DNA of 35,603 nucleotides from a virus (IMGVR_UViG_3300034524_000062:1-35603); one strand, 5' to 3'. Counted from the first letter of the stretch, positions 1 to 35,603 are shown. The notes: a model not told the origin generated them from the sequence alone. Made by a program: numbers and translations.

Positions 1-14
1 GTATTCTCATAGGA
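1..14. other. Probable host flank, left
   Basis: These 14 bases lie outside the inferred phage end at 15. Their last five bases (TAGGA) do not match the five bases after the other end (GCTGA), so no 5-bp target duplication is visible. Confidence 0.4.
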
Positions 15-86
15 TGTTGCTTCTCACGCTTGATGCGAAAAAATCTCACGCAACATGAGAATGCATAAATCGATGCATAAAACTTG
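15..86. repeat. Phage end (Mu attR-like), transposase-binding repeats
   Basis: The end starts TGTTGCTTCTCACGC and continues to GATGCGAAAAAA, resembling the Mu left end (TGTATTGATTCACTTGAAG then ACGAAAAAA). TCTCACGC occurs at 22-29 and again at 44-51. This exact 22-bp offset fits two abutting MuA-type sites such as R1 and R2 of Mu. A degenerate third half-site (TCGATGCATAAAA, compare TTGATGCGAAAAA at 30-42) lies at 70-82. The subterminal words AATGCATAAAT (60-70) and TAAAACTTG (78-86) recur inverted near the other end. Confidence 0.75.
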
Positions 87-90
87 TTGA

Positions 91-125
91 GGAGAGGGGT
101 TGCCTATGGGTAAGGCCCCCTCTCC
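91..125 (-). terminator. Hairpin after the late operon, possible terminator
   Basis: GGAGAGGGG (91-99) pairs with CCCCTCTCC (117-125), and an inner GCCT/AGGC stem (102-105 with 113-116) extends it. It lies downstream of the last late gene. On the minus strand only a short TTTT follows, some nine bases later, so it is not a textbook intrinsic terminator. Confidence 0.4.
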
Positions 126-136
126 TGCCACTTCAT

Positions 137-159
137 AGGCGGCCCCAAGCCGCCTTTTA
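137..159 (+). terminator. GC-rich hairpin with short T-run
   Basis: AGGCGGC (137-143) pairs with GCCGCCT (149-155) around a five-base loop, followed by TTT on the plus strand. It could stop host transcription entering the phage, or act with the neighbouring hairpin as a bidirectional terminator. Confidence 0.4.
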
Positions 160-165
160 GCTGCT

Positions 166-202
166 GTTAACGCGGTGACATAAGGCGTTAATTGGGCGTT
201 AA
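166..202. repeat. CGTTAA motif cluster, attR side
   Basis: GTTAAC at 166-171 is followed by CGTTAA at 186 and 197, spaced 11 bp. The same motif is clustered near the genome centre (20495-20542) and near the other end (35004-35415). The last two copies overlap the end of the holin gene. Confidence 0.6.
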
Positions 203-550
203 TGCCTTAGCCCATTGCTCCCCAAATTTATCCTTAAAAGCGCGTAGAGCAGCCTCTATTAGACCCTTCATTTCATCCGCCGTCATGTCAATACCCAGTT
301 CTTGAGCGCGTTCAGCCAGCCATTCGGCCGCCTTTTGGTATTTTTCTTCGCCATGAAGATCGCGGTAAACCTGCTCTACGAACTGAACGGCCTTGGCGGC
401 CAGTTCTTGCTTAATAGCTAATTCGACTTCGATCTTCTTTAATCCTTCAACACCCAAGCGCTTGCGGAGCCACGCCACGGCATAGCCCGCAACTACGGTA
501 GCCAGGAACACCAGCAGATCAGCAGCTACTTTTTGTACTAGTTCCTCCAT
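188..550 (-). CDS. Phage holin, LLH family
   Basis: This 120-aa protein resembles LLH-family phage holins, which permeabilise the cytoplasmic membrane so that the endolysin can reach the wall. It has one hydrophobic segment near the N terminus (about residues 8-28, LLVFLATVVAGYAVAWL) followed by a long charged, amphipathic helical tail. The start codon at 548-550 lies one base beyond the stop codon of the upstream amidase gene, so the two are probably translationally coupled. It is the last gene of the late operon. Family membership is judged from architecture and position, without a database search. Confidence 0.8.
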   Translation of the reverse strand: MEELVQKVAADLLVFLATVVAGYAVAWLRKRLGVEGLKKIEVELAIKQELAAKAVQFVEQVYRDLHGEEKYQKAAEWLAERAQELGIDMTADEMKGLIEAALRAFKDKFGEQWAKALTPN

Positions 551-551
551 C

Positions 552-1355
552 TCACGCCGCCCCCTTAATCATTTTCTGGACCTCACCCAAAATATAGGCA
601 ATAGCCCGATCCAAAATGACGGCCGCTTCTGCCCTGGTGATTGGTGCATCCGGTGCAAAGGTACCATCTTCTCGGCCTCGGACGATACCAATTTGGGCCA
701 GGTGCTCAATGTTGCCCTGCGCCCAGTGACCTGCTATATCCTTAAACATACCCACCGCCACCTCCTTGATTTTTACACCGAAATATATCATGATGGCCCG
801 AGCAATACCACGGGCTTGCTTCTGAAGGAAACTATCGTCGAAAAGTAGAGCCGCGTCCTCCGGGTTGGTGAGGAAGCCGCGCTCCAATATTGCCGCCGAC
901 ATATCCGTCTCGCGAATTACTGCATAATAGTCTACTCCTGGATGATTCTGGCTCTCTCGGGTCCATACGCCCCGGTCTCCCCTGGGGAAAGGTTGCCGGC
1001 CCGTAGCCAGCGTTACCTGGTCTACCAGCAACCGCGCCAGCTTGTTGCCGCCCTTGCCAGGTTGCGAATGGATACTATGGATGGCATGGTGTCCCTTGGC
1101 GCTCGGCCCGCCGGCGGCGTCGGCGTGGAGGCTTACAAAAACATCGGCTCCCCAGCGGTTGGCCATCCGGCACCGTTCGGAGAGGCTGACGTCCCGGTCG
1201 TCTCGCCTGGTCAGCATGACCTCAATTCCGCTGCCCCTCAATTCCTGTTCAACCATCAGGGCCACACGCAGGTTCGTATCTTTTTCCATTCGACCATCGG
1301 CGGTCAGCGCCCCGGTGTCACCACCGCCGTGGCCAGGGTCAATACAAGCTCTCAT
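552..1355 (-). CDS. Endolysin: N-acetylmuramoyl-L-alanine amidase with SLH-like C terminus
   Basis: This is an Amidase_3-family zinc hydrolase that cleaves the lactyl-peptide bond of peptidoglycan at lysis. The expected ligands and catalytic residues are visible: His in DPGHGG, Glu in RMEKDTN, His in SLHADA and Glu in ILERGFLTN. A C-terminal segment (MFKDIAGHWAQGNIEHL, then GTFAPDAPITRAEAAVIL) is typical of one S-layer-homology repeat and probably anchors the enzyme to wall polymers. The start chosen is the ATG at 1353-1355, which follows GAGGTGG by five bases. The longer frame to 1400 would overlap the upstream gene. Product about 267 aa, with no signal peptide, consistent with holin-dependent release. 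Confidence 0.9.
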   Translation of the reverse strand: MRACIDPGHGGGDTGALTADGRMEKDTNLRVALMVEQELRGSGIEVMLTRRDDRDVSLSERCRMANRWGADVFVSLHADAAGGPSAKGHHAIHSIHSQPGKGGNKLARLLVDQVTLATGRQPFPRGDRGVWTRESQNHPGVDYYAVIRETDMSAAILERGFLTNPEDAALLFDDSFLQKQARGIARAIMIYFGVKIKEVAVGMFKDIAGHWAQGNIEHLAQIGIVRGREDGTFAPDAPITRAEAAVILDRAIAYILGEVQKMIKGAA

Positions 1356-1368
1356 CCAAACCACCTCA

Positions 1369-1749
1369 CTAAATTGTTGGTTTATTAGAGACAGGTTCAC
1401 TTACCTGTTCTTCTTCGCTCCCCTCGTCTCTTGGGATATAGGCCGGCTGTGGCGGAGGCGTATAACCATATCCGTCATAAGGGTACGGTGGCTGATATGG
1501 CGAAGCCTGACCCCGCCGTCCAAGTGTAGGCCAGCCGATCCGCTCAATGGCCCTTTTTGCGATAGCTGCAATAATTGGGTACCCAAGAACAGTGAAAAAA
1601 TCTACTTGGTTTGAAGAAATATCCTTTACCACTGCCATCTTGGCTCCCACGAACACATAAAGCCCCAGAGCCGTTAAAACAGCCAGGTCCTCTATTGTGA
1701 AACCGTCAGGGTCATTCCAAAAGCCCTTGATCTTCATCCTCGTTACCAC
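1369..1749 (-). CDS. Small membrane protein of unknown function, lysis region
   Basis: I do not recognise a family for this 126-aa protein. It has a hydrophobic segment at about residues 21-42 (TIEDLAVLTALGLYVFVGAK), a second weaker one at about 53-65 (FFTVLGYPIIAAIAK), and a Pro/Tyr-rich, probably disordered C terminus (PYQPPYPYDGYGYTPPPQP). It could be an accessory holin or spanin-like factor because it directly precedes the amidase gene, but that is inference. The first codon is GTG at 1747-1749; an in-frame ATG at 1737 is also possible. Its 5' end overlaps the reverse transcriptase gene by 38 bases. Confidence 0.6.
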   Translation of the reverse strand: MVTRMKIKGFWNDPDGFTIEDLAVLTALGLYVFVGAKMAVVKDISSNQVDFFTVLGYPIIAAIAKRAIERIGWPTLGRRGQASPYQPPYPYDGYGYTPPPQPAYIPRDEGSEEEQVSEPVSNKPTI

Positions 1750-2788
1750 CGCCCCTCACAAAGGAAACTGCGTCAAAGAGCTTCCGCCTGAAGCGGTAAC
1801 TGTCAGCGTGCTTAGCATGGCCTAGCCAACTCTGGACCGTGGCGTTAATTCGATCAAAGCCAATCTTTCCCTGGCTGTATAGCTTTTGGAAGTGCCGCAA
1901 GACTCGCTTAATCCGTTTGGTGCTCCTTTTCCGCAACAGTCTATGGTCCGGCCAGATACGGTACCCCAAAAAGTCCACCCCATGAGAGATGGGGAAAATC
2001 CCTGTCTTACCGTTTAGGTGTAAGCCCAGCTTGTCGTCCAGGAAAGTTTCGACCTCTCTTTTTATCTGCCACAATTCGGCCTTGTTACCGCCGATGATTA
2101 CGAAATCGTCCATGTACCGGACGTAGAACTTGACCCGAAGAACCTCTTTGATAAAGTGATCAAGCTGATCAAGGTAGACGTTAGCCCAGAGCTGGCTAGT
2201 CAGGTTGCCTATGGGTAGCCCCCTCGGGTCAGGGTCGTTCGTATCTACCCAACTAGAGAGAATTTCTTGGATCAGCCACAAGGTATCTTCGCAGGCAATG
2301 GTCCGCCTGATAATTGTCAGCAGTGTGTTGTGCCGGACAGAGGGGAAATACTGGCTGATGTCGCACTTTAGGCAATAAGGCTTTGGCCATAACCTGGTAG
2401 CCCGCCTGAGAAATTCCGTTACCCGGTCCGCGCCAGCGTGGGTTCCCTTGCCTTTCCGGCAGGCATAGCTGTCATAGATAAACTTGCGCTCAAAAAGCGG
2501 CTCAATGATGTTGCATAAGGCGTGTTGCAGTACCCGGTCTCGAAAAGGAAGAGCAGCCACCAGCCTGGTTTTAGGGTCGTTGACGTAGAACCGCCGATAA
2601 GAGCTTGTTTTATAAGTCTTCCAGATTAGTTCATTCTGTAACTGGATCAGCTCGCTTTCCAGATTGTTGGTGAAGATGAGGACTTCCGGCTGGTACCTGT
2701 GGCCCCGCCTCGCTTTGAGATAGGCCTCATACAGGTTTTGAAAATCATACACTTGTGGGTATAGGTTCTTATAAGTCCTCATCTTCAT
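1712..2788 (-). CDS. DGR reverse transcriptase
   Basis: This group-II-intron-like reverse transcriptase is the catalytic core of a diversity-generating retroelement. It copies the TR RNA into cDNA with errors at adenines. Visible motifs are the motif A aspartate in CLKCDISQYFPS (about D143), the DGR-type GLPIGNLTSQ motif (about 190-199) and the catalytic YMDD (225-228), followed by GVDFLGYRIWP in the thumb/motif E region. The length (358 aa) is normal for DGR enzymes, and there is no maturase or endonuclease domain. Two ATGs exist: the first abuts GGGAGG, while the one at 2780-2782 lies six bases from it and is the likelier start. It is downstream of the TR and overlaps the next gene. Confidence 0.95.
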   Translation of the reverse strand: MKMRTYKNLYPQVYDFQNLYEAYLKARRGHRYQPEVLIFTNNLESELIQLQNELIWKTYKTSSYRRFYVNDPKTRLVAALPFRDRVLQHALCNIIEPLFERKFIYDSYACRKGKGTHAGADRVTEFLRRATRLWPKPYCLKCDISQYFPSVRHNTLLTIIRRTIACEDTLWLIQEILSSWVDTNDPDPRGLPIGNLTSQLWANVYLDQLDHFIKEVLRVKFYVRYMDDFVIIGGNKAELWQIKREVETFLDDKLGLHLNGKTGIFPISHGVDFLGYRIWPDHRLLRKRSTKRIKRVLRHFQKLYSQGKIGFDRINATVQSWLGHAKHADSYRFRRKLFDAVSFVRGGGNEDEDQGLLE

Positions 2789-2951
2789 CCTCCCAACCTG
2801 GGCCTGGCTCCGGCTTTCGTTTCCTACTGGCCGGGACAGGCGTTTTTTATTTTTTGCCGGCCAAAACCTGGCGCGACAAGGACCGGGGCTCCTTTGCCTG
2901 TGCCCTGGATAGCCGCCCGTAAGCAGCTACCTTCTCGCTTGTTTCAGGCAG
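2783..2951 (-). ncRNA. TR-RNA downstream spacer between TR and reverse transcriptase
   Basis: In characterised DGRs the functional template RNA extends past the TR into the spacer before the RT gene, and that part is needed to prime cDNA. Here about 160 bases separate TR and RT. They contain an inverted repeat (GGCCGG at 2829-2834 with CCGGCC at 2857-2862) whose loop is A-rich in the RNA. The role is inferred from other DGRs. Confidence 0.5.
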
Positions 2952-3070
2952 AGCGGCGCGGAAGCCGATGTTGATGTTCACGTTCGACGGCAGGTTGTTC
3001 AGGTTGAGGGCGAACCCAGCGCGGGCGTTCGACCCATTGTTCCAGTTCCCGCCCCGGAGAGCCGCGCGTT
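2952..3070 (-). repeat. DGR template repeat (TR)
   Basis: This 119-bp segment matches the VR at 3513-3631. The only differences are at eight positions (2971, 2975, 2978, 2983, 2999, 3004, 3041, 3047), all T on the plus strand and so all adenine in the TR RNA. Read in the VR frame the template has nine AAC and one AAT codon (for example GGNWNNGSN and NNLPSNVNINIG), the usual design in which adenine changes never produce stop codons. It sits between avd and the RT gene. The 3' boundary in the sense direction is at 2951/3512, where a non-adenine difference begins. Confidence 0.97.
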
Positions 3071-3082
3071 TCAGCCCAGGCC

Positions 3083-3427
3083 CTAATTCTTAGCCTTAAT
3101 AGAACGTATCCACCCGCCAATCATGCGGCCCAATTCGTCCAGTAAGACCGACCAATGTTCAAACTCTTTAACGGTGATCACTCGGTTCTCCACTGCTACC
3201 AGGATAAGGGTTCTGAGAGTGTCCAGCTCAATGTCCATGTCCTCCAGGGTTGTTTTCTTGTAATACCGTTTGCCGCACCGGATAATGAGCTGGAGCAGTC
3301 GGGTCATAGAGTTCCGAATGTCGGTTCCCAATGTATAACGATAATCCTTTGGAATATCTCTGATGGCCTGGTAGCCATACTTCATCATGTCCTTACACTT
3401 TTCTTTTAGGATCAATTCTTGAGCCAT
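3083..3427 (-). CDS. avd: DGR accessory variability determinant (Avd)
   Basis: This 114-aa protein resembles Avd, the four-helix-bundle protein related to the 23S rRNA intervening-sequence protein family. Avd forms a positively charged pentamer, binds the TR RNA and RT, and is required for mutagenic homing. The sequence is helical throughout, rich in Lys and Arg, with the typical pattern ILKEKCKDMMKYGYQAIRD near the N terminus and LLDELGRMIGGWIRSIK at the C terminus. It lies between the target gene hairpin and the TR, the classic position. The stop codon is 12 bases from the start of the TR. Confidence 0.9.
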   Translation of the reverse strand: MAQELILKEKCKDMMKYGYQAIRDIPKDYRYTLGTDIRNSMTRLLQLIIRCGKRYYKKTTLEDMDIELDTLRTLILVAVENRVITVKEFEHWSVLLDELGRMIGGWIRSIKAKN

Positions 3428-3451
3428 CGCTTGACCTCAAAGGATTGCTCC

Positions 3452-3473
3452 AGGCCCCGCTATCGCGGGGCCT
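3452..3473 (-). repeat. DGR target hairpin/cruciform with GATA tetraloop
   Basis: AGGCCCCGC (3452-3460) pairs perfectly with GCGGGGCCT (3465-3473). On the target gene's sense strand the four-base loop reads GATA. Hairpins with GRNA tetraloops just downstream of VR are known to promote DGR target recognition, and GATA fits that consensus. It lies about 40 bp past the VR end. No T-run follows on either strand, so it is not a usual terminator. Confidence 0.8.
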
Positions 3474-3500
3474 TCAGAGCTTCAGTTTTCAGGGTTCAGA

Positions 3501-5045
3501 TCACAAAGACAAAGCGGCGCGGAAGCCGATGCTGACGTACACGCTCGACGGCAGGTTGTCCAGGGTGAGGGCGAACCCAGCGCGGGCGTTCGACCCATTG
3601 TACCAGTACCCGCCCCGGAGAGCCGCGCGTTGTTTATAGTTGCGCAACCAGAAACCATCTTTCCACTCTTCGCTTCCACCGGAAGATACGGTGGCCGGCA
3701 GCGCCAGGGCGGCGAGCTCGGCTTCCGTCCGCATAGCAACGAATTTCCCAAATTGGTAAGCGGCGTAATCACCTGTGGAAGAAGCAAGATCATTGGTCAT
3801 TTGGGGTGAAATCCTTGCAATACCGATACCCTGGGCATGAGCTGCTATGGCGGAGCCGTTTGCTCCGCGGTTCGCGGTGATGCTTGTCCCATTAACGGCC
3901 GTGATGGTGAGTTGTTCGTTTTCGCACTGCAGAACATCTCCTGCCGCTGGGCCGGAGCTTCCAGGACCCAGAACCAGGTCAGAAATGGTAAAGGTGGCCG
4001 GGTTGGTGGTATTGTTAAGGCCAGCATCGGCAATTTTGGCCGTCCAACCGCCCGGAATCACGCAGTAGTCGGTGATCTGCTGCACCACGGCGCCGTTCGA
4101 GTGGGCGCTGGCGGCTGTCCCCTTCTGGCCGCGCTGGCAGCCGGTCAGGGTATACGTGCCGTTGCCGTTGTTTACCATGGAGCTGTAGATCACGTACTCG
4201 TCGGTGTTTGTGCCCTCGGCTTTGATCAGGATCAGACCGTTGCTGGCTGGCCAGAGCTCGGGGTTCTCCACGTTGCCGATCACTATGGCTGTGTCGGTCG
4301 CGGTAATGCCGTCCGGATCGCTTATGGCCGCGGACTTTATGGCCTGGTACCTCCCGCAGTCAATGAGGAAGTCCACCCACTCCCAGAGGTTGCCCACGAT
4401 ATCGAAGACGCCATTGGCCATGCCGTTGTGCGACCAGGAAATAGGCCCCGAGCCAGTAAGGCAGCGCGAGTACTGTTTGTTAGGCGAGTATTGCTGGGTA
4501 TAGCTTGCCACCACCGGATCTGCTATCCCATAGTACTCCCAAGAGTCGGGGTCGCGGTAATCTCGACCCCAGTTGTTGTTGCCCCGGATGTCGTGCCCAA
4601 GAAGTTTGATTAGGAAGCATATAGTGGCCCATTCTTTCATGGTCACGAGGTGGCAGGACCGGCCGTTTATCTTGCGGTTAGCGCAGGCGATCTTCGCATT
4701 GTCCCAGTTTATGTCGGTCCAGGGGACGACACCCTGCTGGGACACCGCCGCCACCTGGCCGGGGCTGTTCGCCGAGGTGCTGCCACGGCTGCTGTTGGTG
4801 GCATCAGGCTGGCTGCAGGGGTACTTGTCTATCAGAAAACCGCCGAGTTTAAGGTCCTGGGGCGGGAAGGCCCCGTTGTCCCATAGGCCAGCGGGAATGC
4901 GGAACTTAGGTATATAAATCATCTTGGATACCATCATTATGCCAGTCCCGTCGGCTTTGGAGTTGTGGACTACGTCCACCTCGCGGGTGCCGGCAGCTAT
5001 CCGGTCCCGCAGGGCAGCCAGGGACAATTTGCTAACATTTGCCAT
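3501..5045 (-). CDS. DGR variable target protein, C-type-lectin (FGE-like) fold, probable receptor-binding tip
   Basis: This 514-aa protein is the diversified DGR product, probably displayed on the tail fibre to bind the host receptor. Residues about 38-235 look like a formylglycine-generating-enzyme/sulfatase-modifying-type lectin domain (PWTDINWDNAKIACANR, then HLVTMKEWATI, then GNLWEWVDF). The domain closes with the C-terminal ALRGGYWYNGSNARAGFAL...GFRAAL segment, which contains the VR. Between them, about 236-415, is an insertion with two related segments (RGQKGTAASAHSNG at 305 and RGANGSAIAAHAQG at 393), a motif style common in phage fibres. It starts directly after the stop of the upstream fibre gene. 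Receptor binding is inferred from position and from other phage DGRs. Confidence 0.93.
   Translation of the reverse strand: MANVSKLSLAALRDRIAAGTREVDVVHNSKADGTGIMMVSKMIYIPKFRIPAGLWDNGAFPPQDLKLGGFLIDKYPCSQPDATNSSRGSTSANSPGQVAAVSQQGVVPWTDINWDNAKIACANRKINGRSCHLVTMKEWATICFLIKLLGHDIRGNNNWGRDYRDPDSWEYYGIADPVVASYTQQYSPNKQYSRCLTGSGPISWSHNGMANGVFDIVGNLWEWVDFLIDCGRYQAIKSAAISDPDGITATDTAIVIGNVENPELWPASNGLILIKAEGTNTDEYVIYSSMVNNGNGTYTLTGCQRGQKGTAASAHSNGAVVQQITDYCVIPGGWTAKIADAGLNNTTNPATFTISDLVLGPGSSGPAAGDVLQCENEQLTITAVNGTSITANRGANGSAIAAHAQGIGIARISPQMTNDLASSTGDYAAYQFGKFVAMRTEAELAALALPATVSSGGSEEWKDGFWLRNYKQRAALRGGYWYNGSNARAGFALTLDNLPSSVYVSIGFRAALSL
3513..3631 (-). repeat. DGR variable repeat (VR)
   Basis: This is the 119-bp counterpart of the TR, forming the 3' end of the target gene (residues about 473-512). 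Substitutions relative to TR, in sense orientation, are four A to G, three A to T and one A to C. They change Asn to Tyr at 480, 482 and 503, Asn to Thr 494, Asn to Asp 496, Asn to Ser 501 and 505, and Ile to Val 504. The GC-rich 3' part (GGCTTCCGCGCCGC) is unchanged and is the likely initiation-of-mutagenic-homing site. Confidence 0.97.
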
Positions 5046-5414
5046 TTACTCCACCTCCGGTAAGGGGAATACAGTAATCTGGACATCATTCAGGTCCAGC
5101 GGGCGCTCCACCATCTCCATAATGGGCTGCCCATTCTCATCGGTCATTCCGGTAGGCCGGCTATCAAACTGCCGCTCCGGCAGAACGGCTTCCGCCAGGA
5201 GCCAGTAATGGTCCCGGAAAAGCTCGGTGCTTAAGCTGCCATCCTCTTCCAAATAAAGTCTGAAGGGGCCGCCCTGAAATGGTGTCAGGTCTATAGTCCC
5301 GCCAGTACACTGACCGCCTGGAAAGCGGAAAGCCGCCACCACCAGGCGATTGGGGAGAGCCTGGCCGATGGATACAACTTCATTAGGTTTGTTAGGGTCG
5401 CGTTGAACTATCAT
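5046..5414 (-). CDS. Tail-fibre-region protein, unknown function
   Basis: I cannot assign this 122-aa protein to a family. It is acidic and probably beta-rich (FRFPGGQCTGGTIDLTPF, then GPFRLYLEEDGSLSTELF). An ATG preceded by AAGGAGG with seven-base spacing supports the start. It lies between the collar-like fibre gene and the DGR target gene, and its stop codon directly abuts the target start. It may be a fibre connector or a chaperone for the variable protein, as small proteins often precede receptor-binding genes; this is inference. Confidence 0.7.
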   Translation of the reverse strand: MIVQRDPNKPNEVVSIGQALPNRLVVAAFRFPGGQCTGGTIDLTPFQGGPFRLYLEEDGSLSTELFRDHYWLLAEAVLPERQFDSRPTGMTDENGQPIMEMVERPLDLNDVQITVFPLPEVE

Positions 5415-5426
5415 CTTTCTGCCTCC

Positions 5427-5864
5427 TTACGTCATGAGCTGGTACCGGAAGCTGCCGGTGAACCCGCCTGTATTGTAAACGGTGAAGGCGTTGCTGGCTT
5501 TGGAAATGAACACGTCCCCCAGGTCTCCACCGGTATCCTGAATGGGTACCACGTTGACGATGTAATTGGTGTGACCCAAGGAATGGCTTACGGTTCTGCC
5601 GCTGGTACCGGCGAATGTGCTTTCTCCCTGCAAAGTCTGGGTTTCCAGGGCATCCAGGCGGGCATCAAGGCTGCCGAAACCTCCCCTGGCCGCCTCGATC
5701 TCGGTTTTTAGGGCGTCCTGTTGCTGCTTCAGGTAGGCCGTCCGGTTTGCAAGCTGCTTATTTGGCAGGTTGTCAATGCCATTGGGGCCTCCCTGCACCG
5801 GGTCGGTTTCCTCAATTTGATAGATCCCCGGTTCCCATTGCGCTACTTCTGGCAAGTTGGCCAT
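5427..5864 (-). CDS. Tail fibre protein
   Basis: This 145-aa protein has the N-terminal pattern of phage tail fibre proteins: WEPGIYQIEETDPVQGG followed by NGIDNLPNKQLANRTAYLK, which usually joins the fibre to the baseplate. A short coiled-coil-like stretch follows (about residues 43-77), then a glycine/threonine-rich beta domain (TFAGTSGRTVSHSLGHTNY). It is much shorter than a full fibre, so the distal tip may be supplied by the downstream 122-aa protein and the DGR target. GGAGGTGA precedes the ATG. Confidence 0.75.
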   Translation of the reverse strand: MANLPEVAQWEPGIYQIEETDPVQGGPNGIDNLPNKQLANRTAYLKQQQDALKTEIEAARGGFGSLDARLDALETQTLQGESTFAGTSGRTVSHSLGHTNYIVNVVPIQDTGGDLGDVFISKASNAFTVYNTGGFTGSFRYQLMT

Positions 5865-5882
5865 GCTATCACCTCCGCATGA

Positions 5883-6335
5883 TTACGTGTAAAGTGTCCA
5901 CTCGCCGTCAATCTCAATGTCGCTGTCTTTCTCGATCACCTTGCCGCCTCGCGTTCTCCGGGCATACAGGCTGCCGTCGGACCGCAAAAGCCCGAATTCC
6001 CGAATGGCCAGCCCGTTGGCGTCGCTGCTCAGGATTTGGAAGGTGCACACCACCACCATGGGTGATGGCCGGGTAACCTGCAGCAGCGGCTTCGTGAAGG
6101 CGTTGGTGATCGCCTGGTCCTGGCCTGTTGGCGCGGTGCCGTTGGTCCCGACGGCCACATGGGTAATTGGGAGAATAGCCACCTGGACGCCGGCCAGGTT
6201 GCTGGCTATGTCCGCCCTCGGGCCGTCCATCACCAGGTTGTCGTCATCGTCAATTTCCACAACCCGCCCGCGCCTACGGATTACCAGGCGCAGCCTTCCA
6301 GCCAGGCCGTGTCTCTCCGCCAGTTCTAACTTCAA
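5883..6335 (-). CDS. Phage tail protein, fibre-proximal
   Basis: A 150-aa protein of the baseplate/fibre junction. Segments such as ILPITHVAVGTNGTAPTGQD and IREFGLLRSDGSLYARRT are like those in small tail proteins that lie between the gp48-type protein and the fibre in Mu-like and related prophages. No catalytic motif is visible. The start is TTG at 6333-6335 behind TTAGGAGGTGATAAC. The function is probably structural; the exact role is not known from the sequence. Confidence 0.65.
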   Translation of the reverse strand: MKLELAERHGLAGRLRLVIRRRGRVVEIDDDDNLVMDGPRADIASNLAGVQVAILPITHVAVGTNGTAPTGQDQAITNAFTKPLLQVTRPSPMVVVCTFQILSSDANGLAIREFGLLRSDGSLYARRTRGGKVIEKDSDIEIDGEWTLYT

Positions 6336-6346
6336 GTTATCACCTC

Positions 6347-7432
6347 CTAAGCCGCGTCAACTTCTACGGGCAGCCCTTTGCGCCGGACCACCAGGTGCAG
6401 GCCATCATTTAGTCCGTTGGCCCCGTAGGTGATACTCCCGTTCCGGGGCGTACCGGACCCGTACCTGACCAGTCCTCCATGCACCAGTTCTTTATCGCCG
6501 TAATGAGCCACGCCGTCGCGATACCTTAACGCCCCGTCGTGGCGGGCCTGCCCGTTATGATGCCAAAACCCCATCCGCAGCAGGCTGCCGGAGTGCCGGT
6601 GCCTGGGGCCACCGCCGTCATGTTTATAAGCCACCCGATGGTCCCGGTGGCCGGGAATAACCTCCGGTCCTATCTCTAAGGCTGTTGTCATTTCAGGAAT
6701 GCCGTCCCGCAGCCGGCCGGACTGGTAGAACGCCCTGCCGTCGTGCCTTATCCCATAAGGCGCTGCCCCGGTGTGCCGCAGGATCGGGCCGGCGGTGCCG
6801 TCTTCGGCACTATAGCTTGCTACAATCGCCTGTTGCTCTTTTAGCGCCAGGCGGTCGGTAAGAGCAAGCTCTAAGGCCAGAGCGGCTAGCATAGAGTGGG
6901 AGGCCTTAACCTTCTTGATGGCGGCCAGCAGCGCCTGGCGCTCGGCGGCAGCGTAGTCCTTACCGTCCTCGATCCCCATGAAAATCTTGAACTCCGCCCA
7001 CCGGACGCCGCCCTGGTGCCTAGCTGCTCCGTTGTAAAGGTTCTGACCGTTGTGTAAGGGAACCACAACGCCATCCTTGAACAATTCATGGATGCGCGCG
7101 TTCGGGTAGCCCATCACCTTTAGCACTTCCACCAGGCCGGGATTGGTGCCCCCCAAAGCATAGGTCTGGTAGGCGGCTTTCAGGCGCTGGCGGTAGGAAT
7201 CGTCGCTTTCCCCCGGCAACCTGGGGATACCCCTGTCAGTACCATGTAGGTCAAGGGCCTGGCCCGTGGCTGTGTCCAAAAGCCACGCCCGGCGCACCTT
7301 GAAGATGGCCTGCTTCAATTCGTCAAGGCTTACTCCCAGGGCCTCGGCCCAGCGCTCAATATCTGTTTTTGTTCCGTCCCGCCGCCGCAAGAACCCAGGC
7401 AGCAGGCTCAGGATGTACTCTCCGAATTTCAT
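6347..7432 (-). CDS. Baseplate protein, Mu gp48/P2 I-like
   Basis: The 361-aa product follows the baseplate J gene and has the N-terminal signature of Mu gp48/YmfQ-type and P2 gpI-type proteins: an LPGFLRRRDGTKTDIERWAEAL start, then RGIPRLPGESDDSYRQRLKAA. These complete the baseplate rim that carries fibres. The C-terminal half is unusual, rich in His and Gly, with repeated short motifs such as RHDGRAFY, KHDGGGPRHRHSG, RHDGALRYRDG and RYGSGTPRNGS. That half looks like a repetitive beta structure and may act as a fibre-like extension. The stop codon of the J gene directly adjoins its start. Confidence 0.8.
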   Translation of the reverse strand: MKFGEYILSLLPGFLRRRDGTKTDIERWAEALGVSLDELKQAIFKVRRAWLLDTATGQALDLHGTDRGIPRLPGESDDSYRQRLKAAYQTYALGGTNPGLVEVLKVMGYPNARIHELFKDGVVVPLHNGQNLYNGAARHQGGVRWAEFKIFMGIEDGKDYAAAERQALLAAIKKVKASHSMLAALALELALTDRLALKEQQAIVASYSAEDGTAGPILRHTGAAPYGIRHDGRAFYQSGRLRDGIPEMTTALEIGPEVIPGHRDHRVAYKHDGGGPRHRHSGSLLRMGFWHHNGQARHDGALRYRDGVAHYGDKELVHGGLVRYGSGTPRNGSITYGANGLNDGLHLVVRRKGLPVEVDAA

Positions 7433-8575
7433 TTACGCCAGCCTCTCTACCGTAATGGTCAGGGTGCCTAACACGGTTAGCTCGTCTGGCTGCACAATAA
7501 CGTCGCTTGTCGGGCTGGAGATGATCGCGTTCACCGCATCGGGCACGGCCATTAACAGCGCCGTCAGCCTGGCCAGGTAAAGGCTCTCGCCGATCCGCCG
7601 TTGGGCGATACCGGCTACCTGGCCGATACCGAAGTACGCCTGGATGGCCTGCTCGCCGGCGGCTCGGGCGGCCGCTTCGTCCCCTTTGTCGTTAGGCAGG
7701 TAAATGGTAGTCGCCACGTCAACCGTCCGGATTCTCGGCCCCTTCACCAGCACGTTGGCCACATTGGGCCGCCGCTGGTCAATGTAGTCCTGGACCTGCT
7801 GGATCAGCTCCCCAGATGGCGCACCCTCCGGGCCGGTAATAATGACGTCCACCGTGCCCTGGCCGCGCGGGAACTGGCTGTTCACCGCCACATCCACCAC
7901 GCCGGCCACCGACTTGGCCCAGGAGATATATGACGCATCAGTGCCCCCCAGGGCCAGCTCGTTCCAGCGCAGGAAGTAGCGCTGGCGCAACTCCTCGTCG
8001 CTTTCGGTGTCCGTCCCTTCCTCAGTGATCCAATTGGCCCCGTTAGTTAACTCGTCAACGCCGGGGATGTAAGTCTCCAGCACGGTGATGTATCCTTCCC
8101 CGACGTTGTACTTCTCTCCAGGAAACTCCGCTTCGACTGGCACGCTGCCCTGGGCCTGCCCGGCCGGCAGCACCACGTCGGAGGTAACGAAATATCTCAG
8201 GCTCTCACCGTCAGGACCCGGTTCCGTTTTTACCACCGTGCCGGCCGGAATGAGCAGGGGAGAGGAAGCGTCCTTCCTGGTTACCGTCACCATGCCCTTG
8301 GTTTTTTTTGCCTCACGCCTGGTGAGCCCCACATCCTGGGCCTTGAGGTCCAGCCACTGCCCGGTGGCATAGGCGGCGAAACCCTGGGGAACAACTTTTT
8401 CCAGCAGGTCGTACTGTTCCGCCACCGGGGCAAGACTGCTTTCTGCCAGGGTTCTAAGCACTCCGCCGGGGTTCAGGTTGGTAACCTTGCCACCGGCGGC
8501 CCGGAAGCGGTCAAAGAACTCCTTAAGCAATGTTTCTAGGCTCTTCAAGCCAAGTAGCTGTCGAAAGTCAACCAT
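7433..8575 (-). CDS. Baseplate J family protein (Mu gp47-like)
   Basis: This 380-aa protein is a clear member of the baseplate J/gp47 family, which forms the wedge of contractile-tail baseplates. Typical features are the N-terminal ATGQWLDLKAQDVGLTRREA, a central PVEAEFPGEKYNVGEGYIT and EEGTDTESDEELRQRYFLRW, and a C-terminal ferredoxin-like region (TVDVIITGPEGAPSGELIQQ, then DYIDQRRP). Length matches the family. Its start overlaps the stop of the gp46-like gene by one base, so the genes are coupled. Confidence 0.92.
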   Translation of the reverse strand: MVDFRQLLGLKSLETLLKEFFDRFRAAGGKVTNLNPGGVLRTLAESSLAPVAEQYDLLEKVVPQGFAAYATGQWLDLKAQDVGLTRREAKKTKGMVTVTRKDASSPLLIPAGTVVKTEPGPDGESLRYFVTSDVVLPAGQAQGSVPVEAEFPGEKYNVGEGYITVLETYIPGVDELTNGANWITEEGTDTESDEELRQRYFLRWNELALGGTDASYISWAKSVAGVVDVAVNSQFPRGQGTVDVIITGPEGAPSGELIQQVQDYIDQRRPNVANVLVKGPRIRTVDVATTIYLPNDKGDEAAARAAGEQAIQAYFGIGQVAGIAQRRIGESLYLARLTALLMAVPDAVNAIISSPTSDVIVQPDELTVLGTLTITVERLA

Positions 8576-8988
8576 CAGATCACCTCAATCCGTATCTCCC
8601 CGCCGGAAAGGTCGATGACTAGGTTCAAAGGGTTTGTTTCCCCTATAATTCTGCATGTTGCCCTGATGCTGATATGGTCGCGCTCCCAGCTTAAAACTTC
8701 GGCCGCTGCGGTTCCGGCCTCCACCCGTGGGTCTCTCTCCAGAGCTTCCTGGACGGCCTGTTGCAGGTCCAGCCTGTTCAGCGGATCATTGGCAGCGTGG
8801 ATAAACCGCACCAGGTCAGCACCCCATCCTGGGTGCAGGAAAAGGGCATCCGCCGGCGACATTAACTTGTGCTTAATGTCCTGGGCCACGCAGGCCTTGC
8901 CTGTCACAAGCTGGATGTCGCCCGTTGGGTTGGTCACAAAGTCGCCATCTTCAATGCGGATGTCTGTGCCCAGCGCTTCATCCATCAT
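8575..8988 (-). CDS. Baseplate wedge protein, Mu gp46/gp25-like
   Basis: A 137-aa protein between the spike-like and J-like genes, the position of Mu gp46 and of gp25/W-type wedge proteins. The sequence GDFVTNPTGDIQLVTGKACV, then DIKHKLMSPADALFLHPGWG and ALERDPRVEAGTA, fits that small family, which nucleates sheath assembly on the baseplate. It overlaps the upstream gene by four bases. No enzymatic residues are expected or seen. Confidence 0.85.
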   Translation of the reverse strand: MMDEALGTDIRIEDGDFVTNPTGDIQLVTGKACVAQDIKHKLMSPADALFLHPGWGADLVRFIHAANDPLNRLDLQQAVQEALERDPRVEAGTAAAEVLSWERDHISIRATCRIIGETNPLNLVIDLSGGEIRIEVI

Positions 8989-9278
8989 TTCAACACCTCG
9001 TCAATGTAAGGCTGGCTGGGGTCGGCATAGTAGAAACCAATTCGCACCTGGTCCCCTGTTTGTACCGTCTGGTTCCCTGGTACCCGTAACTTAGCCAGCA
9101 CTGGCCAGGACGAAAGGGCATTACCTGAGCTGTCCAGCACCCGGACGTCGGCCTGCCGGCCCTCATTGTAGGTTTTAATGACCTTGCCCTTCACGGGGTA
9201 AAGCGCTCCGTTTAGCACCGGAAACACCTGCCCTACCAGGGCCTTAAGCACTTTCTCTATTTCTTCCCTCGTGACCAT
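8985..9278 (-). CDS. Baseplate spike-region protein (gp45-like position)
   Basis: A 97-aa protein with an N-terminal helix (TREEIEKVLKALVGQVF) and an OB-fold-like beta segment (GKVIKTYNEGRQADVRVLD, then TVQTGDQVRIGFYYADPSQP). This resembles the small OB-domain proteins that replace Mu gp45 or XkdR-type spike genes in Firmicute phages. It is shorter than Mu gp45, lacking a long beta-helix tip. It overlaps both neighbours (hub upstream, gp46-like downstream). Confidence 0.65.
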   Translation of the reverse strand: MVTREEIEKVLKALVGQVFPVLNGALYPVKGKVIKTYNEGRQADVRVLDSSGNALSSWPVLAKLRVPGNQTVQTGDQVRIGFYYADPSQPYIDEVLK

Positions 9279-10048
9279 TCCAGGGTCAACCTCGCTTTCT
9301 GGGCATCGTGGTGGTAGTGGCAGCGCTCAACCCGCGCCTCCACCGGTTCCGCGAAGTGTCGGGGATCCACGATGATGATCCGGTGAGAGTGTCTGATCCA
9401 GGGCATGGCAAAGGTGGTGATCAGGCCACGCTCGCCGTCGTTCTCGACCCGCGTGGGTTCCAGGATATTGACGCCATATTCCAGCCTGGTAAGCTCGGTC
9501 TGCTCGTACCTGGGCGATTCCTCCCAAGGCCCCCAGTAGAACTCACCCTCCGGCTCGAAGTAATAGGCCCAGTCCAGGCCCCAGGTCATGTTCACCCGCT
9601 TGAAAACTTCCAGGCAGTTGCCGCTGGCCACAAAGGACGGCCTGGGCGGCAGCGCTTTGCTGCTTAACCGGTAGGCGGTCACTCCGGCCTTCTGCAGGCC
9701 CTGCTGGATAATTGCCCTGGGCTGGACCTGGATAAAGGTCTGAGAGAACTCGGTCCGCTTTAGCTTGACCCCCTGGTCCTGGGCGAATACCACCGTGGTG
9801 GTGGACCTGGGTTCCAGCCTTGCGATTTCCCCGTCGAATATAAGCCACAATCCCTTTTCCCGGTAGCCCTGGCTGATGCGTACCCTGTCCCCGGCGGCGA
9901 TATCGGCGGGCAGGCCGGCCTTCGGCAGCTCAATCTCGGCCAGATCAATAGGGGCCTGACGGGAAGACACGACGTCAAACCTTGTCATTTTCTGCACCGT
10001 ATAAGGTCCAATCTCAATATCCCAGGCCGGGGAGATATACTCGCTCAT
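9257..10048 (-). CDS. Baseplate hub protein, gpD/gp44-like
   Basis: The 263-aa protein lies between the LysM protein and the spike-like gene, like gp44/gp27-type hub proteins (phage late control D superfamily, XkdQ in Firmicutes). Visible features are an N-terminal beta-barrel segment (EIELPKAGLPADIAAGDRV, then ISQGYREKGLWLIFDGEIARL) and the family-like LQKAGVTAYRLSSKALPPR. It forms the hub to which the tail tube and spike attach. The gene is slightly short for the family. Confidence 0.75.
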   Translation of the reverse strand: MSEYISPAWDIEIGPYTVQKMTRFDVVSSRQAPIDLAEIELPKAGLPADIAAGDRVRISQGYREKGLWLIFDGEIARLEPRSTTTVVFAQDQGVKLKRTEFSQTFIQVQPRAIIQQGLQKAGVTAYRLSSKALPPRPSFVASGNCLEVFKRVNMTWGLDWAYYFEPEGEFYWGPWEESPRYEQTELTRLEYGVNILEPTRVENDGERGLITTFAMPWIRHSHRIIIVDPRHFAEPVEARVERCHYHHDAQKARLTLEWSRGKK

Positions 10049-10060
10049 CCAGCGCCACCT

Positions 10061-10732
10061 CTACACCACGTCGTCGTCTACCGCAGGACTGCTCCCGGCG
10101 GCCACCGCTTGCTTCTTGGCAGGTATGTTAATCCGCTGCCCTGGGTAGATTAGATTGGGATTCTCGATTTGCGGGTTGGCCTTGACCAGATCGGCCAGGG
10201 AAATTCCGTAGGTCCTGGCGATGCCCCACATGGTGTCGCCCTTCTTAACCACGTACTGCCCATCAGCCGGCTGGGCCGTGGTGGCCTTCTTGGTGGCGAT
10301 CTGCTCGGTCTTGACCACCACGGGTTTGAACTCCAACAGGCTAATCTCGGCCGTTATGGTGTCGTCCCCGTTGCCTTCCGTGGTCCGTAGCCCCTGGTAA
10401 ACCACCTGGCTGATGCCCCTGGCTGCAGCGTGCTTGTTTACTATACGGTACACATAGGGTTTGGCTTGGCTGTCCACCTTCTTGAAGCTGCGCTCCAGCT
10501 CCGCCACCTTGCTGTAGCAGTTGCTCTCCTCGTCCGTCGGGAGGGCAATCCTGACGGTTATTTTGGCGTCCTCGTACCCCTGGGGCTGCTTGGAGGAGCC
10601 GGACTGGCCGGGTACCTCCTCCATGTCTACCCGCACATTGCACTCAATCTCTATCTGTTGGATGACCCCCGGCAGCACCTGCTCGCCCAGCTTCACCTGC
10701 CCGAAGTCGTCAGTAATAATCTCTCTTGCCAT
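10061..10732 (-). CDS. Tail hub protein with C-terminal LysM domain
   Basis: This 223-aa protein has an N-terminal tail domain (about 1-135) and a C-terminal LysM peptidoglycan-binding domain (about 160-204: YVVKKGDTMWGIARTYGIS, then NLIYPGQRINIP). Such XkdP-like proteins sit between tape measure and hub genes in Firmicute myophages and bring the tail tip into contact with the wall. A flexible Thr/Ala/Lys linker joins the two parts. It starts immediately at the end of the tape measure gene, with coordinates overlapping by one base. Confidence 0.85.
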   Translation of the reverse strand: MAREIITDDFGQVKLGEQVLPGVIQQIEIECNVRVDMEEVPGQSGSSKQPQGYEDAKITVRIALPTDEESNCYSKVAELERSFKKVDSQAKPYVYRIVNKHAAARGISQVVYQGLRTTEGNGDDTITAEISLLEFKPVVVKTEQIATKKATTAQPADGQYVVKKGDTMWGIARTYGISLADLVKANPQIENPNLIYPGQRINIPAKKQAVAAGSSPAVDDDVV

Positions 10733-13107
10733 CAGCCGCTCACTTCCTCAGCAAAGCGTCGCAACGCCTGCCACAGGTCTTCGGGGCTGTCCACCCTGTC
10801 CACGTGCAGGTGCACGTCACCATTTATGGTTACTGGCCTTGGGCCGGCAGCCCTGACCGTCGCCGGCCTTGTGGCCGCCGGGAAAAGCCCGGAGAGATCC
10901 GGCACGTCGGCCGTAATAACATCAGCAACCCTCGGCACGGCAGCCGGCGGGGTTGAGGGAAAGGAAGGCAGGGGAGAGGCCAGAGCTAACCCGGCCAGGC
11001 CGGCGGCTACCGCCTTCCTTAGCCCTTCCATTTTCTTCTCCACGCCGCTCTGGAAGGTCGTTACCATGGCTTCACCGCTCCTGGTGAGGGTGGAAAGGGG
11101 TCCGGTCTTGGCGTCGGAAAAAGGTAGCATCTCCCTGATCTTGGCCAGGCCGCTTTTCACCACTTCCACCGGCTTGCTGATGACCGACTTGAGGCCCTCT
11201 GTGAATGCCTCCCAGAGCGCCCGGCCGGATTGCTGGAACGTACCCCAGAGCCCGTTCAGCCAGGCCAGCGCCTTGTCTATGCCGCCCTTGATTACCAGCC
11301 AAAAGTTGTTTGCCAGGTTGCCGACGAAGGCTACCCCGGCGCCGACAGCTCCTTTGATGGTCTCCCAGGCGCTGATCACCGCCACCTTGACGGTGTCCCA
11401 GTGCCTGATTAAGAGCACAATAACCGCAATAAGTCCGATGATTGCCAACACCACCCAGGTAATGGGGTTGGCCAGCAGGGCGGCCGTAAAACTCCATACG
11501 CTGGCAATGAGTCCCGGCAACGCCCGAATGGCCGTAAAGAGGGCCTGCTTGCCGAGGTTGAATAACGCTGTCCCCATCGCCCTGGCAGCCTCCAGGGCCT
11601 TGCCCCCGGCCACCAGTGCGAACCTGCCGGCGCTTACAGCGGCCTGCCCCAAATTCTTGCCCATGGAGACTACCCAGCGGCCCGCAGCCATGGCCGCCCG
11701 GCCGCCGGCCTCAAAGCCCGTCCGCATGCCGGAGCCTATCTTTCTGATTGCATCCAGGATGGCCTTGTCGGTCAGCTTGCCCTTCAGCCAGGCAATTCCC
11801 CTGCCGGCCATGGTAACCCCCTGGAGGGCGTAACCGCCCATGATGATAAATGCGCCGGCTACTGTCAAAATGGGGGCTAAGATGGCTAGCGCCCCCGCGC
11901 CTACAGCGGCAAGCACCACAGCGGTTTTCACCAAGTCCGGACGCGCCTGGGCAAACTGGCTCAACTGCCTCAGTATATCTTTGATTACTGGCGTGACCTG
12001 TCCCAGGACCGGAACAAGATACTTGGCGATGTCTTCTTTGAAGTTGGCAATATTCTGCTGCAGAAGTTCAAGCTGGGCGGCCGGGCCGGTATTCATGGCC
12101 GACGCCATCTGTTCGATAAAGCTAGTGCCCTGTTTCATAGCCCCTCCAAGGCTTTCCGTACTCTTCCGTAGGTCGCCCACCTTGTTGTAGAAAAGGTCAA
12201 TAACGGCAACAGCCTCCTGGGTACCGAAAGCCTTTTGAATTTCCTGTTTCTCCATGGCGTCCAGCGTTTCCCCATATTTCTGGCGCAGCCTGTCGATGAT
12301 GTCAGCAATTCCAAGAAGCTGTTTCTGGTTGTCAACGAAGGTCAGGCCCAGTTTCTCCCCGGCACTGGCCGCCGATTGAATAAAGGCTCTGTATTTGGTT
12401 CCTGCCTCGCCGCCCGTCATGGTGGCCTGCAGCATGCCCAGGACAGCTAACTGCTCTTCCAGCGGCCGCTTGGCGGTGGTGGCCGTCGCCCCCAAAGTGC
12501 TGATGGCCTGGGCCATGCCGGAACCTGTCGTCTTAAATGCCTGCACGCTGGCGGCTATACCGGCACTGAACATCTGGGCAAATTCGGCGTCGCTCATTTT
12601 GTCGTACATGTCCTTATAAATCCCGTAGCCAGTGGCCAGCAGCGAAGTCATTTCACCTACAGTTGCTTTGGTGGCTTTAGCTGTTAGGGCCGCCATCTTT
12701 GTAAAGTCACCCACTGCGGCGTCGGTCAGGCTGGATATGCCCGATTTGATATCGTAGGCCGCAGTAATAAACTGTGCTTTAGTAGTTCCTGCCCAGTTGT
12801 CGGTAAATTCTCGGGCTGCCCTATCAAGAGAGTCAAGGTCTTTAACACCTAAAGATGCCACTTCTCCCAATGCCCGCTGTGTTTCCATCAGCGGCTGCAT
12901 AAGATTGGACAGTATCCCCATCATCTTGTCTGCCGCGCCCTGGACCAGAGCGCCGGAAAGGGACATCCGCTGTCCAAACTCCACCATGCCCCTGGCGGCT
13001 TGCATGGTCTTTTCCAGGTTTGTGACCGCCTGGGCCATCTTGCGGGCCGGTCCGGTCAATTTGTCAATGGTCGTGACTATCACGCCCAGTTTGAACAGCG
13101 ATTCCAA
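10732..13107 (-). CDS. Tail tape measure protein
   Basis: At 791 aa this is the longest protein and lies between the tail chaperone and hub genes, as expected for the ruler that sets tail length and is ejected on infection. The N terminus has a TP901-type pattern (LTGPARKMAQAVTNLEKTMQ, then RALGEVASLGVKDLDSLDRA). Two strongly hydrophobic stretches occur, at about 390-430 and 540-575 (WVVLAIIGLIAVIVLLI), likely to insert in the host membrane. The C terminus contains a VTINGDVHLHVDRVD motif seen in related tape measures. The length predicts a moderately long tail. Confidence 0.93.
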   Translation of the reverse strand: MESLFKLGVIVTTIDKLTGPARKMAQAVTNLEKTMQAARGMVEFGQRMSLSGALVQGAADKMMGILSNLMQPLMETQRALGEVASLGVKDLDSLDRAAREFTDNWAGTTKAQFITAAYDIKSGISSLTDAAVGDFTKMAALTAKATKATVGEMTSLLATGYGIYKDMYDKMSDAEFAQMFSAGIAASVQAFKTTGSGMAQAISTLGATATTAKRPLEEQLAVLGMLQATMTGGEAGTKYRAFIQSAASAGEKLGLTFVDNQKQLLGIADIIDRLRQKYGETLDAMEKQEIQKAFGTQEAVAVIDLFYNKVGDLRKSTESLGGAMKQGTSFIEQMASAMNTGPAAQLELLQQNIANFKEDIAKYLVPVLGQVTPVIKDILRQLSQFAQARPDLVKTAVVLAAVGAGALAILAPILTVAGAFIIMGGYALQGVTMAGRGIAWLKGKLTDKAILDAIRKIGSGMRTGFEAGGRAAMAAGRWVVSMGKNLGQAAVSAGRFALVAGGKALEAARAMGTALFNLGKQALFTAIRALPGLIASVWSFTAALLANPITWVVLAIIGLIAVIVLLIRHWDTVKVAVISAWETIKGAVGAGVAFVGNLANNFWLVIKGGIDKALAWLNGLWGTFQQSGRALWEAFTEGLKSVISKPVEVVKSGLAKIREMLPFSDAKTGPLSTLTRSGEAMVTTFQSGVEKKMEGLRKAVAAGLAGLALASPLPSFPSTPPAAVPRVADVITADVPDLSGLFPAATRPATVRAAGPRPVTINGDVHLHVDRVDSPEDLWQALRRFAEEVSG

Positions 13108-13110
13108 TCA

Positions 13111-13139
13111 TTGACACCCCCTCCGGCAAGGACTAAAAT
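13111..13139 (+). promoter_or_regulatory. Near-consensus sigma-A promoter for the plus-strand moron
   Basis: TTGACA (13111-13116) and TAAAAT (13134-13139) are separated by exactly 17 bases. They lie 21 bases upstream of the GTG of the 72-codon plus-strand gene, with AGAGGTGAG at 13147-13155 as the ribosome binding site. It points against the late operon and so could work in the lysogen. Confidence 0.8.
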
Positions 13140-13160
13140 TTAACTTAGAGGTGAGAAAAA

Positions 13161-13379
13161 GTGTATTTTGGGTTTCTCGGCACGTTCTTTTTCTTCTTCG
13201 GTATCGGGACCTTGCTGGCGCTAATCTGGGCAGCCATCCGGTTCGGCCCGCCGCTTTTGGCTTTGCTCCTAACGTCCATGGGCGAAGTCGCCGCCGCGTG
13301 GGGCAAGGCGTTCAAAGAAGGCTGGGACGAAGCCGGCCGGAAGCCTAGCGCCTCCGAAAAATCTCCCCGAGAGCCTTGA
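13161..13379 (+). CDS. Moron-like membrane protein, antisense to tail genes
   Basis: This 72-aa protein of unknown function is encoded on the strand opposite to the late operon, between the tape measure and tail chaperone genes. It has one or two hydrophobic segments (GFLGTFFFFFGIGTLLALIW, then PPLLALLLTSM) and a polar tail (AWGKAFKEGWDEAGRK). The GTG start follows AGAGGTGAG with five to six bases spacing, and a near-consensus promoter precedes it. Such autonomously transcribed single genes are called morons and often alter the lysogen, for example by superinfection exclusion; that role is inference. Its last 35 bases overlap, on the other strand, the frameshifted end of the chaperone. Confidence 0.75.
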   Translation: MYFGFLGTFFFFFGIGTLLALIWAAIRFGPPLLALLLTSMGEVAAAWGKAFKEGWDEAGRKPSASEKSPREP

Positions 13380-13883
13380 GCACCCCCAGCTTTACCAGCT
13401 CGGCTTCTCGCTCCTCCAGGAAATAGGCCTGGGCAGCTAACTCCACGTATTCCTCATCATTCAAGTCGGCTACTTCTTTGTCGGATAGCCCGAAGTGAAG
13501 GGAAATAAGCAGATCCGTCTGGCCCAGGCCGTCCTGCTTTAACGCCTCCAGTCGCCTTACAACCGCTTCACGAAAAAATCTTGATTGGTGCCTACGATCT
13601 TTTGCAGCTCGCTGCCCACAGAGATGGCCATGCCCGGCTTCTCCTCGAACAGCTTGCGCACCTCGTCCTGATCGGGGAAGAGAAGGCAGTCAAAAATCAG
13701 GTTGTGCATGGCCTTCAAGGCATCGCTCATGACCTGCTTGGCAAAACGGCTTAAGGCCGCCCGGCCCGGTTTCCTGAAGATGAAGTAATATGTTTGGGAA
13801 CCGTCTTCTGTTTCCCCCGTCAGCTCGTATACATCACCGTATTGGGACTTCCATGCCTGCACTTGCTCTTCGTTAGGTCTCAT
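13345..13883 (-). CDS. Tail assembly chaperone, -1 frameshifted long form
   Basis: The short chaperone frame contains the slippery heptamer T TTT TTC (plus coordinates 13572-13578) five codons before its stop. A -1 shift there leads into an open 75-codon frame (REAVVRRLEALKQDGLGQTD, then LISLHFGLSDKEVADL, ending EIFRRR) that stops at TAG 13345-13347. The long product would be about 179 aa. The second frame has no good start codon of its own. Frameshifted G/GT-type chaperone pairs directly upstream of the tape measure are conserved in long-tailed phages, including Mu, and load onto the tape measure. Confidence 0.82.
13557..13883 (-). CDS. Tail assembly chaperone, short form
   Basis: This 108-aa unshifted product (MRPNEEQVQAWKSQYGDVYE, then SQTYYFIFRKPGRAALSRF) corresponds to the G-type tail chaperone. 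It lies between tube and tape measure genes, where that protein is always found in contractile and flexible tails. It would be produced in excess over the frameshifted long form and is absent from the mature virion. The call depends mainly on position and the in-frame slippery site; the sequence is divergent from model chaperones. Confidence 0.8.
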   Translation of the reverse strand: MRPNEEQVQAWKSQYGDVYELTGETEDGSQTYYFIFRKPGRAALSRFAKQVMSDALKAMHNLIFDCLLFPDQDEVRKLFEEKPGMAISVGSELQKIVGTNQDFFVKRL

Positions 13884-13895
13884 AACTCACCCTCC

Positions 13896-14327
13896 TTAGC
13901 TCGGCCCCAGGCCGCCCCATTCAATGCCGTTCAGGATGATAAAACTCAGCTCCACGTTCACGCTGGTGTCCCCCTGGCTGATGCTGGTACTCGTTTCCGT
14001 GAACGTGACGCCCTTGATTCTGTCGGTCGTGATCGGCTCATCTTCATTGGCGTAGCTGACTGAAATGTTGAAAGGCGGCAACCGGTAAAGGCTGCGCTTC
14101 TGTGCCTTGGCGTAATCCACCAGGCGATTGAACTCCTCGCGCTTCAAAGTCAGCTTACCCTCGCCCTCGTAGTTGCCCACCCCGTAGCCGCGCGGGAGGG
14201 AGCCTCGTCCGTAGATGCCTTCTTTGTCTTGCTTGTCGCTGTACTCGATGCTTTCCACGTCCAGAAGAGGGCCGTGGGGCAGGTTGATGGTGATGTCCTC
14301 CCAGCCATAGCGCTTGCCGTTAATCAC
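13896..14327 (-). CDS. Tail tube protein
   Basis: The 143-aa protein follows the sheath gene and precedes the chaperone, the universal position of the tube protein of contractile tails (Mu gpM family). It is beta-rich with the characteristic pattern INGKRYGWEDITINLPHGP, then GEGKLTLKREEFNRLVDYA and SVNVELSFIILNGIEW. It polymerises as stacked hexamers around the tape measure to make the DNA channel. Length is typical. Confidence 0.85.
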   Translation of the reverse strand: MINGKRYGWEDITINLPHGPLLDVESIEYSDKQDKEGIYGRGSLPRGYGVGNYEGEGKLTLKREEFNRLVDYAKAQKRSLYRLPPFNISVSYANEDEPITTDRIKGVTFTETSTSISQGDTSVNVELSFIILNGIEWGGLGPS

Positions 14328-14340
14328 CCCGGTTCACCTC

Positions 14341-15741
14341 CTAAGCCTGGAAGGGGTTCTCAAACCCCGTTTCGACTTCAATCCAGCGCATGATGGGCAC
14401 CGGCACGATTCGCACCTTAACCCGCAGGGTGGAAGTGGCGATCACGTCCTGGTCCCTGGGGATCACCACCCGGCCGGCCATGATCTCTCCCGCACCGGTC
14501 ATGATGTCCAGGGGTGCCGTCAGGTCGCCTTCCAAGGCGTCAATTCCCGCCGGCGTGGCCTCGCTGTGCTCGTGCCGGAGCGCCGCCATCCTTACTTGAG
14601 CGCAGGCCTTATCCATCACCCTGCGCAACTCAACGTAGCGGAAGTCGCTGACCTCCGGAGCCATCATCCGCCCATTGGTCACATAAAAGCCAGCCATGCC
14701 AATATACTGCCTGAAGGTAACATATCGCGCCTCGTCTAGCGCCAGGATATGTGCATCATTCAAACCGTCAGGCAGCAGCCGCACAATGCCGGGAACAGCG
14801 CCCAGGGCCACCTCGCCGGGGCTCTTTTGTATCTTGCAGGAACTCACCCAGCCGGCGTAGATGCCTGCCAGGTTCCGCTCCACCTGCCTGCCGGTCAGGA
14901 GGTCAATCACTTCGCCCCTGGCGGCACAGACCGCCACCCTGGTGGAAGCGAAGTTCTGGGCCTCGGTGACCCGCGCGTTTACCCAGGTGTCTACCGTGTC
15001 GGTGGCTGCCGGTCCGGCGGCCTCGGCCAGGAAATGAATATAGCGGAACTTGCTCTCCGCCATGCTGGCCAGGCTGGAAAGAGCCGTCCACATGGCGGCG
15101 TCCGATTCGCCCACCACGTGAATAAACTCAAACTCGTAGGCGGAATCCAGCAGGGCTTGGACCGCCGCCTGGACACTGGATACGCTGGCCTCGGGCGCTG
15201 TGGTATTGAACTGGTACAGATCGCCGGCCTTGAAGCTGTTTTCAGGGTTCACTGCATCCTCGGTGAAGTTTAACGTGATCCCCGTGTCCGGGATGGCGTA
15301 TGACGCCTGCACTGTCAGCTTTCCGCTCCAGGTATCGCCCCCGTCCAGGCTGTAACGGAATGAGGCTGCATTTAACCCGCCGGGGTCGGCGATCTTCACC
15401 TGCACTTGATAGGCGTCCAGCGGACTACCGGCGGCGGTCATGTTGCCGGTGCCGGTCTTGGTGGAGGAGATGGTGCTAATGGTTCCGGCTATATCCCCAT
15501 TGGCCCGCACTGCATAGACCACCTTGCTGCCCGCCTGGAAGCTGTCGCCCAGGGCGTTGGCCAGCGGTCCGGTACCGAACAGGTCTTTGATTTTGCTCGG
15601 GTCAGAAATACCCACAATCTGGTTAACCGTACCGGCGGAACATACGCCGACCTTGGCATGCACTCCGGCCGCTCCGGGGCTCACCAGCCCCAGACCGCCA
15701 TCCAGAATGGATATACTTACATCTGGCAGGGTAGCCATCAA
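14341..15741 (-). CDS. Tail sheath protein (Mu gpL-like)
   Basis: A 466-aa contractile sheath subunit. Supporting features are the N-terminal DVSISILDGGLGLVSPG region, the central GESDAAMWTALSSLASMA domain and the conserved C-terminal part (RYVTFRQYIGMAGFYVTNGR, then YVELRRVMDKACAQVRMAAL). In Mu-like phages the sheath lies directly before the tube, as here. It shows that the phage is a myovirus. Two adjacent ATG codons exist at the start; the first was kept. Confidence 0.92.
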   Translation of the reverse strand: MMATLPDVSISILDGGLGLVSPGAAGVHAKVGVCSAGTVNQIVGISDPSKIKDLFGTGPLANALGDSFQAGSKVVYAVRANGDIAGTISTISSTKTGTGNMTAAGSPLDAYQVQVKIADPGGLNAASFRYSLDGGDTWSGKLTVQASYAIPDTGITLNFTEDAVNPENSFKAGDLYQFNTTAPEASVSSVQAAVQALLDSAYEFEFIHVVGESDAAMWTALSSLASMAESKFRYIHFLAEAAGPAATDTVDTWVNARVTEAQNFASTRVAVCAARGEVIDLLTGRQVERNLAGIYAGWVSSCKIQKSPGEVALGAVPGIVRLLPDGLNDAHILALDEARYVTFRQYIGMAGFYVTNGRMMAPEVSDFRYVELRRVMDKACAQVRMAALRHEHSEATPAGIDALEGDLTAPLDIMTGAGEIMAGRVVIPRDQDVIATSTLRVKVRIVPVPIMRWIEVETGFENPFQA

Positions 15742-15745
15742 TCAA

Positions 15746-15964
15746 TCACCCCTTCTTTACCAGCGGCCCGGCCAAAAAGTCCTTCAGGGCCTTCTGGTAC
15801 TCTTCTTCGGTTACCACCTTGCCGGCGGCCCAGTTCTGCCGGACCTTCAGGCCTTCAAAGGCCCAGGCCGGCGTCCCGCTTGCGGCCGCCAATTCTTCAA
15901 TCGTTTTTCCCTCAACAGGAGGGCGAACTGTTTCATCTATGCTTTTGTCCTTATCCCTGGCCAT
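15746..15964 (-). CDS. Mu gp38-like small protein (DUF2635 position)
   Basis: A 72-aa protein just upstream of the sheath gene, the position of Mu gp38/DUF2635. It is charged, with VRPPVEGKTIEELAAASGTP near residues 13-32; the VRP..G pattern is reminiscent of that family. Function is unknown even in Mu. The stop codon is four bases before the sheath start, so the genes are coupled. Confidence 0.65.
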   Translation of the reverse strand: MARDKDKSIDETVRPPVEGKTIEELAAASGTPAWAFEGLKVRQNWAAGKVVTEEEYQKALKDFLAGPLVKKG

Positions 15965-15966
15965 TG

Positions 15967-16494
15967 CTAAACCTCCTCTGTCACTTCATTTTCCAGCGCC
16001 ATGGTGCCCGGCACATTGAAAAGGGGTAGCTCCTCGTCCCGGTACACTCCACCCTCAAAGAACACTATCGCCTCCGCTCCCGCCTGGTTGCGCAGGAGGC
16101 TCCCGTCATCCTCACGGCTGGCCATCTCAGCGTTAATAAGAACGGCGTTTCCGCTGGCGTCCAGAAACCTGCGATCCAGGCTGGCCAGGAATGTCGTCAG
16201 TACTCCCTCGGCTTCCGCCTCGGTCCGGTGGACGATGGCCACCCGGAGCTGCAGGTGCCTTTTATGCGTCCGCCACCGCACCCGGCGCACTCCATTTACC
16301 AAGTCGTCTTCCATGGCCACCCGTTGGGGGCTGTATTCCAGGCGCTCCTGCCGGGAAAGCAGGTCCATGCTGGCCGACACCAGTGCGTAGGGGAGAGCGT
16401 GATGCTTCTGGCTGTCTTCAGCGGTCTGATAAATTGCGTTAATCCCGGCCGCCTGCAGTTTCTGGGCCAGGTATTGTTTGCACTGGGCAATCAT
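15967..16494 (-). CDS. Mu gp37-like tail protein (DUF1834-type)
   Basis: The 175-aa product has the pattern MIAQCKQYLAQKLQAAGI and AVLINAEMASREDDGSLLRN and lies between gpG-like and gp38-like genes, matching Mu gp37/DUF1834. In other phages proteins in this slot terminate the tail tube or complete the neck. It overlaps the upstream morphogenesis gene by four bases. The tail-terminator role is inference. Confidence 0.7.
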   Translation of the reverse strand: MIAQCKQYLAQKLQAAGINAIYQTAEDSQKHHALPYALVSASMDLLSRQERLEYSPQRVAMEDDLVNGVRRVRWRTHKRHLQLRVAIVHRTEAEAEGVLTTFLASLDRRFLDASGNAVLINAEMASREDDGSLLRNQAGAEAIVFFEGGVYRDEELPLFNVPGTMALENEVTEEV

Positions 16495-16976
16495 TCAATC
16501 GCCCTCCTAATGGCCTCGGCCACAATTTCCCTGATCTCGGCCTGATCCTCATTATTAAGCCCCAGCACCGGCCTGGCCGGTATCTTGACTTGCTTCTTCA
16601 CCGCCCACTGGTCGCCAATCCGAAAGCGCAGCGCCTTGGCCTTGCGGGGCTTGATAACGCGCCCCTCCTGGTGGACCCTGGCGTAAGGCCAGTTGGTACC
16701 CACGTCCACCCGGTCAGGTCTTTCGCGGTAGTCAAAGCTGTTTTGAAAATGTCTGGTATCTACCAGGGTCTGGCCGCCCTCCGCCTTGGCCCGGTAGGAC
16801 GCAGGCCACTTCTTGCCGTCCGGCCCCTCGCCCTTTTTGAAGCGGTCGTGGACCGTGCCCAGGATATACTCGCCTATCTCCCGGTGGATGGCAGTGAAGT
16901 TGATCGTGGCCAGGCGTTCCAGCCGGCGTTCCACCGCCAGAAAGTCGCCCTGGATTTGAAGGCCCTCCCGCGCCAT
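16491..16976 (-). CDS. Phage virion morphogenesis protein (Mu gpG-like)
   Basis: This 161-aa protein belongs to the virion-morphogenesis/tail-completion family (Mu gpG, P2 gpS-related). Characteristic segments are FKKGEGPDGKKWPASYRAK, TLVDTRHFQNSFDYR and VGTNWPYARVHQEGRVIKPR, the last including the Tyr-Ala-x-x-His-Gln-Glu-Gly pattern typical of these proteins. They help to join head and tail. The gene follows a DUF1320-like gene at one base distance. Confidence 0.85.
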   Translation of the reverse strand: MAREGLQIQGDFLAVERRLERLATINFTAIHREIGEYILGTVHDRFKKGEGPDGKKWPASYRAKAEGGQTLVDTRHFQNSFDYRERPDRVDVGTNWPYARVHQEGRVIKPRKAKALRFRIGDQWAVKKQVKIPARPVLGLNNEDQAEIREIVAEAIRRAIE

Positions 16977-16977
16977 C

Positions 16978-17403
16978 TTACCAACCCCTCATGGTGTCCC
17001 GGCTGAATATTCGGCCGCCGGACTGAATTGTCGCGCCGCCTTCCGTCGGCGGCTGGCTCACGCCGATGCTTACCAGCCCCTTAGCCAACTGCTCCAGGAA
17101 GGTCAGGGCAGCCTTATACCGGTCCACCACCGACTTGTCGGCGCTCTCCTCGTCGTAGCCCCGCCGGGAAAACAGGTTATACAGGGCGATGTCCACGGCA
17201 ATCTTCCTGATCACCCCCGGCACCGGGTTCAAAGGCGTCTGGTACCGGGCTGCAGCGTAAGAGTTGATCAGGTCGGTGGCATCTTCGATGGCCCGGCCCA
17301 CCCGTTCTGTATTTATAGTCCCCAGGCCTTCGTCGTCGGTCAGTTCGACCAGGACGGGCTCTGCTACTTGCTTTTTCAGGTCATCCAGGGTGCAGTACAT
17401 CAT
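16978..17403 (-). CDS. Mu gp36-like protein (DUF1320), head-tail adaptor type
   Basis: The 141-aa sequence fits DUF1320: MYCTLDDLKKQVAEPVLVEL at the start, a helix AIEDATDLINSYAAARYQTP and IRKIAVDIALYNLFSRRG. Mu gp36 and its relatives have the fold of head-tail connector (gp6-like) proteins, forming a ring below the portal. It overlaps its upstream neighbour by four bases and precedes the gpG-like gene as in Mu. Confidence 0.88.
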   Translation of the reverse strand: MMYCTLDDLKKQVAEPVLVELTDDEGLGTINTERVGRAIEDATDLINSYAAARYQTPLNPVPGVIRKIAVDIALYNLFSRRGYDEESADKSVVDRYKAALTFLEQLAKGLVSIGVSQPPTEGGATIQSGGRIFSRDTMRGW

Positions 17404-17747
17404 TCAGCAGCCCCCGCAGCAGCCTCGTCATCCACCATCACCGGCTCCTTGCAAATCAGCGCAATCAACTGCTTTTTAGTGGCCTTCTCCGGGACTTCCA
17501 GCTCCATATCGGCAGCCAGCTTTTTTAATTGGGCTACGGTCATTTCCTGCAGGCCCACAGGGTCCAGGTATCCCACCGTCCTGGCATCCACCCGGTCGGG
17601 CTCCACTTCCACCGTCAGGAGCGGGTCAGCCTGTAGCACCGCCAGTTCCTCGGCGCTAAATCTGTCGTCCGGGTATTCGGTAGGGCGGGCGGGGTGAAGG
17701 ACCCCGCACCGCCGGTACCCATCAACCTTGCTCGTTATCCGAATCAT
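17400..17747 (-). CDS. Mu gp35-like protein with SAP/Rho-N-like helix pair
   Basis: A 115-aa protein in the slot of Mu gp35/HI1506, between the capsid and gp36 genes. The N terminus (IRITSKVDGYRRCGVLHPA, then EYPDDRFSAEELAVLQADP) is the family pattern. Residues about 68-98 (MTVAQLKKLAADMELEVPEK, then TKKQLIALI) form a HeH/SAP or Rho-N-like helical domain often seen at the C terminus of these proteins. The precise role is unknown. Confidence 0.8.
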   Translation of the reverse strand: MIRITSKVDGYRRCGVLHPARPTEYPDDRFSAEELAVLQADPLLTVEVEPDRVDARTVGYLDPVGLQEMTVAQLKKLAADMELEVPEKATKKQLIALICKEPVMVDDEAAAGAAE

Positions 17748-17760
17748 CCGCCGTCACCCC

Positions 17761-18654
17761 TTACGCCGCAGTGCCGGTGGAACCGTAGGCCAGTTGCCAC
17801 AAGCCATAGCCGGCATTGTCGCGGCTATCCACGCCGTAGAGGAATTCCTTCTTCATGAAGACGTTCTCGTCATCGGGCTGGTCCTTGGCCACAAACTGCG
17901 GCGCTCTGCGCCTTTGGAAGATGAGGGGCTTAATCGGTTTGCTCACATCCAGCAGGAACCACATATTGTCATTGCCTGCCAGTTCGGGAGCCACCAGCAG
18001 CTCGGCGGTGCCCCGCCAGGGGTTTGTCGCGCCGGTGGCATCTGTTTCAGCCATCAGGATTTTCCGGGCCGTTTCTTCGTTGGCCGGGGCCACTACCAGC
18101 AGGTTGGGGACGATTTTCAGCGGCCGGCCGTGCTCGTCCTTAAAACTCATCATGGCTGCCCTGGCAGCCGCGTAAGACGCAGCGGAGAGCTTCGCCGTGC
18201 TGACATTGGACTGCGGAGGCTGGTTGCCGTCCACGTGTTCGGCCGCGAAGAACGGCTGCCCGTCATAGCACTTCTGGGTGAAGCCGTTGACCAGAAGCTC
18301 AAACACCAGCTCGTCAGGGTGCAGGGCCGCTGACTGGGCCAGGGCTTGGATCAGGGGAGTGTAAATGCCGATGGCGTCGTCCTCGATGTCGTTCCGGTCC
18401 ACCGCCACGGTCGCTTCCCAATCGCGGTTTTTGATGGTGTACCCATGGGCGGCCAGGTTTTGGATCACCCGGTCGCCGATCCACTCCCGCATGCGCGGGA
18501 CCTTACCCAGCCACTTGTATTCCTCCTCGCGGGTGGAGGAAGGAACCTCGGTGGCAATGCGCGGGTAAACTGGCTGGGTATTCTCGAACGCCTTATTGAA
18601 AATGGTCTTAAAGCTCCGGTAAATGCTCTGCAGGGTCGCCTGGTTAACAATCAT
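17761..18654 (-). CDS. Major capsid protein (Mu gpT-like)
   Basis: This 297-aa protein is the Mu gpT-type major head subunit, an HK97-fold protein. Diagnostic parts are NQATLQSIYRSFKTIFNKAF at the start, KWLGKVPRMREWIGDRVIQN, WEATVAVDRNDIEDDAIGIY and GQPFFAAEHVDG. It lies after the protease/scaffold and decoration genes, as in Mu. The length is close to that of Mu gpT, and no N-terminal delta domain is present because scaffolding is separate. Confidence 0.95.
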   Translation of the reverse strand: MIVNQATLQSIYRSFKTIFNKAFENTQPVYPRIATEVPSSTREEEYKWLGKVPRMREWIGDRVIQNLAAHGYTIKNRDWEATVAVDRNDIEDDAIGIYTPLIQALAQSAALHPDELVFELLVNGFTQKCYDGQPFFAAEHVDGNQPPQSNVSTAKLSAASYAAARAAMMSFKDEHGRPLKIVPNLLVVAPANEETARKILMAETDATGATNPWRGTAELLVAPELAGNDNMWFLLDVSKPIKPLIFQRRRAPQFVAKDQPDDENVFMKKEFLYGVDSRDNAGYGLWQLAYGSTGTAA

Positions 18655-18666
18655 CCTTTATCCCTC

Positions 18667-19185
18667 CTAAGATGCCATGATGCCGGCGGCCTTCAGCTTC
18701 GCCAGCAGGGCATTGAAGTCCGCCACAATCCCGGCCACGTCGGCGGCAGTGCTGTTGGCTTGCGCCTGGGCCGTCCTCCGGTTGGCCTCCGCAATATCAA
18801 TCCAGACCTTGGTTGCCGATTCCACCTCGGTAATGATGCCGCACCCAACGGCATTGGTGGTGGATAGGGCCACCGTCTGGTCGTCGCTCACGAAGACCGG
18901 CTTGCCCACGTCCGCTGCGGTCATGCCGCTGGCCTCGAAGTCGAAGACTCCCTCTTTCCAGACCAGCACCGTCTGGGCACCGTTGGCCCCGCTGGTATTG
19001 TCCACGTATTGGCGGGAAACCCCCACGAACTTCAGCCCTGCTATATCCGCAGCCGGCACCGCGTAGCCGCTGGCGTTCAGGCAGACCATGGCCCCGGCGT
19101 AGATCTTCACGCCGGCCGCCACGGGATAGGCCGCCTGGCCGCCCGCCTTCCTGGTCGTATTCCGGTCCTGGGTTAACGCTGCCAT
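18667..19185 (-). CDS. Capsid-associated/decoration-like protein
   Basis: A 172-aa protein between scaffold and capsid genes, a slot usually filled by a head decoration or DUF2190-like protein. The beta-rich first two thirds (AAYPVAAGVKIYAGAMVCLN, then LKFVGVSRQYVDNTSGANG and VGKPVFVSDDQTVAL) resemble such proteins. The C-terminal helix (ADFNALLAKLKAAGI) is an addition. It would sit on the outside of the capsid; this is inferred from position and style. Confidence 0.7.
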   Translation of the reverse strand: MAALTQDRNTTRKAGGQAAYPVAAGVKIYAGAMVCLNASGYAVPAADIAGLKFVGVSRQYVDNTSGANGAQTVLVWKEGVFDFEASGMTAADVGKPVFVSDDQTVALSTTNAVGCGIITEVESATKVWIDIAEANRRTAQAQANSTAADVAGIVADFNALLAKLKAAGIMAS

Positions 19186-19188
19186 CCG

Positions 19189-19713
19189 TTACACCTCCAT
19201 GCCGCCGTATTTCTTAAAGTCCTCATCAGAAACGCCCAACATCTTGTTGACTAGAGCCTGCACGTCGTCCACCGCTGTGGCAGGCTTGCCGGGACCGCCG
19301 CCGGTGGCCGGCTTGAGCGGCACCACTTGCGGGGCCTGCTCCAGGAACGCCTTGAACCCTTCCTGGTCCTTCAGGGCGTACTGCTCGGCCCACTCTTTCT
19401 GCGCCGGGGTGATCTTGCCCTCCGCCAGCGCCCTGGCCACCAGCTCGTCGCGCTCCCGCTGGGCCAGTTTGTCCTGGAGGGCTTTGAACTCTTCAACCCG
19501 CACATAGCCTGACGGGTTCTTCAAGGCAATCACCCGGCCTTTGACCTCCGCCAGCCCGGCATCCTCCTTGAGGTCCAAAAGCTCCAGGACCTCCTTGTGG
19601 GCCGGGGGTTGGGGCTTGTCCTTGAGGGCCTTCACTGCTTCCAGCAGCTTCACCTCGTCCGGCTGGCCGGTAAGCCCCAGCAACCTGGCCAGCTCTTCCA
19701 TAAACTTGGGCAT
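19189..19713 (-). CDS. Nested scaffold protein (Mu Z-like), internal start
   Basis: Inside the protease gene, in the same frame, an ATG at 19711-19713 is preceded by AAGGAGG with eight-base spacing, a better ribosome binding site than many gene starts here. The product would be about 174 aa (MPKFMEELARLLGLTGQPDE onward), helical and charged, the expected scaffold. Mu and many phages make their scaffold from such an internal in-frame start. Expression is predicted, not shown. Confidence 0.75.
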   Translation of the reverse strand: MPKFMEELARLLGLTGQPDEVKLLEAVKALKDKPQPPAHKEVLELLDLKEDAGLAEVKGRVIALKNPSGYVRVEEFKALQDKLAQRERDELVARALAEGKITPAQKEWAEQYALKDQEGFKAFLEQAPQVVPLKPATGGGPGKPATAVDDVQALVNKMLGVSDEDFKKYGGMEV

Positions 19714-20481
19714 CTTATCATCCTCCTTGCCATGTTTATTGACTATCGGCCGCACCCCGGACATAGCCGGCGCGTTCGTCAGGGCCACCGAGTGGATGGC
19801 CACGGCCTTGTTGTCTGCCCGGCGCACCAGCACCACCGGTGACAGGTACCGGTATTCCTTGTTTGCCAGGTACTCCTTGGCCCGCCCCGTCCATTCTACT
19901 CTGGCCCAGAGTCCGTCCGGCCCCCGGTCCTCAAGCTCTTTTATCCACCCGGCCGCCGGGGCCTGGCCGCCGTCAAGGGTCTGGTGCTCATAGTCAATCA
20001 CAATATCATTGCCCCTGGCCTTGAAGTAGCTGATTATCTCGGACATGCTTTCCTCGTCCACGGTGAAGTCCCCCTTGACAGACCGCACCTGGCCGAAGGG
20101 GAGGAGCTGTATCCACTCGGGCACCTGGCCGGCCAGGTCGCTGGCCAGGGTCACCGCGAAGGTGTTCTCCTGGGCGTACTCGCCGATCTTAAACTTCTTC
20201 TTTTTCTCTTCCAGCCGGCGGGATATAATCTCTCGCTCGGCTTCCGTGTACTGTTCCTGGTTGTCCGGCTGGCCCAAGTACCTTGCCGCCACCCTGGTCT
20301 GCTCAGCATTGGGGCACGGGTAGCGGTAGTTTACGGGGTCCAGGTAGTCCTCATCCGTAAGGCTGGGCCACCGGCGCTTGTGTTCCGCCGGCATGGTCAC
20401 ATTGCCGTCGGGCTTGATACCTATCCCATACCTTCTGGATCGGGCTTCCTGCGCCCGCTTTTCTTCCTCGCTTGCCGGCAT
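19189..20481 (-). CDS. Head maturation protease with C-terminal scaffold (Mu gpI-like)
   Basis: The 430-aa protein corresponds to Mu gpI (gp32), the protease that matures the prohead. Its N-terminal protease part has the family pattern WIQLLPFGQVRSVKGDFTVD, NDIVIDYEHQTLDGGQAPA with the expected His, and YRYLSPVVLVRRADNKAVAI. The C-terminal third is Lys/Glu-rich and helical (from about residue 257), like scaffold proteins. A nested start for that part is listed separately. The CGTTAA array lies just upstream of its ribosome binding site. Confidence 0.92.
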   Translation of the reverse strand: MPASEEEKRAQEARSRRYGIGIKPDGNVTMPAEHKRRWPSLTDEDYLDPVNYRYPCPNAEQTRVAARYLGQPDNQEQYTEAEREIISRRLEEKKKKFKIGEYAQENTFAVTLASDLAGQVPEWIQLLPFGQVRSVKGDFTVDEESMSEIISYFKARGNDIVIDYEHQTLDGGQAPAAGWIKELEDRGPDGLWARVEWTGRAKEYLANKEYRYLSPVVLVRRADNKAVAIHSVALTNAPAMSGVRPIVNKHGKEDDKMPKFMEELARLLGLTGQPDEVKLLEAVKALKDKPQPPAHKEVLELLDLKEDAGLAEVKGRVIALKNPSGYVRVEEFKALQDKLAQRERDELVARALAEGKITPAQKEWAEQYALKDQEGFKAFLEQAPQVVPLKPATGGGPGKPATAVDDVQALVNKMLGVSDEDFKKYGGMEV

Positions 20482-20494
20482 GTCATCACCCCCG

Positions 20495-20542
20495 CGTTAA
20501 TAATGCGTTAAAACCGCGTTAAATGGCGTTACAGCGCGTTAA
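20495..20542. repeat. Helically phased CGTTAA array near genome centre
   Basis: Five CGTTA(A/C) motifs in the same orientation start at 20495, 20506, 20517, 20527 and 20537 (spacing 11, 11, 10, 10). They fill most of the gap between the gpF-like and protease genes. The same motif clusters occur at both ends of the phage. In Mu the strong gyrase site lies near the middle of the genome, next to gene I. Confidence 0.75.
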
Positions 20543-20599
20543 CGGATTCGGGTAAATATCTTAATATCCCCCGCTCAAAATAGGGCATTTTTGAGGCCT

Positions 20600-21346
20600 C
20601 TAGGGGCGTTCCCTAGTCCGCTCCTCCTGGCGCTTCCGGTACGCCTCTCGTAGGCTGGGCGGGTACCTCTCCAGTTTCGGTTTCCAGGCCTCTTTTCCTG
20701 GGTTAAAACCGAATCCCGGATCGGGTATTAGCGGCCGGGCCGGCTGTCCCGGCGGCTCCACCAGTCCGGGGGCGGCTCCCGTCTCTACCTTCAGCCCTCT
20801 GCGCCTCACTTCGCGCTCCGATAGGTTGCGCACCGCACAGCGGCAGCGGTAGCCGTTGGGCGGGTACCAGGTGTCCCAAAACGGGTCGTCGGCCCGGCGC
20901 ACCGTCCCGTCCAGGGCCAGGTGGGTGGGGCGGGTCCGCCGGTCATTCACCGCATCATACATCCAGTAGGGCCTGGCCTCCAGGATGTCCGGTTCGGTCA
21001 TCTGCTTATAGCGACCCACGTTGAAGGCCGTCTGGATGTTGGTTCGGAAGATATTGTCCAGGCGGTAAGGGGTGACCCCCTCCCAGCCCCTGGTTTTGAA
21101 AAGCTCCATGGCTTTTTCCTGGAACTCCCTGACCGTCAGGCCTTCGGCAATGGCCTGGTCCAGAAGCCTCCAAACCTCGTTCAGCATGTCCAGCCCGGCC
21201 ATGTCCGCCACCGTGAAGGCGTTGACCTTAATCTCGTCAGCCAGCCGCCGGAACTCCTCCGGTGTCAGCACTACCTTGGAGCGCCAGTAGCTGATGGCTT
21301 CCTCAAAGGGAAGGGGTTCCAGCACAATCTGCGTTAGACTAGCCAT
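20600..21346 (-). CDS. Minor head morphogenesis protein (Mu gpF-like)
   Basis: This 248-aa protein belongs to the Mu gpF/SPP1 gp7-type minor head family. The hallmark C-terminal half is present: RTNIQTAFNVGRYKQMTEPD, WMYDAVNDRRTRPTHLALDG, then DPFWDTWYPPNGYRCRCAVR with the Cys-Arg-Cys motif. These proteins bind the portal inside the prohead. The gene overlaps the portal gene by eight bases. It is shorter than Mu gpF, ending soon after the family domain. Confidence 0.92.
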   Translation of the reverse strand: MASLTQIVLEPLPFEEAISYWRSKVVLTPEEFRRLADEIKVNAFTVADMAGLDMLNEVWRLLDQAIAEGLTVREFQEKAMELFKTRGWEGVTPYRLDNIFRTNIQTAFNVGRYKQMTEPDILEARPYWMYDAVNDRRTRPTHLALDGTVRRADDPFWDTWYPPNGYRCRCAVRNLSEREVRRRGLKVETGAAPGLVEPPGQPARPLIPDPGFGFNPGKEAWKPKLERYPPSLREAYRKRQEERTRERP

Positions 21347-22877
21347 TGATCACCGTGTACCTCCCGTACAGGTCGGCGGCGTATAAGGCCCGCTGTACCA
21401 GGTCCTCGAACTCATCCCGGGCCATTTGGCCATACAGCTCGGCCAGCCGCTCACGCAGCTCCTCCAGGCTGGTGGCCTCGGCGATGGCCCGCTTGACCGG
21501 CTCCAGCATGTCCCGCACCACCGGCAGGGCCTGCATCACGGCCAGGTCGGCCAGGCGGTCCACCTTGCCCTGGGCCGTCCTCGGGTCGCCGTCGGACAGG
21601 ACCAGGTTCTTCAAGGGCATCGCCCCGCCGCCCGGCGGCGTCACCAGGGTTTGGCCGGCTTCCGGCTTCGGAATGCCGAACTTCTCGTAAATATGCTCCG
21701 CCGCTATCGGCAGGCCCACTTCTTTGACCAGGGTGGCGTAGGTCTTGCTCTCGGCCGCCAGGTCCTCGGGCGGCTCGTAGTGGAACTTGATCCAGGGCAG
21801 CCTTACCTCCGGCCCGAAATTGAATAACACCAAAGGCCGGATCAGGTCCCGGCGCAGGGTTTCCGCCAGGGCCTTACAGTCCGCCTCCAGCAGGTCCTGC
21901 CGCACCTCCGCGTGGGTCTGGCTGGCGGCGTAGCTGCCCCGGCTGCCCACCTCGGTGGTCAGGGTCTGCCCCAGGATGGCCTTGGACATCTCGGCGTTGC
22001 AGAAGTTGGCCAGACCCTGGTAGATACTCGCCCCGCCGGTGCCCTTTGTCTCGATGAACTCAATGTCCGTGTTGCGGCTGATGATGCCGGCGGCATCGGT
22101 CCCCAGTTGCACCACCGCCTGCAGGAGCTTTTCACGGTCCTCCGGGGAAGCTCCGGGGTCGTACTTGCCCAGCCGCAGCGGCATGCCGAAGACCTCGGCG
22201 AAAGCCACCCAGTCCTTCAGGGTATAGTTCTTGAACAGGTACATCCAGGCCACCACCCTTAACACACCCTGGCGGGATGGATGGCCGCTCCTGGCTTTGT
22301 ACTTGTGGATGATGAACTTATTGGCCGGCAGCTCTATCCCCTGAACCGGGTTCTGGTCCGTCAAAAGGCGCAGCTCCCCGGTGTCTGCGGTAAAAGTGAA
22401 CCTTTTCTGAGGTACCCAGCGCAGTTCCCTGGCCCACACCCGGCCGTCGGCTATCTCCCACATGATTTCTGTACCGGAAATTCCCTTGCCGATGGCGTCT
22501 AAAAGGTCCAGCAGGGCCTCCTCAAAGCCCAGGATGTGGTCCAGCGCCTCGGTGATAAAGTCCGCCACTTCCCGGTCCCTGGGGTCGTCGGAAAACGGGA
22601 TCACGTCGTAATCCAGCCCCAGCACCGCGTTCTTCCTGGTCTGCAGAAGACTATAAAGGTGGGGGTCCTTTTCCTCCATCTCCTCGAATAGTTCCGCCTG
22701 GCGCAGGATGTCGCCCTCGTCAGCCTCCCGGAAGATGCGGGCCAGCCGCTGGGGCGTCAACCCTACCGACGGGTAAGAGGAGAAGCGGTCCCGGATGGAG
22801 GCCACCGCCACCTCGTCCATTATCGGTTTTTCTCGCATTTTTATCGGCCGGCCGTCCGGCCCGTAAATCGTCGGCAC
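21339..22877 (-). CDS. Portal protein (Mu gp29-like, DUF935)
   Basis: A 512-aa DUF935-family portal, the dodecameric ring through which DNA is packaged and ejected. Typical segments are LFEEMEEKDPHLYSLLQTRK, ALDHILGFEEALLDLLDAIG, GISGTEIMWEI, YTLKDWVAFAEVFGMPLRLG and ILGQTLTTEVGSRGSYAAS. Length matches Mu gp29. Its start shares a base with the end of the terminase gene, so packaging genes are co-translated. Confidence 0.95.
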   Translation of the reverse strand: MPTIYGPDGRPIKMREKPIMDEVAVASIRDRFSSYPSVGLTPQRLARIFREADEGDILRQAELFEEMEEKDPHLYSLLQTRKNAVLGLDYDVIPFSDDPRDREVADFITEALDHILGFEEALLDLLDAIGKGISGTEIMWEIADGRVWARELRWVPQKRFTFTADTGELRLLTDQNPVQGIELPANKFIIHKYKARSGHPSRQGVLRVVAWMYLFKNYTLKDWVAFAEVFGMPLRLGKYDPGASPEDREKLLQAVVQLGTDAAGIISRNTDIEFIETKGTGGASIYQGLANFCNAEMSKAILGQTLTTEVGSRGSYAASQTHAEVRQDLLEADCKALAETLRRDLIRPLVLFNFGPEVRLPWIKFHYEPPEDLAAESKTYATLVKEVGLPIAAEHIYEKFGIPKPEAGQTLVTPPGGGAMPLKNLVLSDGDPRTAQGKVDRLADLAVMQALPVVRDMLEPVKRAIAEATSLEELRERLAELYGQMARDEFEDLVQRALYAADLYGRYTVING

Positions 22878-24178
22878 TAGTAAGCCCCCTTCACAACCGC
22901 CCGCCGTTTGGCCACCGACTCGTATTCCGGCCTGCCCGGCGGGTTGGTCCCGGCGTGGAGAGCCAGGGCCAGAGCCCAGAACCGGTCCGCGTGCCCGCCC
23001 CCGGACTCGCTCCGCTCGGCGTCATAGCGGATGTTGCCGGCCGCCGTGGTAACCTTCTTTACGCTGTGCAGGTCCTCGCGTATCTCCCGGCGGGCCGGTA
23101 TCCGCACCAGGCGATCCTCGAACTTGCGCCGCTGGGTCACCGCCAATTCCTGCTTCACCGCAGGGGTAAAGGTGACGGGTTCCACCAGATAGCCGTAACG
23201 CTCCTGAGCTTCCTCGGCAAGCTGCATCCCTAAGCCCGTGCTGTCGATGCAGGCCCGGCGCATGCGGGGCAGGGAGAGGTACCAGAACAATTCCTGCCTT
23301 TGCACCCGGAACGGCGTCTTAGTTAATTCCTTGACCGCCCTGGTCCAGAAGACATCCCCCAGGACTTCGCAGAGCCAGATCACCGTCAGGTCGCGCTTGC
23401 GGCCGATGTCCACCCCCAGGTAAAGGTCCCCCTGGGGCTCATAGTCCTCGGGCAGCTCGGTGGTGGCCCGATCATCCTCACAGTTGTTGATCATCTCGTA
23501 GGGCAGGAGGGAGTCGGCCTCGTCAAGGAACTCGCAGCAGAACTCTTGCAGCCAGTCGTCCTCGGACTCAACGCCCTTGCGCAGCTCCTCGATGTCTACG
23601 TCCATGCCCTGTTCCTTGGCCTGGTAAATGTCTACCCGGTGTTTCGACCAGGTACCTGTGTCGTCCATCCACAGGTTGTAGAACTTGTTGGACTTGCCCT
23701 GTGGCGTGCTGATTACCCTGATTTTGTAACCCCTGGTAATGGTGGGGTAGAGGGCCGTCCATATCTTCCTGCTGTCGGCGTGGAAGGCGAACTCGTCCAG
23801 CACCACGTTTCCGGAAAAGCCCCTGGCTGTGTCCGGGTTTGCCGGCAGGCCGATCACCTTTGACCCGTTGGGGAAGCGTATCTCAAGCTGCTTGAAGTCC
23901 TTATCGTCGATCTGAAACGTCGTCTCCAGCTCCTGGCAGGCCACCCCGATGGCCCTGGCGTGCATGGCTACCTTCTCCATTAGCTCTTTGCTCTGCCGTT
24001 CGCCACGGGAAAGGAGCACCCACAAGGTCCGATGCTCCACTGCGTCCAGCACCACTTCCAGGGCCACGGCGAAGGAGAAACCGGTCTGCCGCGCTTTTAG
24101 GGCAATCTTGAAGCGGCTCTTGTCCTCGACCCATCTCTTCTGGTATTCAGCTAACTGGATGGCGCTAGATAATGCCAT
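22877..24178 (-). CDS. Terminase large subunit (Mu gp28-like)
   Basis: This 433-aa packaging ATPase/nuclease has a variant Walker A at about residues 28-36 (KARQTGFSF), Walker B VVLDEF at 125-130, and the nuclease aspartate motif LYLGVDIGRKRDLTV starting the RNase H-like domain, followed by RRACIDSTGLGMQLAEEA. It drives headful packaging from near the repressor end of integrated copies, as in Mu. The Walker A form with Gln-Thr-Gly is normal for the Mu/B-type family. It overlaps the gp27-like gene by 14 bases. Confidence 0.95.
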   Translation of the reverse strand: MALSSAIQLAEYQKRWVEDKSRFKIALKARQTGFSFAVALEVVLDAVEHRTLWVLLSRGERQSKELMEKVAMHARAIGVACQELETTFQIDDKDFKQLEIRFPNGSKVIGLPANPDTARGFSGNVVLDEFAFHADSRKIWTALYPTITRGYKIRVISTPQGKSNKFYNLWMDDTGTWSKHRVDIYQAKEQGMDVDIEELRKGVESEDDWLQEFCCEFLDEADSLLPYEMINNCEDDRATTELPEDYEPQGDLYLGVDIGRKRDLTVIWLCEVLGDVFWTRAVKELTKTPFRVQRQELFWYLSLPRMRRACIDSTGLGMQLAEEAQERYGYLVEPVTFTPAVKQELAVTQRRKFEDRLVRIPARREIREDLHSVKKVTTAAGNIRYDAERSESGGGHADRFWALALALHAGTNPPGRPEYESVAKRRAVVKGAY

Positions 24179-24695
24179 AGATTTGCTCCTTGATTATGGC
24201 CAAAGTTTCCGGGTCGAGGCCCTTCTTCTGGGCCGTCTGCTCGATCTGTTTCACCGCCGCCTCCGCCTTTTGTTTGAACTCCAGCTTCAGCCGCTCCCTC
24301 GCCACGGCGCTGCGCTCAAGCAGTGCCAGGGCCTTGATGGCCTCGGTAACCTTCTTGTCCAGCCCCTGCCCGGCATCCCCGGCGGCCAGCAGGGCCTCGG
24401 TTATGAGCTGGCTGGCCAGGGCGCTGGCCGCTTCGTTCAGCTCGGTGGCCGGCCGGTCGGCATTGTCCTCCACGATGGCCCTGGCCTGGTCGCGCACGAT
24501 GCGCAGCCGCTCCAGTCGGGCCAGGAAGTCCTTGCCGTAGCGGCCCACGGAGGACTTGCTGACCTGGTGGCCCATCTGCCTCAGCCAGTCGGCCACCTCC
24601 TGGTAGGTATGGCCCTCCACCAGGCGGGCATTGATTTCCTCCACCAGCTCGGGCGGCAGCTCCCTTTCGATCTTGGAGTGCTTCCGCCTGGCCAT
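24165..24695 (-). CDS. Terminase small subunit (Mu gp27-like, DUF3486)
   Basis: A 176-aa protein of the DUF3486 type, upstream of the large terminase. The N-terminal HTH is clear: HSKIERELPPELVEEINARL, VEGHTYQEVADWLRQMG and VSKSSVGRYGKDFL. The rest is helical with a Lys/Glu-rich C terminus. It should recognise the phage end and recruit the large subunit. The spacing and overlap with neighbours match Mu-like operons. Confidence 0.92.
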   Translation of the reverse strand: MARRKHSKIERELPPELVEEINARLVEGHTYQEVADWLRQMGHQVSKSSVGRYGKDFLARLERLRIVRDQARAIVEDNADRPATELNEAASALASQLITEALLAAGDAGQGLDKKVTEAIKALALLERSAVARERLKLEFKQKAEAAVKQIEQTAQKKGLDPETLAIIKEQIYGII

Positions 24696-25000
24696 TAAAC
24701 ATTCACTCCCGGATCGTCCGGGATGTTGCCCTCCAGCAGGTCCTTGCCCTTCGCGGTCAGCTTGGCCACCCTCATGGTCAGGCCCAGGTCGTCGGATTCA
24801 AGCTGCCGGCACTCCACGTACCCCTTGTCCTCCAGGTAGTCCAGGTAACCCTGCAAAATGGCCGGGTTAACGTTGTAGCTTATGTCATTTAGAGTTAGGG
24901 CGATCACGCGGTCGCTTACCTCGTGGGGATAGTCCAGGTCCAGGATTTTCAAAATGCGGCCCCTGATCTCGCGGGCCTCGGCTCGATTGGTCTTCGCCAC
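24695..25000 (-). CDS. Mu gp26-like small winged-helix protein
   Basis: The 101-aa protein has a winged-helix pattern: ARE.RGRILKILDLDYPHEV, YNVNPAILQGYLDYLEDKGY, then MRVAKLTAKGKDLLEG as wing and last helix. It occupies the gp26 slot before the small terminase. The start is a GTG after GGAGGTG. Its function is unknown; a role in DNA recognition during packaging or late regulation is possible. Confidence 0.75.
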   Translation of the reverse strand: MAKTNRAEAREIRGRILKILDLDYPHEVSDRVIALTLNDISYNVNPAILQGYLDYLEDKGYVECRQLESDDLGLTMRVAKLTAKGKDLLEGNIPDDPGVNV

Positions 25001-25300
25001 TTACTTTACACCTCCCACCAGTTTGGCGATGGCCTCTTTAATTTCTGTCGTGTCGGTCGCCACCCGGTCGATCTTCGCCTCCAGGGTGGCCGTCGTCCTG
25101 ATGAAGTCCTCCCGCAGGACGTACTGGCGGGGAAGCGCAGCCTTAAAGTCAGCCAGCTCCTTGGCCAGAAGCTCCGTCGCCTCTTCCTGCTTCGCCTGCC
25201 GCTCTTTAAGTGTGTTTCTGGTGTCCTGGATCAGGTACCCAAGAGCGGCCAGGGTGGCCGAAAGGACCATGAGAAGGATTTGCACTGCAATGCTGCTCAT
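25001..25300 (-). CDS. Mu gp25-like membrane/coiled-coil protein (DUF2730-like), first late gene
   Basis: The predicted 99-aa product has an N-terminal hydrophobic segment (IAVQILLMVLSATLAALGYL) followed by a coiled coil rich in Glu and Lys (DTRNTLKERQAKQEEATELL). This fits DUF2730/gp25-like proteins of Mu-type phages. The start chosen is the ATG at 25298-25300, behind GAGGTGC. A longer frame to 25387 would cross the terminator hairpin and late promoter and is unlikely. It is the first gene of the late operon. Confidence 0.75.
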   Translation of the reverse strand: MSSIAVQILLMVLSATLAALGYLIQDTRNTLKERQAKQEEATELLAKELADFKAALPRQYVLREDFIRTTATLEAKIDRVATDTTEIKEAIAKLVGGVK

Positions 25301-25325
25301 GTTGCACCTCGCCGGCAAAGTTTTG

Positions 25326-25360
25326 AACCAAAAAGAAAAATCCCAGCATCTACTGGGATT
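25326..25360 (-). terminator. Intrinsic terminator between early/middle and late operons
   Basis: On the minus strand AATCCCAG (25353-25360) pairs with CTGGGATT (25339-25346) around a six-base loop, followed directly by TTTCTTTTT. It lies 46 bases beyond the mor stop codon and ends the early/middle transcript. Confidence 0.8.
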
Positions 25361-25387
25361 GTAACCTGCCCGCATATCCGGTTTCAA
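25358..25387 (-). promoter_or_regulatory. Predicted late promoter overlapping the terminator
   Basis: Minus-strand TTGAAA (25382-25387) and TACAAT (25358-25363) are separated by 18 bases. The -10 overlaps the 5' arm of the terminator, so transcripts would start near 25351, inside the loop, and lack that arm. Mor-type activators usually bind just upstream of such late promoters. Confidence 0.55.
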
Positions 25388-25405
25388 AAAAAGCCCTTGA
25401 GAAAT

Positions 25406-25735
25406 TTATTTCCCGAAAGTGCTTTCCAGGAATTCCTCGCTAAAAAGGGACGGCTGGTGGCTTTCATCCGGCCGCTCGGCCAGTATCTTCCTGACCCAGG
25501 CCTCCGTCAGCCCGTACTTGATCGCCAATTGCTTGTGGTTGCCGCCGTCGAATTCCTCCCTGATTTTCTTGTCCCTGATGAGCTTGATGGTACTGTCCAG
25601 CTTTGTAAAATACAGGGTGGTGCCCTGGAACTCCTTCGCCAGTTTCATGGTATTCTCCAGGCCGATGATGGATGTCAGCTTCCGGTAGGGCTCGGGCAGC
25701 ACCTCGGGATTGATCTCTTTCATCCACTGCTCCAA
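25406..25735 (-). CDS. mor: Mor-family transcription activator of late/middle genes
   Basis: This 109-aa protein belongs to the Mor/C family of Mu, DNA-binding dimers that activate phage promoters by contacting RNA polymerase. The N-terminal dimerisation part (LPEPYRKLTSIIGLENTMKL AKEF with a break) is followed by a C-terminal HTH (FDGGNHKQLAIKYGLTEAWV, then RKILAE). The TTG start lies seven bases after GGGAGGG. It is the last gene before the terminator and late promoter, as expected for the switch gene. Only one such gene is present, so it may combine the roles of Mu Mor and C. Confidence 0.9.
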   Translation of the reverse strand: MEQWMKEINPEVLPEPYRKLTSIIGLENTMKLAKEFQGTTLYFTKLDSTIKLIRDKKIREEFDGGNHKQLAIKYGLTEAWVRKILAERPDESHQPSLFSEEFLESTFGK

Positions 25736-25778
25736 ATTGCCACCCTCCCTGTTATCTTAATCATCAATTCTGCCGGCG

Positions 25779-26198
25779 TCAAGGTGCCGCACACTCCTTT
25801 CTGCCGGCCAGGGCCTTTAAGCCCTCGATTACCCGCCAGGCCTGCGCCCTGGTAAGCCACTGGGGGTTGTCCACTCCGGCATACTTGCGGCAGAACCCCT
25901 GCAGGCGCTTCGGGTTGTCGGCCCAGCCCAGCTCCTTCTCCAGCTCCCTGATCTTCCAGAGTTGCTTTTTGGTGGCCAGGGCCACCTTGCGGCCGCCCGG
26001 CAGAACGATGGACCGCGAACGGTTGGCCCGGTTTTCCAGGTCGTCAATGACCAGGGCGGCTTCCCGCTTGGTCAGTTCGGATATGTGTTCCTTGCCCGTC
26101 AGGCCTTCCACGATGGCGTGCAGAAGGTCGTCGTCCAGGCACAGCTCCCTCGCGGTAGCGAAGACTTTCTTCCTTTGCGCTGCCGTGATGCCGTCCAT
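25779..26198 (-). CDS. gemA: GemA-like regulatory protein (Mu gp16, DUF1018)
   Basis: A 139-aa DUF1018 protein like Mu gp16/GemA, which affects host gene expression and DNA supercoiling in Mu. Family features are DDDLLHAIVEGLTGKEHISE, LTKREAALVIDDLE and the C-terminal KKQLWKIRELEKELGWADNP, then WLTRAQAWRVIEGLKAL. The ATG at 26196-26198, six bases behind GGGGGG, was preferred to a TTG two codons earlier. It lies between the early genes and mor, as in many Mu-like phages. Confidence 0.88.
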   Translation of the reverse strand: MDGITAAQRKKVFATARELCLDDDLLHAIVEGLTGKEHISELTKREAALVIDDLENRANRSRSIVLPGGRKVALATKKQLWKIRELEKELGWADNPKRLQGFCRKYAGVDNPQWLTRAQAWRVIEGLKALAGRKECAAP

Positions 26199-26219
26199 GT
26201 TCAACCCCCCTTGGCTTCA

Positions 26220-26462
26220 TCATTCTACGGTTACCGCCACCCATACGCCCTTTTCCCTGGCCAGCACCACCACATGCCGGCTGCCCACCAGTTTCAGCCT
26301 GAACTTGCCGTCGCTCTGGCTTTTGGGTCTCCTGCTCTTGAGGCTCCTGGCCACCCAGGCCTGCTGCGCGGAAGGGGGGGCGTTGCCCACCCGCTCCCGG
26401 TAACGTTCCTTGAAATGTTCTGTGAGAATAACCGTAACCTTCTTCCCGCGCAAGGCCGGCAC
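26220..26462 (-). CDS. Small basic protein of unknown function
   Basis: The 80-aa product is basic, with HFKERYRERVGNAPPSAQQA near the N terminus and a beta-like second half (KFRLKLVGSRHVVVLAREKG, then WVAVTVE). This order of helix then strands ending in a hydrophobic strand is reminiscent of small RelE-like or phage nuclease-like folds, but I see no certain catalytic set and do not assign a function. The start may be GTG at 26462 or TTG at 26453; the second has better spacing from AGGGGG. Confidence 0.6.
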   Translation of the reverse strand: MPALRGKKVTVILTEHFKERYRERVGNAPPSAQQAWVARSLKSRRPKSQSDGKFRLKLVGSRHVVVLAREKGVWVAVTVE

Positions 26463-26465
26463 CCC

Positions 26466-26573
26466 CTATGGGAGCCAGCCCCAGTGCCTCGCTACTACAA
26501 CCGCTGCCGTGAAATACCCGGCCGCGAAGCCGATAAAGATGTACACCAGGATTTCCGCTACCGCGCCCCTCAC
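26466..26573 (-). CDS. Tiny membrane peptide, 35 codons
   Basis: A GTG-initiated frame (26571-26573) behind GGAGGTG encodes a 35-residue peptide that is a single transmembrane helix: GAVAEILVYIFIGFAAGYFT, then AAVVVARHWGWLP. It fits neatly between the Gam gene (stop 26577) and the next gene. It is similar to the other small peptide at 28361-28498 in the I-G-x-x-x-G-x-F-T-A-A pattern. Such peptides (DUF3789-like) are common in Firmicute phages; function unknown. Confidence 0.65.
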   Translation of the reverse strand: MRGAVAEILVYIFIGFAAGYFTAAVVVARHWGWLP

Positions 26574-26576
26574 GAC

Positions 26577-27092
26577 CTACACCTCCACCAGCTTGTCCCG
26601 GTTGACCTCGTACCAGAATACGTCTTCGGTCTTGATCTTAGCGCCCACGGCCTCTACGGTAGCCGGGTCGTATTTCTTAAGGGTGTCCTTGCTGACCTCT
26701 TCCTTAATCACGATGCAGTCGGTCATTCCCCTGGCTTTCAGAGCCGCGATGATGGCCTTGACGTTGCGCAGGATCACTTTGGTTGATTGCCGGAAACCGA
26801 TGCGCCCGAAGTTCAGCTCCCTGGACTTCTTGCCGTCCAGGCCGTCCTTGTGAGTTTCGGCGAACTCCTTCACCAACCGCTCCAGGAAAGCCTTGCGCTC
26901 CTGGAGAGGTTGGGCCTGGTTGGCCAGCTCCTCTTTTAGGTCGGTTATCTTGCGGTTGTATTCCGCCTCCATGCTCTCGATCTCCAGGTCGATCCGGCCG
27001 ATTTCGCGCAGGGTGTCGTCTACCTCCGTCCAGCTCTTGAGGGCGGTGTCCTCCAGCCTGCGCCTTGCGGTTGCTGCCTTTGCCATGTTCAT
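26577..27092 (-). CDS. gam: Host-nuclease inhibitor Gam
   Basis: This 171-aa protein is a Mu Gam-family DNA-end-binding protein, related in fold to Ku, which protects linear phage DNA from exonucleases. It has the long N-terminal coiled coil (TLREIGRIDLEIESMEAEYN, then KITDLKEELANQAQPL) and the conserved RELNFGRIGFRQSTKVIL and VIKEEVSKDTLKKYD segments. It is the usual length and lies in the early operon as in Mu. Confidence 0.93.
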   Translation of the reverse strand: MNMAKAATARRRLEDTALKSWTEVDDTLREIGRIDLEIESMEAEYNRKITDLKEELANQAQPLQERKAFLERLVKEFAETHKDGLDGKKSRELNFGRIGFRQSTKVILRNVKAIIAALKARGMTDCIVIKEEVSKDTLKKYDPATVEAVGAKIKTEDVFWYEVNRDKLVEV

Positions 27093-27107
27093 CCCTCCTT
27101 GAAGTTT

Positions 27108-27326
27108 TTACGCTATGCCTCGCTCCATCCTGGCCAGCCTGAACAGGTAACTGAGCCTTATCCGGGCCGCCGTTACTTCCAGCGCGGCGGCATCCACCAG
27201 GTCTCTTTCCGTCACCTGGTTAAACCTGGCCTCGGCCTGTTGGACCGCCTCCAGGGCCGCAGCAATGTCGGCGGGCGTCACCTGTACCCGTTCAACCCGG
27301 CCGCTCCTTCTGGCAAACATCCTCAC
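27108..27326 (-). CDS. Small helical protein (DUF2508-like)
   Basis: About 72 aa from a GTG at 27324-27326 that overlaps the stop codon of the DnaC-like gene (GTGA), with AAGGGGTG five bases upstream. The helical part (EAVQQAEARFNQVTERDLVD, then ALEVTAARIRLSYLFRLARM) resembles DUF2508, a family seen in Firmicute genomes and phages with no known function. The longer open frame to 27410 lies inside the upstream gene and is probably not used. Confidence 0.65.
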   Translation of the reverse strand: MRMFARRSGRVERVQVTPADIAAALEAVQQAEARFNQVTERDLVDAAALEVTAARIRLSYLFRLARMERGIA

Positions 27327-28099
27327 CGTTTCACCCCTTTCCGGTAGTCCGGCCCGTCCACCGTAACCACGTGGCACATCTCGAACAGCCTGCTGGTGAT
27401 CCGCTCCCACCCCGGCAACTTCTCCAGTTCCTCCAGCTCCAGGTTGGAGGTGATAATGGTCGGCAGCATGTCGTTATACCTTGCGTTGATGATGACGTAC
27501 AGGCGTTCCGTCACCCACTCGGTATTGCGCTCCGCCCCCAGGTCGTCCAGGATCACCACGTCCAGGGTCTTCAGTAGTTCCAGGCGCTCCTGCGCCTCTT
27601 GGCCTGGTCCGGTCTGCGGGCGAAGCAAGTCCATTATCTCCGGCACGCTGCCGCACACTCCCGGCACCCCCTTCGCCAGGAGGCTGTTCAGGATGCCGTA
27701 AGCCAGGTGGCTCTTGCCCGTGCCAGGCGGGCCGATGAAGCACAGCCCGTTTTTGTTCTCGCCCCGGATGGCCTCGAATTGCTCCACGTACCGGCAGGCG
27801 ATCTTCCAGGCCCCCTTCTGGTAGGTAGGGTCGAAGTCTTCCAGGCGCTTCTTTTGAAACCGCCGGGGCACCCTGGCCGCCTTAAACAGGCGTTCCAGTC
27901 TGGCCTGCTGCTCCCTGGCCAGAAAACAGCGGCAGCGGCGCATCCGCTCGCCGTGTCCATCCTTGACCAGCACCCAGCCGCTGCCGTCGCACTCGCTAAA
28001 AGGGCATGTTGCTTTCGTCGCTTCCGTCGATGTAGTGGCCCCTGTACCGACCCCGGCCATAGCCGCCACGCTCTGGATGGCCTGCGCCAGCTTTTGCAC
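27323..28099 (-). CDS. DnaC/IstB-like helicase loader ATPase
   Basis: A 258-aa AAA+ ATPase that probably loads the host replicative helicase onto phage DNA during replicative transposition. It has an N-terminal Cys cluster (CPFSECDGSGW, then RRCRCF) likely to bind zinc, Walker A GPPGTGKSHLA and Walker B VVILDDLGAE, then a sensor region (IITSNLELEELEKL). The GTG at 28097-28099 behind AAAGGGGTGA was chosen; the first 65 codons of the longer frame look non-coding (Trp/Pro/Arg-rich). It is preceded by the DnaD-like gene. Confidence 0.88.
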   Translation of the reverse strand: MQKLAQAIQSVAAMAGVGTGATTSTEATKATCPFSECDGSGWVLVKDGHGERMRRCRCFLAREQQARLERLFKAARVPRRFQKKRLEDFDPTYQKGAWKIACRYVEQFEAIRGENKNGLCFIGPPGTGKSHLAYGILNSLLAKGVPGVCGSVPEIMDLLRPQTGPGQEAQERLELLKTLDVVILDDLGAERNTEWVTERLYVIINARYNDMLPTIITSNLELEELEKLPGWERITSRLFEMCHVVTVDGPDYRKGVKR

Positions 28100-28361
28100 T
28101 CGCTTCACCCCTTTCCCGCGCCAGCTCCCGCATGATGCCCCTGGTGTAGGCTTCCTTTTTGGCCGGGTATTTTCGGATGTGGATTTGCAAGGCCTCCACC
28201 ACCACCTCGGGCGGGAACCTGGACCAGTATTCCATCTCCTTGGCCAGTACCGACGGGGCGATCTTGCCGGTTTTCCGGGTGGCGGCCAGCACATGGAAGT
28301 ATTGGTCCACCACCCGGAGTTGGGCCGGAGTGTACCGCTGCCGCAGTTCCGCCAGCTCCAT
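27996..28361 (-). CDS. DnaD-like replication protein
   Basis: From the ATG at 28359-28361, behind GGAGGTGA, this encodes about 121 aa. The core (FPPEVVVEALQIHIRKYPAK, then EAYTRGIMRELARE) follows the DnaD/DnaB2 C-terminal pattern that binds DNA and recruits helicase loaders in Firmicutes. Its neighbour is the DnaC-like loader. The Gly/Arg-rich last 35 residues overlap the start of that gene by about 100 bases. The start codon overlaps the stop of the small membrane peptide (TGATG). Confidence 0.75.
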   Translation of the reverse strand: MELAELRQRYTPAQLRVVDQYFHVLAATRKTGKIAPSVLAKEMEYWSRFPPEVVVEALQIHIRKYPAKKEAYTRGIMRELARERGEASAKAGAGHPERGGYGRGRYRGHYIDGSDESNMPF

Positions 28362-28498
28362 CAGTCGGTCACCTCCGGCCGGTACAGCGCACCTGCTTCC
28401 TCGTCGGTCCGCCCGGCCGCCGAAAGCCAGGCCGCCGTAAAGAAGCCCACCCAGCCCCCGATGATAAAGGCCGCTATTAGCCACCAGGGAGAGATCAT
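28361..28498 (-). CDS. Small membrane peptide, 45 codons
   Basis: An ATG at 28496-28498 opens a 45-codon frame encoding a membrane helix (SPWWLIAAFIIGGWVGFFTA, then AWLSAAGRTDEEAG) and a short acidic tail. Its TGA overlaps the ATG of the DnaD-like gene, arguing for a real, coupled gene. It resembles the 35-residue peptide at 26466-26573 in its hydrophobic core. Similar DUF3789-like peptides occur in Firmicute phage replication regions; the function is unknown. Confidence 0.7.
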   Translation of the reverse strand: MISPWWLIAAFIIGGWVGFFTAAWLSAAGRTDEEAGALYRPEVTD

Positions 28499-28953
28499 GA
28501 TGAAGCCCCCCCAGGTTTCTTGGCCACCAGCATGCCGCTTTTCTGGTCGAACACGCAGGCCACGCGGCAGGGGACGGGCCAGCCGTCGTCGGCCAGCTTT
28601 CTGATCAACTTGCTCGCTGAAATAAGCAGTCCATGAGTGGAAGCCTTGCCCCTGTCCGACTTGGCCGGGATGCCAGTTTCGCTTTTCTTAATGGCCAGAA
28701 ATTGCTTGTTGATGCCGATCTGCACCCGGTCGCCGGCCTTCATGCCGGCCTCCAGGGCCGCAGCGCTGGAAACCCTTAAATGAGACTTGCCCACATAGAC
28801 GAAGGGGTCGTTGCCGTTTCCCTTCACGCGGGCCTCCTCGCCGTACCAGGTGAAAGCTTCCGGCTGCCAGAAAGTTTTCACTTCGCCCGACGGACCGGCC
28901 TCCCGCAGGTCGCGGGGGTAGCCGCTGCGCCTGGGCTTATAGGTTTCCATCAT
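28495..28953 (-). CDS. Early-region protein of unknown function
   Basis: The 152-aa product starts at ATG 28951-28953, which overlaps the stop of the upstream gene (ATGA) and follows GAGGAGG. The longer frame to 29169 is a shadow of that gene. The region DPFVYVGKSHLRVSSAAALE, then GMKAGDRVQIGINKQFLAIK, is reminiscent of an AbrB-type swapped-hairpin DNA-binding domain, but this is weak. I do not assign a function. Confidence 0.65.
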   Translation of the reverse strand: MMETYKPRRSGYPRDLREAGPSGEVKTFWQPEAFTWYGEEARVKGNGNDPFVYVGKSHLRVSSAAALEAGMKAGDRVQIGINKQFLAIKKSETGIPAKSDRGKASTHGLLISASKLIRKLADDGWPVPCRVACVFDQKSGMLVAKKPGGASS

Positions 28954-29324
28954 TCTCCCTCCTCTCCAAAGACCAGCCTGATCTGCTCCGCCTGCCCCCG
29001 GTGTAAACCCAGTTCTTCCGCCGCCCGGTCGAAGGCCCTGGCCGCCTGGGCGATCTCGCGCACCCTGGCCCACAGGTGACGGGAACAGGCGTCCGCTTCC
29101 TCCCGGTCCGCCGGGATATAGAACCCGGTGGGTGGCGTAGGAGCCGAACCCACCGGCACCCCCAGGCACCGCAGCTCGTGGATGGCGGCCCGGACCGTCC
29201 GCTCCGGCATTTCCAGCGCCCTGGCCAAATCCCTGGCCCGCACGGCGTTCCGGCGGCCCACGGCCTTTAGCTTCAGGTAACGCCAGACCTTTTGCCCCTG
29301 CGCGGGAAGCGGGGCGGGTTTCAT
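28950..29324 (-). CDS. Winged-helix DNA-binding protein
   Basis: This 124-aa protein has a winged HTH in its N-terminal half: GQKVWRYLKLKAVGRRNAVR, then ARDLARALEMPERTVRAAIH and ELRCLGVPVGSAP with the wing GFYIP. A helical C terminus follows. It lies just after the MuB-like gene and overlaps it by four bases. In some Mu-like phages a small HTH protein in this position modulates early transcription; that role is inferred. Confidence 0.75.
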   Translation of the reverse strand: MKPAPLPAQGQKVWRYLKLKAVGRRNAVRARDLARALEMPERTVRAAIHELRCLGVPVGSAPTPPTGFYIPADREEADACSRHLWARVREIAQAARAFDRAAEELGLHRGQAEQIRLVFGEEGE

Positions 29325-30304
29325 TTCAGAGTCAGCTCCTCGGCCGCCATGACTATCGCTTCATTGATCACCCCGCCGTCGGCTATATCCAAGGACCGCC
29401 TCAAAATCGTCGTCAACCGGCGCATCCCGCCGGCCTCCCTGGCCGCGCCCCTGGCCAGCAGGTACTCCCTGGCCGCCGGTGTCATGTTGAACTGGGCCAG
29501 GATGGCCTGCATCTCGTCCTTAGTCACCCCCTGCAGCTCCCGCAGGAAGCTCACCCGGCTGTAGAGCTGGGCCAGGTTCTCCCGCAGGGAAGGTCCCCTG
29601 GTAAGCCAGGCCCGTAAGCGCGGCAGGCCGCAGACCACCACGCCGGTCTTCCCCTGGTCGTAAAGCATGCGCAGGATTTCCAACTTGCGCACCGTCCGGG
29701 ATGAGGACGACACCAGCATGTCGGCCTCATCCACGATGATCAGCCGGGGCTCGGCCCGCAGGGCCGCCACCACCCGCTGCATGATGTCCCTCAATCCCCC
29801 GCCCAGTTCGACCCCCACGGCCTGGGCGATCTCTTCCACCAGTTGCTTGCTGGTCATCAGCACGTCGGCGGTGATCAGGATGGCGCGCGGGTCCTGCTTC
29901 AGGTACTCGTTCAGGGCCGTGGTTTTACCGCTTCCGGGAGCCCCCAGGATCACGCCCATGGCGCGCTCCTTGGCGCAGGCCTTGCAGACTCCGATCACCC
30001 GTTTGGCGTCCTCGGTCATGATAAAGTCCACCGTGGTCCGGTACTCCTGAGCCGCCGCTGCCTCCCCGGAAGCCTGCGCCTGTTCGGCCGCCTCCACAGC
30101 CGCCTTCAGCTCCAGGAGCTTGGCCGCCACCTGCTCGGAATCCAGCCCGGATGCGAACCTGGACACCAGCGGCCTGGAAACGCCGATCTGCCGGGCGATC
30201 TCCTCTTTCGTGACGCCCCTTTCCTCGGTCATGTAGCGCAGCCATTCCCGCGCCTGGTCCTGGTCAACAGCAGCCTCTTTTTTGCCCACCAACGCCAGGG
30301 ACAT
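29321..30304 (-). CDS. Transposition target-DNA ATPase (MuB-like)
   Basis: A 327-aa AAA+ ATPase, the MuB counterpart that polymerises on DNA, selects targets and activates the transposase. The N-terminal HTH is visible (VTKEEIARQIGVSRPLVSRF), as in Mu B. Walker A GAPGSGKTTAL lies at 121-131 and Walker B LIIVDEADML at 188-197. The ATG is eight bases after AAGGAGG. It directly follows the transposase gene. Mu B also gives target immunity, which may apply here. Confidence 0.95.
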   Translation of the reverse strand: MSLALVGKKEAAVDQDQAREWLRYMTEERGVTKEEIARQIGVSRPLVSRFASGLDSEQVAAKLLELKAAVEAAEQAQASGEAAAAQEYRTTVDFIMTEDAKRVIGVCKACAKERAMGVILGAPGSGKTTALNEYLKQDPRAILITADVLMTSKQLVEEIAQAVGVELGGGLRDIMQRVVAALRAEPRLIIVDEADMLVSSSSRTVRKLEILRMLYDQGKTGVVVCGLPRLRAWLTRGPSLRENLAQLYSRVSFLRELQGVTKDEMQAILAQFNMTPAAREYLLARGAAREAGGMRRLTTILRRSLDIADGGVINEAIVMAAEELTLK

Positions 30305-30344
30305 CTTCCATTCCTCCTTTTCTTTGGGTTTTGAATTTCAGGCC

Positions 30345-32180
30345 CTAGCCCTCGGCCAGCGCCTTGATGTACTCGTCCGCCAGATTCCTCTTGGCCCGCT
30401 TGCCGGCCTTGGCCGGGATGGAGGCCTCGGCCCGCGCTTTTCCGGCCGCCTCGTGGCCGGTGAGAGTAGCCACCTGGGGCTTGTCTGCTCGGACGGCCGT
30501 CGTCCCCGCCCTGGCCCCGGCCCTGCGCCGCTCCTCGACCACTTCTTCCAGGGTCTTGTTGTTCTCTTTGATCTGGCGCTCCAGTTCCTTCTGGGCGCGC
30601 CGGCGCATGGCCAGGAACTCTTTGAGGTCGTCCTGGGTGGCTCCCATTTCCATAAGCTCCCGGTTGTAGGCCAGGCAGGCGAATTTGCCCTTGTGGTAAA
30701 CCACCAGCTCGCCCAGGCGGTACGGGTCGTAATAGACCGTCACCGTTTCGCCCACCAGCTTCCACAGCTCCGGCGAAGCATACCAGAAGTTCTGCATCTT
30801 GATGCCCTCGTCGAACACCTTTCTGGTGTCCGCGCGCATCAGCAGGATGTCCAGCGCCCTCGGGTCGGGCATGTCCAGGCGCGCTTTGGGCTTTTTCCTG
30901 AAGGCGTCGTATGGGGTGGTCTTGATCCCGGAGTGGATGCGGGTGTGGTAGTCGGACACCAACCAATAGGCGAACTGCTGTATGGTCTGCTCCAGGGTCC
31001 ACAACTTGCCTTCTTTCTGCAGCTTCTGGGCTTTCTCGAAGGCCTTTTCCGGCTTGTTCTGGGGCGAATTGCCGATGTAGCCGGGGGCGTAGCGGCTGAA
31101 GCGGTCGGCCACCGTGCCGAAGGCTCTTTCCACCGGTTTGGACCACGGGCTGTATTCTTCGCAGTAGGTTACGTCTATGCGCAGGGCTTTGAAGACGGCG
31201 TCCAGCCGGTCGCTCCGGTAGTCCTTGCCGTTGTCGATGTAGGCTTCCATCGGTAGGCCACACAGCGGGTTATCCGGTTCCGCCTTGGGCAGCACGCCGT
31301 GGCGGAAAGCCAGGGCGATGGTGTCGCTGGACGGCTGCAGGCTGATGCACCAGCCCACAAAGGCCGCCGTAGTCATGTCCAGCCAGGCCGTCAGCCAGGG
31401 GCGCACCAGCTTCCCTTTGTGCTCGATAAAGAAGTCCAACTGGTGGTGGTCGCCCACCCAGACCTGATTAACCAAGCGCGGCTTGCGCCTGATTACCTTG
31501 GGCATGACCTTCTTCCGGTAGGCCTCCACGCCCTCGCGGCCCATGACCTCTTCCGCGTAGCTGACCATGTCCTTGATCGCCCGGCAGAAGCTCTGGTAGC
31601 TGCCCACCTTCCAGCCCTCTTCTTCCGCCCGCTCCTGCACCCGCTCGTAAACCCAGGCCAGGGTCGGCTTCAATGATGTGAGGTAGAGCTTCTTGGCAAA
31701 TTCCAGGGCCTCCGGGTCAAAGGACTTGCTGCCGTATCCCTCGCTTTCCCTGGTCTTGCGCAGTCCGTCCAATATGCCCATAAACCCCCTTTCCTGGTAA
31801 GATGCAATCCAGCGGTACAGCGTGGCCAGGCTGACCCCGGCCATCCTGGCCAGGCTCTGCCGCTGCATTGTCACGTCCTCGCCGGCGTACTCCAGCGCCT
31901 GGCGGACGAACACCTCCCGCCGCAGGGCTTCAGTGACGATCTCCTGGCCCTCGGCTTCGATGATCTCCGCCAGGTTGGTGCCGTCGGCGGCTTTTAACAC
32001 CTGTTCGGTTTTCTGCTGCTCGAAATAACGGTTTTGGGCATGGGCGGGCAGGGCGGAAAGGGGGATTAGCCATTGATTGCCGTCCCTTACCGGGTTGAAC
32101 GCCTTTATTGCTTTAAGCACCGCCTGGCGGCTGACCCCCATCAGGTCGGCCGCCTCGGCCACTGTCAACCTGACTTCCAC
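30345..32180 (-). CDS. Transposase (MuA-like, DDE)
   Basis: This 611-aa transposase catalyses cutting and joining at the phage ends. The N terminus is a MerR-like/HTH end-binding domain (LTVAEAADLMGVSRQAVLKA). A second HTH follows (QSLARMAGVSLATLYRWIA). The catalytic core has Asp in VWVGDHHQLDF (D244 or D249), Asp in AYIDNGKDYRSD (D316) and Glu in SPWSKPVERAFGTV (E351), about 35 residues apart. Next come a Mu-type C-terminal beta barrel (ETVTVYYDPYRLGELVVYHK) and a basic tail that may contact MuB. Start is GTG. The length is near Mu A (663 aa). Confidence 0.95.
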   Translation of the reverse strand: MEVRLTVAEAADLMGVSRQAVLKAIKAFNPVRDGNQWLIPLSALPAHAQNRYFEQQKTEQVLKAADGTNLAEIIEAEGQEIVTEALRREVFVRQALEYAGEDVTMQRQSLARMAGVSLATLYRWIASYQERGFMGILDGLRKTRESEGYGSKSFDPEALEFAKKLYLTSLKPTLAWVYERVQERAEEEGWKVGSYQSFCRAIKDMVSYAEEVMGREGVEAYRKKVMPKVIRRKPRLVNQVWVGDHHQLDFFIEHKGKLVRPWLTAWLDMTTAAFVGWCISLQPSSDTIALAFRHGVLPKAEPDNPLCGLPMEAYIDNGKDYRSDRLDAVFKALRIDVTYCEEYSPWSKPVERAFGTVADRFSRYAPGYIGNSPQNKPEKAFEKAQKLQKEGKLWTLEQTIQQFAYWLVSDYHTRIHSGIKTTPYDAFRKKPKARLDMPDPRALDILLMRADTRKVFDEGIKMQNFWYASPELWKLVGETVTVYYDPYRLGELVVYHKGKFACLAYNRELMEMGATQDDLKEFLAMRRRAQKELERQIKENNKTLEEVVEERRRAGARAGTTAVRADKPQVATLTGHEAAGKARAEASIPAKAGKRAKRNLADEYIKALAEG

Positions 32181-32217
32181 CCTGGAAACCCCCTCATACT
32201 ACCGTCGCGTGGCTTTT

Positions 32218-32235
32218 GCCGGCAGGCGTGCCGGC
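32218..32235. other. GC-rich hairpin between ner-like and transposase genes
   Basis: GCCGGCA and TGCCGGC form a perfect seven-base stem with a four-base loop in the short leader of the transposase gene. There is no T-run, so it is unlikely to be a terminator; it could modulate translation or processing. Confidence 0.35.
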
Positions 32236-32248
32236 CGTATCCCGGCCT

Positions 32249-32458
32249 TCACGCCGCCAGCTCCTTCAGCTCGTCCACGCCCATGCCCAACGTTTCCGCC
32301 AGCGCCGGGAGGTACTTGCCCACCGGCTTCTGGCCGTACAGGATTTTAGATAGGTACTGTTCGCTGACGCCCAGCCGGGCCGCCAGTTCCCGCTGCGTCA
32401 TGCGGTGGTCCAAGAGCCACCTCTTTACTTCAACCCCCAGCCTGGTTAGCCGCTTCAT
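32249..32458 (-). CDS. XRE-family HTH protein, Ner-like
   Basis: A 69-aa DNA-binding protein consisting of a single XRE helix-turn-helix (VKRWLLDHRMTQRELAARLG, then VSEQYLSKILYGQ). It precedes the transposase as ner does in Mu, where Ner represses the early and repressor promoters. GGGAGGTGG lies just before the ATG. Regulatory targets are probably in 34061-34241; this is inference from Mu. Confidence 0.82.
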   Translation of the reverse strand: MKRLTRLGVEVKRWLLDHRMTQRELAARLGVSEQYLSKILYGQKPVGKYLPALAETLGMGVDELKELAA

Positions 32459-32480
32459 GCAACCACCTCCCGGACGTGAT

Positions 32481-33212
32481 TTATCGCACCTTCTGGGCTA
32501 ACCGGTACAGGCTGGCCTGGCTGCCCACCCGCCAGCCCCGTTTCTCCGCCACTGTCTTCAGCTTCCTGATGGCCTCAATCGTCTTCTGGCTCGGCTCCGC
32601 CTCGAAGAGCTGCCGCAGGAACTCCACGGCCTCCTCGTCCGTGGCCTTCGGCCTGAAAGGCCGGGGCAGGTAGACGATCTTCGTCTCCTGGGCCGCCGCC
32701 AGCCGCCGCACCTCCAGGGCCAGCTCGTCCAGCCGCCGCTGCACCTCCTGCAGGGCCTCTACGGGGATGAGCCGCCGGCTCTCCACCGCCTCGTACAGGT
32801 CGATCAGCATCTCCTGCACCATGACCGCCTTCGGCTGGTTCGACTTCATGCAGATTTTCAGGGCACCGCGCTTGGTGAAGTAGCGGACCTGCTGCTCTCC
32901 GGAGGGGGTGGTCAATTTGACCACCCCTGTGTCGTACTTCAATTCCGAGTTGCCCAAGGGGGAATCAATTTGATACCCCCTTTCCTTGAAACTGTCACGC
33001 TCGGTAAAACTCTCCTTATTCCGGTTGTAAATCCGGTGTACTGACCTCTCATCCGCATACCCCAGCGCTCTGGCCAGCGCCCTGGCCGTCACCACCGGCT
33101 GCCCGTCCACGCTCACCACCGCCAGGTCGCCCTCCTGGGCCAGCACCGGCAGCATCTCCTCCCGGCCGCTCCCACCCGCCGCCACCGGCAGTTGCCGCAC
33201 CTTTTCACGCAT
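32481..33212 (-). CDS. Phage antirepressor-type protein (P22 AR-N/Bro-N-like)
   Basis: The 243-aa product has an N-terminal antirepressor domain: VTARALARALGYADERSVHR, IYNRNKESF, then QVRYFTKRGALKICMKSNQP and VMVQEMLIDLYEAVESRRLI. A coiled coil and a C-terminal helical DNA-binding-like part (EEAVEFLRQLFEAEPSQKTI) follow. Such proteins inactivate phage repressors or act as DNA-binding regulators. The start ATG at 33210-33212 is preferred to a GTG at 33272. It is transcribed away from the 33305 gene. Confidence 0.85.
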   Translation of the reverse strand: MREKVRQLPVAAGGSGREEMLPVLAQEGDLAVVSVDGQPVVTARALARALGYADERSVHRIYNRNKESFTERDSFKERGYQIDSPLGNSELKYDTGVVKLTTPSGEQQVRYFTKRGALKICMKSNQPKAVMVQEMLIDLYEAVESRRLIPVEALQEVQRRLDELALEVRRLAAAQETKIVYLPRPFRPKATDEEAVEFLRQLFEAEPSQKTIEAIRKLKTVAEKRGWRVGSQASLYRLAQKVR

Positions 33213-33242
33213 TTTCTCACCACCTTTACAGGGATTTCCTCC

Positions 33243-33292
33243 CTCTCCGGCGAATTTGGTTACTGCACCCAAACCCCAAACCCGCCGGAGAG
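33243..33292. repeat. 10-bp inverted repeat between divergent early genes
   Basis: CTCTCCGGCG (33243-33252) is a perfect inverted copy of CGCCGGAGAG (33283-33292), with 30 bases between. The right arm overlaps the ribosome binding site of the plus-strand gene and the whole lies in the leader of the antirepressor gene. It could be an operator or an RNA stem that hides the ribosome site. Confidence 0.6.
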
Positions 33293-33304
33293 GAGGTGAA
33301 AATC

Positions 33305-33715
33305 GTGACTGACAATCTAATGGTCATTTCTGTTGCTGAGTTAAGAGAGCGCCTGAATTCAATTTTTCATGACATCATTCCTGAAGCCGTTGCCCGCCGC
33401 TGTCAAAGTGGTCTACGGTCCTTCTCAAGCAATCAGGAGTTTGAAAAGGCCCGCCTTGAGGCAAAGGAAGCAGTATCTCAACTCCTGGAACAGATCGCCA
33501 ATATGGAAAAGCAACCTATTCATAAAATCCAAACCCTGGTTCGCAAATCGCCCCTTAACGTGCAGATTTTCCTCATGGAGCGGGTGGTCTTTATGGACAA
33601 CCAGCTCCGACAAAAGGACCCTAACGAAACTGTTACTGTCCCCAGCGGCTTTGGGGAGTTTCTCCGGGCTTACCTGATTGAGGAGTACAACCGGAAGTTA
33701 GAAGATACTCCCTAA
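33305..33715 (+). CDS. Plus-strand early-region protein, unknown function
   Basis: I do not recognise this protein of about 136 aa. It is helical and charged (DNLMVISVAELRERLNSIFH, then QEFEKARLEAKEAVSQLLEQ and LMERVVFMDNQLRQKDPNE) and ends with FGEFLRAYLIEEYNRKLEDT. The GTG at 33305 is eight bases behind AGGAGGTG; an upstream in-frame GTG at 33296 overlaps that site. It runs against the early operon, and its codon use is less GC-rich than that of its neighbours, so it may be an acquired gene. No clear promoter was seen. Confidence 0.7.
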   Translation: MTDNLMVISVAELRERLNSIFHDIIPEAVARRCQSGLRSFSSNQEFEKARLEAKEAVSQLLEQIANMEKQPIHKIQTLVRKSPLNVQIFLMERVVFMDNQLRQKDPNETVTVPSGFGEFLRAYLIEEYNRKLEDTP

Positions 33716-33824
33716 CCGCTGCATTCACTTCCTCAAGGGTAAGAATCCTAGCATTTCCAATCCACCACTTGTTCAGGTCCATCCGCCCTTCCTGGGCGGC
33801 TTCTTTTTTCACCTGTTCCGCCAT
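33633..33824 (-). CDS. Small early protein, overlaps opposite-strand gene
   Basis: This 63-aa frame starts at an ATG eight bases behind AAGGAGG, an excellent ribosome site. The product (EEGRMDLNKWW-like core: RMDLNKWWIGNARILTLEEV, then NAAVREYLLTSG) has no family that I recognise. Its last 83 bases overlap the end of the plus-strand gene in a convergent arrangement. Either both are real or the end of one is non-functional. Confidence 0.5.
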   Translation of the reverse strand: MAEQVKKEAAQEGRMDLNKWWIGNARILTLEEVNAAVREYLLTSGCTPQSGKPGETPQSRWGQ

Positions 33825-33856
33825 TTGCCATTCCTCCTTAAATGATTTGTTGTTTG

Positions 33857-34060
33857 CTATGCCAGGAGCCTCAGCACCCGGCCGTCCGCCGTCTGGATGA
33901 TCCGCCCGTCCTCAAGCTCCAGGTCCGCCCCGAAGCTCCGGGCGTACTCGATGGCCTCTTCCAAACTGCGCTTCCTCCACACGTGCCCTTCCCAGTCGAT
34001 CACCTCCCAGTTGGGTCCCACGCGCCGCAGGCCCCACAGGTATTTCGGCCGCTTCTTCAT
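33857..34060 (-). CDS. Small early protein, first gene of the early operon
   Basis: A 67-aa protein of unknown function, probably a small alpha/beta domain (LRRVGPNWEVIDWEGHVWRK, then SLEEAIEYARSFGADLELED). The pattern of strands, a helix and ILE/IIQ strands is reminiscent of DUF2188-type proteins, but that is uncertain. GGAGGTG lies five bases before the ATG. It is the first gene behind the predicted early promoter. Confidence 0.7.
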   Translation of the reverse strand: MKKRPKYLWGLRRVGPNWEVIDWEGHVWRKRSLEEAIEYARSFGADLELEDGRIIQTADGRVLRLLA

Positions 34061-34241
34061 CGCCGCACCTCCTTTCCGGGTTTTGTCGTAATGGCTCGTT
34101 AGATTACGTTTGCCCGATGCTCAACTTGGTGATAATATAATTGTGGGGTTAAATTCTTTCCCCAGGACTAATTTTAGCACAATCGTATAACTAAGGTCAA
34201 CAAGAAATTACACATTTGTGTGGTTGAAGGGAGGTGAGAGT
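34061..34241. promoter_or_regulatory. Divergent early/repressor control region
   Basis: An AT-rich island between the repressor and the early operon. The leftward promoter reads TTGACC (plus 34195-34200) and TAAAAT (34171-34176) with an 18-base spacer. Possible operators are the near-palindrome ACACATTTGTGT (34210-34221) next to the repressor start and related ACAAT/ATTGT half-sites around 34139-34184. A TATAAT (34136-34141) on the plus strand might serve the repressor, but no matching -35 was found. Confidence 0.65.
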
Positions 34242-34889
34242 TTGTCTACCTCAGATAGTGATTTTGGAACTCGGCTCAAAGCTGCCCTCAAAGCGGCAGG
34301 GTTGACACAAAAAGAAGCAGCAAGGCTGCTTAATATCTCAGAATCGGCTATGTGTAATTACGCCCGTGGAAGGATACCAGAGGCAAAAATACTTTACAGG
34401 ATTGCACGATTGTGTAACTGCAGTATGGAATGGCTCATTGCAGGCGAAGGCCCTGGCCCGCCGCAACCGGCAAAGCGCGCCAGGGAGCCCGACGCCGCCC
34501 GCGTCATGGCCGCCGTGGCCGCCCTGGAAAAAAATGAATTAGAATCCTATCTGAAAGGGGAAATGCCGCCTGAGCGCTTCATGCACCGGGTCGCGGAACT
34601 TTCCGGCCTGCCCCCGCCGGCCGTGGAAAGCCTGATCCAGAGCATGGGGCGTGTGAACCGCTCCGAAAACAGGGAGGAGGCCGCCGCCAGCGATCTCCCC
34701 GAAGAAACAAAAAAGCTCCTCTGTTACTGGTCGGAGTTAACAGAGGAGCAGCGAAAGGACGTGCTCGACCTGGCCACCGGATACTACTCCCAGAAGGTGG
34801 CTCCAGGCAAGTCAGGTCCCTCCGGCAAAAACGCCACCAAAGAAAGAACCGCCGCAAGCCCTGACGTAAGACAAGCAGAGGGCTTTTAA
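34242..34889 (+). CDS. Phage repressor, XRE-family
   Basis: The 215-aa product has an N-terminal HTH (FGTRLKAALKAAGLTQKEAA, then RLLNISESAMCNYARGRIPE) followed by the usual IARLCNCSMEWLIAGEGP. There is no S24 peptidase region with Ser/Lys, so it is not self-cleaving; induction could instead go through the antirepressor. Helical segments (MAAVAALEKNELESYLKG, EETKKLLCYWSELTEEQRKD) probably mediate oligomerisation. The TTG at 34242, six bases after GGGAGGTG, was preferred to a GTG at 34218. It plays the role of the Mu c repressor. Confidence 0.85.
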   Translation: MSTSDSDFGTRLKAALKAAGLTQKEAARLLNISESAMCNYARGRIPEAKILYRIARLCNCSMEWLIAGEGPGPPQPAKRAREPDAARVMAAVAALEKNELESYLKGEMPPERFMHRVAELSGLPPPAVESLIQSMGRVNRSENREEAAASDLPEETKKLLCYWSELTEEQRKDVLDLATGYYSQKVAPGKSGPSGKNATKERTAASPDVRQAEGF

Positions 34890-34969
34890 TTAAACCTTCT
34901 CAGGACAAATTCTTGTCCCTCGTCATACTTCATCACACCGTATTCCCCCTTAATTGCGTCCCTTCCAGC

Positions 34970-35004
34970 GCCCTCCCGGTCTGTTATGTGCCCTCCGGGA
35001 GGGC
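34970..35004 (+). terminator. GC-rich inverted repeat after the repressor, possible terminator
   Basis: GCCCTCCCGG (34970-34979) pairs perfectly with CCGGGAGGGC (34995-35004). Only a weak GTTAATCTT follows on the plus strand, so termination would be inefficient. The right arm runs into the first CGTTAA motif of this end. Confidence 0.45.
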
Positions 35005-35415
35005 GTTAATCTTCCGTTAAACCCGCGTTAAACCTACTTTTAACCACTCTTTTTGAGCCGATCAATCGGCCCCTGCCGCCCCACATTCGGCTGGACCACC
35101 GCTTTCCATCTTACCTTTGTATATTTATGCATTATTTATGTATAATTATGCAAGTTTTACCCTTCCTAAGGCCTTCTTGGTTGTCAAATACCATCCTCTT
35201 CCAAATTACCCTCAAACCCTTGTCTAACCTGGCTTCGAGCCGGTTTTTGCCTACCCCTCCCAGGTATGTCTTCAGGTTGTCAAAATGCCGTTAACGCGCC
35301 CGCGCGCCGGCCGCCATCTAAAATACCTTCAAACCCGCACCACGTCTAGCATTAACGCCATTAACGCCGCCGTTAACGCTGCCGTTACAAACCCCGCCTA
35401 CCGCCCGTTTTAACG
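35004..35415. repeat. CGTTAA motif clusters, attL side
   Basis: CGTTAA starts at 35004, 35015 and 35026 (11-bp phase). A palindromic CGTTAACG lies at 35289. A second cluster has TTAACG at 35352, 35361, 35373 and 35410 plus CGTTAC at 35383. The motif is the same as in the central and left clusters. Confidence 0.7.
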
Positions 35416-35554
35416 CTCCTAAACCCCAAAATCTCACGATGGTAAGAAAAACCAGCTCTTTTCCCATTCCGCCCCTCATCGCATCAAACCCTTGTGTCCC
35501 AAGGTTTCCCGCCTTTTCCCGCCTTTTCCCACTATACCTTCCACCCATACCCCT

Positions 35555-35579
35555 TCCTTTTCTTCAGTGAAAAATGACA
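35555..35579 (-). repeat. Phage end (Mu attL-like terminus)
   Basis: Read inward the sequence is TGTCATTTTTCACTGAAG, matching the other end TGTTGCTTCTCAC at 9 of 13 positions with all four differences being transitions. TCAC lies nine bases from the TG in both, as in Mu. Confidence 0.65.
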
Positions 35580-35603
35580 GCTGAAAATTAACCCCATAAA
35601 AGA

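Follow-up and report, generated by a model that had tools for sequence, protein, structure and literature searches.

A diversity-generating retroelement beside the tail-fibre genes of a Mu-like phage with a Firmicute host

Described relatives and the phage genome

Toussaint 2013 (Res Microbiol 164:281), which both PMC5883640 and PMC4406082 cite, names diversity-generating retroelements (DGRs) of Mu-like Firmicute phages in its title and, going by that title alone, the phages treated there show the same combination as ours, namely a Mu-like transposable phage, a Firmicute host and a DGR. The closest named Mu-like phage is FP_Mushu of Faecalibacterium (MG711460; MuA 28%, portal 53%), which was reported to transpose and to have an active DGR with variable reads over the variable repeat (VR) (PMC5883640). 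Its avd, template repeat (TR) and reverse transcriptase (RT) are ordered as in our phage, but its Hoc-like target lies downstream of the RT. The hankyphage of Bacteroides is also transposable, and its DGR diversifies a tail fibre, with activity detected (PMC12135933); judged from this description it resembles our phage, and it differs from it in having a Bacteroidota host.

Bacillus phage BalMu-1 (KP063903) shares with our phage the transposases A and B, the order baseplate, target, avd position, TR, RT, holin and amidase, and the RT-14 spacer RNA, and 10 of its 11 TR/VR mismatches are at A; its RT is only 47% identical to ours, and its target (319 aa) is without the beta insertion described below. 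In the BalMu-1 record, the RT is the only DGR part annotated. Bordetella phage BPP-1 has the order mtd(VR), avd, TR and RT, a hairpin of the same type and an RT (Brt) 40% identical to that of our phage. Unlike our phage, it is not transposable, an attachment site being annotated in its genome. Finally, the target of a Thermus aquaticus prophage DGR (TaqVP, 5vf4) is homologous to ours over its full length and has the same FGE-type C-type-lectin fold, but it has 385 aa and is without the insertion of about 150 aa. A first-pass annotation of our sequence had called a full DGR in a Mu-like Firmicute phage unusual. This was not supported: a report of the combination dates from 2013, Mushu, BalMu-1 and hankyphage have since added further cases, and the phage described here is therefore ordinary in kind.

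The DNA analysed (IMGVR_UViG_3300034524_000062, 35,603 nucleotides, called the window) contained the following phage features outside the DGR:

15 to 35579, no strand: complete phage genome between TG...CA ends, with foreign flanks of 14 bp and 24 bp
30345 to 32180, minus: Mu-type transposase A (PF09299 and PF09039 above cut-off)
29321 to 30304, minus: target-activator B ATPase (AAA_22/TniB)
5427 to 5864, minus: short tail-fibre protein (phrog_3100/4209 tail fibre N-terminus), upstream of the DGR target
5046 to 5414, minus: 122-aa protein between the tail-fibre gene and the target
188 to 1749, minus: lysis module downstream of the DGR (small 126-aa protein, N-acetylmuramoyl-L-alanine amidase with SLH domain, holin)

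The Mu-like set comprised MuA, MuB, Gam, Gp27, terminase, Mu portal, gpF, protease I, gpT, tape measure and baseplate J. Four related loci, L003, L004, L006 (with one changed base) and L054, shared the right end (TGTTGCTTCTCAC, at window position 15), and the DNA beyond it differed among these four loci and the window. L054, a prophage with 94% identity, is integrated in a contig of 63 kb that belongs to a Clostridia MAG; AGCAT stands both just before its left end (TGTCATTTCTCAC) and just after its right end, which is a 5-bp target duplication. Alignment with L054 placed the left end of the window phage at 35579, giving a phage of about 35.6 kb. The 14- and 24-bp flanks of the window did not match each other, which fits, and may suggest, the assembly of a packaged or multiply inserted phage.

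A MuA-type DDE transposase with MuB, a Mu head module with Gam, and TG...CA ends with a 5-bp duplication and differing insertion sites were all found and, judged from its sequence, the window holds the whole, or almost the whole, of a Mu-like phage. The host was taken to be a Firmicute because L054 lies in a Clostridia MAG and because an RT relative (89%) was found on a contig of the Desulfofundulus thermosubterraneus DSM 16057 assembly. The phage ends, the Mu proteins and the integrated Clostridia relative with its 5-bp duplication bear out the first-pass reading, in which a Mu-like Firmicute phage carries a full DGR.

The cassette and its target protein

The DGR features of the window were as follows:

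1712 to 5045, minus: DGR cassette (target with VR, hairpin, avd, TR, spacer RNA and RT, in transcription order)
3501 to 5045, minus: target (variable) protein, 514 aa, FGE-type C-type-lectin fold, VR at the C-terminus
3810 to 4376, minus: target region with the fibre-like beta insertion (about residues 224-412; from alignment, Pfam and model)
3507 to 3631, minus: VR, a direct repeat of the TR that forms the 3' end of the target gene, with the IMH at its 3' end
3453 to 3472, minus: GC-rich hairpin, 8-bp stem with GATA (GRNA) loop on the sense strand, 34 bp after the VR
3083 to 3427, minus: avd, accessory variability determinant, 114 aa (NF033474, PF22296, phrog_3206)
2946 to 3070, minus: TR, a direct repeat of the VR, with IMH* at its 3' end
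2802 to 2953, minus: structured TR-RT spacer RNA, Rfam RT-14 (RF02921), overlapping the 3' end of the TR
1712 to 2788, minus: DGR RT, 358 aa, motifs IGNLTSQ and YMDD (PDB, phrog and tree)

All the parts that had been named at first were present on the minus strand in the order first given, with tail-fibre genes upstream and the holin and amidase downstream, as had also been noted; the list presented then as complete had, however, omitted the structured spacer RNA. An RT of the DGR clade, A-specific TR/VR mismatches, Avd, a C-type-lectin target, the IMH/IMH* pair with a GRNA hairpin and a TR-RT spacer RNA were all found; the RT, Avd and target were each backed by profiles or solved structures, and all the cassette ORFs were intact. 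The window thus carries what reads as an intact, recently active DGR beside its tail-fibre genes, and we consider it very probable that the DGR is of the BPP-1 type and that the Mu-like phage carrying it is temperate and has a Clostridia-type Firmicute as host; a tail-associated protein would be rewritten through its VR.

The only strong PDB relative of the target was the T. aquaticus DGR variable protein 5vf4 (phmmer E 9e-17), which a profile of 24 target homologues matched over the whole chain (E 5.5e-117) and which also gave the top Foldseek matches of the target model. The whole-target model was of modest confidence (pLDDT 65), and the fold assignment rests therefore on the homology to 5vf4. 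Alignment with shorter relatives that are without it delimited a beta-rich insertion of about 150 residues between the lectin elements. The insertion lineage, with targets of 498-520 aa, comprised the window, L002, L003, L005-L010 and L054, L003 being assigned from its length only. The insertion matched Pfam Rcc01698_C above cut-off, and its model was all-beta (pLDDT 80.7), with weak Foldseek matches to phage tail and fibre proteins and no significant structural match in the PDB.

From the analogy with BPP-1 and the position of the genes, it is a good and reasonable hypothesis that the DGR may serve as a receptor-binding module that retargets the host range. The target, whose tail location is likely, lies directly after baseplate, P2-I-like and tail-fibre genes, like mtd in BPP-1, and its VR end matched the tail protein phrog_5302. 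These two observations weigh against another reading, in which a genuine DGR would diversify a virion surface or decoration protein for loose attachment (to S-layer or polysaccharide) instead of a receptor-binding tip. This reading draws on the Hoc-like DGR target of Mushu (PMC5883640), which suggests that the DGR target of a Mu-like phage need not bind a receptor, and on the target itself, which has no recognised fibre N-terminus, has the beta insertion and is suggested to belong to the tail by position alone. In sequence searches the target did not match named receptor-binding proteins, but only DGR variable proteins and phrog_2889 (function unknown). On balance we regard the decoration reading as unlikely.

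The L010 phage has a target of this family, a Mu-type portal and a serine recombinase adjoining a ComM-like gene, and no Mu-transposase match was found in its 40.7-kb contig, suggesting that the tail/DGR module has apparently been exchanged between phages of different integration modes. Of the first-pass proposal that the phage both transposes and retargets its host range, the first part is supported by MuA and the phage ends, and the link between the two seems to be modular.

Repeats, hairpin and the footprint of homing

The TR and VR were 92% identical over 125 nt, with ten mismatches. All eight mismatches before the IMH fell on TR adenines, replaced by G, T or C; by hand arithmetic, with 24 adenines in 119 positions, a chance placement of all eight on adenines has a probability of about 1e-6. 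The remaining two, both C to T, mark the difference between IMH and IMH* at the very 3' end (TR, GCTCTGCC; VR, GCTTTGTC). The IMH* GCTCTGCC was present in all the aligned TRs and the VRs of the aligned relatives have GCTTT, so that this recurring 3'-end difference fits what is expected of IMH* and IMH. Phage DGR hairpins have GC-rich stems of 7-10 bp, 4-nt GRNA loops and a spacing of 4-34 bp (PMC3240598), and the window hairpin, with its GC stem of 8 bp, GATA loop and spacing of 34 bp, conforms to these rules. As DNA it folded more stably than all 200 shuffles (z -4.8), and exact copies were found in L002, L003, L004, L007 and L054. A target-protein search of the host MAG for a second VR or a remote target gave only the target and the TR itself.

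The bias of TR/VR differences towards A was found in nearly all the loci recovered in the RT searches, and the VRs differed among relatives, the comparison that the first-pass annotation had proposed. Between the window and L003 the TRs were identical over 70 nt and the VRs differed at five sites, all five at TR adenines. Against L054 there were 20 VR differences, of which 14 fell on shared TR adenines, six where the TRs themselves differ and none elsewhere. In five relatives, VR differences at TR-conserved sites were almost confined to TR adenines; among the 15 pairs of six sequences, TR-conserved non-adenine differences occurred at one position only, always against L005. Since the pairwise differences sit at TR adenines or at TR-divergent sites, each VR tracks its own TR everywhere but at adenines, the footprint that repeated, recent homing leaves. 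This evolutionary footprint indicates that the DGR has been homing recently.

The decay seen in two relatives could be taken to mean that the cassette is a relic, with old VR diversity between relatives and a DGR no longer active in the window phage: L003 has lost the 3' half of its VR including the IMH, and L008 has the altered RT motif SGSRTSP. We consider this very improbable, because all the ORFs of the window are intact and because near-identical TRs, with VRs that differ at A sites and elsewhere track their own TR, would not be kept by a long-dead element.

The copying machinery and its significance

The best PDB match of the RT was the chain 8ub7 (named Reverse transcriptase; E 7e-67), which we take to be the BPP-1 DGR RT, and the best group II RT followed at 2e-23. 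The RT matched phrog_1423 with 497 bits and has the motif IGNLTSQ, versus QGG..SP in group II RTs; the motif [IVL]GxxxSQ together with YxDD was our mark of the DGR clade, and the window RT has both. In a maximum-likelihood tree of DGR and group II RTs only, all the DGR RTs including ours stood apart from the four group II RTs, a split supported at 100/100, in agreement with the first-pass assignment; several long branches make the order within the DGR side unsure. NCBIfam matches to the RT included group II maturase and retron profiles, but both candidates were rejected by scores far under the curated cut-offs (TIGR04416, 143 bits against 300; NF038233, 55 bits against 235). The idea that the RT is a group II intron or retron enzyme and the TR/VR repeat a coincidence can thus be set aside with near certainty, given these scores, the DGR RT as best PDB match, the separate clade of group II RTs and the A-specific repeat pair. 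Avd matched the NCBIfam equivalog NF033474 (DivGenRetAVD) with 110 bits (cut-off 80), as well as PF22296 (bAvd) and phrog_3206, and weakly Bbp7 (4dwl) in the PDB.

The TR-RT spacer matched RF02921 (RT-14) with 60.4 bits (cut-off 48.1), and RT-14 occupies the same position in the relatives and in BalMu-1. In contrast, the RNA found there is RF03022 (Phage_DGR) in BPP-1 and RT-9 in Mushu. The consensus fold over eleven sequences had 42 pairs, and in 15 of these both partners had changed. The minimum free energy of the single spacer sequence gave no signal (z 0.45), so that the evidence for structure is comparative and from Rfam. In our literature search, no paper naming RT-14 as a DGR RNA was found. 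The spacer RNA of BPP-1 loads and primes the RT-Avd complex and, by analogy, this would be the most plausible role of the RNA described here.

By homology, a transcript of the TR and the RT-14 spacer RNA would be bound by the RT-Avd complex, which would copy the TR RNA to cDNA with random bases opposite the TR adenines. Guided by the IMH and the hairpin, the cDNA would then take the place of the VR with which the target gene ends. Surface residues of the C-type-lectin end of the tail-associated protein would be rewritten in this way, probably changing the binding of a host receptor. MuA, MuB and the phage ends suggest, at the level of sequence, that the phage would pass through lysogeny and replicate by transposition.

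Two minor points seem somewhat new: the C-type-lectin target contains a fibre-like beta insertion, and a serine-recombinase phage carries the same tail/DGR module. We give about even weight to the view that, in this Clostridia phage lineage, beta domains like those of tail fibres were added to the lectin as an internal arm, and that the tail/DGR module swaps as a unit between transposing phages with MuA and phages that integrate at specific sites by a serine recombinase, which would make receptor diversification a cassette independent of the mode of replication. The locus opens no new class of system; its value is that of a well-bounded, intact example with natural replicates, whose TRs are identical or nearly so while their VRs differ, and with an integrated copy whose ends are exact. 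With it, DGR activity in phages of thermophilic or subsurface-type Firmicutes becomes testable in culture.

Spacer RNA

The interval between the template repeat (TR) and the RT gene of the window contained a structured RNA:

2802-2953, minus strand: structured RNA, Rfam RT-14

BalMu-1 (KP063903), a Bacillus phage, has an RNA of this family as well; in this group, RT-14 apparently serves as the spacer RNA of the DGR. When the spacer RNA of the related locus L005 (9330-9484) was compared with that of another relative, L010 (9815-9973), its first hairpin was found to be of the L010 type and its 3' part of the window type, and the combination of both in one spacer RNA suggests that recombination may have occurred within the L005 DGR.

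Integration and other phage genes

In the phage carrying L010, whose DGR target belongs to the same family as that of the window, a large serine recombinase adjoining a ComM-like Mg-chelatase gene (L101:1-2656) is present in place of a Mu transposase. The early region of the window encodes, close to the MuA/MuB genes, a second AAA ATPase, IstB/DnaC-like (27323-28294, minus strand), and an endolysin-type amidase (552-1400, minus strand) bears a C-terminal S-layer homology (SLH) domain.

RT motif and repeats in related loci

The L008 RT (10001-11038), of the same clade as the window RT, carries SGSRTSP instead of the IGNLTSQ motif, despite which the TR/VR mismatches of this locus are still A-biased. 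In L003 (3325-3450) the TR is identical to that of the window, the 3' half of the VR, including the IMH, is gone and the target gene is truncated, a loss due to either a deletion or an assembly artefact. The VR-avd unit is in duplicate in the related DGR at L053:8640-9868: through a 557-bp tandem duplication, this locus has VR, a further avd identical to the first, another VR-like copy and the TR.
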